Source: Pseudanabaena mucicola FACHB-723 (GTDB taxonomy: Bacteria > Cyanobacteriota > Cyanobacteriia > Pseudanabaenales > Pseudanabaenaceae). From it: DNA of 64,000 nt. The DNA lies in contig NZ_JACJQB010000003.1 in the NCBI RefSeq assembly GCF_014696385.1, positions 1-64,000 of the forward strand. The letters are read 5' to 3'. Shown piece by piece: positions 1-64,000 of this stretch (positions are counted from its first letter, which is position 1; the number at the start of each line of letters is the position of its first letter). Under the pieces are notes generated by a model, which was given only the letters and a program-made list of their open reading frames with translations, had not been told where the DNA came from and made no database searches. Position numbers and translations under genes: made by a program.

Positions 1-2
1 TT

Positions 3-446
3 CCCTATGCTTGGCAAGAGAAAGGGACGGGTTTAAGCTTACCCAGTCAACGCAGTAAGAGGTTAAATGTCGTGGGTTTGATGAATCGAAACAATGACTT
101 ATCTGCTTATGTTTTTGAACGCAGTATCACCAGTGCAGTCATTCTCGCTTGTATCGATGACTTTGCTCGTCAATCTACCAAGCCAACAGTGATTGTTATG
201 GATAAAGCCTCTATTCATACCAGTCAACTGATTCAAGAGAAATTAGAGCAGTGGAAGAACCAGCAAGTTGAGATTTTCCAGTTACCCCCTTATAGTCCCC
301 AGTTGAACTTGATTGAAATTTTGTGGCGTTTCATGAAGTATGAGTGGATTGAACTCAATGCATATGAATCTTGGGAAAGTTTAGTCTCTTATGTTGAAAA
401 AGTTCTTCGAGACTTTGGTTCAACTTATGTAATTAATTTTGCTTAG
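3..446 (+). CDS. IS630-family transposase, 3' part (5' end outside window)
   Basis: The frame is open from the first bases of the window, so the gene begins to the left of it. The visible part is the C-terminal half of a DDE transposase of the IS630/Tc1 group, which cuts and joins transposon ends at TA targets. Visible hallmarks are PYAWQEKG near the window edge, the second catalytic Asp in VIVMDKASIHTS, and the catalytic Glu in LPPYSPQLNLIEILW. The C-terminus (FGSTYVINFA) looks natural. The stop at 444-446 is followed almost at once by tnpB homology at 449, so no room is left for a normal right inverted repeat unless it overlaps the stop codon. Confidence 0.85.
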   Translation, partial: PYAWQEKGTGLSLPSQRSKRLNVVGLMNRNNDLSAYVFERSITSAVILACIDDFARQSTKPTVIVMDKASIHTSQLIQEKLEQWKNQQVEIFQLPPYSPQLNLIEILWRFMKYEWIELNAYESWESLVSYVEKVLRDFGSTYVINFA

Positions 447-448
447 CT

Positions 449-1468
449 ACTTACGACCTCAATAAGTTCATGGCTGTGCTTGCTAAGGATTTTGATTTTG
501 CAAATAAATTAAACTCCCAAGCAAGGCAATCAAGTGCTGAAAGAGCATGGTCTGGTATTGCTAAATTCTTTGATAACTGCAAAAAGAAAGTATCAGGCAA
601 GAAAGGATATCCAAAATTCAAGAAACGTAGTCATTCAGTTGAGTACAAACAAACTGGATGGAAAATTTCTGAAGACAGAAAATATCTAACTTTGACTGAC
701 GGTTTTAAGATTGGCAGGATCAAATTAGTTGGCAGTCGAGATCTAAACTTCTATCAGATCGAGCAAATTAAACGTGTCAGACTGGTTCGCCGTGCCGATG
801 GTTACTATGCTCAATTTTGTGTAGACGTTGACCGTAGAGAAGATGTTGAGCCATCTAAAACCACGATTGGTTTAGATGTTGGTTTAAATCACTTCTATAC
901 CGACAGTAATGGTCAAACTGTAGACAATCCTAGATTTCTTAGAAAATCAGAGCGTCAACTTAAAAAGTTGCAGCGCAAGGTTTCTAAGCGAAAGAAGGGA
1001 TCGGCTAATCGCCGCAAAGCAATTAAGCGATTAGCAAGAAAACACTTGCAAGTAAGTAGGCAGCGTAAAGACTTTGCAGTAAAAACTGCAAGGTGTGTAG
1101 TTCGGTCTAACGACCTGATTGCCTATGAAGACTTGCAAGTGCGGAATATGGTCAAGAATCATAAATTAGCTAAGTCAATATCTGATGCAAGCTGGTCTAT
1201 GTTTCGAGACTGGGTTGAGTATTTTGGCAAGATATTTGGCAAGGTCACGGTTGCAGTGCCGCCACAATATACGAGTCAAAATTGCTCAAATTGTGGCACA
1301 ACTGTCAAGAAATCGCTGAGTGAGCGCACTCATCAATGCAGTCATTGCGGTACGGTTTTAGATCGTGACCACAATGCTGCATTGAATATCTTGGCTGTTG
1401 GATTAAAAAATACCGTAGGGCATACGGAAATTTCTACGCCTGTGGAGAGTTCGACCTCTGCTAGTTAG
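449..1468 (+). pseudogene. tnpB: tnpB, 5'-truncated RNA-guided nuclease of an IS200/IS605 (IS1341-like) element
   Basis: TnpB uses a guide RNA made from its own element's right end to cut DNA. Homology starts at TYDLNK (449-466), and a Met codon lies at 470. The first ~70 residues of a normal ~400-residue protein are missing, replaced by the IS630 gene end. The catalytic part is intact (numbering from the Met at 470): RuvC-I Asp136 in TTIGLDVGLN, RuvC-II Glu220 in LIAYEDLQ, a zinc finger of Cys272/Cys275 and Cys290/Cys293, and RuvC-III Asp300 in DRDHNAALNIL. Loss of the N-terminal wedge region makes activity unlikely. The stop TAG (1466-1468) overlaps the stop codon of the opposing epimerase gene. 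Confidence 0.85.
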
Positions 1469-1537
1469 ATGTAAGTCTGATTAGTAAGTTGTCTCGCTGA
1501 ATCAGGAATCCCCGTCACTTCAGTGCGGGGAGTGTCA
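1370..1537 (+). ncRNA. Candidate omega/reRNA of the tnpB element
   Basis: TnpB guide RNAs span the 3' end of tnpB and the right end of the element, with the guide taken from the flanking DNA. Here that stretch contains a small stem (AGAG/CTCT, about 1445-1458) and the right-end hairpin at 1510-1530. The guide would then be antisense to the last native codons of the epimerase gene. No promoter was identified, and expression is inferred from the family only. Confidence 0.3.
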
Positions 1538-2520
1538 AAATAGCCCCGATACCATGTCACAAATTTGTCGATGCCTTCTTCGATAGATGTACAGGGCTTA
1601 AATCCTACATCCTGTATAAGTGCATCAACATCTGCATAGGTTATTGGTACGTCCCCTGGTTGCATAGGCAGAAAGTTCTTTGTCGCAACTTTACCCAGAG
1701 TTTGCTCAATTACTTCAATAAATTTGCCCAATGTTACGGGCTGATTGTTGCCAATGTTGTAAAGCTTGTAGGGAGCTGAGATGGTTCCATCTTCATTTTG
1801 AATAGGAATTTGTGGCTTTTGGATCACCCGTATGACTCCTTCAATAACATCATCAATGTAAGTGAAATCGCGCTGCATATTACCAAAGTTATATACATCA
1901 ATTGGCTGACCTTCTTCGATCGCTTTCACAAACTTGTAATAAGCCATATCGGGTCTACCCCAAGCGCCATAGACCGTGAAAAAACGTAATCCCGTTGTGG
2001 GAATTTGATAGAGATGGCTATAGGTATAGGCAATTAATTCATTGGCTTTTTTGGTAGCTGCATAGAGCGAAATTGGCTGATTGACATCATCGGTGACAGA
2101 AAAAGGGATTTTTTTGTTTGCGCCATAAACTGAGCTGGAAGAGGCGAATACTAAATGCTTAACTTGGCTATGGCGACATCCTTCAAGTAAATTTACAAAT
2201 CCTGTTAGGTTGCTATCTACATAGGTATGGGGATTTTCGATCGAGTAGCGGACTCCTGCTTGCGCTGCTAAGTTGACGACGCAATCGAACTTATACGTTG
2301 TAAAAAGAGATGACATGGCATTGCGATCGCTAAGATCCATTTGTTGAAAGGTGAAGTTTTCAAAATCTTTGATCTGCAATAGTCGATCTTTTTTTAGTTG
2401 AACATCGTAATAATCATTTAAGTTGTCGATGCCACAGACCTCATTTCCTCCCTCTATAAGGAGTCTTTTGGCTAAATGATAACCAATAAACCCCGCAACT
2501 CCTGTGACTAATATTCTCAT
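1465..2520 (-). CDS. UDP-glucuronate 4-epimerase-like SDR with transposon-encoded tail
   Basis: This is a short-chain dehydrogenase of the UDP-GlcA 4-epimerase (CapI/LspL) type, which would make UDP-GalA for the glycan assembled by the cluster. The NAD-binding GVAGFIG is at residues 7-13, the Ser-rich SSSSVYG at 127-133, and the catalytic Tyr153/Lys157 in YAATK. The enzyme body ends at FVTWYRGYF, as relatives do. The last 23 residues (from Asp329) are encoded by the right end of the tnpB element, which removed the native stop. Total length is 351 residues against the usual ~330-335. It is the last gene of the minus-strand block, 14 bp after the upstream glycosyltransferase. Confidence 0.85.
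   Translation of the reverse strand: MRILVTGVAGFIGYHLAKRLLIEGGNEVCGIDNLNDYYDVQLKKDRLLQIKDFENFTFQQMDLSDRNAMSSLFTTYKFDCVVNLAAQAGVRYSIENPHTYVDSNLTGFVNLLEGCRHSQVKHLVFASSSSVYGANKKIPFSVTDDVNQPISLYAATKKANELIAYTYSHLYQIPTTGLRFFTVYGAWGRPDMAYYKFVKAIEEGQPIDVYNFGNMQRDFTYIDDVIEGVIRVIQKPQIPIQNEDGTISAPYKLYNIGNNQPVTLGKFIEVIEQTLGKVATKNFLPMQPGDVPITYADVDALIQDVGFKPCTSIEEGIDKFVTWYRGYFDTPRTEVTGIPDSARQLTNQTYI
1510..1530 (+). repeat. Right-end hairpin of the tnpB element
   Basis: CCCCG-T-CACT, loop TC, AGTG-CGGGG: a nine-pair stem with one bulged base. In this element class such hairpins mark the right end and are recognised by the TnpA transposase. On the minus strand the same bases are read as codons of the epimerase tail. 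Confidence 0.65.
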
Positions 2521-2534
2521 GGATCTATTAAAAG

Positions 2535-3707
2535 TTAATGGTTAGTAATTTTGCTATAGATTAATGCCATCTGGGCAGCAATTTTTTCCCAAGTGTAGTT
2601 TTCTTGTACATATTGCGTTGCCCGATCGCCTATTATCTTGCCAACTTTTTGATTATCGAGAAACTGTTGAATTGCCTCTGCGATCGCATTAATTTCCAAA
2701 TCCACAACCCAGCCAAGATTTTGTTCTTTAATCAATTCTGATAAAGCTACGCCTTTGGTCACGATCGCAGGTGTGCCTGAAGCTAATGCTTCTAAAACCG
2801 CAACACCAAAGTTTTCAGAATGGGAAGTAAGAACATAGAGATCGGCTCCTTGCAAACAAATATTCTTTTTTTCGCCAGAGACAAAACCCAGTTTGTAAGT
2901 GCGATCGCTGAGGTTATTTTCTTTAATGAGGCGATCGAGTTCTGCTTCATATTCTGAATCACCATTTCCTGCTAAGACAAAGGCAAAGTTTTGTTTTTGT
3001 AATTTCGCTAAGGCAGGAATCAAATAATCGATTCCTTTTTTGGGATGCAGTCTTGATAAGAAAAGAATAATTGGAATTTCTAAGAGGATATTTAATATTT
3101 GGTGAAGTTGTTGCCGAGCAGCAGGAATTGGAGTGGGTAGAACTAAACCATGGGGCAGGATAAAGTTTGGCAAGTTCCAGTTTAATGATTCGAGTTCTTT
3201 CTGTTCTTGTTTGGAAGTAAGATGTAAAGCCGTAGCACCTTTTAAGTTAGCTTTTTCAATTAGTGTGAGATAAACTTCTTTTTTGCGTTTGCTTTGCTGT
3301 AGTGACCATTCGCAAAGCTGACCAAGGGGACGAATAATATAAGGAACATTTTGTGAACGAGCGATCGCCATGGCGATCGTGGAGGGATAGGAAAAAATGG
3401 CATGAACATGAATCAAATCGTAATCGCGGATATGTTGCCATAACCAAGTTGTGAAGCTTGCGGAAAAGGCAAATTCACGCATAGCGTGAAGGTTGGGCGA
3501 AAATCTTGCAAAAAATCTTACGGGGACGGATTGGTAATCATGCAAGTCATTGAGGGGGATATCCAGTAAGGTATTGCCGTTGTCATTTGTAGTTGCAATT
3601 TCGGCATCAATACCAACGATACGAAGGCTCTTGACCATGGCAATTACGGCGATGCTTGGTCCGCCTCTAACAGGGGCTATTGATGGGATTACATGTAGGA
3701 TTTTCAT
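2535..3707 (-). CDS. Glycosyltransferase family 4
   Basis: A GT-B fold, retaining glycosyltransferase that adds a sugar to a lipid-linked glycan intermediate at the cytoplasmic face. The N-terminus MKILHVIPSIAPVRGGPS has the donor/acceptor loop typical of GT4. The C-terminal domain has LFLSRLHPKKGIDYL and the E-x7-E motif in ENFGVAVLEALASGTPAI. I choose the ATG at 3707: it overlaps the stop of the upstream asparagine-synthase gene as ATGA, implying translational coupling. The frame is open seven codons further upstream, but those residues (MVSTGWL) do not look like family sequence. The sugar specificity cannot be read. Confidence 0.87.
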   Translation of the reverse strand: MKILHVIPSIAPVRGGPSIAVIAMVKSLRIVGIDAEIATTNDNGNTLLDIPLNDLHDYQSVPVRFFARFSPNLHAMREFAFSASFTTWLWQHIRDYDLIHVHAIFSYPSTIAMAIARSQNVPYIIRPLGQLCEWSLQQSKRKKEVYLTLIEKANLKGATALHLTSKQEQKELESLNWNLPNFILPHGLVLPTPIPAARQQLHQILNILLEIPIILFLSRLHPKKGIDYLIPALAKLQKQNFAFVLAGNGDSEYEAELDRLIKENNLSDRTYKLGFVSGEKKNICLQGADLYVLTSHSENFGVAVLEALASGTPAIVTKGVALSELIKEQNLGWVVDLEINAIAEAIQQFLDNQKVGKIIGDRATQYVQENYTWEKIAAQMALIYSKITNH

Positions 3708-5503
3708 AAGCCAACCTGTGCTAACCAATGTTTAAGAATGGCTAGACTCCATCGGCGATACCAACTATCGAGGGGTATTTCTTTGGGTATATCTAGATTC
3801 ATGAAATAATCGCCAAAGTCAGTTTGCATCCAAGAGGCAAAGGGAAAGGAGAATCCTCTTTTCGGTTGATTCACGATCCATTCTGGTATTTCAGGAATTG
3901 ATGCTGTCAAAAGTTGTTTTGACTGAGCTAAACGCATATGACTGGGAATAGAGGCAACGGATTCTATTAAGGTGCGATCAACGAAGGGAACACGCAATTC
4001 TAAGCCCCAGCGCATACTCATCACATCACTATCTCTTAACAGTTGATTTCGCATATAAGAGCTTAATTCCAAGAGGCTAACTTGATCCGTTGGGGTTATG
4101 CGATCGTCATTAAAGTTTGATAATTTTGGACTGGGAAGATAGTTGCTTTTGGTAAGGGATTGTATAATTGCGATCGCTTCCGAGTGAGAAAAAATGCCGC
4201 GAAAATTTTTATAAGCAGACGCAAAAGTTGGCGGATTATTTAAAAAATCACTAATACGGTTTAGTTTTGAGGTATTACCCCAATGTTGTAAACCAGAGGC
4301 TAATGCTTGACTAACATAAGGCAGTTTATTCAATCTTCTGCCCCATTTCATCATTTGAGGGATTGACTGAAATGATTTATAACCACCAAATATTTCATCA
4401 CCTCCAAGCCCAGACAGAACAACTTTCATGCCATTGTCGTGGGCAACTTTGGAAACACAAAATGTATTAAATCCATCAATAGTTGGTTGATCTATTGATG
4501 CTAAGAAATCAGGTAAAACTGATTTAGCAAAGGTGCAATCGACCTGAAATTCTGTATGTTTAGCACCAAAATGATTAGCAGCTTTTTGGGCTAATACGCC
4601 TTCATTCCATTCTGGTTTCGCAAAGGCGATCGAATAAGTAGACAATTGGGAGGATGTAATCTCTGTTGCTAAGGCGAGAATGGCAGTTGAGTCAATGCCG
4701 CCACTGAGAAAAATGCCCACAGGAACATCACTGATAAAGTGATATTTAATTGATTCTTTCAGGGCTTGCCGAACTTTAACTTGAGCATCAGCAAGGGATA
4801 TTTGTTCAGGAGTAAAGTCTAGTTGCCAGTATTGATATTTGGTAAGATTTCCCTCTTGCCAATATAGCCAATTACCTGCTTCTAAGCATTGAATATCGGC
4901 GATTAAAGTATGTGGTTCTGGTACGGAACCAGTAGTCAAGTAACCATATAAACCAGCTAAATTCAGATTTATTGGTGGCAATCCAGAGGCAATAACGGCT
5001 CTTAGTTCGGAAGCAAATACTAGTGTTTGGTTAGAATGCCAATAGTAGAGGGGTTTAATTCCTAGAGGATCACGGGCTATGAAACAAGTTTTTTCCAATT
5101 CATCCCAAATGGCAAAGGCAAACATTCCTCGCAATTTGGTTACGCATTCACGTCCTAATTTTTGATAAAGCTTGAGAATTATTTCTGTATCTGTTTGCGA
5201 TTTAAAAATTTCCCCTTGACTAATTAACTCTTTTCTTAAATCTTGAAAATTATAAATTTCACCATTAAAGGTAATTGTATATCTACCGTCAGTTGTTGAC
5301 ATGGGCTGATGACCAGCAGCACTCAGATCAAGAATTGAGAGGCGGGTATGGGCTAGGGCTGATTGGCGATCGCCTGAAATATTTGAAAGATAAATACCTG
5401 AGTCATCGGGTCCACGATGACTCAGCGCCCCTTGCATTGCTTGGATGTGATTTGATAGCTCATTACTGGTCCTTACGGACAGAATTCCCGCGATACCACA
5501 CAT
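3704..5503 (-). CDS. Asparagine synthase-like glutamine amidotransferase (1)
   Basis: A class II glutamine amidotransferase fused to an ATP-pyrophosphatase synthetase domain. The nucleophile Cys2 (MCGIAG) hydrolyses glutamine. The synthetase P-loop SGGIDS is at 267-272 and activates a carboxylate by adenylation. In surface-glycan clusters such AsnB-like proteins are believed to amidate uronic acids rather than aspartate, which fits the UDP-GlcA epimerase and WecC-like dehydrogenase here. Length (599 residues) is typical. It overlaps the next gene by ATGA. True asparagine synthesis remains possible. A second paralogue lies at 16388-18151. Confidence 0.85.
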   Translation of the reverse strand: MCGIAGILSVRTSNELSNHIQAMQGALSHRGPDDSGIYLSNISGDRQSALAHTRLSILDLSAAGHQPMSTTDGRYTITFNGEIYNFQDLRKELISQGEIFKSQTDTEIILKLYQKLGRECVTKLRGMFAFAIWDELEKTCFIARDPLGIKPLYYWHSNQTLVFASELRAVIASGLPPINLNLAGLYGYLTTGSVPEPHTLIADIQCLEAGNWLYWQEGNLTKYQYWQLDFTPEQISLADAQVKVRQALKESIKYHFISDVPVGIFLSGGIDSTAILALATEITSSQLSTYSIAFAKPEWNEGVLAQKAANHFGAKHTEFQVDCTFAKSVLPDFLASIDQPTIDGFNTFCVSKVAHDNGMKVVLSGLGGDEIFGGYKSFQSIPQMMKWGRRLNKLPYVSQALASGLQHWGNTSKLNRISDFLNNPPTFASAYKNFRGIFSHSEAIAIIQSLTKSNYLPSPKLSNFNDDRITPTDQVSLLELSSYMRNQLLRDSDVMSMRWGLELRVPFVDRTLIESVASIPSHMRLAQSKQLLTASIPEIPEWIVNQPKRGFSFPFASWMQTDFGDYFMNLDIPKEIPLDSWYRRWSLAILKHWLAQVGL

Positions 5504-5543
5504 AGTTTAATATCAGTTTGTATATTCAGTATGACTATAGTGT

Positions 5544-7268
5544 TTATCGACAAAAATAATAAGATCCAAGGACGAGTCCATCCATTTGCGTTCTTAGAAA
5601 ACACAGAATAGCTTCATCGGGAGTTCTTACAATCGGTTCATTTTCATTGAGTGACGTGTTGAGCAATATGGGGATTTGGGTACGCTCATAGAAAGCATTG
5701 ATCAAACTCCAATAGAGAGGATTATTTGCTTGGCTAACACTTTGTAATCGACCAGAGCCATCCACATGGGTTACGGCAGGAATTAGAGAGCGTTTTTCAG
5801 GGTGAATTGCAAAAACCCTCTCCATAAAAGGAGAAGCTTCATTTACTTCAAAAAAGTCTGATACTTTTTCCTCTAAGATACTAGGCGCAAAAGGGCGAAA
5901 CTTTTCGCGAAATTTAATCTTAAGGTTGATAATATCTCGCATATCCGCTCGGCGAGGATCAGCCAAAAGGGAACGATTCCCCAAAGCACGAGCGCCAAAT
6001 TCCATGCGACCTTGAAACCAGCCAATTACTTTACCATCACAGAGATCCGTAACGACCTTTTCTAGTAAATCTGATTGCGCTAAATGATAGGCAGGTAGTT
6101 GATGTCTCTCAAATGCTGCCCGACAATCTTCGTCAGAAAATCCACTTCCCCAGTAAGCATTATCTAAAATAAAGTTACGAGGCTGTTTGAGAATTTGATT
6201 CCAAACGAAAAATGCTGCGCCAATACAAGTGCCGTTGTCTGCGGCTCCCACAGGAACGTAAATATTTTTAAACGGCGTATTTTGACTGATTTTACCGTTA
6301 GCCACTGAGTTCATGGCAACGCCGCCTGCCAGACATAAGTTGTCTGAGGGAAATTTTTGATGAAGTTGTCGGAGGAGATGAAAAATAATTTCTTCTGTGG
6401 CAACTTGGAGAGAAGCGGCTATATTTTGATGATGTTCGGTTAATGCTTCTTGGGATTGACGGGCAGGACCCAACAACTTTTCTAATTCTGGGCTGTGGAA
6501 GGGGGCAACAGTGGGAGCGCCGTCTTCCCAATTCATGCTAATGCCCTTGGTGTGATGGGTGAAGTAGTCCAGATTTAATGCAAAGCCATCAGAGGTTGGA
6601 TGAATGATTTTCCTGAAAGCTTTTATGTATTCAGGCTTTCCATAGGGAGCTAATCCCATTACTTTATATTCATCGCCATAGGCAGGAAACCCAAGGTAAA
6701 GTGTGACCGCATTGTAAAGGAAACCCAAGGAATGGGGATAATGAATCCGATTAAAGTACTCTAGCTCGTTATCCCGACCAGCAGCCATGAGGGTACTAAC
6801 AAAGTCTCCCATGCCATCGAGGGAGAGTATAGCAGCTTGCCCAAAGGGGGAAACGTTAAAAGCACAGGATAGGTGGGTGGAATGGTGTTCTAAGTTGTGG
6901 AAACGGGCTTTAATTTGATCGGAGGCAGTCCCACAGGCTTTAGACAATTCTTCTTTGAGACCAAGGGATTTACGCTGTTTTTTAAAGCGCTCTAGTAATA
7001 ATTCGACAGGAGGACGGGTTTGTAAGGCAAATAACAGTTTTCGCGAGAAGTTGGCTTTGGAGTTATAGGAAACGGCAACGTGGTCTAAATCCTGAGGATT
7101 AAGTTCTGCAACTTCAAGGCAGTAACGAATAGATGCTGCGGGGAAGCCTGCCCAATGTTTGATGCGGTTGAACCTCTCTTCTTCGACAGCAGCAATTAGT
7201 TCGCCATTGCAGACGAGGCAAGCAGAGGAGTCACCGTGGAAGGCATTGATGCCAAGAATATTGGTCAT
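5544..7268 (-). CDS. Carbamoyltransferase, NodU/CmcH family
   Basis: Transfers a carbamoyl group from carbamoyl phosphate, via carbamoyl-AMP, to a hydroxyl group. In a glycan cluster the acceptor is probably a sugar hydroxyl, as for NodU on Nod factors. The N-terminal Kae1/YrdC-like half has the metal-binding EHHSTH at 127-132 and the nucleotide-binding LDGMGD at 150-155. Later motifs are LAGGVAMNS and GWFQGRMEFGARALGNRS. Length (574 residues) is full for the family. It sits 40 bp before the asparagine-synthase gene, in the same orientation. Confidence 0.88.
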   Translation of the reverse strand: MTNILGINAFHGDSSACLVCNGELIAAVEEERFNRIKHWAGFPAASIRYCLEVAELNPQDLDHVAVSYNSKANFSRKLLFALQTRPPVELLLERFKKQRKSLGLKEELSKACGTASDQIKARFHNLEHHSTHLSCAFNVSPFGQAAILSLDGMGDFVSTLMAAGRDNELEYFNRIHYPHSLGFLYNAVTLYLGFPAYGDEYKVMGLAPYGKPEYIKAFRKIIHPTSDGFALNLDYFTHHTKGISMNWEDGAPTVAPFHSPELEKLLGPARQSQEALTEHHQNIAASLQVATEEIIFHLLRQLHQKFPSDNLCLAGGVAMNSVANGKISQNTPFKNIYVPVGAADNGTCIGAAFFVWNQILKQPRNFILDNAYWGSGFSDEDCRAAFERHQLPAYHLAQSDLLEKVVTDLCDGKVIGWFQGRMEFGARALGNRSLLADPRRADMRDIINLKIKFREKFRPFAPSILEEKVSDFFEVNEASPFMERVFAIHPEKRSLIPAVTHVDGSGRLQSVSQANNPLYWSLINAFYERTQIPILLNTSLNENEPIVRTPDEAILCFLRTQMDGLVLGSYYFCR

Positions 7269-7303
7269 TGTGGCTACTAGTATTAATTTCTAAATATTAA
7301 TTG

Positions 7304-8458
7304 CTAAATTGATTTAGGGAATTGATCAAATAAAATCAGCGCTAGCCTTTCTTTAAATTTATCAAAGCCATAGATTTCTATGACTTTTTGCCTAAGTAAA
7401 TCTGGCTGGTAGAGAATGGGTAGTGGGTGTTTACCTTGTAGAGTATCTACGATCACCTGTGCTATTTGCTCAATATTATCAGGATCAATTAGTATGCCTA
7501 ACTCTCCATTGCATAAAGCATCAATCGCCCCATCTTGATTGCCTCCAATAGCTGGCTTGCCGCAAGCAAGGGCTTCTAAATAGACAATACCAAAGCCTTC
7601 ACCTTTGCTAGGCATGGCAAATACGTCACATAAGTTATAGTGATCATTAAGCTCATGGTCAGGAATAAATCCTGTTAAGGTTACGCAGTCTTGGAGATGA
7701 TGATCTTTAATTGATTTTTCAATGCGATCTCTATCTTCGCCTTTTCCCACAAGTAAGTAATGAACATTAGGTATTTGTTGGCGAATAGTGGGTAAGGCTT
7801 GGATTATTTGATCATAGCCTTTATAGCGATCGCTTCCAGCAAGTCTAGCAACGGTGAGTATAATCTGTTGGTCAATGTCCAATTGATAACGATCTAATAA
7901 ATATTGTAGTTTAGGTCGAATGGTAAATTGACTAGCATCAAATGTTACGGGTAACAAAGAAAATTCTGTATTAGAGATTTGCTGTTCTGTGACAATTCGA
8001 TCGCGAGTATATCCACCAATAGAAATTATTTTTTGTGCTGATTTTAAGGCTTTAATTTTATTTTGGTCTTTAAGATCCCAAGCATCAAGACCATAGACAA
8101 TTAACCAATAAGGAATTTTTAATAATTTAAATATATCCAAGGCAAGGGGTGAAAAGTTGATATGTCCGCAAATAATCAAATCTGGCTTTTGTATTAAGGC
8201 TGCAAATAAAACTTGAAAAGCAAAGATGGGTGTATGCAAAAAAGATGATTTATATTGTCCCCCAAAATTAAATTTGGTTTGCGAATTAAAATTTAGATCA
8301 TTTGTGGCTTTAGCATCATTTTTTAGAAATATATGGCGATCGCTATCTGGCAAAACCTGCTCTAAAGCTTGGATTAAAAATGCTGAATAAACCTGAATGC
8401 CACCCTTGAATTGAAAAATATCGGGTAGCCAAACATGGATTTTAGGGATTGTAGACAT
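7304..8458 (-). CDS. Glycosyltransferase family 4
   Basis: A GT-B retaining glycosyltransferase of 384 residues. The N-terminal domain begins KIHVWLPDIFQFKGGIQVYS. The nucleotide-binding C-terminal domain has ILTVARLAGSDRYKGYDQII, the HYLLVGKGEDRDRIE strand, and E-x7-E in EGFGIVYLEALACGKPAIGG. It lies 6 bp after the GMD-like gene, so the two are probably cotranscribed. Together they could handle a GDP-linked deoxysugar, though nothing in the sequence fixes the donor. Confidence 0.87.
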   Translation of the reverse strand: MSTIPKIHVWLPDIFQFKGGIQVYSAFLIQALEQVLPDSDRHIFLKNDAKATNDLNFNSQTKFNFGGQYKSSFLHTPIFAFQVLFAALIQKPDLIICGHINFSPLALDIFKLLKIPYWLIVYGLDAWDLKDQNKIKALKSAQKIISIGGYTRDRIVTEQQISNTEFSLLPVTFDASQFTIRPKLQYLLDRYQLDIDQQIILTVARLAGSDRYKGYDQIIQALPTIRQQIPNVHYLLVGKGEDRDRIEKSIKDHHLQDCVTLTGFIPDHELNDHYNLCDVFAMPSKGEGFGIVYLEALACGKPAIGGNQDGAIDALCNGELGILIDPDNIEQIAQVIVDTLQGKHPLPILYQPDLLRQKVIEIYGFDKFKERLALILFDQFPKSI

Positions 8459-8464
8459 AGTAAT

Positions 8465-9439
8465 TTAATTGTTGATTGTTAGTTTCTGCTGCATTGCTTG
8501 AATCATGACTTGAACAATTTGTGTGACTTTTGTTTGTGAGTACCAACCTAGTCTCTGATGAGCTTTATTCGGATTTGCCCGACTGATCGATATATCAGTT
8601 GGACGATATAGAGATAGATCTGAAATTACGTGATCTTGCCAATTTAATCCCAAGTATCCAAAAGCCTCAGCTATAAAGTCTGACAAACTGATGGTTTTTC
8701 CTGTGGCAATCACAAAATCATCTGGATTGTCTTGTTGAAGCATTAGGTACATTGCTTCAACATAGTCTGGTGCGTATCCCCAGTCGCGTTGAATATCAAG
8801 ATTACCTAATATGAGCTTTTCAGTTTGACCGTTGGCTATGCGACAAGCGGCGGCAATAATTTTTTGGGTTACAAAGCGATCTGGACGCAGGGGAGATTCA
8901 TGATTAAACAAAATGCCAGAACATGCAAATAAATTATAGGCTTCTCGATAATTTGCCACTTCCCAAAAAGCTGTAGCTTTCGCAACTGCATAAGGGCTGC
9001 GAGGGCGAAATGGGGTTTCTTCGTCCGCAGGTAAGCCACGAGTATCGCCAAAACATTCGCTAGAGCCAGCATTGTAGAGTTTGGTTGATTTACCAATAAA
9101 GCGAATTGATTCCAATAAATTTAGTGTGCCTGTGGCGATGCTTTCTAATGTTTCGACGGGTTGCTCAAAGGACAAGCCCACGGAGCTTTGCCCAGCTAAG
9201 TTATAGATTTCATCGGGCTGAACTTGGCTTAATACTTGGAGGACGCTGCGAAAGTCAGTGAGCGACATAGATAAACATTTAACTTGGTTGCGTATGCCTA
9301 AACATTCTAAATTTCGTAAAGTGGATATTTGAGCATCACGGGAGGTTCCATATACTTGATAATTTTTGTTTAGCAAAAGCTGGGCAAGATAAGCTCCATC
9401 TTGTCCTGAAATCCCGCAAATTAAGGCTACTTTTTTCAT
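8465..9439 (-). CDS. GDP-mannose 4,6-dehydratase-like SDR
   Basis: An extended SDR close to GMD, which converts GDP-mannose to GDP-4-keto-6-deoxymannose, the precursor of GDP-rhamnose, GDP-fucose or GDP-perosamine. The NADP-binding loop is GISGQDGAYLAQ (9-20). The active site has Ser126, Ser127, Glu128 (GSSECFGD) and Tyr150/Lys154 (YAVAK). The long FNHESPLRPDRFVTQKI stretch is specific to GMD. At 324 residues it is shorter than typical GMD (~350-370). No fucose synthase or perosamine aminotransferase sits beside it. The related reductase activity (RMD) is an alternative. Confidence 0.83.
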   Translation of the reverse strand: MKKVALICGISGQDGAYLAQLLLNKNYQVYGTSRDAQISTLRNLECLGIRNQVKCLSMSLTDFRSVLQVLSQVQPDEIYNLAGQSSVGLSFEQPVETLESIATGTLNLLESIRFIGKSTKLYNAGSSECFGDTRGLPADEETPFRPRSPYAVAKATAFWEVANYREAYNLFACSGILFNHESPLRPDRFVTQKIIAAACRIANGQTEKLILGNLDIQRDWGYAPDYVEAMYLMLQQDNPDDFVIATGKTISLSDFIAEAFGYLGLNWQDHVISDLSLYRPTDISISRANPNKAHQRLGWYSQTKVTQIVQVMIQAMQQKLTINN

Positions 9440-9445
9440 GATTGC

Positions 9446-10642
9446 CTAATTTTTTGAATGTGTTGGTAATAGATAATTCACTGATTGAATCGTTCCATCT
9501 ACCAACTGATTAATTGAGTATTTCTCAAAAACAAGTCTTTGAGCATTTTTTCCCATTATCTTTAATTTTGGAAAGTCACTAATAGCTACATCAAGTAATT
9601 TCGCCAACGCAATGCTATCTGCGAAGGGAAAAGTTTCACCAGTTACTCCTGACTCTACTAAATCTAATCCACAGCCAACTCGGTCACTAACTATAGCGGG
9701 TAAGCCACAAGCCATAGCTTCATTGACCACTAATCCCCATGTTTCGCCGTAATCAGAAGGTAAGACTAGGCAATCAGACGCAACGTAAGCTTGAACTATT
9801 TCGCTTTGGTTAAGGAATCCAGCAAAAGTTACAGGTAAGCTATGATCACTCACAAATTTTTGGGCTAATTCCATCAATTCGCCTGTTCCGACAACAAGTA
9901 TATGAATCAAATCGTAATTTGAAGAATTTTTTAAATTTTTTAATGCTTCTAGTAAATCGAGAATTCTTTTTTTTGTCTCTAGCTTACCAACATAACAGAA
10001 ACAAACTTTTGAAAATGAAATCTGCCATTTATCCCTTAATTGTTGCCTTTGGGACATTAATTTTATAGATGTATCTCTAAATCTTTGATTATCTATAAAA
10101 TATGGACAGGAGAAGAGTTTATGTATAGGCACTCCATTTTTTAAATAAAAAGAATGATTAGCTTTGCCAATAACAAGAAAAGCATTGTAAAGATTTAAGA
10201 TTGTTTGATGTAGTAATGAAATAAAAAATGGACGTGGTTTGAGGCTATTAGATTCTCCTCTAACTGCACAAGGTATTTTCAATATTTTACAAGCTAACAG
10301 TAATTGCAGTAATGGCAAGACTTGCCAACCAGTTAAGATAACAACATCTGGTTGTAATTCTTTAAGTAATTGCAGTGGTTTAGATAGATACTGAGATGTA
10401 AAACCTTTAAAGATAGTTTGTTTTAAATAATCTTTTGCCACTTTCCATTTATATCCGTCTAACAATGGAATATCCCATTCAAAAGAAATTCCGAAGCCTA
10501 CACCTTGTTGTTGAGCGTCTAAAATCGATAGAAACAAGACATCTAAAGAGATATCGTTTCTTTGAGATAAAGCTTGGAACCAAGGAACTTGATATTGAAT
10601 CGGATGAGTGGCAACAATTAAAACTTTTGGGATGTTAGACAT
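9446..10642 (-). CDS. Glycosyltransferase family 4
   Basis: A GT-B glycosyltransferase of 398 residues. It opens with KVLIVATHPIQYQVPWFQAL, a start found in a subgroup of GT4 enzymes. The donor domain contains VCFCYVGKLETKKRILDLLE and E-x7-E in ETWGLVVNEAMACGLPAIVS. It lies 6 bp before the GMD-like gene. Acceptor and donor are unknown. Confidence 0.86.
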   Translation of the reverse strand: MSNIPKVLIVATHPIQYQVPWFQALSQRNDISLDVLFLSILDAQQQGVGFGISFEWDIPLLDGYKWKVAKDYLKQTIFKGFTSQYLSKPLQLLKELQPDVVILTGWQVLPLLQLLLACKILKIPCAVRGESNSLKPRPFFISLLHQTILNLYNAFLVIGKANHSFYLKNGVPIHKLFSCPYFIDNQRFRDTSIKLMSQRQQLRDKWQISFSKVCFCYVGKLETKKRILDLLEALKNLKNSSNYDLIHILVVGTGELMELAQKFVSDHSLPVTFAGFLNQSEIVQAYVASDCLVLPSDYGETWGLVVNEAMACGLPAIVSDRVGCGLDLVESGVTGETFPFADSIALAKLLDVAISDFPKLKIMGKNAQRLVFEKYSINQLVDGTIQSVNYLLPTHSKN

Positions 10643-10696
10643 TGATTATTAATAGCTGTAGTCTAGATCGACAATAATATAAATAATAAGAATTAC

Positions 10697-11620
10697 CTAA
10701 GCGGAGTCTATGTTAAGAGGTGTAAATTTAATGTGCTGATCGATATATGATGGTCCTCTAGTAAATAAATTTAAAGCCCATAATAATCCTCTAAATTCAG
10801 CGATTAGCGTAAAGGGAATCCACCAAGGCTTAAAAAGGTGATGACGATTGGTGATAGAACGAATGGGTCTGGTTAATATTTTATACAAGCGTCCATGCAT
10901 TTCTTTGGCACGCAGAAGATAATAATAATCACCAACGGTATGGTTAGGCTGACAAGTGGTGAGGTGGTGTCCATGACTCCTTGTACCACCAGCAGTTACT
11001 TTAAGATGGTGAATACAGGCTGATGGCTCAAATTTGATCCTTGCCCCAGACTTTAAAAAACGATAAGCAAATTCTGCTTCAAACTGATAAGCAACTTTTA
11101 CAAAATTCTCATCGAATCCGCCTAGGGCAATAATTTGTTGGGTATGAATAGAAAAGTTTCCACCCATAAAATTAGATCTCCATCCATTTTCTGTAGTTGC
11201 GAATGGACTTTTTGCAACCGCGAGGTTTTGATTTTCTTCCCATGGTTGAATAACTCTGCCAGCAACGATAATATTTTCATATTCTTGATGTGCTTGCCAA
11301 TGGGACAACACAAGATCATGCTCAGGAATGATATCGTCATCCAGAAAAAGGACAATCTCATATTTAGCTATAAGTATGCCTTCATTCATGGCAGATGGGA
11401 TTGATGGCTGTGATAACTTGATCCAGCGAATTTTTTCTTGTATTTCTAATTCCCTAAGTTGACTAATAGTTTCAGGTTGGTGCTGCTGGGTTTGATCAAC
11501 AACAATAATTTCGGCAGCTTTAGGTGATAACTCCAAAAGGTAAGTCAACGTATCTATTAGTACCTGTTCCCTCTGATACGTTGGGATAATAATACTAATG
11601 GGCAATGTTGATTGAGTCAT
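10697..11620 (-). CDS. Glycosyltransferase family 2
   Basis: A GT-A inverting glycosyltransferase of 307 residues. The N-terminal ISIIIPTYQREQVLIDTL is the nucleotide-binding strand, and the metal-binding acidic motif is FLDDDI near residue 93. Further signs are GGNFSIHTQQIIALGGFDEN and the acceptor-side VAYQFEAEFAYR. It is followed by the polymerase-like gene on its upstream side. Confidence 0.86.
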   Translation of the reverse strand: MTQSTLPISIIIPTYQREQVLIDTLTYLLELSPKAAEIIVVDQTQQHQPETISQLRELEIQEKIRWIKLSQPSIPSAMNEGILIAKYEIVLFLDDDIIPEHDLVLSHWQAHQEYENIIVAGRVIQPWEENQNLAVAKSPFATTENGWRSNFMGGNFSIHTQQIIALGGFDENFVKVAYQFEAEFAYRFLKSGARIKFEPSACIHHLKVTAGGTRSHGHHLTTCQPNHTVGDYYYLLRAKEMHGRLYKILTRPIRSITNRHHLFKPWWIPFTLIAEFRGLLWALNLFTRGPSYIDQHIKFTPLNIDSA

Positions 11621-11643
11621 TCTATTTACAATTTAATTTTTAA

Positions 11644-13062
11644 CTACATTTTATGGCTTATTTGTTGAGATATTGGTTGAGTTTTATGAGATATAAACTT
11701 CCATGATGCCAAGGCAAATCCCATACAAAAACCTTGAATACTGAGAACAAACGGATCTCCATATATCTGAACGGCACTAGTGAATACAGCAAAATTCGCA
11801 ATTTGAAAGGCGAGAATACCATTGACTAGGGTTCCGAGCCTAGTGTCAGCCTGATGCATGGATATCAATGTTTTCCATAGGTATTGGATCAACATATAGA
11901 CTATAACAGCACACAAAATAAGGCCAGGAATGCCCAATTCGATAATTATTTTGCCTAATCCCCCCTCGCTAGCACCTGCAAGCATACTGTAATCCTCGCC
12001 AGATACATATTGACTACCTTGACTAACAATACCAGCCCCAAAACCTAACCAATTGCTACGATCAAGTGCCCACTGCAAGGAACCTAAGCCTAGTTGACTA
12101 AAGCGGTCTTGTACGTCAGAGACAGATACTGTCCCTCTTGTGGTGTAGGTATCAAATATATCCGTATCTAATATTGAGCTTAGAGATATAGAACCTATCA
12201 ATAAAACAATCATCAATACAATTAATGGTTGAATTGACATTTTTTTGCTGACTGATATCGAACTCAAAAGATATAGGATTGCGTAAGATATTAAAAAGGT
12301 CACCACTGTAACAATAAATTTGCGACGACCAGTTAGTAAGCCTGCGCTGAATAGGAGCATTATGACTGGTAATACCATAAAGCTTATTTTTTTGTAGCTG
12401 CCCACTAGAAATAGTAAAAATGTGGCGCAAATACTGCTTCCCATATGCCAAGCCGCAACTTCAGATGTTCGCATTAAACCTGCATGAGATATTAAAAAAC
12501 CACCACTAACTCGACTATCAGTAATTCTTAGGGCTTCGCCAACTGGCTTGAGAATTTGCCAGTCTACAATATCACTCCATTCAAGATATACACTACAAGC
12601 AACAACTATGTTTATCAGGACATAAGTTAGTGCTAGTTTTTCAAAGTTTTGAGGATGGCGAAAGTAATAGTATGTAAGAACGATGACGAGTAAGGGTAGT
12701 AAGTAAGCCAGAATGCCTATAGTTGGAACGACAGGAGAGTTAGTTCTAAGAAAAGCATTCGTTGCTTGTATAAAAATAAATACAATAAATATTTGAAACA
12801 GGTTAATCAGATTTTTGTTTCTTTGGAAAGTATCTGAAAGATTAAATTGATTTAATTGAGTTATTGCAGAAAAAAATGTTAAAACAATCACAACTACTAT
12901 TAACAGGTTTAAATAGACTGGTTGATCGGGAATTATTTTTCTTACAGATTCCTGCAAAAAGCCCACATACAATGCAATTGAAGTCCCATTTCTCCAATTG
13001 CTTATGATAGCTATAAGTATAAATAGACTGATAAGAACTATTATTATATTATCGCTCATCAA
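11644..13062 (-). CDS. O-antigen polymerase/ligase-like membrane protein (Wzy/WaaL type)
   Basis: A 472-residue integral membrane protein with about 10-12 hydrophobic segments from the N-terminus (IIIVLISLFILIAIISNW) to near the end. It has a large polar loop around residues 300-360 (DTDIFDTYTTRGTVSVSDV, then GAGIVSQGSQYVSGEDYSM). This layout fits the O-antigen ligase/polymerase superfamily, which polymerises or transfers undecaprenyl-linked glycan outside the membrane. It is the only clear multi-spanning protein in the glycan block. Polymerase and ligase cannot be told apart by eye. Confidence 0.75.
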   Translation of the reverse strand: MMSDNIIIVLISLFILIAIISNWRNGTSIALYVGFLQESVRKIIPDQPVYLNLLIVVVIVLTFFSAITQLNQFNLSDTFQRNKNLINLFQIFIVFIFIQATNAFLRTNSPVVPTIGILAYLLPLLVIVLTYYYFRHPQNFEKLALTYVLINIVVACSVYLEWSDIVDWQILKPVGEALRITDSRVSGGFLISHAGLMRTSEVAAWHMGSSICATFLLFLVGSYKKISFMVLPVIMLLFSAGLLTGRRKFIVTVVTFLISYAILYLLSSISVSKKMSIQPLIVLMIVLLIGSISLSSILDTDIFDTYTTRGTVSVSDVQDRFSQLGLGSLQWALDRSNWLGFGAGIVSQGSQYVSGEDYSMLAGASEGGLGKIIIELGIPGLILCAVIVYMLIQYLWKTLISMHQADTRLGTLVNGILAFQIANFAVFTSAVQIYGDPFVLSIQGFCMGFALASWKFISHKTQPISQQISHKM

Positions 13063-13086
13063 TATAGTCCCTAACTTTTTTGTTAA

Positions 13087-13644
13087 CTATTGTCTATGCC
13101 CAATTTGTTTAGCTGGGATGCCAACTGCGATCGCATATGCATCGATATCATGGGTAACGACAGCACCAGCACCAATGACAGCACCATCATTTATTTTTAC
13201 TCCAGCTAAAACAACAACATTAGCCCCTAACCAGACATCATCGCCAATATAAACTGAATCAGAGATACAAGCCTGTTGATCAATTCGTTTGTCTCTGTCA
13301 ATACCATGATTATGATCTGTAATAAAACAGTTAGGTGCTACTAATGTATGATTGCCAATGTGTATTGTATTAATTATATCTAATATTACTCCTTGTGCTA
13401 GATAAGTATAATTGCCGATTTTGACAATAGCTTCATCAGATACTATCTTTAACCTTACATTTTGTTCTAAACAAGAACGTTCCCCTAGCTGAACTTGCCA
13501 AGGATGATCGATAATACATCCTCTTCCAATTGCAACTTTTTGACCTATCTTCATGCCCTGTAAAGCCAATAAATTAGCCCTAAGATAATCGGCATTTTTT
13601 GAAAATCTTTGTTTGTGTTTTTCAAGCATCTGAAAAGCGTTCAT
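13087..13644 (-). CDS. Hexapeptide-repeat acyltransferase (WcaF/NodL-like)
   Basis: A left-handed beta-helix acyltransferase, probably O-acetylating a sugar with acetyl-CoA. Hexapeptide turns run through [19 protein letters not shown] to [20 protein letters not shown]. The catalytic-type His is in [10 protein letters not shown]. Start choice is uncertain: ATG at 13644 is used here. A later ATG at 13629 would overlap the upstream methyltransferase stop (13622-13624), and a TTG start lies at 13659. No clear Shine-Dalgarno sequence favours one. Confidence 0.8.
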
Positions 13645-14437
13645 AATTTTTTTGACCAATAATTAATTGTTGGTGAGCTAATATGCGTCCTAGCCATGGA
13701 GTACGTAAAATAAAACCATCAATAAGTTTTAGGATTGGATAACTAATATACTTATGCAGATAACGCAACTTCATATGTCCAGATATTAAGGGGGATTCAA
13801 AATATCTAGAAGAAGTCACTTTTAATCCTTCCTCTTCAAATATTTTAATCAACTCATCATTGCGATAAGCAAAAAAATGTCCATCTGAATCGGCGGTAAA
13901 CTGTAAATGTTCATAATCTTCTACGTTGCCCAATTCACTAAAGCTTGGCAAATTATTCTTAATATAAAAATAGTTGGGAGTTGTGGCAATTAGGTGTCCG
14001 CCATTTTTCAAGAACTGTACTAGTCTTTCTACTAATTGATTTGGGTATATTAAATGTTCAATAATTTGATTAGCAAAAACTATATCAAAATCTTGTTTGA
14101 GTTCCATTTCAAGTGCATTGCCAACAATAAAATCAATGTTGCCGTGAGTATAGCGAGACTTGGCATAGTCAATAAAATTTGATCTGATATCGACGGCAAG
14201 AACTTCATGTCCTTTTTCTGCAAGCATTAAAGCGAGTGTTGCCTGAGCGCAACCAATATCAAGTATTTTCAATTTATCCCCCTTTTGAGATACTAAATCA
14301 ATATACATATCAAGTTGATTATGATATTGATTCCAGACCTGTAAAGCTATCGAATTGTCCCAAATTTCCCGCATATCATGGACGTATAGTGCTTTTGTTT
14401 CTTCATCCCAATTTGGATTGTAAACTGGTGGTTGCAT
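13622..14437 (-). CDS. Class I SAM-dependent methyltransferase
   Basis: A 271-residue Rossmann methyltransferase. Motif I is [20 protein letters not shown], followed by the acidic end of strand 2 in [11 protein letters not shown]. Motif post-II is [13 protein letters not shown], and the later motif is [13 protein letters not shown]. The family includes small-molecule and sugar methyltransferases. Its place in the cluster suggests methylation of a glycan sugar or terminal residue. Its 3' end overlaps the acyltransferase gene. Confidence 0.82.
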
Positions 14438-14473
14438 TATTATTCCCTGAGTTGAGTTTAGAGGTTTAGTAGT

Positions 14474-15415
14474 TTAATAGTTTGTTAGTAATCTAATCCA
14501 TGACTTAACGTGCAAAGGAAAGCATCGAAGTGATTTTAGCCAATATTTTCTAGCACGTTGTTTAGAGTATTTTAAGGCTGAAGCACCTATAAAATACCAA
14601 GCATTTGATTCAGAAACAAATGAAGGTATCATTTGCTTAGCAGCAAATTGTTTTAGCTTTTGTTCTAGGGATATTAGAGTTGATGATTCAGACATGTTAT
14701 TGGCTCTCAAAATTGCAGTATCTATAGATGATTGAGCCGCTAAAATTTGCTGTTTTCGCTTATTTGAGCTAATGCTTTTGGGATCTATAACTGCTTCGTA
14801 CAATATATCTGGAATACTAAGACACTTTCCTTTTTCTGCCATTCTAATCCACAAGTCTATATCTTGAGCCACCTTATATTCAGCCCTATATCCACCAACT
14901 ATGTGATAGAAATTACGTCTAAACATTACGCTGCCATGATGAGAAGGTCCTTTTATATTCTCTAAAGACTTAGGATGTAAGCCTTCATTTAGTTCTTCTT
15001 CGGATATTCTAACTTCATATAAAATCTCATAATCAGGATCTACATATCTTGTGCCACAAGATACAAAAACGGCTTGAGTTCTTTGAACTAGTTCCTCTAG
15101 CTGCAATGCTAGTCGATTTGGATAAGATATATCACCTACATCTTGACGGGCAATAAATTCTCCTTTTGCTTCTGCACAACCACAAATTAAAGCTTTTGTT
15201 AATCCTGTATTTTCTTGATGAATAACTCGCATTCTAGAATCTTGCTGAGCATAAGCTTCTAAAATCTTACCAGTATCATCCTTAGAGCCATCATTGACCA
15301 CAATAAATTCAAAATCTACATTTTCTTGATTCAGGATACTTTCAATGGTGCGGGGTAATGAATTTGCGCCATTGTAAACACCCATTACTACTGATACTTG
15401 AGGATTATTCTGCAT
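14474..15415 (-). CDS. Glycosyltransferase family 2
   Basis: A GT-A glycosyltransferase of 313 residues. The N-terminus is VSVVMGVYNGANSLPRTIES, followed by FIVVNDGSKDDT. The acidic motif is in ARQDVGDISYPNRL rather than a canonical DxD, as in many WcaA-like enzymes. The C-terminal region is basic and ends in KYWLKSLRCFPLHVKSW. Its start overlaps the upstream GT2 gene by 11 bp. Confidence 0.85.
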   Translation of the reverse strand: MQNNPQVSVVMGVYNGANSLPRTIESILNQENVDFEFIVVNDGSKDDTGKILEAYAQQDSRMRVIHQENTGLTKALICGCAEAKGEFIARQDVGDISYPNRLALQLEELVQRTQAVFVSCGTRYVDPDYEILYEVRISEEELNEGLHPKSLENIKGPSHHGSVMFRRNFYHIVGGYRAEYKVAQDIDLWIRMAEKGKCLSIPDILYEAVIDPKSISSNKRKQQILAAQSSIDTAILRANNMSESSTLISLEQKLKQFAAKQMIPSFVSESNAWYFIGASALKYSKQRARKYWLKSLRCFPLHVKSWIRLLTNY

Positions 15416-16391
15416 TACGCCACCGATCGCTCCAACAAGCTAATTTACCTGTATATTCCCACCCGATCAAACTGGCTATCATTTTATAGCACTTGTACTT
15501 AATATTATCTTTGGCTATAAGCATTGATGCTTGACGGGACAAATTAAATAACTTTTTAGATTCTGTAGTTAACCCTGCGGCTCCGCATTGACGCGACAAA
15601 AGAAATAACTCTTTAGAAAAATGTTGCATTTCTGATTGTTCTTTAGTTATTCCAGCTTTGATCGCATGGCTTAGGATTAACTCATGGGCTTCTGCCCGAT
15701 CGCGAAGACGACTAGGATCGAGAGCTGCACCACGACTTAACCGCACTCCATCGTGCATAGATATTTCGCAAACATACTCAGGACAATAACTTAATTTGAC
15801 ATCTAGTGCAGCAATTCGACAATCGTATTCCCAATCTTCTTCTATACGGAGTCCTGTCCAAGCCCCTGCGCGATCGCATATTTCCGCTCTATAGAGTGGA
15901 ACTGGAGTGTCCCACCAACGATACTGCAACATCAGAGGAAATACAGTCGGTACACAAACACCTGTATGCTTCTGAGGTTCAGTTGTTACACTCCCATCTG
16001 CATAGCGATAACGCACCATGCCATAGGAAACATCACAATCTGGATTAGCTTGTAATTCCGCAACTTGCAACTGAAACTTATTAGGCAACAGAATATCGTC
16101 GCTATCTAAGTACTGAATGAATTCACCGTTAGCATGAATACGCCCTTTTTCCCTAGCTACACCAGGACCACTATTAGTTTGCGAATAGGCATAGATTATA
16201 TTGGGATATCCAGATGCTAGTTGTTGAGCAACGGCGAATGTTGAATCTGTAGAACCATCATCAACAATAATAATTTCAATTTGTTGATAAGTTTGAGCAA
16301 GCACACTTTCAACTGCTCGAACAAGTTCTTCTGGGCGATTATGTACAGGGATAATGGTACTAACTAGACCTTGGATACGATTAGTTATCAT
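15405..16391 (-). CDS. Glycosyltransferase family 2
   Basis: A GT-A glycosyltransferase of 328 residues. Motifs are VSTIIPVHNRPEELVRAVES, IIIVDDGSTDST and the metal-binding YLDSDDILLPNKF. The start ATG overlaps the stop of the upstream asparagine-synthase gene as ATGA, and its own stop region overlaps the next GT2. This suggests a coupled trio of AsnB-like, GT2 and GT2 genes. Confidence 0.87.
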   Translation of the reverse strand: MITNRIQGLVSTIIPVHNRPEELVRAVESVLAQTYQQIEIIIVDDGSTDSTFAVAQQLASGYPNIIYAYSQTNSGPGVAREKGRIHANGEFIQYLDSDDILLPNKFQLQVAELQANPDCDVSYGMVRYRYADGSVTTEPQKHTGVCVPTVFPLMLQYRWWDTPVPLYRAEICDRAGAWTGLRIEEDWEYDCRIAALDVKLSYCPEYVCEISMHDGVRLSRGAALDPSRLRDRAEAHELILSHAIKAGITKEQSEMQHFSKELFLLSRQCGAAGLTTESKKLFNLSRQASMLIAKDNIKYKCYKMIASLIGWEYTGKLACWSDRWRNAE

Positions 16392-18151
16392 TTTAAATAA
16401 AACCCAGACCAGAGTTCAAGTAATAACAGCCGCCAAGCAATATGAGTAAATATAGATAAATTACTCGGCAAAGCATATCCTTTTTTGCCATGAATTAGAT
16501 AATCTTCCATAGCAGATTGCAATCCTAGTTTTTGACACCAAGTATTTGGTTGCAAGATAACATCACTGGCAAATTGACGAAATTGTGAATTTTCTTCAAT
16601 CCATGAACTAGCGATCGAAGCTCCGAACTTAGGGCGATCGCTGACAACTTCAGGCAACAAATCATATTTTTGAGCCATTTCTCTTAGTATTAACTTATTG
16701 CTGCTTTGATCTAGTAAATAATTACTAGGTAAGCGGTATGCAATTTCGGCAATTCGACGATCTAAAAAAGGTGAACGAGCTTCTACACTGGCTGCCATAC
16801 TCGCTTTATCTACTTTCATGACATAGTTATTGGGTAGTTGCCGTTGAGACTCAAATAAGCGAACGGCTTGGCAAAAGTCACCTGAAGATATATTTAAGTA
16901 ATTTTTAAATATATTACGAAACTTTGGATAAAACTTACCGTAGCGTCTACCTGCATAGCGCTGGTAAAGTTTAAATATTTGCCATTCTTGAATTCCATGA
17001 GGTTGCACAAAAGTGCCATAGCCTGCAAATAACTCATCTGAACCTTCGCCAACCAAAACAACTTTAATACCCATATCGCGACATTTTTGATAAAGAATGT
17101 TTGTGCTAATGGTTCCCCAATCAGAAAATAAATCATCAAAAATCCATGCTTTATTTTGAATTTGCCCAATTACTTCATTGGGGCTAATAATCACTTCATG
17201 GTGCTTTGTATTTGCATACTGTGCGACTATTTGGGCATTAGCCCTTTCATCGATCGTAGACTCTGCAAACGCCATGCTGATGGTTGTCACTTGTCCATGC
17301 TTTGATGCTAAAGAAGTTAACAGGCTGGAGTCTAAACCGCCTGATAGAAGTATGCCAACAGGCACATCGGCAAGTAAATGTTCTGAAACAACTTGTTTAA
17401 ATGTTGCATACAAATGTTCCAATTGGTCGGATGGTTTTATAAGCGTTTCAGGTAACGCAGAAGGCGGGGTAAAGTATTGACAAATTTCTTGGGTTTTACC
17501 TCGCTGTACTTTTAAATAGAAGCCTGGAGGAATTTTTTTGACGTTGGCTAAGATGGTTCGATCTTGATCAAATGTGTAACCAAATTCTAAAAATTGCTGT
17601 AAAGATTGTTGATCGAGGTTAACTTGAAAATCTGGGATTTGTAGCCATGCTTTTATCTCCGAGGCAAATACAATTCCTTTACGATCGGGAAGTTCACCAT
17701 AATAAAGTGGTTTCATTCCCGTTGGATCTCTTGCTAGATAAAGGCTTTGGTTTGGTTTATCCCAAATGGCAACAGCAAACATACCCGCAAAATAGTTAAA
17801 GCAACCAGCGCCCCATTGAATAAAAGCCCTCAGAACTACTTCAGTATCACCACGTGATTTAAAGTGATGTCCTAGTGTTTCTAGTTGGGTTCGCAGCGAT
17901 CGAAAGTTATATAGTTCGCCATTATAGACAATTACTACACCTGCTTGTGGATCTATCATTGGCTGATGACTAGCATCGCTCAGATCGATAATGCTTAGTC
18001 GGCGATGCCCTAATGCAATTCCCAAATCATCGTCAAAATATGTCCCTGAATCGTCAGGACCGCGATGAGCGATCGAATCTAAGGCATTGTCTAGGACTTG
18101 GGGTGCAATATCTTGCTTAGAAACGGACTGCCAGCCTACTAATCCACACAT
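16388..18151 (-). CDS. Asparagine synthase-like glutamine amidotransferase (2)
   Basis: A second AsnB-type protein, about 587 residues. The start is set at the ATG giving MCGLVG, because Cys2 must become the N-terminal nucleophile; three codons of open frame upstream are ignored. The glutaminase domain has RGPDDSG and NGELYNF. The synthetase P-loop SGGLDS is at 270-275. The sequence differs clearly from the first copy (3704-5503), so this is not a recent duplication. The two may amidate different uronic acids or positions. A housekeeping asparagine synthetase role is possible but less likely in this context. Confidence 0.85.
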   Translation of the reverse strand: MCGLVGWQSVSKQDIAPQVLDNALDSIAHRGPDDSGTYFDDDLGIALGHRRLSIIDLSDASHQPMIDPQAGVVIVYNGELYNFRSLRTQLETLGHHFKSRGDTEVVLRAFIQWGAGCFNYFAGMFAVAIWDKPNQSLYLARDPTGMKPLYYGELPDRKGIVFASEIKAWLQIPDFQVNLDQQSLQQFLEFGYTFDQDRTILANVKKIPPGFYLKVQRGKTQEICQYFTPPSALPETLIKPSDQLEHLYATFKQVVSEHLLADVPVGILLSGGLDSSLLTSLASKHGQVTTISMAFAESTIDERANAQIVAQYANTKHHEVIISPNEVIGQIQNKAWIFDDLFSDWGTISTNILYQKCRDMGIKVVLVGEGSDELFAGYGTFVQPHGIQEWQIFKLYQRYAGRRYGKFYPKFRNIFKNYLNISSGDFCQAVRLFESQRQLPNNYVMKVDKASMAASVEARSPFLDRRIAEIAYRLPSNYLLDQSSNKLILREMAQKYDLLPEVVSDRPKFGASIASSWIEENSQFRQFASDVILQPNTWCQKLGLQSAMEDYLIHGKKGYALPSNLSIFTHIAWRLLLLELWSGFYLK

Positions 18152-18193
18152 AATTAACACTCCTATTTTTAACGATACATTAAATTTCTAGGA

Positions 18194-19219
18194 TTAATCC
18201 TGTATCGGATTAGACTTCAAACACTGTATTAAGTTACTGATACGAACGTCTATTGGTATTTGGCTTATTCTTTGGTAATAGGAAATAGCAGGAGTATCCA
18301 CTAAATCTTTGCCTGGTTGGGAAGGATGCCAAAGATGCACCATTGGTAAGTATCCGTAATTCCAGACTTTAAGGGTTTGCGCTCTTTCCCAAAATTCATT
18401 GTCTTCGCCGCCCCAGCCGATAAAAGCTTCATCGAAACCACCTATCTCCCAATATTTATCACGGGCGATCGCAATGCTACCACCTGCTTCTAGATTTTGC
18501 ACGACTTTTTCTAAAGGTTGCTTGATTAGAGAATCGCGACCGTCAAAAAACTGTTTAGTCCCCAATTGAGACAAATAAAATAAAAATCGCTTAACATTAA
18601 CTACTTCATAGCCTTGTTTTATGCGTCTTAAAACTTCTTTGGCATAGTCTTGAGAAATCAAAAAATCGTTGTCGTGGAATATCAAAACATCTGATTTTGC
18701 TTGTTTAGCACCAACATTGAAAGCCCATGAACGGCAATAGAGCATGTCCACAGTTGAAAGTGGAGTATGGATATATTCGACCCAAGAAGGTAAATATTCT
18801 GGCAGTATAGATAAATTGTCCTGCTCAACGACAATACATTCAAGTGTGATATCTATCTGTCCTGCAATGCTTTCTAAGGTTTTTAGAAGATGGGATAAAC
18901 GAGACTTTCCACGATGTCCAATGATAAAGCTTACCTGCGGTGAATTCAAGTTTTCAATAGAATCAGCAAAAGCGATGGGATGATGGATTAAGGCTTTTCT
19001 AAAGAGTTGCTTACCTAAAAATGGCAATATTTTGGGGGCGTGTAGGTCAGAAGTCCACAACCAATCACAAAAAAAACCTTCGCTATCTGGAGATACTTGG
19101 AGCTTTTCATAACGATTGCAAATGGATAGATAACTATTATCTTTGGCAAGGATTGCAGCTTGGTAACGCCAAAAATCTTTTACTAATACACCAATCAGAC
19201 TTTGCATATCTAAAAACAT
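18194..19219 (-). CDS. Glycosyltransferase family 2 with N-terminal extension
   Basis: A protein of 341 residues. The first ~90 residues are not GT2-like (DFWRYQAAILAKDNSYLSIC). The GT-A domain starts at VSFIIGHRGKSRLSHLLKTL. The acidic motif is FHDNDFLI. The C-terminal GGFDEAFIGWGGEDNEFW resembles the galactosyltransferase (Glyco_transf_7C) motif that binds the acceptor. It begins with MFLDMQSLIG, and an in-frame Met at residue 5 is an alternative start. Confidence 0.83.
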   Translation of the reverse strand: MFLDMQSLIGVLVKDFWRYQAAILAKDNSYLSICNRYEKLQVSPDSEGFFCDWLWTSDLHAPKILPFLGKQLFRKALIHHPIAFADSIENLNSPQVSFIIGHRGKSRLSHLLKTLESIAGQIDITLECIVVEQDNLSILPEYLPSWVEYIHTPLSTVDMLYCRSWAFNVGAKQAKSDVLIFHDNDFLISQDYAKEVLRRIKQGYEVVNVKRFLFYLSQLGTKQFFDGRDSLIKQPLEKVVQNLEAGGSIAIARDKYWEIGGFDEAFIGWGGEDNEFWERAQTLKVWNYGYLPMVHLWHPSQPGKDLVDTPAISYYQRISQIPIDVRISNLIQCLKSNPIQD

Positions 19220-19228
19220 TTGCTTTAT

Positions 19229-20092
19229 TTAGAAAGAAACACCCAAAACTTGATATATAGGTGCTGATTTGCACCGATCTAAAATTCGAGTAGGATTCCG
19301 AATCCATAAGTAATTGTTACCTAAATACAGTTCTTCTGAATCTAATAACTCTCGCTTGAAAGGATCATATCTAAATTCTTTAAAACCAGATTTTTGTAGA
19401 GTTTCTCTAATTTCAGGGGTAACTGTTTCTATTAAAATAGCCAACAACGAATCGCGAAGTAGAGTCTTCACTGCTCCAGCTATTACTGTGGGTTCAAAAC
19501 CTTCTACATCTATTTTTATTAGGGTTGGTTGCAGATTATCCAGCATAGAATCAAGAGACTTGACAGGCACTTCTATAGAGCTTCCTGAATACTCTTTATT
19601 TACTACTTTGTTCATTGTATCAAGACTATCAGAGAACATGAGCGAGCCATGAGTTAGTCCTGCGGCACAACAACGAGCATCAACTAAAGAAGCTATGTCA
19701 TTTAGATTGATATTACGTTGTAGCCGCTTAAATGTTTCTGGTACTGGTTCTAGTGCCAAACTATTTGCGCGAACAACTTTTGAAGCGATAATCGTGTAGG
19801 AACCAATATTTGCACCCACATCAACAAATAAATCGTCTGGTCTCAACAGATGTAAACAAAATGCCATATCCGCAAATTCATGTAATCCAGCATAAATATT
19901 ACCTGTAGCACCAGTCATGCCCCTCTCAACTACTAGTTGGGAGTCACCAACAAATGCAATTACAACTGGAAAGTTTAAAATGCGCGAACCAATTTGCCAT
20001 TTGAGCCATCGACTAAGCGCGGTAGGTAGATTTTGTGATGATAAGGGATGAGAGCGAATAAATCGCCATGTTTTAAGGATCTCAGTAAACAT
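19229..20092 (-). CDS. FkbM-family SAM methyltransferase (1)
   Basis: A protein of 287 residues. The FkbM hallmarks are the SAM-binding LFVDVGANIGSYTIIASKV and the later LIKIDVEGFEPTVIAGA, with the substrate-facing ILIETVTPEIRETL. FkbM-type enzymes O-methylate hydroxyls of sugars and natural products. It directly follows another FkbM gene (3 bp gap), so two methylations of the same glycan are plausible. The two proteins are only distantly alike. Confidence 0.85.
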   Translation of the reverse strand: MFTEILKTWRFIRSHPLSSQNLPTALSRWLKWQIGSRILNFPVVIAFVGDSQLVVERGMTGATGNIYAGLHEFADMAFCLHLLRPDDLFVDVGANIGSYTIIASKVVRANSLALEPVPETFKRLQRNINLNDIASLVDARCCAAGLTHGSLMFSDSLDTMNKVVNKEYSGSSIEVPVKSLDSMLDNLQPTLIKIDVEGFEPTVIAGAVKTLLRDSLLAILIETVTPEIRETLQKSGFKEFRYDPFKRELLDSEELYLGNNYLWIRNPTRILDRCKSAPIYQVLGVSF

Positions 20093-20095
20093 AGG

Positions 20096-20836
20096 TCAAT
20101 CCATCAGCTTTGTCTTTACATAAAATTCGTCACCAACAATGGAATGGAGAGTATAGCCATTTTGGTAGAGGATTTTGGGTATGCGATAATCTTTATAATT
20201 GTTTTCACAACCAATAACTGATATATCGAAAGTATTAAAATCAATGCTCTTTAAAATAGAAAGCTCAGCACCCTCAACATCTATATTCAAATAATCAATA
20301 TGAAATACCTTTCTTTCGGCAAGAATTTCATTCAACAAGTATGAATTCACATCTTGAATTTCATAGCCACCTCCATATTGACTGATTTCTCTTTCAATTC
20401 TTTGCAAATGTTTAGAGTCATATTGGTTGTAAATACCACTGAGCATTTCGGCATAGCCAGAGACTTTATAAAATTTAGATTTTCCCGAATTATTAGATAT
20501 ACATCCATTAATCAGATGACATTTACGGTTATTCTTTAATTTTTCAAATACATCAGGAATAGGCTCGATCGCAATTCCATTCCAATCCATTACTTTCTCT
20601 AGAAAATAAGTATTACTAAAGCTAATACCATCATGCGCTCCAATGTCCACAAAAAAACCTTGCCGCAAGTTAGGCAGTAAATTATTTGCAATCCACTTAT
20701 CTTGACCACATTGACTTTGATAACCTTCATTGATAATTAAAGAACGATCAAAAGATGGTCTGAGCGCAGAAGAAGCGTAACGATTGTAGATATATTCGTT
20801 GAAACGATTTTTAAAATTGATTAGTTTTTTGAGCAT
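20096..20836 (-). CDS. FkbM-family SAM methyltransferase (2)
   Basis: A protein of 246 residues with FkbM motifs: GQDKWIANNLL, FFVDIGAHDGISFSNTYFL, WNGIAIEPIPDVFEKL, YLNIDVEGAELSILKSIDF and IGCENNY. The GQD...DIGAHDG pattern belongs to the FkbM subgroup common in surface-glycan clusters. It probably O-methylates a sugar hydroxyl. Confidence 0.84.
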   Translation of the reverse strand: MLKKLINFKNRFNEYIYNRYASSALRPSFDRSLIINEGYQSQCGQDKWIANNLLPNLRQGFFVDIGAHDGISFSNTYFLEKVMDWNGIAIEPIPDVFEKLKNNRKCHLINGCISNNSGKSKFYKVSGYAEMLSGIYNQYDSKHLQRIEREISQYGGGYEIQDVNSYLLNEILAERKVFHIDYLNIDVEGAELSILKSIDFNTFDISVIGCENNYKDYRIPKILYQNGYTLHSIVGDEFYVKTKLMD

Positions 20837-20894
20837 TTCATTTTTTCAATTATTTGGTTAAAAATAGTCGATCCTAAATAAGCTAAAGTGAAGG

Positions 20895-21761
20895 TCATTG
20901 AGGGTAAACAATTGCATTATTGTGATAGTCTTCAAGAAAGCGCTTTGTATATAGAGAAACATAAGTTGATGGTACACCATTACCATTTTTATCTGCTGTT
21001 TCTGTAGAACTTATATCAATAATTTTTGGCACTCGATCATACCAATTGTGGTAATGCATAATTTCACCATCAAGACTGTAAAAATTACCCAAGCCATATC
21101 TTAAATGGGCAAGATCATCTCGCCAGTGTCGAGGTTCAAATGGCGGGATATAGTAGGGGTGGTCTATATAGTCAGATACATGAACCTTCATTGGATGCCA
21201 ACTAAGAGAAGATGATTCGAGACTTTCAGGAATGTTATAAGTAATGTGATCGCCGTAAAAATCAATTACTCGCTTGTAGTAAGGTATTTTAAATCTTTGA
21301 TATCGACGACTTATTGAAATATTTTTAAAACATTCCGTTTTAAAAAACATAAATGAACTTTCAGGTTTGTTTTTACCCCAAGGACGGGTGTATGGACCAC
21401 AGCCTATATCTTCTGGAGAGACAAGAACTATTTCATCTGTTAGCTTTGATATACAACGCGATGCCCATTGATTGGATAAGAATACAACATCTGCATGAAT
21501 TAATACTGTGTAGGGAGAGCGAGATGAACTAGCAAGCATATTTAAAGCTTCTGCTTGTCCACAACGTTTAACTATTAGCCGAGTATTAAATTTTTTGGCG
21601 ATCGCTTGTGTTTCATCAATGGAGACATTATCCAAAATGACGACTTCAGCTTCTGGCAAGGTCTTCTTAATTGATTCTAGGCAGAAAGGAAGAAATAGTT
21701 CACTATTCCAAGTGGTAATTCCGATAAATACTTCTGGCGTTTTTTTTATGGTCTTACTCAT
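20895..21761 (-). CDS. Glycosyltransferase family 2
   Basis: A protein of 288 residues with VFIGITTWNSELFLPFCLES, VVILDNVSIDETQAIAKKF and the acidic motif VLIHADVVFLSNQW. The C-terminal half is rich in His, Tyr and Trp (YIDHPYYIPPFEPRHWRDDL), an acceptor-side feature of some rhamnosyltransferase-like GT2s. The start overlaps the end of the next GT4 gene by 8 bp. Confidence 0.83.
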   Translation of the reverse strand: MSKTIKKTPEVFIGITTWNSELFLPFCLESIKKTLPEAEVVILDNVSIDETQAIAKKFNTRLIVKRCGQAEALNMLASSSRSPYTVLIHADVVFLSNQWASRCISKLTDEIVLVSPEDIGCGPYTRPWGKNKPESSFMFFKTECFKNISISRRYQRFKIPYYKRVIDFYGDHITYNIPESLESSSLSWHPMKVHVSDYIDHPYYIPPFEPRHWRDDLAHLRYGLGNFYSLDGEIMHYHNWYDRVPKIIDISSTETADKNGNGVPSTYVSLYTKRFLEDYHNNAIVYPQ

Positions 21762-23088
21762 GTTGTTTTAATGTATTTTCAATTTTTTGAAGATGTTTAA
21801 TAAATTCTTCTTCATTGGCATTTTTACCATAAGAATGCGGCCACTCTCCACCTGCACTCTGATGCTCAAAACGAATCCCTAAAAATTTTCTAACTGTCTC
21901 TGCTAATCTATTTCCTAATAAACGATCAAGTTTCCCTGACGGTGGAAATTTTTGTACTGTTTTAGGTAATTGCTTAGGTGGTAATTTCATGATCTTATCA
22001 ATTGCTTCTTCCCACATTTGGATTGAATTGGCACGACTATAACGTTGACAGACAAGTTCACGTCCTGCTTGACTTAAATTAAATTTTAGTTCTGGATCTT
22101 GCAACCGTAAAATTGCTGTTGCGGCTGCTTTAATATCGCCAATTGGAAAAGTAAGGCAGTTTTTCTCATTATGTAAACTTCCTTCTATGCCACTACCAAT
22201 ATATTGGGATGTAACTAAAACTAAGCCATTAGCCATTGCTTCCCAAGCTACGATCGGTCCAGTTTCCCAAGTAGAAGTTAATAAAAGTGCAGTGCTTGAT
22301 TGATAAATGTAAGTATTAAGCTCTTCTTGGCTTAATACTCCTTTAAATTCCACCCTATCACCAAATATGGCTAGAGCAGAACGTAGAATCTCCTCATCAG
22401 GTCCACTACCAGCTAAAACCAATTTATAGTGATTAGTATACTTTTCAAGCTCAGTCAAAATAAGAGGAATATCACTAATTTTCTTTTGCTGTTCTTCAAA
22501 ACGCCCGACATAAGCCAAGCGCAAAACATTTTGACTGGTTTGTCCAATATCGGGCTTAACAGTATCAACGCCGTATGGAGCATAAAATAATCTCTCTGTT
22601 TCAAAAACACAAAAATTTTTAATTAGTTGAGTAAGTAATTTATTAGTTACAACTATTGCATCAATAATAGTCCTAAATCTATTAATATCATCCAAAAAAT
22701 CTGCCTGAGCGCCATGAAGGGTCATAACAACTTTCGGAGATGTCACAAATCCCTGTGAACGAATTCTTTCCACCGCTAGATAAGTATCAACAATATTGAC
22801 ATTTACAATCAGATCAGGATTTAGTTTTTTGAAAGCAGAGGCTAAAGCACAAATTCGACCTTCTTGAGAGCCTGTCTGATTTTTAACACAATAAAAACTT
22901 CTAAAAGGGTGCTTCTCTAGGTATTGTTTTGTATCGTGATATTTGCCCTCGGTTAAAACAAAAGTTACATTCCATCCTTTTGACTCAAGCCCTGTAATGA
23001 GATAGTCTAGCCAAACTTGAACTCCCCCAAGTACATAGGCACTTGGGGCGACAACAGCAATATGGTGATTAGTTATAAAGTTATTCAT
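21754..23088 (-). CDS. Glycosyltransferase family 4
   Basis: A protein of about 444 residues from the ATG at 23088 (MNNFITNHHIAVVAPS). A start 19 codons further upstream would overlap the previous gene and adds an untypical Cys-rich leader. GT4 signs are YVLGGVQVWLDYLITGL, LRLAYVGRFEEQQKKISDI and E-x7-E in ETGPIVAWEAMANGLVLVTS. The last ~50 residues (NRLAETVRKFLGIRFEHQS...) form an extension ending in a short coil-like stretch. Confidence 0.83.
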   Translation of the reverse strand: MNNFITNHHIAVVAPSAYVLGGVQVWLDYLITGLESKGWNVTFVLTEGKYHDTKQYLEKHPFRSFYCVKNQTGSQEGRICALASAFKKLNPDLIVNVNIVDTYLAVERIRSQGFVTSPKVVMTLHGAQADFLDDINRFRTIIDAIVVTNKLLTQLIKNFCVFETERLFYAPYGVDTVKPDIGQTSQNVLRLAYVGRFEEQQKKISDIPLILTELEKYTNHYKLVLAGSGPDEEILRSALAIFGDRVEFKGVLSQEELNTYIYQSSTALLLTSTWETGPIVAWEAMANGLVLVTSQYIGSGIEGSLHNEKNCLTFPIGDIKAAATAILRLQDPELKFNLSQAGRELVCQRYSRANSIQMWEEAIDKIMKLPPKQLPKTVQKFPPSGKLDRLLGNRLAETVRKFLGIRFEHQSAGGEWPHSYGKNANEEEFIKHLQKIENTLKQHE

Positions 23089-23099
23089 GTTTGTACGGA

Positions 23100-24272
23100 T
23101 TACCTTAAAGCCTCGTTTACAACTTCGGCAAATTTCAATCCACAATCTTTAGCTGCTAAATTTAAATATTCTAATCCAGCCTTTTCTTGCAACAAGTTCG
23201 GACCTGGTGGCGTATTAGACCAAATCTGTTGCATGACAATAGCCCATTGTCGAAAATTTTCTGGTTCTAAGTAAAATGGATGCGACACTCCTAATTGTTC
23301 ACAATTAACCTCCAAATTACTTGCCAATACTAGCTTGCCCAAGGTTTTTGCATCTTCAATTACTGTAGACCAACCCTCAAATTGAGATGGCTGTAATATA
23401 GCAATAGATCTTCTCATCAAAGCAACTTGTTCTGCTTTGGGTAATAAACCGAGAATACGTACTTGTCCTTCTAAATGATGTTCTGCTATATATACCTTTA
23501 ATTTTTCAAAATAATTTTCTCCTCTATAGTCATAAGTTCCTCCTGTACAGACTATGCAAATATCTTTTTGCCCTAACTCGCGTAAATAAGAAAGCGATTT
23601 AAAGAGAGTTAAATAGTTTTTATGCCTTGTAAACTGATTACACACAATAAAAAAACGTTCGGGAAGTTGATGTTTTTGCGATGTTTCTAATGGATCTAGC
23701 TCCCACCAGCTACTATCTGGAATACTACAAAAATGAACCACATGAGCTTTTTCTATATAATCGGGATAAACTTGCACAAAGTCATTTTTTGCATCTTCAC
23801 TAGATAAAATAACTTGGGAAGCTTCTTTGACATTACGACTGTAATTTGTATTGAAATATTCGATTAGATCAGGAGTTAATAAGTCTGGTCGTCGTATATG
23901 TTGAAAGTCTGGAAGCCAGAACACGTAAGGAATTCCCGTGTTTTCACAAGGTTGGATCGGAAAAAACAAATCAATGTCGTGTTTTTTGAACAAATCACTA
24001 GCTGTACTATGTTTATGTAAAATACGATTTATTCTTCGTTTAATTCTTTCAATTAAATTATTCGGGAATTTGACAATTATAGAACTCCCTAATAGCTGAC
24101 GTACTTCTATGAATGGATCTGATTCGGGAATATTTTCCCACCAAACATCACAAATATTGATTTTTTCTTCACTATCAATAGTTGAATTGCATTTGATCAA
24201 ATTTTGTAAATAGTAACGCCCTCCAAGCCAATTCTGATTTTGATCGAGAGCTACAAACCCAACTTTAGTCAT
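23100..24272 (-). CDS. Glycosyltransferase family 4
   Basis: A protein of 390 residues. It opens with TKVGFVALDQNQNWLGGRYY. The acceptor domain has GIPYVFWLPDFQHIRRPDL, a motif seen in GT4 enzymes of O-antigen clusters. The donor domain has FFIVCNQFTRHKNYLTLFKS, and the E-x7-E equivalent is EGWSTVIEDAKTLGKLVLAS. It lies 22 bp after the epimerase gene. Confidence 0.85.
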   Translation of the reverse strand: MTKVGFVALDQNQNWLGGRYYLQNLIKCNSTIDSEEKINICDVWWENIPESDPFIEVRQLLGSSIIVKFPNNLIERIKRRINRILHKHSTASDLFKKHDIDLFFPIQPCENTGIPYVFWLPDFQHIRRPDLLTPDLIEYFNTNYSRNVKEASQVILSSEDAKNDFVQVYPDYIEKAHVVHFCSIPDSSWWELDPLETSQKHQLPERFFIVCNQFTRHKNYLTLFKSLSYLRELGQKDICIVCTGGTYDYRGENYFEKLKVYIAEHHLEGQVRILGLLPKAEQVALMRRSIAILQPSQFEGWSTVIEDAKTLGKLVLASNLEVNCEQLGVSHPFYLEPENFRQWAIVMQQIWSNTPPGPNLLQEKAGLEYLNLAAKDCGLKFAEVVNEALR

Positions 24273-24294
24273 ACTATTTGTCCAAATAAAACTC

Positions 24295-25215
24295 TTAAAA
24301 GTTATTGTTTATCCATTTTATGGTCTTAGAAATTCCAACTTCTAATGATATAGATTGATGAAACCCTAATGACTTCAAATATTCTATATCTGCTCTCCAC
24401 TTTTGCGGAGTTCCTCTATTTATATTTCCTGTAAATTGAGGGGTATTTTCGATTTTTAGTGAATTATAGATTAAATGTGATAAGGTTTTAATTTGAGTTT
24501 CGGAACCTGAAGCTACATTAATCACTTCTCCTTGAAAGGGACTGTTAGAGCAGATAGTGTACAGAGCGTTTGCAATATCTTCAACATATAAGTAATCGCG
24601 ACTTTCATTGCCTGATCCTTCTATTGAAAAATCATTTTGTAAAGCTCTTCGAGTAATTTCCCACACGGCTAATTTTTTTAGCCCTTCCCCAAAAGTTGAA
24701 AATATTCTAGCTTTACAAATGGGTAAGTCAAAAAGCTTGAAAAACTCATCAGCAATTAGCTCTTGTTGTAATTTGTGAAATCCATAGGGAGAAATTGGCG
24801 ATGGCTGTGCTGATTCAGATACAGGTAAACAAGAAGGATTGCCATAAATTGCGGCACTAGAAACCAAAAGAAATTTTGGGATAGGGGTTAATTTCCTTGA
24901 TGCTTCCAAAATCGAAAATAATGGTTGAGTTTGTTTACAAAAATCAGCAAATGGATCAGCAAATGATTTAGCGATATCTGCTGGGGATGCTAGATAAATA
25001 ATGTGACTTGGTTGTTCTTTATCCAGTAATTGTTGGCAAAAAAAACGGTCACCAAAGTCTCCAGTAAAGTACGGAACCTTTTCTGGATAATCATTAAACC
25101 CTATTGATCTGCTATGACCTGCCCCAGCAACAGACCAACCTTTGCTGACAAAGTAATTTGTGGTGTGTTGTCCAATAAACCCAGCAGCCCCACAAATTAA
25201 CGCCACTTGAACCAT
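24295..25215 (-). CDS. NAD-dependent epimerase/dehydratase (extended SDR)
   Basis: A protein of 306 residues. The dinucleotide loop is GAAGFIGQH, the active site is SSAAIYGNPSCLP, and the catalytic pair is YGFHK (ISPYGFHKLQQE). The C-terminal substrate region includes DYLYVEDIANALYTIC. The family makes or modifies NDP-sugars. The reaction (4-epimerase, reductase or dehydratase) cannot be settled by eye. The start overlaps the upstream methyltransferase gene by 19 bp. Confidence 0.82.
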   Translation of the reverse strand: MVQVALICGAAGFIGQHTTNYFVSKGWSVAGAGHSRSIGFNDYPEKVPYFTGDFGDRFFCQQLLDKEQPSHIIYLASPADIAKSFADPFADFCKQTQPLFSILEASRKLTPIPKFLLVSSAAIYGNPSCLPVSESAQPSPISPYGFHKLQQELIADEFFKLFDLPICKARIFSTFGEGLKKLAVWEITRRALQNDFSIEGSGNESRDYLYVEDIANALYTICSNSPFQGEVINVASGSETQIKTLSHLIYNSLKIENTPQFTGNINRGTPQKWRADIEYLKSLGFHQSISLEVGISKTIKWINNNF

Positions 25216-25994
25216 TTTTTTTGTCCCTCTAAATCAAAACTTGGTGGACGTTTGCGTATTCCGAGAGCTACGCCTAATCCAATAGGGTTTCTAAAAATAC
25301 AGCCTTCCAAGCTAGGGTACATTTTTAGAAATTTTTGCCATACATTATCTAGCCCAGGGCAGTAAGGATTATCGATATCGTCAAATACGATTACCCCACC
25401 AACACGCAATCGATCTACTACATTCGTAAGATCATCTAAAGCCCCAGTGAGGCTATGATCCCCATCCACAGTAATCAAGTCAAAAGTCAGATTTGGATTA
25501 TTTTTCAAAAATTGTGGCACTGTAACATGACTGTCTCCACTAATAAATTCAGTTTTGCCCCTATGTCCCAGTCGGCTAAGTTCAGTTTTAACAAAGTCGG
25601 AACCAGGATTGTCATTACCTCCATAGCCTTCTTGCCAAAGATCAAAACCATAGATATTTACATTAGGACTCGCAGCACCGACTATGCATACTGACCGCCC
25701 CCGCCGAACTCCTATTTCCAAATAATTTTCAGGTTGTCCCAATTTAGAAATACCATACAAAGAGTTTGTAATATCTAGATATTCCCAATCATCACCCAGA
25801 AGGTTTATACCTTGGCGATAAGTCTCTATCATGCCTTGTGTAAAAGTATCCTCGGACAGCTTTTCAAGAATTTCAATAACTTCTTGAATTACGTTTATGC
25901 GCGACGCGAACTTAGCCAATGAGACTGGTTGAAGCAAAATGGGCGAGTATTCTCCACCAATTTTCTCTGGATTTTTGACAAGGAAGTTTTTCAT
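25197..25994 (-). CDS. Class I SAM methyltransferase (Methyltransf_24-like)
   Basis: A protein of 265 residues. Motif I is YLEIGVRRGRSVCIVGAAS, then NIYGFDLWQEGYGG, FISGDSHVT and FDLITVDGDHSLTGALDDL, with the metal-site-like VIVFDDIDNP. This order matches methyltransferases related to cephalosporin hydroxylase and catechol O-methyltransferase found in glycan clusters. The acceptor is unknown. Confidence 0.8.
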   Translation of the reverse strand: MKNFLVKNPEKIGGEYSPILLQPVSLAKFASRINVIQEVIEILEKLSEDTFTQGMIETYRQGINLLGDDWEYLDITNSLYGISKLGQPENYLEIGVRRGRSVCIVGAASPNVNIYGFDLWQEGYGGNDNPGSDFVKTELSRLGHRGKTEFISGDSHVTVPQFLKNNPNLTFDLITVDGDHSLTGALDDLTNVVDRLRVGGVIVFDDIDNPYCPGLDNVWQKFLKMYPSLEGCIFRNPIGLGVALGIRKRPPSFDLEGQKKWFKWR

Positions 25995-26000
25995 GTTTTT

Positions 26001-26669
26001 TTACTCATTTAAATATCTAATAACTTTGGCTGGATTACCTGCAACTAGGGCATAGGGAGGGACATCTTTGGTAACGACACTACAGGCAGCAACAACTGCT
26101 CCCTTACCTATATGAACACCTTTGAAGATAGAAGCTTTAAAGCCTATCCAAACATCGTCTTCAATAGTTATTCCTGATTTGTCAACATTCTCAACATCTA
26201 GCAATATGCATTTTTCAAATAAATTGATTGCTTCAACGCGACGATCTTGCCAATTTAGTGAATGAGAGTTTGAATCATGTATATCTACTAAATGAGATAT
26301 TAATACATAAGAGCCTATTTTGATTTTTTCTTGTGCCCAAATTCTAGTGCCTTCACCTATAAATGAATGATGTCCAATCTTAAAAGAGCCATTCCCAGTA
26401 ATGAGGATTTCTCCTCGGATGTGGCAATAATCATCTATTTGGCAATTCTCGACATTTTTGGAATTATAAATTATTAACTTAGCTTCTGGATAAAAACAAA
26501 CATTTTTTGAAATTAATGCTATTTTATTCCAACAGTCTCCCGAGTGAGTGGAGATCTTTAAAGAATCTAGGTGCTGCATTCTACTTAAAAGTTTTTTAAG
26601 TATTGGATCGAAACATTGCCATGCTAGATCTTTACTATGAGACAAAAACAAGTCTATATTAGATTTCAT
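26001..26669 (-). CDS. Hexapeptide-repeat acyltransferase
   Basis: A protein of 222 residues with a left-handed beta-helix built of hexapeptide repeats ([20 protein letters not shown] onward). The probable active His is in [14 protein letters not shown]. The end [20 protein letters not shown] is the usual closing segment of acetyltransferases of the WbbJ/LacA type. It lies 7 bp after the methyltransferase gene and would O- or N-acetylate a glycan sugar. Confidence 0.83.
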
Positions 26670-26717
26670 AGTTAAAAAGTAGATATCAGAGGCTTGTATG
26701 GTATCAAATCATACTAG

Positions 26718-27974
26718 TTACAAAAAACTCCATGATAGTAGAGGTGCTATCACACCTTGGCGACCATCTCTAGACAACAAATTATCACCTGAATCAATTA
26801 CAAAACAGCAGATATCTTCATGAATTTTATCGCCTCCATTTTCAGTGGGTTGCGATACAGTTAAATAATATTTACCAGGGATGAGCAGATTTTTTGGGAT
26901 GCTACATTTCTCAATGAACTTCCCGCAAAGCCACTCTCGACGCACAAAGTTGTCGCGATCAGTATTAGATGAAGAAAAGACCACAACCCCATCAGAATTT
27001 CTTATATACAGACCTATTCTGCCCAATAATTTTTTTACTGTAACTTTATAGCGAAACTCAATCTCAAAATCTTGATTTGCAGAAATGGAATCTATAGTAG
27101 TTCCATCAGGGGATATTACAGATATTTTTTCATATATAAATGGGGCATTTGGTAATGATTCAGATGGTTTCCATGTATTGAGAGAAACTTTTCGACTTGA
27201 TTCAAAATAACTATCAATTACTTTTTTGCTAGAGTCAAATTTTCGTAACTCTCCATGATCTAACCAAAGGCTTACACTACATAATCGAGAAACGGATTGA
27301 AGATTATGGCTAACTAAAATGATCGTCTTTCCTTCCTTTTCCGCCACATCCTCCATCTTCCCCAAACACTTCTTCTGAAACTGGCTATCCCCCACCGCCA
27401 ACACCTCATCCACAATCAAAATCTCAGGCTCCAAATGTGCCGCCACCGCAAACGCCAACCGTACATACATCCCCGAAGAATAACGCTTCACAGGCGTATC
27501 CAAAAATTTCTCCACCTCCGCAAATGCCACAATCTCATCAAACTTCTTCTTAATCTCAAACCGATCCATCCCCAAAATCGCTCCATTCAAGAAAATATTC
27601 TCCCGCCCAGTCAACTCAGGATGAAACCCCGTCCCCACCTCCAACAAACTCGCCACCCGCCCCTTAATCGAAATCCTGCCCGAAGTTGGCTCCGTAATCC
27701 GACTCAAAATCTTTAACAACGTAGACTTCCCCGCCCCATTGCGCCCAATAATGCCAACGCGATCGCCCTGCTTAATCTCAAACGACACATCCTTCAGCGC
27801 CCAAAATTCCTCAAAAGCCTCATCCTGCTCCTGAGCATGACGATTAAAAATATTCCCAATCCCCCGCACCTTATCCGCAATCACATCTCGCAAAGAAGTA
27901 TAACGCTCCTGCTTCTGATGCCCAATCACATACTTCTTGCTTAGATTTTCAACACGGATCACAGTGTCAGACAT
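26718..27974 (-). CDS. ABC transporter ATPase for polysaccharide export (Wzt-like, copy 1)
   Basis: A Wzt/TagH-type ATPase, 418 residues, that would power export of an undecaprenyl-linked glycan with a Wzm permease. Walker A GRNGAGKS is at 77-84, the signature YSSGM at 165-169, Walker B LIVDE at 186-190, and the switch His223 in SHN. Residues ~260-418 form a separate beta-rich C-terminal domain of the Wzt-C type, which in known cases recognises the glycan end. Up to about residue 210 it is nearly identical to the copy at 38471-39751; after that the two diverge completely. No permease gene is visible in the window. Confidence 0.88.
   Translation of the reverse strand: MSDTVIRVENLSKKYVIGHQKQERYTSLRDVIADKVRGIGNIFNRHAQEQDEAFEEFWALKDVSFEIKQGDRVGIIGRNGAGKSTLLKILSRITEPTSGRISIKGRVASLLEVGTGFHPELTGRENIFLNGAILGMDRFEIKKKFDEIVAFAEVEKFLDTPVKRYSSGMYVRLAFAVAAHLEPEILIVDEVLAVGDSQFQKKCLGKMEDVAEKEGKTIILVSHNLQSVSRLCSVSLWLDHGELRKFDSSKKVIDSYFESSRKVSLNTWKPSESLPNAPFIYEKISVISPDGTTIDSISANQDFEIEFRYKVTVKKLLGRIGLYIRNSDGVVVFSSSNTDRDNFVRREWLCGKFIEKCSIPKNLLIPGKYYLTVSQPTENGGDKIHEDICCFVIDSGDNLLSRDGRQGVIAPLLSWSFL
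27340..27974 (-). repeat. Long direct repeat, copy 1 (Wzt ATPase domain)
   Basis: The DNA encoding the first ~210 residues of the two wzt genes is highly alike at nucleotide level (partner 39116-39751), including long runs with no difference. The similarity stops sharply at the C-terminal domain. The repeat is a ready target for homologous recombination; exchange between the copies would delete or swap the ~11.8 kb between them. Confidence 0.8.
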
Positions 27975-28115
27975 AAATTAAAGGCTATCGGCTGTCAGAG
28001 TTTGAACTAGTGCAGGCGGAGTATAGCAGGATATATTCAGCTAATCAACACAAACTCAATTCCTACTTAATTATTGTGCCTCAAGGGATTTACAAAGTGC
28101 TGGATAGGAGACTTC

Positions 28116-28223
28116 TCAAAAAGTATCTTCCTCTGGGTTTATGCCCAACGCCTTCAACTTGGCTGCTAGGCGATCAGCTCTCAATTTTTCTTATTCTGCT
28201 CGAAGATCAATAACTGGTAGTTG
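28116..28223 (-). pseudogene. Remnant of an Uma2-family (DUF820) gene, C-terminal tail only
   Basis: In the gap between the wzt gene and the next glycosyltransferase, one minus-strand frame reads QLPVIDLRAE, a stop (28191-28193), then EKLRADRLAAKLKALGINP and EEDTF before a stop at 28116-28118. The charged coil followed by LxALGINP is the typical end of Uma2-family restriction-like proteins, which are abundant in cyanobacteria. Only the tail remains, and it is broken by an in-frame stop, so it is not a gene today. Confidence 0.55.
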
Positions 28224-28249
28224 CTTACAGCGCTTTGCGCTTACTTACC

Positions 28250-28300
28250 CAGAAATATTTTTGAAAGTGGCGCGAAGCTCCGCTTTCAAAAATATTTCTG
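28250..28300. repeat. Long perfect inverted repeat (18-bp arms, 15-nt loop)
   Basis: Arms 28250-28267 and 28283-28300 are perfectly complementary, with a GC-rich loop (GGCGCGAAGCTCC in the middle). It lies 15 bp after the stop of the minus-strand glycosyltransferase gene and so could end its transcript. It belongs to the set of long hairpins described in the findings. The remaining part of the 340-bp gap (27975-28314), apart from the Uma2 remnant, shows nothing I recognise. Confidence 0.75.
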
Positions 28301-28314
28301 TACCACTCAAAGCC

Positions 28315-29241
28315 TCAATAGGCTGTATAAGTTAAGAGATTTCTAAGTTTATTGGCAAGATAAATTTTGAGCTTGGTTATTGCTGAAAATTTAGGTGTCT
28401 CACTTTGAGGTTTCACCAAAAGCTTTTGAGTTTGTAGTTCACTAATGACTTGGTATAGAGTTTGAAAATAAGGCTCATAAACATACTTCAACAAAGGATT
28501 TGGCAAAGGATAACCACCAACATAAATTTTTGCTTTTTCTAAAATACGTAAGCCATGAAAATGGTAAACTTTGCCAGCACTATAGGGGAAACGGGTTGCA
28601 TTCCACGGGGCTAACATCCATTCTTGTCTTTGTAAAATATGCACATCGTCAGCAAAAATATCTGGCCAACAATCAAGATATTTTTGATCGCCAAATTTAC
28701 CATTGTCATAGATAGCAAAACACCACTCTACGCACCTAGATTCCCACCATGAGCGGACTTTTTCACTACTACCTCTTTGAAAAGTCATAAACTGAACGCA
28801 AAATCTTCCACTAGTAGCGGATTGATCGCATTCAGGTGAATAAGCATGGTCAGTAATTAAAACAGCTTTTCCAGATGCTTCAAATTCATCAAATATAGGA
28901 GTAACATCTGCCAAGAAAAACAGATCAGCATCAAGGTATGTAACCCTTTCTACAGATTTGTCTCGGTCAAAAACAAGTTTGGGCGTAAAGGGGGTTAGAG
29001 TCCAACAATATTCTCCTTTATTTCGGCTAGGCTTAATAGCTAATAAGTCAGGGGTTTCTATATCTGATAATCGGATCAGGCGAATATTGGGTTTATTAAG
29101 TTTTTCAAGAACTTGATAGGCAACATCATCCATACAAAGAACCCATAGAGTATAGCTTCTTGCATGATTCTCTAAGGATTTGTGTAAAGCCAGTCCTTGA
29201 GGGAGAAAAAGACTATCAAAGAGCGTGACATAATGTTCCAT
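28315..29241 (-). CDS. GT8-like nucleotide-diphospho-sugar transferase
   Basis: A protein of 308 residues. The N-terminus EHYVTLFDSLFLPQGLALHK is followed by the metal/donor-binding DxD motif in VTYLDADLFFLADV. The later GKFGDQKYLDCWPDIF and VYHFHGLRI are typical of GT-A enzymes of the GT8/DUF616-like group that work on surface glycans. The start ATG overlaps the stop of the upstream aminotransferase gene by one base (TAATG). Confidence 0.78.
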   Translation of the reverse strand: MEHYVTLFDSLFLPQGLALHKSLENHARSYTLWVLCMDDVAYQVLEKLNKPNIRLIRLSDIETPDLLAIKPSRNKGEYCWTLTPFTPKLVFDRDKSVERVTYLDADLFFLADVTPIFDEFEASGKAVLITDHAYSPECDQSATSGRFCVQFMTFQRGSSEKVRSWWESRCVEWCFAIYDNGKFGDQKYLDCWPDIFADDVHILQRQEWMLAPWNATRFPYSAGKVYHFHGLRILEKAKIYVGGYPLPNPLLKYVYEPYFQTLYQVISELQTQKLLVKPQSETPKFSAITKLKIYLANKLRNLLTYTAY

Positions 29242-30344
29242 TAGTTCAAAGAGAAAGAGTTTACAGTTTCTATAACTTTATTTACATCATCATCAGACAT
29301 TTGGGGATGACAAGGTATAGATAAACAGGTTTGAGCATGATATTCACTGTTAATTAATCCTTGTAGATCGCGCTTGATATCTAGACATGATTCCTGCTGA
29401 TGTATAGGAACAGGATAATGCATTAAACTCTGCACACCAAATTTCTGCAAATGTTGCTGAAGAGCTTCACGGTGTTCACATTGAAGCACAAATAGGTGAT
29501 AGACATGAGCTTGATTTTCTTCAGGATTAGCCAACAGTTGAACGTGGGGATTAATTAATTTTGTTTGATAAATAGACCCGATATCCTGTCGTCTTTGGGT
29601 AAACTCAGGTAACCATTTGAGTCGTTCTGAAAGGATAGCTGCCTGAATTTCATCAAGACGACTATTCATGCCAAGTTCAGGATGATAGTATCTTTTGCTT
29701 TGACCATAGTTGCGTAAGCGAGTTGCTTTTTCAGCCAAGATTGCATCAGATGTGACGATCATCCCTCCATCGCCGATCGCCCCTAAATTTTTAGTCGGGT
29801 AAAAGCTATAGGCTCCAATTTGTCCAAAGGTTCCAGCAACTTTTCCTTGCCATTGAGCTAGATGGGATTGAGCGCAGTCTTCGATCAAGGCGATATTATT
29901 GTCTGTACAAAATTGTGACCAAGTAGACATACTGCGAACCTGTCCATAGAGGTGAACCAATACCAAGGCTTTAGTTTTAGGAGAAAGGCAGCGTTCAACA
30001 CTTTCTGGGCAAAGAAGGGCAGTGTCTCGTTCAATATCCGCTAAAACAGGGGTTGCACCCGCCCGTAAAATAGCTAAAACCGTCGCAAAGGCAGTCATTG
30101 GGGTGGTAATTACTTCATCACCAGAACCAATATTTAAAACTCTTAGGGAAATTTCAATGGCATCTAAACCGTTACCTACCCCGATTCCATGGCTAGTCCC
30201 ACAAGCCTTTGCCCATTTATGTTCAAAGTTTTCTAATTCTTTACCTAGAATATACCAGCCAGAATCTAAGACTCGTTGAACCGCACTGAGCATAGCTTCC
30301 CGCAGAGCCGTATCTTCTGCTTTAAAATCATTCATTAAAATCAT
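29241..30344 (-). CDS. DegT/DnrJ/EryC1/StrS aminotransferase (NDP-keto-sugar aminotransferase)
   Basis: A PLP enzyme of 367 residues that aminates a keto group of an NDP-sugar. The Schiff-base Lys185 is in FYPTKNLGAIGDGG, the PLP-ring Asp in ALIEDCAQSHLAQW, and the early GNGLDAI matches the phosphate-binding loop. The FNDF-like start (MILMNDFKAEDTAL) fits the family. A possible partner dehydratase is the GMD-like SDR or an enzyme outside the window. The product would be an aminodeoxysugar for the glycan, such as an Fdt-like or perosamine-like unit; the exact sugar is not readable. Confidence 0.87.
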   Translation of the reverse strand: MILMNDFKAEDTALREAMLSAVQRVLDSGWYILGKELENFEHKWAKACGTSHGIGVGNGLDAIEISLRVLNIGSGDEVITTPMTAFATVLAILRAGATPVLADIERDTALLCPESVERCLSPKTKALVLVHLYGQVRSMSTWSQFCTDNNIALIEDCAQSHLAQWQGKVAGTFGQIGAYSFYPTKNLGAIGDGGMIVTSDAILAEKATRLRNYGQSKRYYHPELGMNSRLDEIQAAILSERLKWLPEFTQRRQDIGSIYQTKLINPHVQLLANPEENQAHVYHLFVLQCEHREALQQHLQKFGVQSLMHYPVPIHQQESCLDIKRDLQGLINSEYHAQTCLSIPCHPQMSDDDVNKVIETVNSFSLN

Positions 30345-30395
30345 GATCAGAAAGAATTTAAAATTTAATTAGTTAAAAGGATTTACGTTGCAAAT

Positions 30396-31277
30396 TCATC
30401 CTAAATCAACAGGTATCACTTTCTTTAAAAGGTAGCCTCCACCGACGATTTCATACGAGGGAATCGAAAAAATCCCTGTTAAATCATTATAACTTGTAAG
30501 AATTTCATAGTTTTTATTCTCAAAAACTTTTGACAAAAACTTTTTCTCTGACAAAAAAGTGAAGGGATATGAAAGCAGTCTATCTTCAACCCCACTTGGT
30601 AAATCCGTACCCACTCCATTTGAACTTAAGCGTGAAAAATGTATTTTTATTACATCTGTTTCATCAGTTCGGTTAAGACCTAATCTATTGAATAAAATAT
30701 AGTCCGCATTGCTATTGAGAATTTTATTAAGAAAAGTTAGAGGATTAGGAACACACTGTAATGTTCCTGATGTATGTAATAAATCTATTGGTTCATTTAT
30801 TAAACCCAAAACTTCATCTAAGCTATCTACAAAATGAAGTTCTTCCGATTGCAAAGTGTTTTTTGCTTTTTGAGCCATTGTAGCAGTTTCAACAACATAC
30901 CATTGAATAGATAAGGATGGATCGCAAACTTTTCTAAACTCAAAATAGTGAACGCCACAAGCACCACCAACATCTACAACTGTAAGAGATTTTCTGGCTT
31001 TAGCAGAAACTATGGATGCAAGAGCAGACAAAGAAAATGCAGTTGTTGGTGTAAGTTTTAAATAATTATTTTCAAGGATTTTAGCATAATTTATAGTCTT
31101 AAAAAGAATGACATTAGTTAATAGATCATCTTCATAACCATTTTTGGTGCAATTTGCAAGAGCCTCTTCATAACTTTGGTAGAGTTTTTCCTCAGAAGGT
31201 GAAATCCGAAAAGAAACCTTACTTTTAATCTTTTGAAGAATCTTAAAAATAATTGGTGGCAATAAATCTCTGATCAT
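30396..31277 (-). CDS. Putative methyltransferase of the TIGR04325 type (1)
   Basis: A protein of 293 residues. It starts IRDLLPPIIFKILQKIKSKV, then SEEKLYQSYEEALANCTKNG, and has a SAM-like LTVVDVGGACGVHYFEFRKV. I associate this arrangement (DxLPP start, 'W/YxxA...GY' region, VxDxGG motif) with the TIGR04325 methyltransferase family found in glycan clusters. A second member lies at 32996-33850. The substrate is unknown. Confidence 0.72.
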   Translation of the reverse strand: MIRDLLPPIIFKILQKIKSKVSFRISPSEEKLYQSYEEALANCTKNGYEDDLLTNVILFKTINYAKILENNYLKLTPTTAFSLSALASIVSAKARKSLTVVDVGGACGVHYFEFRKVCDPSLSIQWYVVETATMAQKAKNTLQSEELHFVDSLDEVLGLINEPIDLLHTSGTLQCVPNPLTFLNKILNSNADYILFNRLGLNRTDETDVIKIHFSRLSSNGVGTDLPSGVEDRLLSYPFTFLSEKKFLSKVFENKNYEILTSYNDLTGIFSIPSYEIVGGGYLLKKVIPVDLG

Positions 31278-31294
31278 TTTGATTACCTGATGAT

Positions 31295-32278
31295 TTACAA
31301 AAAAAACTCAATGTGCTGATCATAAAAATAAAGAGTTTTCTTTAATCCCTCTCTTAGATCAATCTTAGGAGTCCACCCCAATTCTTGCTGAATTAAGGAA
31401 AAGTCGCTGTAATAATCTCCAATATCAATGGCTTTACGTTCTGGAGGAAAGGGAACTAGCTCGTAGGTAGCACACTCGCTTAAATCAGTTAAAAGATGAG
31501 CCAAGTCTTTAAGATTAATAACTTCAGAACTGCCCAAATTATAAACCTTGCCGTTAGCTATTTCCTGACTGGCTGCCAATAAAAGAGCTTCTACACAGTC
31601 ATCTACGTAATTAAAATCTCTTAGTTGCTGACCATCTCCAAAAACTTTAATTGGCTGATTTTCTAATATCTGTCGTACCCAAATTCCCAGAAATGTTTGG
31701 CGGGCATCTTTTACGCGCATTCCCGGTCCATAGGTGTTAGTTAAGCGCAAAGCACAAGCACGAATACCGTAAACATTGCTATAGAGTAAGTGATACCACT
31801 CGCCAGCAAGCTTATTGATGCCATTAACATCAACAGGTCGAATTGGATGTTTTTCGTCTACGGGCAAATAATCGGGTTTACCGTAGAGTTGGCGAGTGCT
31901 GGCAAAAATGATTTTAATGTCGGGGTTGGCTTGACGGCAGGCTTCTAAAATAGACAATTGGGCGGAAGCATTGATGTCTAAATCTGTTTGAGGATCAGAC
32001 ATTGAATCGAGGTGACTGGTTTGTCCTGCCAAATTAAAAAGATAGTCTTTTCCCTTGACCAAATATTTCATAGCAAAGGGATCACGGACATCACAAATAT
32101 TGATATTTACTTTATCTTTGAAATCATGAATATTAAAAAGATTGCCACCATATTGAGGTATAAGGCTATCTACTACGGTAACGTCTGCACCTATTTGAAC
32201 GAGCTGACGAGCTAGATTAGAACCAATAAAACCTAAGCCACCTGTTATTAGGATTTTTTTTTCGTTGAAAATATTCAT
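31295..32278 (-). CDS. NAD-dependent epimerase/dehydratase with atypical active site
   Basis: An extended SDR of 327 residues. The dinucleotide loop GGLGFIG is at 13-19 and the substrate region has FASTRQLYG. Where other SDRs have YxxxK, this one reads N-G-I-N-K: Asn152 replaces the catalytic Tyr, while Lys156 is kept. I have seen the surrounding VDVNGINKLAGEWYHLLY as a conserved variant, so this is probably a natural subfamily rather than damage. The start overlaps the stop of the upstream methyltransferase as ATGA. It is probably involved in NDP-sugar modification; the reaction is uncertain. Confidence 0.8.
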   Translation of the reverse strand: MNIFNEKKILITGGLGFIGSNLARQLVQIGADVTVVDSLIPQYGGNLFNIHDFKDKVNINICDVRDPFAMKYLVKGKDYLFNLAGQTSHLDSMSDPQTDLDINASAQLSILEACRQANPDIKIIFASTRQLYGKPDYLPVDEKHPIRPVDVNGINKLAGEWYHLLYSNVYGIRACALRLTNTYGPGMRVKDARQTFLGIWVRQILENQPIKVFGDGQQLRDFNYVDDCVEALLLAASQEIANGKVYNLGSSEVINLKDLAHLLTDLSECATYELVPFPPERKAIDIGDYYSDFSLIQQELGWTPKIDLREGLKKTLYFYDQHIEFFL

Positions 32279-33015
32279 TGATTTTTCTCTATGAGAACAA
32301 TGTGGTCTAAAAAAAGGTCTGGATTAGGAGGTAGAAGCTTAGACAATAGCAAACCAAATAAAGATACTGAAGACATTACTGTAGCGTATAAAATTAATTT
32401 GAAACGGTACGGAATTTTTTCGGTGATTTTATAAAGATAAGCATTCAATAATTGGAAAACTGTAGAAATATCTGGTCGAATTTTTTGATGTCTAACCCAC
32501 ATTAACCCTTGTTTTTCTAAAAGTGCTTTTAATCCAAAAGTTGAATAACGAGCATAATCATAGGGATGTTCATGCTCATCCCATACAAAGGGAATTGTTA
32601 ATAAAATTCTTCCGCCTGGTTTAATTACCCGTTTCATCTCTTGTAAAAATTCATCTGGGTTGAAAACGTGTTCTAGGACTTGGTTACACAAGATCCCATC
32701 AAAAACATTGTCATCAAAGGGAAACTGCTTTCCATCATAGTAATATTTCCCGTCCTTTTCGCCTAAAAAACCATCTCTGGAAATTTCTAGTCCAACATAG
32801 TTATCCACAGAATTAAATAGGCTACGGTAGGGCATTGTTCCACAGCCAACATCTAATATTTTTCCTGAAAGTTCAGAAGAAAAATTCTTTATTGCACAAC
32901 TTAAACCATTTCTTGCTAAATAAAATGGATTGACAAAAATCCCTAAAAATGTAGGATTAAATTGTTGGCTATCAATAAAGTTATTTATCTTGCTTTTAAT
33001 TTTTTGCGTAATCAT
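32275..33015 (-). CDS. Class I SAM methyltransferase
   Basis: A protein of 246 residues. Motifs are KILDVGCGTMPYRSLFNSV, YVGLEISRDGF, FPFDDNVFDGILCNQVLEHV and KRVIKPGGRILLTIPFVWDE, as in the Methyltransf_11 family. A hydrophobic C-terminal stretch (ILYATVMSSVSLFGLLLSKL) may attach it to the membrane. The gene overlaps both neighbours (20 bp upstream, 4 bp downstream), a sign of tight coupling. Confidence 0.83.
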   Translation of the reverse strand: MITQKIKSKINNFIDSQQFNPTFLGIFVNPFYLARNGLSCAIKNFSSELSGKILDVGCGTMPYRSLFNSVDNYVGLEISRDGFLGEKDGKYYYDGKQFPFDDNVFDGILCNQVLEHVFNPDEFLQEMKRVIKPGGRILLTIPFVWDEHEHPYDYARYSTFGLKALLEKQGLMWVRHQKIRPDISTVFQLLNAYLYKITEKIPYRFKLILYATVMSSVSLFGLLLSKLLPPNPDLFLDHIVLIEKNQ

Positions 33016-33850
33016 TTCTTTTATAAATTAGACCTTGAAAAAAGAACGAAAGCCCTTGACTAGACAACACATTTCCTTCCGAGTTATTGAACTTTGACAA
33101 TAGAAACCAGCTCGATGATAAATATTTTTCAAATTTTGATACTGCAAAAATCCAGATGGGGTAGCTAGCTCTATAAATTTCTGGATATACTTGTTGAATC
33201 AGTAAATAATTTCTATTTTCTATACTAAATGGAGTTCTATCAATGATTAAAAAATTGGCTTTAGTGCTTCCTAATTTATGTAATATTAGAAAAGGATTTT
33301 CTAAATATTGAAGAACACCGGATAAAAGAATAACATTCGGCGATCGCTTTTCTAAGCATTCATCAATAGTTAAATAAAACTGTAAACAATCATCTGCGAT
33401 AAATTCCCGACCACATTCTACAAAATGAGATTGCTCAACCACACTCCAAGTGACCTCAGTTAAATTTGATAAAAATTGACGATTCTGAAAGTAACTACTT
33501 CCCAGCGAGCCACCAAAATCTAGAACATGGAGTTTTCCATTATTTTGAGCCGCTACCCACATCAATCCAGCCAAAACTGGCCAAGCATACTCTATCTGAT
33601 CAAATAAAACTGAATCTCGCTCATAAACTGCTTGTCCATGCTTAACTTTAAGAGTAGCATTTTTAACTTTTTCCAAAATTTCAGCTTGATTATATCCTGA
33701 CGAGTCAGCTTGAGCTTTTTCCCAAGTTTGATAGTCTCCTTCAAAGGTGATCGCGCCGTGATTCCGAGGTTGATGTCGAAGATTCTGAATAAAGTGAGTA
33801 ATTGCGGGAGGTAACCAGTCACGGATAAATTGTTTAAAATAACTCATCAT
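32996..33850 (-). CDS. Putative methyltransferase of the TIGR04325 type (2)
   Basis: A protein of 284 residues. FKQFIRDWLPPAITHFIQNL, then TFEGDYQTWEKAQADSSGYN and the SAM-like LHVLDFGGSLGSSYFQNRQF follow the TIGR04325 pattern (WLPP start, W-x2-A...GY, LDFGG). It is only moderately like the copy at 30396-31277. The substrate is unknown; its location suggests a glycan modification. Confidence 0.77.
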   Translation of the reverse strand: MMSYFKQFIRDWLPPAITHFIQNLRHQPRNHGAITFEGDYQTWEKAQADSSGYNQAEILEKVKNATLKVKHGQAVYERDSVLFDQIEYAWPVLAGLMWVAAQNNGKLHVLDFGGSLGSSYFQNRQFLSNLTEVTWSVVEQSHFVECGREFIADDCLQFYLTIDECLEKRSPNVILLSGVLQYLENPFLILHKLGSTKANFLIIDRTPFSIENRNYLLIQQVYPEIYRASYPIWIFAVSKFEKYLSSSWFLLSKFNNSEGNVLSSQGLSFFFQGLIYKRNDYAKN

Positions 33851-34008
33851 TTGTTAAAGTGTCTCATTTGTATGAGTTTTTATGACTTTACGATAAAAGG
33901 CAGAAAAAAGACCCATTGGATCGGTAAACAAGCAAATCATTCTACGTTTATTTATTGGAAGACGCGATCGCAATTTATTCGAGCTTCTTTACATGGACGT
34001 AGCACTAT

Positions 34009-34200
34009 TTATTTTAAAGCGTTTTGAATGATTGCATCTAACTGGATCGTTCTTTGAGCAAAGGTATGACCCTTTAATGTTCTGGTTCGCCCTGCTTTTG
34101 CTATGGCTTCTCTTGTTTCGGGATGATCTAATAACCATTTGACTTTTTCAATACACTCCTCTATTACTTTATAAGCGACAAGCTTCTCGATCAGGTTCAA
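34009..34200 (-). pseudogene. C-terminal remnant of a CgeB-like glycosyltransferase
   Basis: The 63-residue frame (KLVAYKVIEECIEKVKWLLD, then HPETREAIAKAGRTRTLKGH, then TFAQRTIQLDAII) matches only the last part of CgeB/YkvP-type glycosyltransferases (Glyco_trans_1_2). The 300 or so residues that should precede it are absent: directly upstream is the end of the nucleotide-sugar dehydrogenase gene, which it overlaps. It is best read as the stump of a deleted glycosyltransferase gene. Between it and the next gene (33851-34008) nothing is recognisable. Confidence 0.65.
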
Positions 34201-35456
34201 ACCTCTAACACACCTCTTGTGTCTATTACAACTTTTTTATTTAGTATTTCTTTGGGAATAGTATAAAATTGTTTATGGTTAACTAGAATTAAAATTAAGT
34301 TTGCCTCACTGATTGCAGTGTCAAGAGAAGTAAGTTTAATATCGCAATTGTTTAAGCCGTGAGGTAATTGGTTTATATATGGTTCAACCACAATTATTTT
34401 CCCTATAGAAGATGCTACTAAAGCTTGGACAATATTGACTGAGGGACTTTCACGCAAATCGTCAATATCTGCCTTAAACGCTAGTCCTAAACAAGCAATT
34501 ATGGGTTGTTTTAAGCTAACTGCTTGTTTTTTAACTTGTTCTACTACATATTCTGTTTTTTTGTCATTAATTTGTCGTGATGTCTTAATAAGATTGGATT
34601 GTTGAGGTGCTGAAGAGACAATAAACCAAGGATCGACAGCAATACAATGTCCACCTACTCCGGGTCCGGGCTCAAGTATGTTAACTCTAGGATGACGATT
34701 AGCAAGTTTAATCAATTCCCAAACGTTTATCTTAAGTTCATCACAAATCATAGAAAGTTCATTAGCAAAAGCAATGTTAACGTCACGAAAAGCGTTTTCA
34801 GTCAGTTTACATAACTCAGCGGTACGGGCATCCGTGATAAATATTTCTCCACTAACAAAATTCTGATAAAGCCATTTTGCTTTTTGAGCAGAAGCTGGAT
34901 TAATTCCACCAATAATGCGATCATTAGTAATTAATTCTTCAACGGTTTTACCAGGTAATACTCGTTCAGGACAATGAGCAATAAAGACTGAACTAGAATT
35001 ATTCAATGTGTTTTCTGAATTAACATTATATTCATATAGATCAGGTCGCAAATTCTCTAACCAAGATGCGACTTTTTCTGTTGTACCTACAGGTATAGTG
35101 GACTCTATAATTAATAAATTACCAGAGGAGATATAAGGAGCTAAAGACCAAATAGCCGACTTGATATAAGAAATATCAGGAATGTTATCATCGGCAAGAG
35201 GCGTGGGAACCGCAATAATAAATATATCACTAACTTGAGGAGTATCAGAAACCTGTAAATTTTCACTTAATATTGCTGATTTAACAATAGCATCAAGTCC
35301 AGGTTCATGGATATGAATTTCACCCCGATTAAGGTTTTCTAATATTTTAGAATTAATATCTACTCCGTGCACCTTTAACCCTTTTGTGGCTAGTAAACTA
35401 GCAATAGGCAATCCAATATATCCTAAACCAATTACGCATACTTTTGTAAACGTCAT
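34197..35456 (-). CDS. Nucleotide-sugar dehydrogenase, WecC-like (UDP-ManNAc dehydrogenase type)
   Basis: A protein of 419 residues that oxidises a UDP-hexose(NAc) twice at C6 to a UDP-uronic acid. The NAD loop is GLGYIGLP (10-17); also AVPTP, ESTIPVGTT and CPERVLPG. The catalytic Lys217 and Asn221 are in KLTENAFRD, and the nucleophile Cys271 in GVGGHCIAVDP. The sequence is closer to WecC than to UDP-Glc dehydrogenase. No UDP-GlcNAc 2-epimerase (WecB) gene is in the window. Together with the UDP-GlcA epimerase, it indicates an acidic glycan. Confidence 0.88.
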   Translation of the reverse strand: MTFTKVCVIGLGYIGLPIASLLATKGLKVHGVDINSKILENLNRGEIHIHEPGLDAIVKSAILSENLQVSDTPQVSDIFIIAVPTPLADDNIPDISYIKSAIWSLAPYISSGNLLIIESTIPVGTTEKVASWLENLRPDLYEYNVNSENTLNNSSSVFIAHCPERVLPGKTVEELITNDRIIGGINPASAQKAKWLYQNFVSGEIFITDARTAELCKLTENAFRDVNIAFANELSMICDELKINVWELIKLANRHPRVNILEPGPGVGGHCIAVDPWFIVSSAPQQSNLIKTSRQINDKKTEYVVEQVKKQAVSLKQPIIACLGLAFKADIDDLRESPSVNIVQALVASSIGKIIVVEPYINQLPHGLNNCDIKLTSLDTAISEANLILILVNHKQFYTIPKEILNKKVVIDTRGVLEV

Positions 35457-35518
35457 AATTTAATGTCTACTAATAAAAAATTACAACTAGCTATTTATTA
35501 ATAATAGCTAATAACTAC

Positions 35519-36739
35519 TTATGGTGTTTTTAAAGCAGTCAAATAGTCTTGAATACGTTGTTTAGCAATCTGCTGCCAACTAAATTGATTTTTGACTCTG
35601 TTAAACCCAATATCACTCATTTTCCGTCTTAGATTCGGATCAGATAGCATCTCAATTTTATTAGCTAAATCTAAGACATTACCCTCTTCATAAGTCAACC
35701 CATTGCCATCAATACGTTCATAAACTTTCACTTTATTGCTAAGAATTAATGGTAACTTACAGGCTATAGCATCAACTTGGCTTGTAGATTCCTGTTTTGG
35801 CCAAACACCGATATCAGAGGCCCAATAAAATTTAGCTAATTCTTTCACAGGTACAAATGAATGAGTTATAGAACCTAAACATGCCTGAATAGACTCTAAC
35901 TCTATCTGAGGTCCGTCACCAATAAACAAAGCTCGAAAATTTTTGCCTTGTTTAGCAAGAATTTCTACAGCTTGAGCTAAATATAAAGGCTTTTTATCTT
36001 CAGAGCAACGACCTGTATATATACAGACTATATCAGACTCAGAGAAGCCTAATTCTTGTCTAGTTTGTTGCCGTATTTTTTGATATTCTTGCTCACTAGG
36101 AAAACCAAAAATTTCTGTATCTACTCCTAAAGGAGAAACTGAAACTTTCTTGTTTTCAATACCTCCAAACCTAATTGCTATATCGGCACAATCAGGGCTA
36201 ATAGCATAGCATTTTTCAGATAAATAACTAAGAAAGTTTTTCCTTAGCAAAAACCTAAGATTCAGCACGGATTTAATGTTAGATTTTAATGATAACCCTA
36301 GGGAGTTGTTATTTTCAAGTGCTGCTGGAAAAACCGATGCGTGAACATGGCAACCTAGGAACAATTTATAACCTAAAATGATTTTAGCAAATGCTGCTTG
36401 ATATGTAACTATATCAAAACAATCAAAAGATTGAACAATATCTGGTTTAAGTTTCTGTAATTTTTTAAATAATCCCTGAGTATTTAATTGCCCTTTTTTC
36501 CAAATATATTGTAAACGATGTAATGTATATCCATCAATTTGTTTAACTTCACATTCAACAATTCCTTTGCCTAAAAATTTTTCATAATTATCCGCATAAT
36601 TATGACTATTAAAATAAGGTTTAACATTAGAAGTAACTACATGAACCTCATGTCCTAAAGCTGCTATTGCCTTAGGTAAGCAATTATCAGCATAGCCCAT
36701 ATTTTCAGCAAACCAAGGTGTCAAAATTACTATTTTCAT
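35519..36739 (-). CDS. Glycosyltransferase family 4
   Basis: A protein of 406 residues. The N-terminus MKIVILTPWFAENMGYADNC and ALGHEVHVVTSNV are GT-B acceptor-domain features. The donor domain has VCIYTGRCSEDKKPLYLAQA and FRALFIGDGPQIELES. The E-x7-E motif is weak (KQESTSQVDAIACKLPLILS), so the enzyme is somewhat atypical. The C-terminus has QFSWQQIAKQRIQDYLTAL, a common GT4 ending. Confidence 0.84.
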   Translation of the reverse strand: MKIVILTPWFAENMGYADNCLPKAIAALGHEVHVVTSNVKPYFNSHNYADNYEKFLGKGIVECEVKQIDGYTLHRLQYIWKKGQLNTQGLFKKLQKLKPDIVQSFDCFDIVTYQAAFAKIILGYKLFLGCHVHASVFPAALENNNSLGLSLKSNIKSVLNLRFLLRKNFLSYLSEKCYAISPDCADIAIRFGGIENKKVSVSPLGVDTEIFGFPSEQEYQKIRQQTRQELGFSESDIVCIYTGRCSEDKKPLYLAQAVEILAKQGKNFRALFIGDGPQIELESIQACLGSITHSFVPVKELAKFYWASDIGVWPKQESTSQVDAIACKLPLILSNKVKVYERIDGNGLTYEEGNVLDLANKIEMLSDPNLRRKMSDIGFNRVKNQFSWQQIAKQRIQDYLTALKTP

Positions 36740-36822
36740 AGATGATTAAGTGATATTTTCCAAAATAGATTTAGACATTTTGAGATTGATTACACAAATT
36801 TTAGGATGTATTCTGGATTTAA

Positions 36823-37707
36823 TTATTCAATTAGTTCACAGTAAACCCTTTTACCACGAACTGGATATACTATAATTCCTGTCTCATCAATAAAACTATC
36901 ATTAACAAAATTCATTGGTCGTAAACCATCTGGAGTAGATAGCCGTGATTGCAGCATTTCAATTTCTTTTTTATTGAGTTGACAGGATATCACAGGCAAT
37001 CTATTCTCAGGGACGGGTTTCCAATCAATTAAAGGATTTTCTTTGTTGCCATATCTCCTATGTTCTACTAATTCTATATTGTTTTTCCAGATAAGAATTG
37101 CATTAAATAAGTCTTGACGATCCCAGAAAAAATCTTGCCAAGGATGATAATCTTGACTCATCCAAATATCCATCATTGGGGAATGAGTATGAGCTTCTGT
37201 TTGACGTTGTGAATACTCAAAGAAATACAGAATTTTCTCAAATTCAACCACTTGCCATCGATGCATATTACCTGTTCCTACTAATATATCTTTCCCATAA
37301 GAAGGAACTTCTATATACCCACCCATAGAAATTCTAGATAACTCTGATTTTGCTCTTAAAGGACTTTCTATATGCTCTAGTACATGAGAACATATAGAAA
37401 AATCAAAAGATTTTTGTAGAAATGGCATTCTCTCAACGGAACAAATAACCACTGGTCTATCTTCCACAAGATTACCACTGCGATGAATACTTTCATCTGG
37501 GAATGCTTCTACTAAAATATTAGCTCTTGGCGAAGGGAAATTTCCGCTCCCAATGTCTAAAACTATATCAGTATTTTTTATATGGTTTTCTACCAGTGTT
37601 TTTTGATAATCCCAACTAGACAAATTAATGTAAGGATTTGAGATTTTATTTCTTTTATGGATAGAGTATCCAATTTTACTCAAAAGATATTTTAAATATT
37701 TTTTCAC
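36823..37707 (-). CDS. SAM-dependent methyltransferase domain protein
   Basis: A protein of 294 residues. Motif I is DIVLDIGSGNFPSPRANILV, then PVVICSVERMPFLQKSFDFS and ICSHVLEHIESPLRAKSE, as in Methyltransf_11. After residue ~150 there is a long region with many aromatic residues (HSPMMDIWMSQDYHPWQDFF) that is not part of the core fold and may bind the acceptor. The sequence is AT-rich. It lies 18 bp after the next methyltransferase gene. Confidence 0.75.
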   Translation of the reverse strand: MKKYLKYLLSKIGYSIHKRNKISNPYINLSSWDYQKTLVENHIKNTDIVLDIGSGNFPSPRANILVEAFPDESIHRSGNLVEDRPVVICSVERMPFLQKSFDFSICSHVLEHIESPLRAKSELSRISMGGYIEVPSYGKDILVGTGNMHRWQVVEFEKILYFFEYSQRQTEAHTHSPMMDIWMSQDYHPWQDFFWDRQDLFNAILIWKNNIELVEHRRYGNKENPLIDWKPVPENRLPVISCQLNKKEIEMLQSRLSTPDGLRPMNFVNDSFIDETGIIVYPVRGKRVYCELIE

Positions 37708-37725
37708 AGTTATATCCCCTAATTA

Positions 37726-38451
37726 TTATTCTACTTTTTTCCAAATGCAAGTTTGCCAAAAGTGAGACACATAGCCGCCAGCACCGACAAAATCATATTT
37801 TATCCATAGCTCACTATTAAGAGTTTCATGGATACAAGAATAGTCCTCTCTATCTGAATTATCTAAAACAATAAAACCATTTTGCTTGATTTTTGGTAAA
37901 GCGTGCATGGAACAGGATGGTCTTGCTCTACCATCAACTAAGACAATATCAAAATATTCATCAGGATATTGATCAATTGATCTCACATAATTTTTAAAAG
38001 ACTTACCTCTAAAGTTTTCATCACTAGAAACATAGCCGTAAGGATCAGAAGGCAATTTTTGCATAGCCAACTCATCCTCTATCGGGGGTTCTAAATAAAA
38101 CTTCCAATTTTTGCGTCCTGTTTCTATGATCTTTTCAGATACTTTTTCTAACCATTTTGGATCATGTTCAACAGAAATCACCTCTTTTACTCTTTTAATA
38201 AAAAACGCTGTAGAACCTCCAACACCATACTCAAATACCTTCATCTCTTTTGTAAGTGTATTTTCCAGAAATTCAATGGCAGCAAAAGTAATCCATGGAC
38301 GTTCATCATCTAAAGGAGTCTTATTTGGTTGCAAACACCCCAACCAGACAGGAAAAAAATTAATTGATTTCCATATACTAAAACTCTGAGGATATTTTTG
38401 TTTGAATGTTTTACAACGTTTTAAATAGGTTTTGATATTCTGCAATAACAT
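37726..38451 (-). CDS. SAM-dependent methyltransferase-like protein
   Basis: A protein of 241 residues. The SAM loop is VFEYGVGGSTAFFIKRVKEV, followed by ISVEHDPKWLEKVSEKI, FDIVLVDGRARPSCSMHALP and FIVLDNSDREDY. This order is seen in methyltransferase-fold proteins of surface-glycan clusters with unknown acceptors. It is the second gene of the block when read from the 39.75 kb end. Confidence 0.75.
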   Translation of the reverse strand: MLLQNIKTYLKRCKTFKQKYPQSFSIWKSINFFPVWLGCLQPNKTPLDDERPWITFAAIEFLENTLTKEMKVFEYGVGGSTAFFIKRVKEVISVEHDPKWLEKVSEKIIETGRKNWKFYLEPPIEDELAMQKLPSDPYGYVSSDENFRGKSFKNYVRSIDQYPDEYFDIVLVDGRARPSCSMHALPKIKQNGFIVLDNSDREDYSCIHETLNSELWIKYDFVGAGGYVSHFWQTCIWKKVE

Positions 38452-38470
38452 ATTTTCTTTATTTTTTTTG

Positions 38471-39751
38471 CTAAGAGTTTAAACAAGGGATTTGAAATTG
38501 ATAATCTATTAAAAAACTACCCTGTGTGGTTTCTGGGATTTTTCCTGTGCCATAAAAATCCCCTGGTTCTACTTCAAAAAAGCCAGCATTTTGAATCCAA
38601 TCAGCTATTACACCATTAACGGTACTAAAAACAGTAAAGCTATACCTCCCAGATGTAAATGGTAGTTTGTCTAATTCTATTGTTACATAATTTACATCAC
38701 AACTTATATTATCTAAATTAGTTCCTCTTATTTCTGTACTAAGATGTGTAATTCTTTCTCCCATTTGATTGTCAATTCCTAATGCTATATTAAAGTTTTT
38801 TAAATTTTGGTTAGTCTTGTTTTCAAAAAACAATATTATTTTGGCTTTTTGTCCACTATAAAAAGAATGAACAATACCTTCCTCATTTTCAAATTGTACG
38901 AATGTAAATCTAACTTTGCCATCTCCTTGCCTATCTTTTCTGTTAGCAAGAGAAATATTTGAGAAATTTGTAGAAGTGCTAAGATAATCGTTGATAACTA
39001 TTTGCGTTTGGTTATCAATAATCAATTGACCTTGATTTAACCAAATCGCTCTTTGACATAAATTTTGGATAGCTGCCATATTATGACTCACAAATAGAAC
39101 TGTCCTGCCTTCATTTTGTGCCACATCCTCCATCTTCCCCAAACACTTCTTTTGAAACGCCGCATCCCCTACCGCCAAGACCTCATCCACAATCAAAATC
39201 TCAGGCTCTAAATGCGCCGCGACCGCAAACGCCAACCGCACATACATCCCCGAAGAATAACGCTTCACAGGCGTATCCAAAAACTTTTCTACCTCCGCAA
39301 ATGCCACAATCTCATCAAACTTCTTCTTGATCTCAAACCGATCCATCCCCAAGATCGCCCCATTCAAGAAAATATTCTCCCTCCCCGTCAACTCAGGGTG
39401 AAACCCCGTCCCCACCTCCAACAAACTAGCCACCCTTCCCTTAATCGAAATCTTGCCCGAAGTTGGCTCCGTAATCTGACTCAAAACTTTTAACAACGTG
39501 GACTTCCCCGCCCCATTACGACCAATAATACCAACCCTGTCCCCCTGCTTAATCTCAAACGACACATCCTTCAACGCCCAAAACTCCTCAAAAGCTTCAT
39601 CTTGCTCCTGAGCATGGCGATTAAAAATATTCCTAATCCCCCAAACTTTGTCCGCAATCACATCTCGCAAAGCCGTATAACGCTCCTGTTTCTGATGACC
39701 AATGACATACTTCTTGCTTAGATTTTCGACGCGGATCACAGAATCAGACAT
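38471..39751 (-). CDS. ABC transporter ATPase for polysaccharide export (Wzt-like, copy 2)
   Basis: A protein of 426 residues. Walker A GRNGAGKS, signature YSSGM, Walker B LIVDE and SHN sit at the same positions as in copy 1. About nine residues differ from copy 1 in the first 210; from there to the end the two share nothing obvious. The C-terminal domain (from ~residue 260, RKDRQGDGKVRFTFVQFENE) is of the Wzt-C type. It is the first gene of the minus-strand block, so the block's main promoter probably lies in 39752-39978, where I see no convincing -35/-10 pair. No Wzm gene is adjacent. Confidence 0.88.
   Translation of the reverse strand: MSDSVIRVENLSKKYVIGHQKQERYTALRDVIADKVWGIRNIFNRHAQEQDEAFEEFWALKDVSFEIKQGDRVGIIGRNGAGKSTLLKVLSQITEPTSGKISIKGRVASLLEVGTGFHPELTGRENIFLNGAILGMDRFEIKKKFDEIVAFAEVEKFLDTPVKRYSSGMYVRLAFAVAAHLEPEILIVDEVLAVGDAAFQKKCLGKMEDVAQNEGRTVLFVSHNMAAIQNLCQRAIWLNQGQLIIDNQTQIVINDYLSTSTNFSNISLANRKDRQGDGKVRFTFVQFENEEGIVHSFYSGQKAKIILFFENKTNQNLKNFNIALGIDNQMGERITHLSTEIRGTNLDNISCDVNYVTIELDKLPFTSGRYSFTVFSTVNGVIADWIQNAGFFEVEPGDFYGTGKIPETTQGSFLIDYQFQIPCLNS
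39116..39751 (-). repeat. Long direct repeat, copy 2 (Wzt ATPase domain)
   Basis: Partner of 27340-27974. High nucleotide similarity is confined to the ATPase-encoding part, consistent with duplication followed by domain swapping or gene conversion. Confidence 0.8.
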
Positions 39752-39978
39752 AAAGGCTCAATTTAAAAAATTAATAGTTAAGTACACTAGCGGATTTGTA
39801 CCCTTTTTATTGGTATCGAATAGAGTTTTCACAAACCATAGCTTACTTTTCTTGTCTTGGCGATTATTTGAACGAACAAGGGAAAATGATAACACAAGAC
39901 CTACTCAAACTTAGGTCAATAGACTCTAAAAAGCCATTGCATACTAGCCTCATTGCTCAATATTTTAATTTAGTTTGT

Positions 39979-40530
39979 CTAAAAAGACTTGTCAGTCTTC
40001 ACCAATTTTAAAATCGAAGTCTTGAGATTATGGATTGTGTGCCGATCTTCCTCCTCAGAGCTGTAATTGCCCTCACTGGGATCTGATTGATCTTGGTGAT
40101 TTGATGAGTCTGAGGCTCCTTTACTGATGCGATCGCAAATTTCATCAAGACGATTAGCGAGGACAACAGGAACGTGGGGCGTAACAGAATCGAGATTGGG
40201 ATGATTGGGGAGATCGTCACAGGGGCAACAAACAGGGACACGCGCACCCAAATCTAGGGAAGGCACTAAGAGATTGCAGCGAGCACAGGCGATGATCTCC
40301 CAATGGTTGCCGAGGAGTTCGCTAATAGTTTGGTTTGTGCCGCTTAAATAGGCTTCTTGAGCCTTGGTGGTACTGATATCTTCCCAGAGTTGATTGAATT
40401 GGGGAGAATACCTTTCGCCTTGGAGGATTTTGCGAATGTGAATTTCTTTGCCATGGGCGGATAGCGAAACCCCTTTGCCCATCTGCATCCATTGGGCGAG
40501 ATAATTTTTAACTAAGGTTCGGGATGCCAT
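39979..40530 (-). CDS. Conserved-looking protein with a Cys-rich putative metal site
   Basis: I do not recognise this 183-residue protein. The first ~80 residues (RTLVKNYLAQWMQMGKGVSL) look like a small alpha/beta or helical domain. Residues ~82-110 contain Cys-x2-Cys (ACARCNLLVPS) and then Cys-Cys-x-Cys (VPVCCPCDDLPN), a possible zinc-ribbon-like site. The last ~50 residues are polar, rich in Ser, Asp and Glu (SEEEDRHTIHNLK), and probably disordered. It is transcribed away from the DevA-like gene. Confidence 0.6.
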   Translation of the reverse strand: MASRTLVKNYLAQWMQMGKGVSLSAHGKEIHIRKILQGERYSPQFNQLWEDISTTKAQEAYLSGTNQTISELLGNHWEIIACARCNLLVPSLDLGARVPVCCPCDDLPNHPNLDSVTPHVPVVLANRLDEICDRISKGASDSSNHQDQSDPSEGNYSSEEEDRHTIHNLKTSILKLVKTDKSF

Positions 40531-40573
40531 AATTTAAGAACCTTTGATGAGTAAATTAACAATATTTGATTTC

Positions 40574-40594
40574 ACAGGCGTGAAGCACACCTGT
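40574..40594. promoter_or_regulatory. Small palindrome between divergent genes
   Basis: ACAGGCGTG, spacer AAG, CACACCTGT: nine-base arms with one mismatch, between the divergent starts at 40530 and 40686. Its place suits an operator for either gene, but no regulator is known. It is low-level evidence only. Confidence 0.3.
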
Positions 40595-40685
40595 TCATAG
40601 TTAATATAGTCTGAGAGCTTCATTGATAATCTGAATAAATTTTGTAATTTGTCATTCATTCATTTTGCCTATAGGTCATTAGACT

Positions 40686-41462
40686 ATGCTCGACACCTTT
40701 TCTAATCCCATCTCCCCAGCCTTATCCGCCAAAGTCGAGCCGTCGGTGCAAATCCGTAACCTCAACTTTCACTATGGCGAAGGGGATTTGTTTAAGCAGG
40801 TTTTATTTGATATCAATCTCGAAATCTACCCTGGACAAATTGTGATCTTGACGGGACCATCTGGATCGGGAAAGACGACACTTTTAACTTTAATTGGGGC
40901 TTTACGGACAATTCAGGATGGTAATTTGCGGGTGTTGGGGCAAGAGCTGAAGGGGCTACAGCCAAAAAAACTGGTGCAGATCCGCAAAAATATTGGCTTT
41001 ATTTTTCAGGCGCACAATCTCTTTCATTCCTTGACGGCAAGACAGAATGTGATGATGTCTACAGATCTGTTTACCCATGAAGGTGGTAATGCGATGGCAT
41101 CGCGTAAAGCAGCTGAGATTTTGACGGCACTAGGCTTGGGCGAAAGGATCGACTATAAGCCCCATGCGCTGTCAGGTGGACAAAAACAAAGAGTTGCGAT
41201 CGCAAGAGCGTTGGTTAATCGTCCTAGCCTCATCCTTGCCGATGAGCCGACAGCAGCCCTAGATAAAAAATCGGGGCGTGATGTCGTGACATTGATGCAA
41301 AAAATGGCAAAGGAGGAAGGTATCACCATTTTGATGGTTACTCACGATAACCGCATTCTCGATGTTGCCGATCGCATTATTAATCTAGTCGATGGCACTT
41401 TGGAGTCAGATAATGTGGTGAATACAGATATAACCAATGATGCACGTACATTTATGTTGTAA
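40686..41462 (+). CDS. DevA-family ABC transporter ATPase (orphan)
   Basis: A 258-residue ATPase of the DevA/LolD/MacB branch. Walker A GPSGSGKT is at 57-64, the signature LSGGQ at 162-166, and Walker B LILADE at 182-187. DevA works with the membrane-fusion protein DevB and the permease DevC to export glycolipids or other substrates through the envelope, and the three usually sit together. Neither partner is next to this gene: upstream is a divergent unrelated gene and downstream is a strong hairpin and a toxin-antitoxin pair. It therefore must use partners encoded elsewhere, or be a leftover. Confidence 0.85.
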   Translation: MLDTFSNPISPALSAKVEPSVQIRNLNFHYGEGDLFKQVLFDINLEIYPGQIVILTGPSGSGKTTLLTLIGALRTIQDGNLRVLGQELKGLQPKKLVQIRKNIGFIFQAHNLFHSLTARQNVMMSTDLFTHEGGNAMASRKAAEILTALGLGERIDYKPHALSGGQKQRVAIARALVNRPSLILADEPTAALDKKSGRDVVTLMQKMAKEEGITILMVTHDNRILDVADRIINLVDGTLESDNVVNTDITNDARTFML

Positions 41463-41479
41463 AGAAGCTAATAGTTATA

Positions 41480-41520
41480 GCAAAAGCAAAAAGGACGCAA
41501 AGCGTCCTTTTTGCTTTTGC
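41480..41520 (+). terminator. Perfect hairpin after the DevA-like gene (19-bp arms, loop AAA)
   Basis: Arms 41480-41498 and 41502-41520 match perfectly, with the tip GGACGC-AAA-GCGTCC. The right arm contains two T-runs (CCTTTTTGCTTTTGC), as expected of a Rho-independent terminator. It starts 18 bp after the stop codon. Confidence 0.75.
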
Positions 41521-41554
41521 TTGACATCACCCTCTCAAAATGAGAGCATAGTAA
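41521..41554 (+). promoter_or_regulatory. Candidate promoter and operator of the HigB/HigA pair
   Basis: TTGACA (41521-41526) follows the preceding hairpin directly. CTCTCA-AAA-TGAGAG (41532-41546) is a perfect small palindrome just downstream, in the place where an antitoxin would bind to repress its own operon. The -10 element is not clear (TAGTAA nearby is poor and badly spaced), so this is a suggestion only. Confidence 0.35.
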
Positions 41555-41570
41555 AGGTAAGTCAAAAAAC

Positions 41571-41640
41571 CAACACTAAAAATTCAACACTAAAAATTCA
41601 ACACTAAAAATTCAACACTAAAAATTCAACACTAAAAATT
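41571..41640 (+). repeat. Five exact tandem copies of a 14-bp unit
   Basis: The unit CAACACTAAAAATT is repeated five times without error (41571-41640), between the candidate promoter and the toxin gene. Copy number of such units can change by slippage. Each unit lacks a G, so the transcript here would be unstructured. Confidence 0.95.
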
Positions 41641-41681
41641 ATGACTACCAAAAATAAATTTCAAGCCCAAAGGCATAAAAC

Positions 41682-41981
41682 ATGCGAATTTATTCTAAGA
41701 AAACCCTTGATGAGTTTGGGAAAATTCACGCTGATGTAGCTACTGCTTTAAATAGCTGGTATAAAGTCACAAAATCTGCTAGATGGCGAAATATCGAAGA
41801 TGTCAAAGAATCTTACTCATCTGCTGATGCGGCGGGACGATTTACTGTTTTTAACATTAAAGGCAACAAATATCGCCTTATAGTCAACATTGACTATAAG
41901 AGACAAATCATCAATATCAAATATGTCCTAACTCACTCTGAGTATGACTCAGGCAGGTGGAAAAATGACCCTTACTATTAA
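41682..41981 (+). CDS. higB: HigB-type mRNA interferase toxin
   Basis: A protein of 99 residues. It matches the HigB_toxin family (RelE fold): MRIYSKKTLDEFGKIHADVA, then LNSWYKVTKSARWRNIEDVK, AGRFTVFNIKGNKYRLIVNI and IKYVLTHSEYDSGRW. HigB toxins cut mRNA at the ribosome. AAAGG at 41669-41673 is a well-placed ribosome binding site. The toxin gene comes before the antitoxin gene, as is usual for hig loci, and the two overlap by 17 bp. Confidence 0.87.
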   Translation: MRIYSKKTLDEFGKIHADVATALNSWYKVTKSARWRNIEDVKESYSSADAAGRFTVFNIKGNKYRLIVNIDYKRQIINIKYVLTHSEYDSGRWKNDPYY

Positions 41982-42363
41982 TCGAAAAGCTTACGGGGAA
42001 TTATTAACTGAGATTCAGCCTCATGTAATTACTAATGATGCTGAAAATGAAATTGCATTGCAAAATATGGAAAGATTGCTGGCAATTCCCCACCCAACTG
42101 CTGAAGAAGAAAGAATCTTGCAACTGCTGCTTACATTGATTGAAAAATATGAAGATGAGCACTATCCAATGGATGATGCTTCACCTCTTGATGTTCTCTT
42201 ACATCTAATGGAAGCAAATGATTTAAAGCAAGCTGCTCTAGTTAATGTGATTGGCTCAAGTGGCGTTGTGTCGGAAGTAGTCAATGGCAAACGTCAAATC
42301 AGCAAGAATCAAGCACAAGCACTTGGCAAATTTTTTCATGTTGATCCCAAGTTGTTTTTATAA
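41965..42363 (+). CDS. higA: HigA-type antitoxin with helix-turn-helix
   Basis: A protein of about 132 residues from the ATG at 41965, which is preceded by GGTGGA; an ATG seven codons earlier is less likely. The N-terminal part (PHPTAEEERILQLLLTLIEK) would wrap around the toxin. The C-terminal HTH is LKQAALVNVIGSSGVVSEVV followed by NGKRQISKNQAQALGKFFHV, and it would repress the operon by binding an upstream palindrome. The stop codon lies within the arm of a terminator hairpin. Confidence 0.85.
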   Translation: MTLTINRKAYGELLTEIQPHVITNDAENEIALQNMERLLAIPHPTAEEERILQLLLTLIEKYEDEHYPMDDASPLDVLLHLMEANDLKQAALVNVIGSSGVVSEVVNGKRQISKNQAQALGKFFHVDPKLFL

Positions 42364-42394
42364 GCAAAGGATGGCTTTGCCATCCTTTGCTTAT
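42360..42394. terminator. Perfect hairpin between convergent genes (16-bp arms, loop TTT)
   Basis: Arms 42360-42375 and 42379-42394, tip GGATGGC-TTT-GCCATCC. It contains the stop codons of both higA (42361-42363) and the opposing gene (42391-42393), so it can serve as a bidirectional terminator. Confidence 0.75.
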
Positions 42395-42648
42395 TTCTCA
42401 AGGCGGACGACATACCATTGCCATGTCCCACGATCGCCACAGTCGAGGTCACAGGCAGTTTTAATCAGGCGTTGTACCTGTTCAGAGATAGACTTGAGAT
42501 TTTGTAAATCGGTGGGTAAATTATCTTGAATATCAACAAGCAAATCATGTAAAAGCTGTTCTAATTCTGGCTGAGTGACAAACTGTTCCTGCATATCGGG
42601 GGGCAGCACCACATAGTTATCTTCGTAGTACATCATGCTGCTTGGCAT
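42391..42648 (-). CDS. Small conserved-looking acidic protein, function unknown
   Basis: A protein of 85 residues. MYYEDNYVVLPPDMQEQFVT, then a helical stretch ELEQLLHDLLVDIQDNLPTD and QVQRLIKTACDLDCGDRGTW, ending in WQWYVVRLEK. The regular composition and a well-formed end suggest a real cyanobacterial protein, but I cannot name the family. It has two Cys near the C-terminus. Confidence 0.6.
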   Translation of the reverse strand: MPSSMMYYEDNYVVLPPDMQEQFVTQPELEQLLHDLLVDIQDNLPTDLQNLKSISEQVQRLIKTACDLDCGDRGTWQWYVVRLEK

Positions 42649-42744
42649 ATGGTTTCTCAGCTCAATATAATTAGGGATAAATTTTGTGTGGCATGAGTAG
42701 AAAAGTGGCTCATTGCCACGCTTGCACTCGGTTAAAATCTTAGC

Positions 42745-43362
42745 ATGACCAATGAATCAACCTTTGACCAATCCATAGAGCCAGTTGAGGTGGAGTCTCA
42801 CGAATCTTTTGAGCGAGAAGAGGTGCTAGAGCCTTTGTCTTTGTCAATGGATGGCTTTGAGCAGACCGAACTTGCGATCGCAAATAATCTAAATAATCTC
42901 AAGCAAAAGGTAGAAGCGGTTTTGTATCTAAAGGGGCAACCGATGAATTTAACGGCGATTGCTGAGGCGTTGGGCTGTGAGATCGAGGATGCAGAACTGG
43001 GGCTGATCGATTTAATTACGGAATATGCCCATCGTGACAGTGCCTTAGAGATTGTAGAGACGGATACAGGGTTTTCATTAAGACTGCGATCGGAGTTTGC
43101 GGATTTAGTACATAAACTAATTCCTGTGGATTTAGGGCGTGGAGCGTTGCGGACATTGGCTGCGATCGCACTTAAGAAAAATATTGTGCAGTCAGAGTTG
43201 ATCGAGTTGCGCGGGGCAGGCGCTTACCAACATGTGCAGGAATTGGTCGAGCAGGGATTTGTCAGAAAAAAGCGTCAAGCTGAGGGGCGCTCATCGGTTT
43301 TACATGTGACAACCAAATTTCATCAATATTTTGAAATCGATGATTTAACTAAATTGATTTAG
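42745..43362 (+). CDS. scpB: Segregation and condensation protein B (ScpB)
   Basis: A protein of 205 residues. ScpB dimers bind the kleisin ScpA and with SMC condense and segregate the chromosome. The two winged-helix domains are visible: VEAVLYLKGQPMNLTAIAEA, then IPVDLGRGALRTLAAIALKK with the hallmark ELRGAGAYQHVQELVEQGFV. The first ~50 residues are an acidic extension (ESHESFEREEVLEPLSLSMD). scpA is not adjacent. Confidence 0.88.
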   Translation: MTNESTFDQSIEPVEVESHESFEREEVLEPLSLSMDGFEQTELAIANNLNNLKQKVEAVLYLKGQPMNLTAIAEALGCEIEDAELGLIDLITEYAHRDSALEIVETDTGFSLRLRSEFADLVHKLIPVDLGRGALRTLAAIALKKNIVQSELIELRGAGAYQHVQELVEQGFVRKKRQAEGRSSVLHVTTKFHQYFEIDDLTKLI

Positions 43363-43670
43363 CCACATTGATCGCTCGAGTAACTAGACAAAACGGCAAA
43401 AAAACACTAAAAAATCAACAAATCGCAGTATTTTCTTTAACTACATTGAAAATACTAAGTAAATGGACGCAATTAAATATAAAAACCTAAAACCTATGGC
43501 GCACGCTGCGCGTGCGCCATAGGTTTTATCTCTGGGTTTTAATTATGCCTAGCTACTTAATAGGTTTGACTATGCTACAAAAACAAGGATTTTGGAAATG
43601 TCAAATACCGAGCCAACATACTACAATCAATGGCAGGTATTAACCTTTTCTTAACCAAGAAAAACCTTGA
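43363..43670. other. Intergenic region with one long hairpin
   Basis: This 308-bp gap follows scpB and precedes the membrane-protein gene. Apart from the hairpin at 43489-43527 I see no gene. A promoter for the downstream gene is likely in 43530-43660, but no clear -35/-10 pair stands out. Confidence 0.6.
43489..43527. terminator. Perfect hairpin (18-bp arms, loop TGC)
   Basis: Arms 43489-43506 and 43510-43527, tip GCGCACGC-TGC-GCGTGCGC; the right arm ends in GGTTTT. It is 126 bp after the scpB stop, farther than the other members of the set. Confidence 0.7.
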
Positions 43671-44312
43671 ATGACAAAAAATAAATTTATAGCTCAACTG
43701 TCGATTACATTTATACCTAGCTGTTTAGTTTTAGGTATGGTTTTCATCGCTAAAGTTACTTTTCAAATACCGCCAAGTTTGCTACTTAGAGATATAGCTG
43801 CTATATCTGGTATTAATCCCTTATCAGGAGTAGTCTCAAGCATTGGTATATTTTTCTGGTGGGCAACCGCAACAGTATGTCTATTCTCAGCCTTCACTTT
43901 GCAGCAATTTAAATCTAAAAGGATATTCTTTTTTTTATTGTATTCAGGAGTTTTTTCAGGATTTTTAGCATTTGATGACTTTTTTATGTTTCATGAAAGC
44001 CTAGCACCGCGTTACTTCAAGACTTCTGAAATCTATATTTTGCTTGTCCTTGTTATAGCTTTTGTGGTTTATCTGTTCAAGTTTCACAAACTAATTCTAG
44101 GATCTGACTACCAATTTTTCTTGATATCAATCATCTTTTTTGGGATTTCAGTTGCTTTGGATATAGCTTATCCAAAATGGATTGATATGGATATCGAGTG
44201 GCAAATATTGTATGAAGATGGTTTTAAGTGGCTAGGTATCACAAGTTGGCTAAGTTATTTTTGCTACTATTCTTATGGTTTATTCTTAAATGGTTTAAGT
44301 AGAGATAGATAA
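43671..44312 (+). CDS. Multi-pass membrane protein of unknown family
   Basis: A protein of 213 residues with about five or six membrane segments (FIPSCLVLGMVFIAKVTF, then SSIGIFFWWATATVCLFSAF, FFFLLYSGVFSGFLAF, YILLVLVIAFVVYLF, FFLISIIFFGISVALDIAY). Polar residues cluster at membrane edges: DDFFMFHES, ALDIAYPKW and YEDGFKWLG. This Asp/His/Glu/Asp pattern resembles membrane hydrolases of the ceramidase-like (CREST) type, but that is only an impression. The DNA is AT-rich compared with its neighbours. Confidence 0.65.
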   Translation: MTKNKFIAQLSITFIPSCLVLGMVFIAKVTFQIPPSLLLRDIAAISGINPLSGVVSSIGIFFWWATATVCLFSAFTLQQFKSKRIFFFLLYSGVFSGFLAFDDFFMFHESLAPRYFKTSEIYILLVLVIAFVVYLFKFHKLILGSDYQFFLISIIFFGISVALDIAYPKWIDMDIEWQILYEDGFKWLGITSWLSYFCYYSYGLFLNGLSRDR

Positions 44313-44338
44313 ATAATTCTCTAGAAAGTTATATTTGT

Positions 44339-44384
44339 ATTTGATCATCTTTTCGTATACTGCTTAATCTAAAAATGATCAAAT
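44339..44384. promoter_or_regulatory. Inverted repeat upstream of the amino-acid permease gene
   Basis: ATTTGATCAT (44339-44348) and ATGATCAAAT (44375-44384) are perfectly complementary with a 26-base spacer that holds TATACT. It could be an operator pair around a promoter, or a weak terminator of the upstream gene. It is uncertain. Confidence 0.3.
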
Positions 44385-44413
44385 ATCGCTAGTTCAAAGC
44401 TTTTTTAGGAGCG

Positions 44414-45376
44414 ATGTGGAGAATGATTGCCAGTAATACACAATTCGCAACCAGTTTGCTGATCAATTTCAAGAAAAAGTTTTGGAACTGGCGAACTTTT
44501 GCCCAATTAATTTTTTTAGCGATCGCAATTACTTGCAGCATTTTGGCATGGAATACCCTTGCTAGAAATATGCGAAGCTCTGGACTTGCCATTAGCTTTG
44601 ACTTCCTCAATGATCCTGCCTCCTTCGACATTGCTGATACCCCTTTTCCCTACAAAGCCTCAGACAGCTATACAAAAGCCCTGCAAGTGGGTCTGATTAA
44701 TTCCTTAAAAGCAATTGCGGTTAGCATCGTCTCTGCCACGGTGGTTGGTGTCACTGTCGGCATTTCTCGATTGTCTAGCAATTGGCTAGTTAAACAACTA
44801 GCCCTTGTTTATGTGGAAATTCTTCGCAATACACCATTACTTCTGCAACTCTTTTTTTGGTATTCCGCGATCTTTTTGACACTTCCTGCTGCTAGCGCTA
44901 GCATCTCGCTCGGCTTTGCTACCCTTGCCAAAGATGGCATCACCATCGGTGCTCTCAAGATGACCTTGAGTTCAGAATTTTGCGCTTTGGTCTTAGGACT
45001 CACCATGTTTTCGAGTGCCTTTATTGCCGAGATTGTGCGCGGTGGGATTCTCTCAGTGCCAAAAGGGCAAAGCGAAGCGGCGAGAGCATTGGGACTCAGT
45101 GATTGGCAAACAATGCGAAAAATTGTGCTGCCTCAAGCCTTGCGAGTGATCATTCCCTCCCTGACCAGTCAGTATGTAAATATTGCCAAAAATTCTAGCC
45201 TTGCGATCGCAATTGGCTATACCGATGTTTATCGCATTGCCTCCACGACAATCAATCAAACAGGCAGACCCGTAAATGTAATTTTGATTATCATGGCAGT
45301 GTATCTGGCAATGAGTTTGACGATTTCGGCAAGCATGAACTTACTCAATCGCCAGTTCCAAATTGTTGAGCGCTAA
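44414..45376 (+). CDS. Amino-acid ABC transporter permease (His/Glu/Gln family)
   Basis: A protein of 320 residues. One leader membrane segment (FAQLIFLAIAITCSILAW) is followed by the permease domain with VEILRNTPLLLQLFFWYSAI and the EAA loop EAARALGLSDWQTMRKIVLP, which contacts the ATPase. This arrangement is that of AapQ/NatG-type permeases for polar amino acids. No second permease, ATPase or binding protein is next to it. An in-frame ATG at 44423 sits better spaced behind AGGAG (44407-44411) than the first ATG. Confidence 0.86.
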   Translation: MWRMIASNTQFATSLLINFKKKFWNWRTFAQLIFLAIAITCSILAWNTLARNMRSSGLAISFDFLNDPASFDIADTPFPYKASDSYTKALQVGLINSLKAIAVSIVSATVVGVTVGISRLSSNWLVKQLALVYVEILRNTPLLLQLFFWYSAIFLTLPAASASISLGFATLAKDGITIGALKMTLSSEFCALVLGLTMFSSAFIAEIVRGGILSVPKGQSEAARALGLSDWQTMRKIVLPQALRVIIPSLTSQYVNIAKNSSLAIAIGYTDVYRIASTTINQTGRPVNVILIIMAVYLAMSLTISASMNLLNRQFQIVER

Positions 45377-45387
45377 TTTAATCCATC

Positions 45388-46860
45388 ATGTCTAAGCAAA
45401 ATATCCTTGTTTGGTTTCGCAATGATCTGCGATCGCAAGACTGTGAAACGCTATACCGCGCCGCCCAAATAGCTCAACAAACAGGCGCACAGATATTACC
45501 CTGCTATTGTTTTGATCTTGCCCAGTTTGGTCAAACCAGTTTTGGATTCGCGAAAACTGGGGCATTTCGTGCCAAATTCCTGATCGAGAGTGTCGCAAAC
45601 TTACGGGAAGGTCTGCGATCGCAAAATTCTGATTTGATTGTGCGGATTGGTGATCCTGCCGAAATTTTGCCAGAACTTTGTGAACAGCTAGCAGTCGGCG
45701 CAATCTATTATCATGCAGAAGTCACCACCGAAGAGAAAACTCTAGAGCGTAAATTAAGTTCTATTTGCAAACAACAAAATATCAACTTCACTAGTTTTTG
45801 GGGTAGCACCCTAATCCATCCCGACGACTTGCCCTTTGCGATCGCAAAACTGCCTGAACTGTTCACGCATTTCCGTAAACAAGTCGAAGCTAATCTTGCC
45901 ATTCGCCCACCCTTTCCTGCTCCCAAAAATCTACCTGCCCTACCCAAAACTATTGATATTGGTGAAATTCCTACCCTCGCCCAACTCAACCTCCAATCTC
46001 CTGAGTTTTGCGATCGCACTATCACCCAATTCATTGGTGGTGAAACAGCAGGTCTGGAGCGCGTGAATTATTATTTATGGCAAAGCGATCGCCTGCAAGT
46101 TTACAAACAAACTCGTAATGGAATGCTCCATACTGATGACTCTTCTAAATTTTCACCTTGGCTAGCTTTGGGCTGCATCAGTCCCCGCAGCATTTACGCG
46201 CAAGTCAAACAATACGAAAGCGATCGCCTTGCCAATGACTCGACTTACTGGCTCATTTTTGAACTGCTATGGCGCGATTATTTTCGCTTTGTAGCCGCTA
46301 AGCATGGAGATAAATTGTTTTACCGCACAGGTTTACGCGGTATGAATATTCCTTGGAAACAGGATTGGCAACGCTTTGAACTTTGGCGGCTTGGTAAAAC
46401 AGGATTCCCATTAGTCGATGCAAATATGCGCGAACTCGCGGCAACAGGCTTTATGTCCAATCGTGGTCGTCAGAATGTGGCTAGTTTTCTCGCCAAAAAT
46501 CTCGGCATTGATTGGCGAATGGGTGCGGAATGGTTTGAATCGCTATTGATTGACTATGATCCTTGTAGCAATTGGGGTAACTGGAACTACACCGCAGGAA
46601 TTGGCAATGATGCGCGAGGTTTTAGATTTTTTAATATCAATAAACAAGCTCAGGACTATGATCCGCTGGGCGAATATGTCAAGCATTGGCTGCCAGAGCT
46701 AGCGCCAATACCTACTAGCAAAGTGCATCAACCTTGGAAACTCTTACCGATTGAGCAAAAGCGTTTTCAGATTCAGCTCGGTGTGACCTATCCGCATCCT
46801 GTGGTTGATTTATTCGCTTCCGCCAAGTCCAATGAGGCAATTTACAATGCGAATGAATAA
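45388..46860 (+). CDS. DASH-type cryptochrome / photolyase-like flavoprotein
   Basis: A protein of 490 residues. The N-terminal antenna domain starts ILVWFRNDLRSQDCETLYRA. The FAD domain includes WLIFELLWRDYFRFVAAKHG, GKTGFPLVDANMRELAATG and FMSNRGRQNVASFLAKNLG. The stretch DPCSNWGNWNYTAGIGNDAR, then DYDPLGEYVKHWLPEL, is typical of Cry-DASH proteins. These repair CPDs mainly in single-stranded DNA and may have signalling roles. It begins 11 bp after the permease gene, so the two may share a transcript. Confidence 0.88.
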   Translation: MSKQNILVWFRNDLRSQDCETLYRAAQIAQQTGAQILPCYCFDLAQFGQTSFGFAKTGAFRAKFLIESVANLREGLRSQNSDLIVRIGDPAEILPELCEQLAVGAIYYHAEVTTEEKTLERKLSSICKQQNINFTSFWGSTLIHPDDLPFAIAKLPELFTHFRKQVEANLAIRPPFPAPKNLPALPKTIDIGEIPTLAQLNLQSPEFCDRTITQFIGGETAGLERVNYYLWQSDRLQVYKQTRNGMLHTDDSSKFSPWLALGCISPRSIYAQVKQYESDRLANDSTYWLIFELLWRDYFRFVAAKHGDKLFYRTGLRGMNIPWKQDWQRFELWRLGKTGFPLVDANMRELAATGFMSNRGRQNVASFLAKNLGIDWRMGAEWFESLLIDYDPCSNWGNWNYTAGIGNDARGFRFFNINKQAQDYDPLGEYVKHWLPELAPIPTSKVHQPWKLLPIEQKRFQIQLGVTYPHPVVDLFASAKSNEAIYNANE

Positions 46861-46931
46861 CCCCGCCGCAAGCGGACGGGGTATCTAAATTCTTTTTTGA
46901 CAGAATATACTCACGCCGCAGAGCGGCGGGG
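46860..46931. repeat. Two GC-rich hairpins that can also pair with each other
   Basis: Right after the photolyase stop is a ten-pair hairpin (46860-46882, loop AA, one bulged A), followed by TCTTTTTTG. A second hairpin, CGCCGC-AGA-GCGGCG, is at 46914-46928. CCCCGCCGC (46861-46869) is also the exact complement of GCGGCGGGG (46923-46931), so the stretch is a 71-bp element with inverted ends. It could be a terminator plus a small decayed element related to IS200/IS605 ends. Confidence 0.6.
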
Positions 46932-46958
46932 AATTTACCCTTTAGCTAGATTAAATAG

Positions 46959-47019
46959 AGCTAAACCCAGAAAAGTGAGTCGCCCGCTTTGCGGGCGACT
47001 CACTTTTCTGGGTTTAGCT
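46959..47019. terminator. Very long perfect hairpin (29-bp arms, loop TTT)
   Basis: Arms 46959-46987 and 46991-47019 are perfectly complementary; tip GCCCGC-TTT-GCGGGC. It lies between the convergent photolyase and CBS-protein genes and ends 5 bp before the latter's stop codon (47025-47027). Confidence 0.8.
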
Positions 47020-47024
47020 AATTA

Positions 47025-48179
47025 CTATTCACAAAAAGGTTGGATATAAGCGATCACTGACTGAAGTTGCGATCGCAAATCCTCCGCAGATAAACTACGA
47101 TTCTCGATGAGGTCGCTCAGATGTCTATAAACACTAAGCATTTCCGAAGAATAGAAACTTACTAAAGATTCTAAATCCGCGCTTCGTAAATTGGGATTTT
47201 GGGAATTCGTCAAGGACGGCAATTGATTCACAATATTCGGGCTAAATGCCTTTTTCTGGAGCTGTTGAATTGTTTGCTGCATATTATCAATCACGCCATA
47301 CATTTCCGTCGGATCAAATATTCGCAATAGACTAGTTTGCGTCACAATGCCCAAGCTCTCACCCCAATTCCATGAGACTACCATCCGCCCCACCCGACGT
47401 TTTTGCATCTCTTGATGGGCCGTCCATAGCGAATCTTCAGGACTCAGCAAAAATAATGGTGTACTCATGACGACCTGAGCTTGCGTTGTTGCCAAATTAA
47501 GCTCAAACGCATGAAACTGAACAATATCTCGTTCTGTCACAATTCCCACAGGCAGGTTATTTCCTTCTTGGGTAATTACCACACAACTAACCCTATGTTT
47601 CGACATTAAATGGGCTAGATCTAAGATGGAAGTGTCCAAATTAGCACTAATCACATCCGTAGTCATGATGTCGGAAACTCGTCGAAATCGCAACAAATTA
47701 GCAGGACGCAGAATATGCTGAATCCCTGCATGGGAAATTACTCCAATCAATTGACCTTGATCATCCACCAACGGTAGATGGCGAATATGATAGCGACGAA
47801 AGAGAAATAACACAGCAAATATATCTTCAACCGATCGCTGGGGCATAGTGATCACTGGTGAAGTCATATATTCACCAACCGTGGCATTTTGAAAATCAAT
47901 TTTCTCTGCTGTCAACCTCACCACATCCCTTGCTGTCAAGATTCCTACTAAATCCTGATTTTGTTTAACCAGAACACAGCTAGTTCTGACATCAAGCTGC
48001 GGTGGATGATCATCGAACTCATGTAGATCAGTGGCAAGGGATAGCTGATGAGAATAATGCGCCTGACTAATCATTGAGATCGCCACATTTAGGGGAGTCT
48101 CAGGAGTCACGATTAAAGGAGAGGTCTCGATGGCACTGGTTAAATCAGGTATCCAATCAAGGGAAGTATCGAGTTGCAT
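47025..48179 (-). CDS. Protein with four CBS domains
   Basis: About 384 residues from the ATG at 48179; an in-frame start 11 codons upstream is possible. Two Bateman modules (CBS pairs) are readable: SPLIVTPETPLNVAISMISQ with VGILTARDVV, YMTSPVITMPQRSVEDIFAV with LIGVISHAGI, DIMTTDVISANLDTSILDLA with PVGIVTERDIV, and QVVMSTPLFLLSPEDSLWTA with SLGIVTQTSLL. CBS pairs bind adenine nucleotides. There is no attached enzyme domain. The C-terminal ~80 residues look helical. The partner is unknown. Confidence 0.85.
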   Translation of the reverse strand: MQLDTSLDWIPDLTSAIETSPLIVTPETPLNVAISMISQAHYSHQLSLATDLHEFDDHPPQLDVRTSCVLVKQNQDLVGILTARDVVRLTAEKIDFQNATVGEYMTSPVITMPQRSVEDIFAVLFLFRRYHIRHLPLVDDQGQLIGVISHAGIQHILRPANLLRFRRVSDIMTTDVISANLDTSILDLAHLMSKHRVSCVVITQEGNNLPVGIVTERDIVQFHAFELNLATTQAQVVMSTPLFLLSPEDSLWTAHQEMQKRRVGRMVVSWNWGESLGIVTQTSLLRIFDPTEMYGVIDNMQQTIQQLQKKAFSPNIVNQLPSLTNSQNPNLRSADLESLVSFYSSEMLSVYRHLSDLIENRSLSAEDLRSQLQSVIAYIQPFCE

Positions 48180-48290
48180 GGTCAGACTAATCGTGATCGA
48201 AATAAAAGGCAAATATCAGATAAGCAAATGTAACATTTTAAGACACCAAGTTTCGATAAAGGCTTGATTTTGACTATATATAGGTTACAA

Positions 48291-48306
48291 TGTGACAAAT
48301 GTTACA
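48291..48306. promoter_or_regulatory. CRP-like site upstream of the CBS-protein gene
   Basis: TGTGACAAATGTTACA fits TGTGA-N6-TCACA with one mismatch, about 110 bp upstream of the chosen CBS-protein start. Cyanobacterial cAMP receptor proteins (SyCRP1 type) use this consensus. A single 16-base match is weak evidence. Confidence 0.35.
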
Positions 48307-48385
48307 CCAATACCTATAAAGCGCGCGCATGATCAAATTTGCACATTCAAATGGTAATTAGATAATCGGATTAACGATAATTTAA

Positions 48386-48787
48386 CTAATCTGGCTCAAC
48401 CTCATTTGCAGCATCACTTTCACTCGATGGGTCACATTTAGTTTCAGCTTTGGTTTTTACTTCAGACATTCTAGAAGTGTTTCCATAGAGACGATCTAAC
48501 ACTCTTTTCACGGAGATCCGCTTCCATGTTTGTCCTCGTTTAGTTGTATAGCCTTGCTGATTTAGCCAATCAGCAATCTTTTGCAAAGATTTACCTGATT
48601 TGTGATGACGACGAATTAGCTCAACAATTTGAACTTCTTCAGGATTTTCTACCAATTCCCCGTCTAGAGACTTTAGCCCAAAAGCTGGAGATCCGTAGCC
48701 CGCGTAGCCCCCCATCGCTGCTTTGGCTCTTCTACCCCTTTCAAGCCTTTCCCAAACAGACAGGCTTTCTGATCTGTCATTTGTCAT
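48386..48787 (-). CDS. Stand-alone recombinase-type DNA-binding domain protein
   Basis: A protein of 133 residues. Residues ~25-100 (YGSPAFGLKSLDGELVENPE, then QIVELIRRHHKSGKSLQKIA, DWLNQQGYTTKRGQTWKRIS, VKRVLDRLYGN) match the 'Recombinase' domain of large serine recombinases. The catalytic resolvase domain with its Ser is absent. The C-terminus is charged and probably disordered. It may be a domesticated DNA-binding protein, or a fragment that kept an intact frame. It has a good ATG and natural ends. Confidence 0.7.
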   Translation of the reverse strand: MTNDRSESLSVWERLERGRRAKAAMGGYAGYGSPAFGLKSLDGELVENPEEVQIVELIRRHHKSGKSLQKIADWLNQQGYTTKRGQTWKRISVKRVLDRLYGNTSRMSEVKTKAETKCDPSSESDAANEVEPD

Positions 48788-48903
48788 GGCAATCTTAACT
48801 TAATAATTACTACAAAAACTAGATCTGCTGCGATCGCAATTGCATTGACATCAAAAAATATAAAAAGCTCTTCCCCCGATTTCAGTGTAAGGTACTTTGA
48901 TAA

Positions 48904-48926
48904 AAAAAACGAATTATTCGTTTTTT
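48904..48926. terminator. A/T-flanked hairpin upstream of thioredoxin
   Basis: AAAAAACGAA, loop TTA, TTCGTTTTTT (48904-48926): a ten-pair stem ending in six T's, 31 bp before the trxA start. It has terminator form but lies in a 5' leader, so it may act as an attenuator or block read-through from upstream. Confidence 0.5.
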
Positions 48927-48956
48927 CATCAAAAATCATAATAAAAAGTAATAAAT

Positions 48957-49280
48957 ATGAATACAGCTCTTTTTATCCAAGACCAGACCGAATTTGAAGC
49001 ATTGCGAGAAAGCACCCCTTTACTAGTCGTCGATTGCACTGCAACTTGGTGTGGTCCCTGTAAAGTGATTGCGCCACTCATTGATCGTTTAGCAGCGGAA
49101 TATAGCGATCGCGCCAAGGTGATGAAGCTAGACATTGACAGCAACAAATCCCTAGCGAAGCAATTTGGCATCAAAAGTATTCCTGCGGTGCTGTTTTTTA
49201 AACAAGGGGAGATGGTGGAAATGATGATCGGCGTTAAAACCTACGAAGATTTTAGTCAAACCCTAGACAAACATCTTTAG
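48957..49280 (+). CDS. trxA: Thioredoxin
   Basis: A protein of 107 residues. The redox motif WCGPC is in TATWCGPCKVIAPLIDRLAA. The cis-Pro is in FGIKSIPAVLFFKQGE. It reduces disulfides in the cytoplasm. Cyanobacteria carry several thioredoxins; this one is close to the m/x-like small group, and the exact type is not decided. Confidence 0.9.
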   Translation: MNTALFIQDQTEFEALRESTPLLVVDCTATWCGPCKVIAPLIDRLAAEYSDRAKVMKLDIDSNKSLAKQFGIKSIPAVLFFKQGEMVEMMIGVKTYEDFSQTLDKHL

Positions 49281-49333
49281 CTTTTAGCTAATCTCAGACC
49301 TCACAATACTTTTGTTCTCAACTGGTAATTGCT

Positions 49334-50458
49334 ATGATCACGACCCTCTTAATTATTGATAATTCTGAACTAGATAGGCGCAGATATTGCCAATATCTAA
49401 GTCGTCGTCCCGATGCCTATCTAATCCTAGAAGCTGACAATGAAAAAGAGGCAAAAGAAATATGTGAAAGTCAAAAACCTGACGCTATTTTAATGGGTCT
49501 ATCCCTTTCTGAAGATGGTGCGGCAAACTTCCTCAGTTGGCTACACAATCAAAGTTATGGTGATTTATTGCCTGTACTTTTGTTGACTAATCAAAAAAAT
49601 GAAAATGCAGCAGCTCAGTTTGCTGACAGAGGCATTCAAGATTATCTAATTAAGGAATATCTCACCGCACCACGCTTAATCCATTCCCTTGACTATCTCC
49701 TAGAGAGAATGCGTTTAATTCATACCGTTTCCGAGGCGATCCAACTCAGAAAACGTGCTGAAGAATCGATCGCAGAAAGTAGTGCAAGGCTATATAGCTT
49801 GGTGGAATGTTCTAATGATTTGATTTGGTCAACGGATTTAGAAGGTAATTTTACTTATCTATCGCCGCAGTTTAAAGTTATCTTTGGCTGGGAGCCATTG
49901 TCATGGATTGGTAAGCCCATGCTTGATCTCGTGCATCTTGGTGACCGCTTACGTTTTAAAAAACATATTGATCAAATCTTGCATGATCAACAAAAACGTA
50001 GTTTCTCAATCAAGGTGCGTCAGCATAAAAATGATGGTAGCTGTATTTGGGTGTCCTCAAACGTCAGTGCTATTAAAAGCCTTACTGGTGAGGTCATTGC
50101 GGTTCAGGGTATTCTCCGAGATATTAGCGATCGCGTTGCTTTAGCCCATGCAATTAGAGATCGTAAATTAGCCAAGTCTAGACTCTATGAGTTTAATCAC
50201 ACTCTCACTAGAGTGCATCAGGATTTAATTCAGTCTAAGTGGAACAAAAATGAGTTTCTCTCGAACATGAGCTATGAGGTGAGAACTTCCCTTGAGATTA
50301 TTGTGGGTTTAGTCGAAAGCTTACAGTCTGATGCATATAGCCCATTTAACAAGAAAAAATGCAGGTCGTTGCAGTCCCATGAGAGTACCGACAGGCACTT
50401 GCTAGATTTAATCAACGATATTCTTGATTTCTCTAAAGTTGACGTTGGTAATACATAG
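49334..50458 (+). CDS. Receiver-PAS-HisKA-like protein lacking phosphorylation residues
   Basis: A protein of 374 residues. A receiver-like domain (1-125) keeps Thr85 and Lys107 (QDYLIKEYL), but the phospho-acceptor Asp position is Gly55 (PDAILMGLSL) and the acidic pair is Asp9-Asn10. A PAS/PAC domain covers ~150-265 (NDLIWSTDLEGNFTYLSPQF). A HisKA-like helical hairpin (305-370) has Tyr314 in place of the phospho-His (FLSNMSYEVRTSLEIIVG). No HATPase domain follows; the frame ends at VDVGNT and a long hairpin comes next. It cannot be a normal kinase. It may be a dimerising or binding scaffold, or a decaying gene. Confidence 0.82.
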   Translation: MITTLLIIDNSELDRRRYCQYLSRRPDAYLILEADNEKEAKEICESQKPDAILMGLSLSEDGAANFLSWLHNQSYGDLLPVLLLTNQKNENAAAQFADRGIQDYLIKEYLTAPRLIHSLDYLLERMRLIHTVSEAIQLRKRAEESIAESSARLYSLVECSNDLIWSTDLEGNFTYLSPQFKVIFGWEPLSWIGKPMLDLVHLGDRLRFKKHIDQILHDQQKRSFSIKVRQHKNDGSCIWVSSNVSAIKSLTGEVIAVQGILRDISDRVALAHAIRDRKLAKSRLYEFNHTLTRVHQDLIQSKWNKNEFLSNMSYEVRTSLEIIVGLVESLQSDAYSPFNKKKCRSLQSHESTDRHLLDLINDILDFSKVDVGNT

Positions 50459-50489
50459 TCAATATAGCAAAGCAAGTTTTGCTTAGGAG

Positions 50490-50546
50490 AAAAACCCAAT
50501 AATTGAGTGGCGGCGCTCCGCGCCGCCACTCAATTATTGGGTTTTT
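50490..50546. terminator. Very long perfect hairpin (27-bp arms, loop TCC)
   Basis: Arms 50490-50516 and 50520-50546 are perfectly complementary, tip GGCGGCGC-TCC-GCGCCGCC. It lies between convergent genes and its right arm runs into the grxC stop codon (50545-50547). The right arm ends in GGGTTTTT. Confidence 0.8.
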
Positions 50547-50805
50547 AGCTATTTAACAGTGGATCAAGTTTGCCTTGGCGCTCCAAATTGTGGATAGCAT
50601 CACAGCCGCCAATGTGCTGATCATTAATGAAGATTTGCGGTACAGAGCGCTTACCATCAGAGCCTCTAGCCACCATTTGCGATCGCGCTGCCTCATCGCC
50701 ATCGATTACATATTCAATATACTGCACTCCCTTTTGGTCGAGCAGATGCTTTGCTCTAATACAAAAAGGACACATTCGCCATGTATAAATCTCAACCTTA
50801 GCCAT
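50545..50805 (-). CDS. grxC: Glutaredoxin (GrxC type)
   Basis: A protein of 86 residues. The dithiol motif CPFC is in YTWRMCPFCIRAKHLL, the cis-Pro in KRSVPQIFIND, and the glutathione-binding HIGGCDAIHNLE. It uses glutathione to reduce disulfides and mixed disulfides. Length and motifs are standard. Confidence 0.92.
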   Translation of the reverse strand: MAKVEIYTWRMCPFCIRAKHLLDQKGVQYIEYVIDGDEAARSQMVARGSDGKRSVPQIFINDQHIGGCDAIHNLERQGKLDPLLNS

Positions 50806-50847
50806 AACAGTCGTTTTAGTCGCTTAAATCACCTTCCAATTTTAACC

Positions 50848-52686
50848 TTATGGAGTTGCTTCAGGTGATGCTTTGGGATCTGGCAATGCAATCGTCGGCA
50901 CTTGAGAGATCACCTCTTCAGGATGACTAGGGGGAATACCTTCGCTAACAATAATATCTTCAATCACAGTTTTGACGATTGGCGCTGCTACCGTAGAACC
51001 AAATGCATCGGAACCAACAGGCTCATCAATAACTGCAAGTACAACATATCTTGGTTTTTGGACAGGAAAGATGCCTACAAAACTAGTAATTTTAGCTCTG
51101 CCATAACCTCCGTTGGGTAAGGCTTTTTCGGCTGTGCCAGTTTTGCCTGCAATGCGATAACCAGGAATTTTAGCGGCTTGTCCCGTTCCTTTTTCGACCA
51201 CATTAGCCATCATTTCTAAAACTCGCTGAGCAGTTGCAGGAGAAATAACTTGGCGAGGAGTTGGTAACTTTGGCTGATAGTATTCTTCTCCCTCTTCATT
51301 AATCAAACCCTTGACGACATGGGGTGTGAGCAACTTACCACCACTGGCGAGAATGCCCTGAAGCTGGGTCATCTGTATGGGAGTTAAGGAAAAGCCCTGC
51401 CCAAATGATGCTGCGGCAGGCTCAATTTCATAGCTAAAGAATTCCTCTTGGGATTTGAGCACACTGGGAGGCTCTGAGGGAAGATCAATACCTGAAATAT
51501 CAGTTAAACCAATTCTTTCCAGCCATCCATAATAAACTGATGGCTTCATTTTTCGGATAATGTGGATCATACCCACATTACTCGATCGCTCCAAAATTTG
51601 ACTGATGCTCACGGAGCCAACTGCACCAACTTGGTCATAGTCAAAGTTAGCAACCTGTCCACCGCCAATAAATAGTGAACCTTCATCATTCAAGACTGTA
51701 TCAGGTTGGATTGCCCCTGCTTCAAGGGCGATTGCCACATTAATTGGCTTAAAGGTTGAACCAGGTTCATAAAGATCAGAAACTGCCCAATTTCTAAACA
51801 GTTTGACATCAGCTTTGTAGTAGAGGTTGGGATCGTAAGTTGGCTCGGTGACTAGGGTTAGTAGACCACCATTTTGAGCATCCATAACGATTACGGAGCC
51901 GCGTTTAGCTCCAAATTTGGTCATTTGTTGTTTTAAAATCTGACGGGCAGTTCGCTGAATTCGTGAATCAATGGTTAGCTGCAAACTGCTGCGATCACTT
52001 TGGATCATTCCCGCAGGAACTTGGCTAGGAATAAGTTTGCCCTCACCATCTTGGGCGATTTCAGGATCTTTATCTTGACGGGCTAAAAGTTTTTCCTGAC
52101 TGCGTTCTATTCCCGCTTGTCCTTCATGATCGACATTGACATAGCCAATTATTTCTGCCGCAAGCTCTTGCTGTGGATAGACGCGATGTCTTTGTTTGAT
52201 CAGTTCTAATCCATTAATTCTCAAACCATAAATTCGGTCAGCTTGCGCTTCAGAAAGCCATAAATCAACCTGAATCGATGTGGTTTCCCGTGACAGTGTT
52301 TCAATTAATTTATCTACAGGTTTATTTAGGATGGGGGAAAGTTGAGTTGCCATTGCCTCAATTTTCGCGGTGGCTGATTCCTTCTTGGTTTCATCGGGTT
52401 TATCAAAAAGGTGCGGATAGGCAAATAAGGTATAAATTGGCTTGTCTAAGGCTAAAACCTCACCCTTGCGATCGGTAATCATTCGCCGTGGCAGGAATGG
52501 TTTCATCACATGTACTTGCTGTTTACGCGCTTTATCAATCAGTTCTGGTGATGTAATTACTTGCAAATAAATTAAGCGCATCACTAGTCCTAACATTGCT
52601 AGCGCCACTATTGCCCAGATCAGCACAGTGCGGCGCTTGAAAAGGTTGATAGTTGCGATATCTCTGGGAAGTGATGGTGGCAGCAT
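50848..52686 (-). CDS. ftsI: Penicillin-binding protein 2 / FtsI transpeptidase
   Basis: About 612 residues from the ATG at 52686 (MLPPSLPRDI), placed just after the murD stop; 30 more codons are open upstream but overlap murD. One N-terminal membrane anchor (VLIWAIVALAMLGLVMRLIY) precedes the PBP dimerisation domain. Catalytic motifs of the transpeptidase are Ser310-x2-Lys313 (EPGSTFKPI), Ser369-Ser-Asn371 and KTGT (516-519). It crosslinks septal peptidoglycan in the periplasm. The Pro-rich end (SHPEEVISQVPTIALPDPKA) is typical of cyanobacterial FtsI. Confidence 0.9.
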   Translation of the reverse strand: MLPPSLPRDIATINLFKRRTVLIWAIVALAMLGLVMRLIYLQVITSPELIDKARKQQVHVMKPFLPRRMITDRKGEVLALDKPIYTLFAYPHLFDKPDETKKESATAKIEAMATQLSPILNKPVDKLIETLSRETTSIQVDLWLSEAQADRIYGLRINGLELIKQRHRVYPQQELAAEIIGYVNVDHEGQAGIERSQEKLLARQDKDPEIAQDGEGKLIPSQVPAGMIQSDRSSLQLTIDSRIQRTARQILKQQMTKFGAKRGSVIVMDAQNGGLLTLVTEPTYDPNLYYKADVKLFRNWAVSDLYEPGSTFKPINVAIALEAGAIQPDTVLNDEGSLFIGGGQVANFDYDQVGAVGSVSISQILERSSNVGMIHIIRKMKPSVYYGWLERIGLTDISGIDLPSEPPSVLKSQEEFFSYEIEPAAASFGQGFSLTPIQMTQLQGILASGGKLLTPHVVKGLINEEGEEYYQPKLPTPRQVISPATAQRVLEMMANVVEKGTGQAAKIPGYRIAGKTGTAEKALPNGGYGRAKITSFVGIFPVQKPRYVVLAVIDEPVGSDAFGSTVAAPIVKTVIEDIIVSEGIPPSHPEEVISQVPTIALPDPKASPEATP

Positions 52687-52691
52687 GGCGA

Positions 52692-54134
52692 TTATTGCCC
52701 AATTTCTGGAGTGATTGGAGGTTTGTCGTGACCCATAGATTTTTGACAAAGCTCTTGGCAAAGCTGACGGAAGCAATCGCCCCGTTGTTCAAAGTTGGCA
52801 AACTGGTCAAAGCTTGCACATGCAGGCGAGAATAGCACAGTTGGTAAGGGCTGACTAGGATGATTGTGGGCGCGATGGTGGGCAATATTTGCGGCTTGAG
52901 TGACTGCTTTTTCGAGGGTTTCCACAACTTCGTAGTCTTTAAAGCCCATATTTTCCAACATCTCCGCAAATAATGGTGCGGCTTCCCCAATCAATAATAC
53001 GCCGATCGCTCTTTGATGAATTTGCTCTAGCCAAGCACTGGCATCACCCTGTTTGGGTTGTCCACCCGCAATTAATACCACAGGGGGTTTTACGGCTTGC
53101 AAGCCCACTTCGGCGGCATCGTAGTTGGTGGCTTTGCTGTCATTGATAAAGGGAATCCCCTCATAGTCACAAATATGTTCAAGGCGATGGGGTACACCTT
53201 GGAACATAGAAATAGCCTGATCGATATGTTCTGATTTAATGCCTGCTAATTTGGCTGCGGCAACGCACATCAATAGGTTTTGACGATTATGAGTTCCTAG
53301 TAGTGACCAATTTGCGATCGCAAAAACAGACTCACCGCGAAACTTCACCCAACCCTTTTGAATACATGCGCCATCAGTAATCGCTTCAGTAACTTGATCA
53401 TCAATAGATGTCCATACCGCTTTCGGCCACATCGCCGCGCCAAATTCCGTCAGATAGTGATCATTACCATTGAGAATGATATGTTCGGAGCGATCAATCA
53501 AACTAGCTTTAACATCTCGATAGGCTTCAAGGGTATAGTGGCGATTCAGATGATCGGGGGTAAAAGTTGTCCAAATGCCGATTTTGGGCTTGACGGTTTG
53601 GGTTGATTCAATTTGATAGCTACTTAGTTCAGCAATAATCCAGTCAGGATGGAGTTGTTTTTGCAAGACTTGTAACGCAATCTCACAAGCGGGCAAACCA
53701 ATATTGCCACAAGCGATTGCCTTGAAACCTGCGGTTTGAAAAATGGCTGCGGTTAGAGCGGTGGTCGTGGTTTTGCCATTAGTTCCTGTGATGCCCACCC
53801 AAGGAATATGCTTGAGGTAGCGCCATGCCAACTCAATTTCGCCAATGGTGTCAAGATTTTGCGATCGCGCTTGGGCAACAGCGGCACAATCCCAAGGCAC
53901 ACCAGGGCTAACGACAACTAAATCGACGTTCTGCCCCAATGCAAGTAATTCCGCAAAGTCGGGAAATCCACCTAATTCCACCGCAATGCCGAATTGTTCT
54001 AAATCTTGTTTACGTTGTTCTAGGCTAGGACTATTGTTACTGTCACTGATTATTACCTGCCACCCATCAGCTTTGAGGAGTTTTGCGGCAGAAATTCCAG
54101 ACTGTCCCAGTCCCAGTACATACGCTTGATGCAT
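52692..54134 (-). CDS. murD: UDP-N-acetylmuramoylalanine--D-glutamate ligase
   Basis: A protein of 480 residues. It adds D-Glu to UDP-MurNAc-L-Ala in the cytoplasm. The N-terminal UDP-binding loop is GLGQSGISAAKLL. The ATP loop is GITGTNGKTTTTAL. The carbamylated-Lys region is HRLEHICDYEGIPFINDSKA. The C-terminal domain has VLIAGGQPKQGDASAW. It ends 5 bp before the ftsI start, so the two cell-wall genes form an operon. Confidence 0.93.
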   Translation of the reverse strand: MHQAYVLGLGQSGISAAKLLKADGWQVIISDSNNSPSLEQRKQDLEQFGIAVELGGFPDFAELLALGQNVDLVVVSPGVPWDCAAVAQARSQNLDTIGEIELAWRYLKHIPWVGITGTNGKTTTTALTAAIFQTAGFKAIACGNIGLPACEIALQVLQKQLHPDWIIAELSSYQIESTQTVKPKIGIWTTFTPDHLNRHYTLEAYRDVKASLIDRSEHIILNGNDHYLTEFGAAMWPKAVWTSIDDQVTEAITDGACIQKGWVKFRGESVFAIANWSLLGTHNRQNLLMCVAAAKLAGIKSEHIDQAISMFQGVPHRLEHICDYEGIPFINDSKATNYDAAEVGLQAVKPPVVLIAGGQPKQGDASAWLEQIHQRAIGVLLIGEAAPLFAEMLENMGFKDYEVVETLEKAVTQAANIAHHRAHNHPSQPLPTVLFSPACASFDQFANFEQRGDCFRQLCQELCQKSMGHDKPPITPEIGQ

Positions 54135-54215
54135 GGCGATCGCTTGATGAATTTATTGAAAAGTTAATAGTCAAGAATACATGAACTTGAACACCATCGA
54201 GCAATCCTCAAGGGT

Positions 54216-55151
54216 TTAGGGCACTTCTGCCAAGAGATTCGCTAATCGTGGATATTTGGAGACTAATCCAAAGCTTTCAGGGGAAACCACATCGTAAGTA
54301 AAGTGACGCTGGGCAATGCAAAAGCGATCCCATTCAGCGACTTCGATCCGAAATAGTTTGATCACGGTGTTGAGAATGAATGGAGTAATTTCTAACTGCC
54401 AACGTACTTTTAAATTGAGATGCTCACAGAACTGCTCGATCAGGGCTTGGGCGGTTAGGCGTTGCATTCCCAAAACTAGGCGAGCAGGAGACGGTGGTAC
54501 CGAGTTAGCGGTGAGTAAGTGGGTCACAATTTGGGCGATGTCACTACCATGGACAAAATGGAAGCTGCCATCAGTCTTTAAAAATCTGGCATAGGGTACA
54601 TATTTCAGGATATCTTTAAGTCCCCTAGACAAATGAGAATAGGGTTTATCTACTGCACCACCAAAGACGAGGGTGGGAAATACCGTAATTAAGCGATCGC
54701 GAATTGCTGAATTTTCTAAGGTTTCTAGACAAGCATGTTTGGAAGCAATATAGGCTGTTCCAAATTGTCCTGCTTCAGGCAAAATCTGGTTATGGGAATC
54801 CAGAATGCTGGCAGTGGAAAAGTAAATAGCCCGTTCACATACATCGGGATCGAGGCAAGAGAATAGCTCGATGGTTTTATCTCGATTGACGACAAATGCT
54901 TCTTCACCACCCCAACCTGCCGCAGTGCTTACTACAAATTCCATGGTGCGAAGCAGGGCTTTATGATTACCAATATTTTGCATCGAGTCTTCGATGATAT
55001 GCACATTGGGGCAATCGCTGAGATCTATTTGCAGTTTTTTGCGATCGCGTACCAGTAAATAAAGCTCGTAATCAGTTTTTGCTAAAAGTAGCTCGATCAA
55101 GTAATGACCAACACAACCACTTGCACCTGTAATAAAGACTTTCTTTGGCAT
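54216..55151 (-). CDS. NAD(P)-dependent SDR/epimerase family protein
   Basis: A protein of 311 residues. The NAD(P) loop GASGCVGHYLIELLLAKTDY, the Ser region FSTASILDSHN, and the Tyr/Lys pair in YIASK (AYIASKHACLE) mark an extended SDR. The C-terminal region (RFCIAQRHFTYDVVSPESFG) is unlike sugar epimerases. The substrate is unknown. It lies 81 bp before murD in the same direction. Confidence 0.8.
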   Translation of the reverse strand: MPKKVFITGASGCVGHYLIELLLAKTDYELYLLVRDRKKLQIDLSDCPNVHIIEDSMQNIGNHKALLRTMEFVVSTAAGWGGEEAFVVNRDKTIELFSCLDPDVCERAIYFSTASILDSHNQILPEAGQFGTAYIASKHACLETLENSAIRDRLITVFPTLVFGGAVDKPYSHLSRGLKDILKYVPYARFLKTDGSFHFVHGSDIAQIVTHLLTANSVPPSPARLVLGMQRLTAQALIEQFCEHLNLKVRWQLEITPFILNTVIKLFRIEVAEWDRFCIAQRHFTYDVVSPESFGLVSKYPRLANLLAEVP

Positions 55152-55241
55152 TAAATTCTAATCGTTAGTAAAAATACCCATATTGGGTATATGTCCTAAG
55201 TTACCTTATGGAAGGTGAATCGGTCTATAGCGCTGTCGTTA

Positions 55242-55288
55242 ATCCCAACTATAAAAGCGGCGCTTCGCGCCGCTTTTATAGTTGGGAT
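55242..55288. terminator. Perfect hairpin (22-bp arms, loop TTC)
   Basis: Arms 55242-55263 and 55267-55288, tip GCGGCGC-TTC-GCGCCGC. It lies 22 bp after the stop of the minus-strand gene at 55311 and upstream of the SDR gene start, so it separates the two transcripts. Confidence 0.78.
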
Positions 55289-55310
55289 CTTACCATTATC
55301 AGTAATTTGC

Positions 55311-55640
55311 TTAACAATACTCACTGATATCTTCGCCGCACTGATCTGCTAAGAAGCAGAGGGCGCGGAATCGCAGTCCGACTAGTTCATCGTAAACAGG
55401 GTTTAGTTTGCAGAGTGCAGGAATTTGGAATAGGGTATGCCCAAAAAAAGTGACGGTACGCGCAAATGGGCATTGAGCAGGAATTAACTTGGCAATACGA
55501 TGGGCAGTTTGAGGGTCTTCAATTGTAAAGTTATCAATTTTTTGGCGTAGGGGCTTGAGCCAGTCGAAGGTGGGCTTAGGTCGGAGGCTTTTGATGTATG
55601 AGCTTTCCCCGATGAATTCTGTGCTGTTGATACTTGACAT
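55311..55640 (-). CDS. Mo-dependent nitrogenase C-terminal-domain protein
   Basis: About 109 residues from the ATG at 55640; a TTG three codons upstream is less likely. AHRIAKLIPAQCPFARTVTF, then LFQIPALCKLNPVYDELVGL and RFRALCFLADQCGEDISEYC are characteristic of the cyanobacterial 'Mo-nitro_C' family. Despite the name, members occur widely in cyanobacteria, including non-fixers, and their function is unknown. The conserved Cys residues (Cys-Pro-Phe, Ala-Leu-Cys, and the last residues) might bind metal. Confidence 0.82.
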   Translation of the reverse strand: MSSINSTEFIGESSYIKSLRPKPTFDWLKPLRQKIDNFTIEDPQTAHRIAKLIPAQCPFARTVTFFGHTLFQIPALCKLNPVYDELVGLRFRALCFLADQCGEDISEYC

Positions 55641-55675
55641 GTTCACCAAATGCTTTTTAAAGCAGAGTATGTACT

Positions 55676-55718
55676 TTTAAAGTAGCTATGTTACCAATCT
55701 TAACATAGCTACTTTAAA
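55676..55718. promoter_or_regulatory. AT-rich perfect palindrome (18-bp arms, 7-nt loop)
   Basis: Arms 55676-55693 and 55701-55718 (TTTAAAGTAGCTATGTTA and its complement), loop CCAATCT. Unlike the other long hairpins it is AT-rich, has no GC tip, and lies upstream of genes: 36 bp before the Mo-nitro_C start and ~260 bp before purT. An operator or a leader structure is possible. Confidence 0.5.
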
Positions 55719-55937
55719 TATGTAGGCAGACAAGATATTGGTTTTACTTATCTATATTATGGTCTGCCTGTATGGAGGATTAGAGGTGCAAATAGAAAGA
55801 TAAATATATCTTTCCCTATCGCTTCCATAGATTATTCAGTGCTGCACAATTTGTCTGTATTTGCGATCGCAGTTTTCATGGCTACATTGTTCTCCAGTCT
55901 TTAGCATTGGCAAGACGGAATATCCAGTTCAAAACGC

Positions 55938-55943
55938 TATAAT
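55938..55943 (+). promoter_or_regulatory. Candidate -10 box of purT
   Basis: TATAAT, 33 bp upstream of the purT start at 55977. No good -35 element is found at the usual distance, so an activated promoter is possible. Confidence 0.4.
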
Positions 55944-55976
55944 GGCGCTATTTTTTGAGATAACAAGGTGAATTCA

Positions 55977-57140
55977 ATGGCAGTCGTATTACCGAAAAAA
56001 ATCATGCTCCTCGGATCGGGGGAACTGGGAAAAGAGGTGGTGATTGCTGCTCAAAGACTCGGTAATACAGTGATTGCAGTTGATCGGTATGAAAATGCCC
56101 CTGCCATGCAGGTTGCTGATTATCGCGAAGTCATTTCAATGTTGGATGGTGAAGCTCTCGAATCTGTGATCAAAAAACATCAGCCTGATTTGATTGTGCC
56201 AGAGGTGGAAGCAATCCGTACCGAGAAACTCATCGAACTAGAAGCGCAGGGGTACACCGTCATTCCCACTGCTGCCGCTACCAATTTCACAATGAATCGC
56301 GATCGCATTCGAGATTTAGCAAGTAACGAATTAGGCTTGCGTACCGCTAAATATGCCTATGCCACTAGTCTCCAAGAACTGAAAACCTCTGCCGATGAAA
56401 TTGGGTTTCCGAACGTGATTAAACCCGTCATGTCTTCGTCAGGCAAAGGTCAATCGATCGTCAATTCTCCCGATGAATTGGAACAAGCATGGAATTATGC
56501 GATCGCAGGAGGTCGGGGTGACACCAGCAAGATCATCATCGAAGAATTTATTAATTTTGAAGTCGAAATCACCCTATTAACCATCCGCCAATGGCAGGGA
56601 GAGACCCTATTTTGTGAAGCAATTGGGCATCGTCAAGAACGGGGCGACTATCAAGAATCATGGCAACCTGTGGGCTTAACCTCTGCTCAAATCAAAGAGG
56701 CACAGGATATTGCCCGCAAAGTCACCGACAAGCTAGGCGGCGCAGGAATTTTCGGGGTGGAATTTTTCATTACTAAAGATGAAGTAATTTTTTCTGAACT
56801 TTCCCCTCGTCCCCACGATACTGGGATGGTGACTCTAATTTCCCAAAATCTCAACGAATTTGAACTCCATTTACGGGCGATTTTGGGCTTGCCAATTCCC
56901 ACGATTGAATTACTTAGCCCATCCGCCAGCGCAGTTATTCTTGCTAACAAAACCAGCAATAACATTTCCTATACAGGGCTTGAAGACGCTCTCGCAATTC
57001 CGAATATAGAAATCCGTTTATTTGGCAAGCCAGATTCGCGCCCTTACCGTCGCATGGGGGTTGCATTATCAAAAGGCAAAGATGCAGTGGAAGCTCGGCG
57101 CAAGGCGGTCGAAGCTGCTGCCAAAGTCAAAATCATCTAG
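55977..57140 (+). CDS. purT: Formate-dependent phosphoribosylglycinamide formyltransferase
   Basis: About 387 residues from the ATG at 55977, with AAGGTG six bases upstream; a GTG at 55968 is in frame but would itself sit in that ribosome binding site. PurT makes formyl-GAR from GAR, formate and ATP in purine synthesis. ATP-grasp features are [59 protein letters not shown] and [20 protein letters not shown]. All core regions are intact. Confidence 0.92.
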
Positions 57141-57142
57141 AT

Positions 57143-57185
57143 CAAAAAGCGAGTGGCGACGCGAAGTGCTGCCACTCGCTTTTTG
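57143..57185. terminator. Long hairpin between purT and lpxA (15-bp arms, 13-nt loop)
   Basis: Arms 57143-57157 and 57171-57185 are perfect, with the loop GACGCGAAGTGCT. It lies between convergent genes, starting 3 bp after the purT stop and ending 3 bp before the lpxA stop. Confidence 0.75.
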
Positions 57186-57187
57186 GG

Positions 57188-58006
57188 TTAAGAACGATGG
57201 GGAATTGGGCCACGGCGTTCTGTCATAGTGGTTGAATCTTGCAAAAATTGGCGGAGATGCTGCACATGCGGATTGTCAATGAGGGTAGACATTTTCTCAA
57301 GGGCTTCAGCAAGGATGAGATCTTGATGATAAAGCAGACGAAAAGCTGACTTTAGAGACTGCTGTGTTTGTACATCAAGTCCCGCCCGATCAATACCCAC
57401 ACGGTTGAGGGTACGCACACGAGAGGGGTTTCCCTCCACAAGGGTATAGGGTGGCACATCCCGCTCAATGCGACTCATGCCACCAACCATTGATAAACGC
57501 CCAATGCGAACAAATTGATGTACCCCCAGCACACCACTGAGTCTAGCGTGGGACTCAATATGGACATGCCCTGCCAAGGCGACACCATTGGCAATAATTA
57601 CCCGATCCTCAATTTCGCAGTTGTGACCAACATGGACATAGGCCATCAGCAAATTACCGTTACCGATCGCAGTAACTTCATGGGCTTCATTGGCTCGATT
57701 GATGGTGACATACTCACGGATGCGATTATCATTACCGATACTGACCAAGCTATCGGCTCCCGCATACTTTAAGTCTTGAGAATCTAAACCGATCGCCGCC
57801 CCAGGATAAATTTGGTTGCGATCGCCGATTTCTGTTCTTCCTTCGATGATGGCGTGGTGTCCAATGACAGTATGAGCGCCAATTTTTACCTGTTCACCGA
57901 TGACAGCATAAGCTCCAACCTTAACCGTCGGATGTAGTTGGGCATCAGGATGCACTATGGCTGTCGGGTGAATAAATTCAGACACAGGCGCATGAGACAC
58001 AGGCAT
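57188..58006 (-). CDS. lpxA: Acyl-ACP--UDP-N-acetylglucosamine O-acyltransferase
   Basis: A protein of 272 residues. The first step of lipid A synthesis: transfer of a 3-hydroxyacyl chain to UDP-GlcNAc. The left-handed helix of hexapeptides runs from IHPTAIVHPDAQLHPTVKVG. The catalytic His is in LMAYVHVGHNCEIEDRVIIA. The C-terminal helical domain follows RVGIDRAGLDVQTQQSLKSA. It is the last gene of the lpxC-fabZ-lpxA set. Confidence 0.93.
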   Translation of the reverse strand: MPVSHAPVSEFIHPTAIVHPDAQLHPTVKVGAYAVIGEQVKIGAHTVIGHHAIIEGRTEIGDRNQIYPGAAIGLDSQDLKYAGADSLVSIGNDNRIREYVTINRANEAHEVTAIGNGNLLMAYVHVGHNCEIEDRVIIANGVALAGHVHIESHARLSGVLGVHQFVRIGRLSMVGGMSRIERDVPPYTLVEGNPSRVRTLNRVGIDRAGLDVQTQQSLKSAFRLLYHQDLILAEALEKMSTLIDNPHVQHLRQFLQDSTTMTERRGPIPHRS

Positions 58007-58127
58007 AAAAAGTTTGGCTCGCTTGATACTAAGTTAGATCGCTAGATTTGCGATCGCTTGGATCGCCAGATAACAAAAGATGTTTACATAGAGCGCAAGG
58101 CTTTCTATATAAATTTAGATAGTAAGT

Positions 58128-58634
58128 TTAAAGATTAACTAATGAAAACATTAATTCGCCCTCACAGGCTAATTGACCATCGACTTCAGCACGTCCATGC
58201 ATTTTACCAAAGCGTTTACGTGAAACTAGCAATTCGGTAGTAATTGTGAGCCGATCGCCAGGGACAACAGGACGACGAAACCGCACTTTATCAATACCCG
58301 CAAACAGGGACAATTGATCCTCCATGCCGGGTAAATGCCTTAACACGATACCGCCAACCTGTGCCATTGCTTCAACAATTAGTACGCCTGGCATAATCGG
58401 GCGTTCAGGAAAATGTCCTTGAAAAAATGGTTCATTGAAAGTGACATTCTTAATTCCTGTGGCAGACTTATTCGGAACAAAATCAATGATGCGATCGACG
58501 AGCAGAAATGGATAACGGTGGGGTAACAATTTCTGAATGTCTTCGATCATCAAAATTTGACTAGGCGTGCTATTAGCTGAGTCAGCATTAAGATCAGGAC
58601 TATTGATAGTGGTTTCTTCGGTCAAGGTTGACAT
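58128..58634 (-). CDS. fabZ: 3-hydroxyacyl-ACP dehydratase
   Basis: A protein of 168 residues. The hot-dog fold has [20 protein letters not shown], and the catalytic His and Glu are in [20 protein letters not shown]. It dehydrates 3-hydroxyacyl-ACP in fatty-acid synthesis and so competes with LpxA for the same substrate. The first ~30 residues are a variable extension. It sits between lpxC and lpxA, as in most cyanobacteria. Confidence 0.93.
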
Positions 58635-58694
58635 ATTTGGATATTAATTGGCGGTGTTGGAGAACTATCACAGGAAAACAAAGCCTGCACCATC

Positions 58695-59534
58695 CTAGCT
58701 TTGGGCAACTTGCTTAGCAGCCAGTGCGATCGCAAATTCGGCATGGAGTTGGTGACTAGCTTTGTAGGCAAGAATATGCGCTCTTGGTAAAAATCCTAGC
58801 AAGCTTAGGTCACCAATGAGATCTAAAAGTTTATGACGACATGGCTCATTATCAAAACGCAAGGGTGGATTTACCCACCGCTCATCATCACAGACCAACG
58901 CATTGTCAAGGCTTCCACCCTTAATTAACCCTGCGGCTCTTGCTTGATCAATAAATGCGGCAAGGGTAAAAGTTCTCGCAGGAGCAATTTCCTCTGCAAA
59001 CTTGTCACTCAAATTTGCGATCGCAGGTGACCAGCTAAACCACTGCTCACCGATCGCTTTAGTGGGGTATTCAATACCATAGGTAAATCGCAAAGTATCC
59101 GCAGGAACAGCAGTCACAAAACTATCACCTTTACGGACTGTAACCGCATCGGCAATATCAACCAAGCGATCGCCCTCAGTTTGCAGCTCAATCCCCACTT
59201 GGGCGATCGCCTCCACCCAAGGCAACGCCGAACCGTCGAGAATTGGCAATTCAGGGCGATCAAGCTGAATACAAGCATTATGTACACCCATCCCAAACAA
59301 AGCCGATAGCAAATGCTCAACAGTACGCACACCTGAGTCCATATGGCGTAATTCTGTCGATAGCTGTGAGGCTCTCACCACCGTTGTATCGGCAGGTATC
59401 CTCGCATCACCATAGATAAAATAGCGACCTGAATTAATGGGTGCAGGACTAACTGTCACAGAAACCTGCTCACCACTATGTAGCCCAATTCCAGACAGCG
59501 AAAATGGCGCTGCGATTGTTTGTTGACAAAGCAT
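58695..59534 (-). CDS. lpxC: UDP-3-O-acyl-N-acetylglucosamine deacetylase
   Basis: A protein of 279 residues. The Zn-dependent committed step of lipid A synthesis. The Zn ligand His is in VRTVEHLLSALFGMGVHNA; the second site is CRHKLLDLIGDLSLLGFLP. The start LCQQTIAAPFSLSGIGLHSG is typical. It begins 2 bp after the bamA stop, showing tight cotranscription. Confidence 0.93.
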   Translation of the reverse strand: MLCQQTIAAPFSLSGIGLHSGEQVSVTVSPAPINSGRYFIYGDARIPADTTVVRASQLSTELRHMDSGVRTVEHLLSALFGMGVHNACIQLDRPELPILDGSALPWVEAIAQVGIELQTEGDRLVDIADAVTVRKGDSFVTAVPADTLRFTYGIEYPTKAIGEQWFSWSPAIANLSDKFAEEIAPARTFTLAAFIDQARAAGLIKGGSLDNALVCDDERWVNPPLRFDNEPCRHKLLDLIGDLSLLGFLPRAHILAYKASHQLHAEFAIALAAKQVAQS

Positions 59535-59536
59535 GG

Positions 59537-61519
59537 TTAGAACTTCTCTCCAAGCCCAAAGCTGAACTGAGTTCCGCCATTAGAAGAAAGTCCATAGTCT
59601 ACTCTGATCGAGCCAAGGGGAGACTGTACTCGGATGCCAATGCCATAACCAGCACCACTGCCGGGTTTATTTCTTGCACCCGCGGGGTTGCCTGGTACAG
59701 CCGATGCCGAGCCTAGATCTGTACCGTAGTCAAAGAACAACACGCCACCGACAATATTGAACACAGGGAATCTATATTCTGCGGAGAAAATTCCAAAGCT
59801 GCGACCACTACCGATTTTGCCCTCATCCCAACCACGGACTGAGTTACTACCGCCAATTTGAAATGCTTCGTAGGGAGGTAAAGTACCAAAAACAGTCCCA
59901 CCTTGGAAGTTAAAAGCCAGTGCCTGTGTGCCTTCCGAGAAATTCAAGAATTTAACAGGGATAAAATAGCTGTAACTGGCACGGATACGGTTTAAAAATA
60001 CAGAGCCTAAACCGATAGGAATTGACTGCTCGGTGGCAACGCGAAATACCGAACCCGATGAGGGTTGCACAGGGTTATCACGTTGATCAGTTGCATAGGC
60101 AAACTGCAACAGTAACAAGTCGTCTTGACCAATGCCACTAGCCGATAGGGGGTTGCCAAGGGAATCCGTGGCAGTAATTGCATTGTTGCTGCTGTTGGTA
60201 ATACTAACGCGCTCATAACGCAAACCGAGGGAAGCAGTGGTGGACTTGTCTAGGGGGCGCGAGAAGCTAAATCCAGTTCCTAGACGATTAATTCGAGGGC
60301 TAACATTATCAACACCAATACCAACTGGCTCATCAAATATGAAGCTAAATAAGCTGCGGTTAAAGATGTTGGCAGTGAAGGAGGTGCGATTTGGATCACC
60401 TGCTAGCCAAGGATCGGTGAAGTTAAGGTCAAACAATAATTCTCGTTCACCAACTTGAATGTCAAGACCGAGCTTTTGGTTGTTGCCACCAAGGTTTTGT
60501 TGCTGGAAACTAACCGTACCAAATAGTCCTGTCGATGAGCTGAGACCTGCACCTGCGGCAATCGAGCCTGTGTTGCGCTCTTTGACGTTGACGGTCACGA
60601 CTACTTTACGGGGATCGGAACCAGGAGCAAGACCAATGTTGAGATCTTCAAATAGACCGAGGGCAAAGACTTTTTGGAGATCAGCTTGGACTTTATCGCG
60701 ATTGAAAACATCACCTTCTTTGATAGAAAGTTCACGGGTAATGATGAAGTCGCGGGTCGTTCCCGTCACAGGTTTACCTTCATTGTCTACGGTTTTGCCT
60801 TCTTCATTGATAAAGGCAACCTTGATGCCTTCGATCGCGCCCTCCGAAACAACTAAATTAATGTCGCCTTCGGGAGTAGCCTTGATGTCAACGACTTGGG
60901 CTAATACATAGCCAGCATCTTGATAGTATTTCTCAAGTTCTTTAACCCCTGTTTGGATATCCTTGAGGTTGGTGATTTTGCCAATTTGGGAGCCAAAAAT
61001 ACGATCAACGACACCCTCTTCAAGTACCTGAGCGCCCTCAGTATTGACTGATTTGAGGATGGGGTTAGGCAATACAAAGAAGGTAACACGCACGCCGATA
61101 TCAGTGTCTTCTGGCTCTGCTTGCACATTTGAGAAAAAGCCAGTGGCAAATACCGCATTGATGTCTGATTGCAGTTGCGTCCGCGTTACTGTAAGTCCGG
61201 GCTTAGTTGCGATCGCATCATAGATCTTCTGCTCTAGCTCTGGGGGTAAAGGTGGCTGCCCCTCTGGGGTCTTAATGGCAACTTCTCCCACTAATACCTG
61301 TGGTTCTGGCGCGGCAGTGGGCGCAGGTATACTAAACGAGGGGGCAGATGGAGTAGGCTCAACGGGAGGTTGTGGTGTACTCGGCTGAGCGGGTTCTTCA
61401 GTTGGGGTTGGTGCTTGAGCAATCTCTTGCTTTGCAGGATCAGCCTTTGCCATCAAAGGATTGGTCAGGAACGTGCTGGATGCGGCAATGGCTGTGAATA
61501 CGAGCAAGTTTATACGCAT
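59537..61519 (-). CDS. bamA: BamA/Omp85 outer-membrane assembly protein
   Basis: About 660 residues from MRINLLVFTAIAASSTFLTN, a signal peptide; four more in-frame codons upstream are ignored. A Pro-rich linker (residues ~30-75) is followed by POTRA domains (KIYDAIATKPGLTVTRTQLQ; DIQTGVKELEKYYQDAGYVL; FNRDKVQADLQKVFALGLFE) and a C-terminal 16-strand barrel ending in QFSFGLGEKF with the terminal Phe. It inserts beta-barrel proteins into the outer membrane. Three POTRA domains and this neighbourhood are normal for cyanobacteria. Confidence 0.92.
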   Translation of the reverse strand: MRINLLVFTAIAASSTFLTNPLMAKADPAKQEIAQAPTPTEEPAQPSTPQPPVEPTPSAPSFSIPAPTAAPEPQVLVGEVAIKTPEGQPPLPPELEQKIYDAIATKPGLTVTRTQLQSDINAVFATGFFSNVQAEPEDTDIGVRVTFFVLPNPILKSVNTEGAQVLEEGVVDRIFGSQIGKITNLKDIQTGVKELEKYYQDAGYVLAQVVDIKATPEGDINLVVSEGAIEGIKVAFINEEGKTVDNEGKPVTGTTRDFIITRELSIKEGDVFNRDKVQADLQKVFALGLFEDLNIGLAPGSDPRKVVVTVNVKERNTGSIAAGAGLSSSTGLFGTVSFQQQNLGGNNQKLGLDIQVGERELLFDLNFTDPWLAGDPNRTSFTANIFNRSLFSFIFDEPVGIGVDNVSPRINRLGTGFSFSRPLDKSTTASLGLRYERVSITNSSNNAITATDSLGNPLSASGIGQDDLLLLQFAYATDQRDNPVQPSSGSVFRVATEQSIPIGLGSVFLNRIRASYSYFIPVKFLNFSEGTQALAFNFQGGTVFGTLPPYEAFQIGGSNSVRGWDEGKIGSGRSFGIFSAEYRFPVFNIVGGVLFFDYGTDLGSASAVPGNPAGARNKPGSGAGYGIGIRVQSPLGSIRVDYGLSSNGGTQFSFGLGEKF

Positions 61520-61806
61520 AAAGTCTTCCAAACACCTACAGAATATTTAAATAGAATACTGAACAAGAGAGTAATGACGAACAAATACGGGCAGAAAGTT
61601 TCTGAAAATATTAATAAGTAACTATAACTTTCAACCCCTACATATTGCTAGCAGTAATTTAGTAAACCGACACTTTTGGACGCAGTAAAGGATGTTCAAT
61701 CCTGTAGATAAGATTGGCTACAAGCATTATTTAGCAATACTTATAGCCGATCCTATGACATTTGTTTTTATGTCAATATCGAGTGGCATATAATTTAGCC
61801 AATTGT

Positions 61807-62532
61807 TTAGCCGATCGCAGCTAAAACTCTTTGCATTACTTCCTGATAGGCTTCGGCAACATTGCCGAGATCTTGCCGAAATCGATCTTTGTCCATAATT
61901 CGAGCAGTCGGATCGGCGATTGTATTGTCCCAAAGGCGACAGGTGTCAGGACTAATTTCATCGGCTAGAATCAATTTGCCGCTAGCATCAACACCAATTT
62001 CGATCTTGAAATCCACAAGGGTCAAGTTGCAGCGATCAAAAAATGCTTGCAGGTGTTGATTAATTTCTAGCGCCATCTGTTTTAGTTGAGCAACCTGATC
62101 GATTGTTGCCAGCTCCAGCATGGCGATATGGTCATCGGTGATTAATGGGTCACCAAGATCATCATTTTTGTAAAAGAATTCAACGAGAGGCTGCTGAAGT
62201 TGTTTGCCTTGCTCTAATCCCAGCCGTTTGCAAATACTACCTGCGGCGATGTTACGTACCACAACTTCGATCGGCAATATTTTGACGGCAGCAACTTGCA
62301 TCTCGGTAGGTGAGACTTGCTTAATGAAGTGAGTTGGAATGCCTTTGGTTGCTAAATATTGAAAAATATGTGACGTAACCGCACAGTTCACTTCCCCTTT
62401 TTTGGTGATTGTGCCTTTTTTGAGGGCGTTGAAGGCAGTGGCATCGTCTTTGTAGCGCGACAATAGAATATTGGGGTCATCTGTTGTAAATAGAATCTTG
62501 GCTTTGCCTTCGTAGAGCTTAGTTCCACTCAT
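61807..62532 (-). CDS. purC: SAICAR synthetase
   Basis: A protein of 241 residues. It joins aspartate to CAIR in purine synthesis. KLYEGKAKILFTTDDPNILL at the N-terminus and DFKIEIGVDASGKLILADEI, followed by SPDTCRLWD, are the family signatures. It precedes bamA as in other cyanobacteria. The 287-bp space between purC and bamA (61520-61806) holds no recognisable gene and probably contains the bamA promoter. Confidence 0.94.
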   Translation of the reverse strand: MSGTKLYEGKAKILFTTDDPNILLSRYKDDATAFNALKKGTITKKGEVNCAVTSHIFQYLATKGIPTHFIKQVSPTEMQVAAVKILPIEVVVRNIAAGSICKRLGLEQGKQLQQPLVEFFYKNDDLGDPLITDDHIAMLELATIDQVAQLKQMALEINQHLQAFFDRCNLTLVDFKIEIGVDASGKLILADEISPDTCRLWDNTIADPTARIMDKDRFRQDLGNVAEAYQEVMQRVLAAIG

Positions 62533-62582
62533 GGATATATTGCGATATTGGTTGTGGGGCTATTTTACCGCTTTTTGCAGGT

Positions 62583-62620
62583 AAACAGGAAAGGCTTGGC
62601 TTCGCAAGTCTTTCCTGTTT
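62583..62620. terminator. Hairpin upstream of purC (16-bp arms, one mismatch)
   Basis: Arms 62583-62598 and 62605-62620, loop GCTTCG. It lies just after the second hairpin and the coaBC stop when read on the minus strand, so it is part of the coaBC terminator region. Confidence 0.7.
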
Positions 62621-62622
62621 AG

Positions 62623-62655
62623 AGTGAGATGTGGCAAGTCACACCACATCTCACT
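62623..62655. terminator. Hairpin at the coaBC stop (12-bp arms)
   Basis: AGTGAGATGTGG (62623-62634) and its complement (62644-62655) with a 9-nt loop. The coaBC stop codon (62651-62653) lies in the arm. Together with the hairpin at 62583-62620 it makes a double terminator. Confidence 0.7.
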
Positions 62656-63871
62656 GCTTAGGGTTTGATTTGTTGTCAAGCAGAAAGTCAAATAGTCGAT
62701 GACCTAGCTCTAGCTTGGAGCAGAGCGGCGTGGACTGGGTTCTACCATTTTTATCAATAAATGTGGCTTGATTGGTCTCTGTCCCAAATCCAGTTTGCAT
62801 GGTATTTACAGTATTCGCAGCGATCGCATCTAGCCCTTTACGCTGCAATTTATCCTGTGCCGCCGCAAATACCTCCATCTTTGTGCCAGTCTGGGCGGCA
62901 AAACCCACCACAATCTGATCTTTGCATTTACGAGTTGATAGATCCGCCACAATATCGGGGATATATTCCAATGCTAGATTCAGGGGCAGTTCAGATTTAG
63001 GTAATTTGGACGTACTTTGTAATTGCGATCGCACATCCCCCACTGCGGCGGCGGCGATTGTAATGTCTGCCAAGGGAAATACCTCTAACATTGCTGCGTG
63101 CATTTCTGCCGCAGTCTGCACTCTGATCACCTTGAGATTGCTATGAAATAACTGGGTATTAGCGGCCGTGACCAATGTTACTTTTGCCCCCCGATGGAGG
63201 GCAGCTTGCGCGATCGCAATTCCTTGTTTGCCAGTGGAGGGATTACCGATAAAGCGCACAGAATCGATAAATTCGCGCGTACCACCTGCATTGACCAGTA
63301 CCGTTTTACCTTGCAAATCTTGCTTGCCTTGGGTAAACAGAAAAGATTCTAAATATCCCAAAATCAATGCTGGCTCTGCCATCCGACCAGTACCCACCGC
63401 ATCGCAGGCAAGAATGCCATCGGCAGGTGCAATTGCCGTGTAGCGAGGATCTTGTAAAGTTCGATGCCAATTATCTTGGACAGATGGTTGTTGCCACATA
63501 GTCGTATTCATGGCAGGCGCGAGCAAAATTGGACAGCTAGATGCCAATACGGTATTGGTCAGCAAATTGTCTGCCATGCCATAGGCTAGTTTGGCTAACG
63601 TATTTGCAGTAACAGGCGCAAGCAAAAAAACATCCGCCCATTCTGCTAATTCAATATGCAATGGTCTACCATTGCTGGGTTGCCAAAAATCAGCATCGGT
63701 ATAGGCGGGCTGTCGCGATAGGGTGGCAAAGGTTAACGGAGTTACAAACTCTGCGGCACTCTTCGTCAAAATTACTTTGACGGCAATGCTAGATTTTGCC
63801 AAGCTCGAAACTACTTCGCAGACTTTATAAGCGGCAATACCACCAGATACGCCAATTAGTACATTATTCAT
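62651..63871 (-). CDS. coaBC: Bifunctional phosphopantothenoylcysteine decarboxylase / phosphopantothenate--cysteine ligase
   Basis: A protein of 406 residues. The CoaC half binds FMN (VLIGVSGGIAAYKVCEVVSS; PAMNTTMWQQPSVQ; LACDAVGTGRMAEP with the active Cys). The CoaB half begins VLVNAGGTREFIDSVRFIGN and PSTGKQGIAIA, with KLPKSELPLNLALEYIPDI as the acyl-phosphate Lys region. It makes 4'-phosphopantetheine for CoA. Its start overlaps the stop of the upstream partial gene as ATGA. Confidence 0.94.
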   Translation of the reverse strand: MNNVLIGVSGGIAAYKVCEVVSSLAKSSIAVKVILTKSAAEFVTPLTFATLSRQPAYTDADFWQPSNGRPLHIELAEWADVFLLAPVTANTLAKLAYGMADNLLTNTVLASSCPILLAPAMNTTMWQQPSVQDNWHRTLQDPRYTAIAPADGILACDAVGTGRMAEPALILGYLESFLFTQGKQDLQGKTVLVNAGGTREFIDSVRFIGNPSTGKQGIAIAQAALHRGAKVTLVTAANTQLFHSNLKVIRVQTAAEMHAAMLEVFPLADITIAAAAVGDVRSQLQSTSKLPKSELPLNLALEYIPDIVADLSTRKCKDQIVVGFAAQTGTKMEVFAAAQDKLQRKGLDAIAANTVNTMQTGFGTETNQATFIDKNGRTQSTPLCSKLELGHRLFDFLLDNKSNPKQ

Positions 63872-64000
63872 GGTTGAGGTCTTAACTCAGTGGTGTTCAG
63901 CACTATTTGCGATCGCAAATCTACTTCCGAAGCCTTTAGCTTTTGGTTGGAAATATAAAGTACAGAGATACGATCAGCTTGATCTTTAATGGCGGTAACA
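63868..64000 (-). CDS. 3' end of an unidentified gene (rest outside window)
   Basis: The frame is open from the window edge to a TGA at 63868-63870 and encodes VTAIKDQADRISVLYIS, then NQKLKASEVDLRSQIVLN and TTELRPQP. The ATGA overlap with coaBC supports a real, coupled gene. Forty-three residues are too few for me to name the family. Confidence 0.6.
   Translation of the reverse strand, partial: VTAIKDQADRISVLYISNQKLKASEVDLRSQIVLNTTELRPQP

Follow-up and report, generated by a model that had tools for sequence, protein, structure and literature searches.

Our results indicate that a tnpB-only element of the IS200/IS605 type almost certainly inserted near the 3' end of an epimerase gene of Pseudanabaena mucicola FACHB-723, giving the protein an element-encoded tail and displacing its stop codon. 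The right end of the element, its target, the empty site, the displaced stop, the reading frame and the absence of the tail in relatives are all observed. The window (that is, the whole 64,000-nucleotide stretch analysed, positions 1 to 64,000 of contig NZ_JACJQB010000003.1) offers a natural example, resolved to the base, in which the terminus of a transposon has come to close the reading frame of a host enzyme and in which the unoccupied site can still be read. The features concerned are the following.

1-451, plus strand: right part of an IS630-family element, within tnpB (NCBIfam transpos_IS630, E 7e-32)
454-1468, plus strand: 3' part of tnpB, split by the IS630-family element from its 5' part on contig C31 (NCBIfam guided_TnpB, E 1.7e-80; C31 junction in frame)
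1439-1508, plus strand: weak RAGATH-18-like stretch, a possible guide-RNA scaffold (Rfam, a lead only)
1465-1538, minus strand: element-derived 3' end of the epimerase gene (last two bases of codon 328, codons 329-351 and stop TAA)
1506-1509, plus strand: GAAT immediately preceding the hairpin and identical to the IS608 right guide (from the sequence; role presumed)
1510-1530, plus strand: subterminal right-end hairpin with one bulged T (folding and covariation)
1535-1538, plus strand: TCAA right terminus, an IS608-like right cleavage site (TTGA on the minus strand; from the genus copies)
1539-2520, minus strand: epimerase gene sequence of host origin, comprising codons 1-327 plus base 1 of codon 328

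The epimerase and its element-encoded tail

The minus-strand open reading frame (ORF) from 2520 to 1465 (351 codons, 351 aa) encodes an NAD-dependent nucleotide-sugar epimerase. The extended SDR epimerase fold of this protein is certain based on Pfam (Epimerase, E 6.9e-56 in the host-derived part), and its more specific identity as a UDP-glucuronate 4-epimerase is putative. No NCBIfam equivalog scored over its own cut-off against the protein, and the best solved chain was 5u4q, with MoeE5 (6kv9) matching at E 2.9e-32. The closest named relative is the ortholog of Pseudanabaena cinerea FACHB-1277, which is 82% identical, has 328 aa and ends (WYLDYYK*) at the junction described below; its gene ends TGG TAT CTG GAC TAT TAT AAA TAG, with TTTAT at the equivalent place.

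The host/element boundary is 1538|1539, inside codon 328, where a host T followed by an element TT forms a hybrid codon (Y to F), and residues 329-351 (23 residues) are wholly element-encoded. The first-pass annotation had assigned these last 23 residues to the element and had relatives ending just before them, both of which hold, given the common DNA up to 1538, the 80 related loci without the tail and the end of the P. cinerea protein. It had placed the boundary at about 1537, at residue 329, which is indeed the first wholly element-encoded residue, although the boundary itself lies within the codon before. Similarly, the two stop codons that it described as overlapping at 1465-1468 do overlap (TAA of the epimerase at 1467-1465, TAG of tnpB at 1466-1468), but only at 1466-1467. 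When the minus strand of the right end is read in its three frames, one meets a stop immediately, one runs for 7 codons and one stays open for 24 codons, the last being the frame in which the epimerase enters.

It could be argued, alternatively, that the tail is native to this epimerase lineage and overlaps the end of the element by chance, the more so as several relatives carry C-terminal extensions of their own (e.g., L014, L020, L029, L030 and L037). Those extensions are unlike the window tail, and the tail itself, DTPRTEVTGIPDS, was found in none of the 80 related loci (best tail match there, E 0.59), for which reason we rejected this explanation. The same 80 loci held no tnpB relative at E 1e-5 and only two weak matches to the right-end DNA (L018, E 0.002; L026, E 0.075), both clear of the gene-end tail and the former at a distance of about 1.7 kb from the end of the gene. 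Further, the tail DNA is a common element right end that stands beside unrelated flanks elsewhere, and joining the host flanks puts the stop at its ancestral place. A native origin is thus extremely improbable.

An AlphaFold2 model built on a 36-sequence input (mean pLDDT 83.9) has its last helix ending at residue 329 and pLDDT values below 50 for residues 333-351. That is, the element-encoded tail is predicted to be disordered and the remaining fold to be intact, and the fused 351-aa protein is presumably made and functional.

The right end, the split tnpB and the empty site

The right end of the element carries a hairpin (CCCCG, a bulged T and CACT, pairing with AGTG and CGGGG) that the first-pass annotation had proposed at 1510-1530 and that folding, covariation and its presence in the genus copies all corroborate. 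As single-stranded DNA, 1490-1545 folds with z = -2.6, and one of 200 shuffles folded equally well or better. Among 45 distinct right ends, 7 of the 8 pairs have changed on both sides, and 91.7% of the hairpin cells pair, compared with 78.3% in shuffles and 26-59% when the partner is slid. Hence, a chance hairpin was rejected.

Searching 26 genus genomes with the right-end DNA gave matches in 10, the window's own genome included. In the first 28 of these loci (L093-L120), the common sequence extends up to TGTCAA, i.e., to window position 1538, and is followed by unrelated flanks (in some of them the BLAST end is a few bases short or long of this terminus). The full set of 102 loci was reduced to 85 ends, 82 of them at distinct sites, by accepting an end only if its match came within 3 bases of the end and its first 60 flank bases had not been seen before; the dropped loci include L105, where the match stops early. 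At the distinct genus sites the terminus is TCAA in 80 of 82, with one TTAA and one TCAC, and it is TCAA in all 21 loci from other cyanobacterial genera. For IS608, the right cleavage site is TCAA and the right guide GAAT (PMC5934647), and among 39 IS elements TCAA is a common right and TTAT a common left cleavage motif (PMC9956272). As a side observation, L193 and L196 (G011:C257, about 21,283 to 21,779) are oppositely oriented right ends about 400 bases apart.

The window contig begins inside the IS630-family element, after which a TA duplication (452-453) precedes the 3' part of tnpB (ORF from the first ATG, 470-1468). In the own genome (G000; 3.96 Mb in 94 contigs), the IS630 element has 32 nearly identical matches, 14 of which begin at contig base 1, which means that IS630 breaks the assembly. 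In G000, a left-end query from other genomes, which a more diverged half could escape, located a single tnpB 5' half, on C31. C31 reads, in order, host sequence ending in CCTTTAGTTAT, the left end, the tnpB start, TA and the IS630 left end, so that TA is present on both sides of IS630; the two tnpB halves meet IS630 at this TA and together form one 389-codon frame. Without the IS630 insert, the element is 264 + 1085 = 1349 bp long. Contig C30 was also considered as a tnpB half and rejected, though the IS630 match there reaches query base 460.

The target before the left end is TTAT in 13 of 13 copies of G007, a one-contig genome, and also on C31. Joining the host flanks across the element gives the own empty site, TTAT|AATAGCC, with no target duplication, and an epimerase that ends TGG TAT CGG GGC TAT TAT AAC TAA (WYRGYYN*) at 329 aa. 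The break separates the first T of codon 328 from its other bases, and the original stop is now at C31:368-370. The insertion that the first-pass annotation had deduced is therefore upheld, the empty site having been read, with the correction that the stop codon was displaced rather than removed. Its expectation of other element copies was borne out across the genus, where many share the hairpin and the end, but the own genome yielded just one other right end, a degenerate one.

The join between C31 and the window was deduced across a repeat, IS630, rather than taken from reads. Accordingly, one might suppose that the element did insert here but that its true left flank lies elsewhere, the apparent join being a coincidence of assembly, as the distribution of IS630 (32 matches, 14 from contig base 1) means that such links are not read directly. 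Nor does synteny support the join, since the C31 flank had no DNA match in the sequence that follows the P. cinerea gene. On the other hand, a single tnpB 5' half was found, the two halves are in frame with each other where they meet at TA, and an epimerase end within one residue of that of P. cinerea is restored when the host flanks are joined. We consider an assembly coincidence very unlikely.

The sequence of events we favor is that a tnpB-only element inserted 3' of a TTAT that, read on the other strand, belongs to the last epimerase codons, TAT-TAT-AAC-TAA. Because the break splits codon 328 behind its first base, the other two bases, the AAC codon and the stop would have ended up beyond the far side of the element, and translation would then have run into the right end in the only one of its three frames that is open for 24 codons.

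Stop codons at other copies of the element

Read on the opposite strand, the target TTAT becomes A-TAA and the end TCAA becomes T-TGA, so that an in-frame host stop is replaced at once: in this frame NNA-TAA at the empty site turns into NNT-TGA once the element is present. When each of the 85 ends was examined for a host ORF of at least 100 codons running into the element, 15 copies (14 of the 82 distinct sites) had the immediate-stop frame, 4 had the fusion frame of the window and none had the third. Orthologs could be read for 14 of the 18 long-ORF sites, L214, L219, L205 and L110 having no ortholog among the matches listed. For 11 of the 14 immediate-stop sites we could read orthologs free of the element, and 9 of these 11 (L103, L183, L193, L136, L178, L118, L100, L200 and L188) have one or more orthologs whose stop falls at the same residue. 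The last residue is identical at 8 of the 9, the exception being L200 (N for K), where a second ortholog has one extra codon. The insertion at L191 lengthens the protein by one residue, and at L211 the orthologs stop two codons earlier, in a diverged tail. TTAT is missing at the swap place in some orthologs. At such sites, the element exchanges one stop codon for another.

That is, insertion on an in-frame host stop would create a new stop immediately, and the epimerase, hit in another frame, would acquire a tail; it is an out-of-frame near miss of the stop-codon swap. Two more near-end fusions have TCAT, in place of TTAT, as the target in their orthologs: L213 (G003:C34), where the ortholog continues for 4 codons and the occupied copy has a tail of 35 residues, and L202 (G011:C30), where the corresponding values are 8 codons and 17 residues. 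The fusion frame at L220 (G003:C61) differs in that the ortholog has no stop in the stretch read, i.e., the right end cut the gene inside; we take this gene to be Fic-like by motif. L110 is the remaining site in the fusion frame. Outside the genus, 2 of 21 loci (L295 and L304) have a frame of 100 codons or more that meets the immediate stop, and none has one in either of the other two frames.

With the TTAT sites of the window and of 400 kb of G007 as background, stop sites make up 80 of 4295 (1.9%), compared with 14 of 82 insertions (p 1e-9). If only harmless sites are counted (at a stop or outside ORFs of 100 codons), the background becomes 80 of 960 (8.3%) vs. 14 of 78 insertions (p 0.012), and a stricter gene definition gives 52 of 1148 vs. 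14 of 78 (p 3e-5); with the window alone as background, the chance share of stop sites is 10 of 99. The excess is therefore clear over random TTAT sites but only moderate over harmless ones, where it depends on gene calling, and most of it is what the loss of gene-breaking insertions leads one to expect.

Survivorship, in which insertions that disrupt genes disappear and the harmless TTAT sites left over include stop sites, would not need any targeting or selection on the element ends, and we regard it as the probable explanation of the swap. The chance shares given above for harmless sites and for the window alone fit it, TCAA has another reason to exist as the right cleavage site of IS608, and outside the genus the long-ORF frame was seen in just those two loci. 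Against it, the roughly two-fold excess over harmless sites persists, and the excess is stronger under the other gene definition. A more far-reaching possibility, which we put forward only tentatively and judge rather doubtful, is that the stop-codon swap is built into the element. The targets (TTAT, and TCAT at two sites) and the end TCAA are all complements of N-TRA, and insertion at the stop of a convergent gene (NNA-TAA to NNT-TGA) would keep the protein length and usually the last residue; gene ends would then be a safe landing zone that has perhaps shaped the ends of the family, and near misses in the other frames would produce C-terminal tails antisense to the guide RNA of the element. 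The swap pattern provides a simple reason for elements being found at gene ends without gene breakage, and predicts where TnpB elements settle and where new protein tails arise.

Family assignment and comparison with known systems

We assign the element to the IS200/IS605 family as a tnpB-only (IS1341-type) member, as its TnpB domains (OrfB_IS605, E 1.2e-30; the zinc-binding Cas12f1-like_TNB, E 2.8e-22), right-end hairpin and fixed target all fit; its TnpB is above the NCBIfam cut-off for guided_TnpB and below that for IS200_TnpB. There is no room for tnpA in the element, and the Y1 transposase domain (PF01797) had no match in G000 and at least one, in some cases weak, in 7 of the 7 other genus genomes searched. 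The element may now be stuck, with TnpA not found in G000 and tnpB split.

The RAGATH-18 match missed its threshold (25.8 bits vs. a gathering score of 44.9; E 0.064). For IS200/IS605 TnpBs, the guide itself is the sequence adjoining the right end, and if this is also the case here, a putative guide RNA would be complementary to the epimerase transcript both in the fused tail and at its end. RAGATH-18 has been tied to IS607 TnpBs, and the guide RNAs of IS200/IS605 TnpBs overlap the TnpB coding sequence (PMC11061315). IS607 elements are described as having no subterminal inverted repeats (PMC9956272). With a covarying right-end hairpin present and the RAGATH-18 match below threshold, membership in IS607 was rejected. 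It is worth recording that this sub-threshold match accompanies a tnpB whose element ends are of the IS200/IS605 type; such a weak match next to tnpB resembles the IS607 systems with RAGATH-18 guide RNA (PMC11061315), whereas the hairpin ends and the TTAT target are IS200/IS605 features.

In the literature searched (titles and passages, including few subscription papers), we found no description of stop-codon swapping by IS200/IS605 ends, and the passages seen of PMC3119063 and PMC7290912 contained nothing on it. The closest parallels concern other arrangements. In IStrons, the start of the element makes an in-frame stop, and group A targets lie after TTGAT, ATTAT or TTTAT; however, the stop of IStrons serves intron splicing in same-strand genes, whereas the one described here is on the opposite strand and stands in for the host stop (PMC4227781). 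The stem-loops of IS605B at Borrelia lipoprotein genes resemble the window in that 8 nt of left-end flank form part of the 3' coding end of a host gene, but they involve a left end with no transposase gene remaining, as opposed to a right end, 23 residues and an empty site that could be read here (PMC2775950). Finally, like IS608 and its family, the window element inserted 3' of TTAN with no target duplication and has subterminal hairpins, with TCAA at the right end after a hairpin that has GAAT at its foot; it differs from IS608 in its target (TTAT rather than TTAC), in having no tnpA, and in that its right end is read as the coding sequence of a host gene (PMC5934647).
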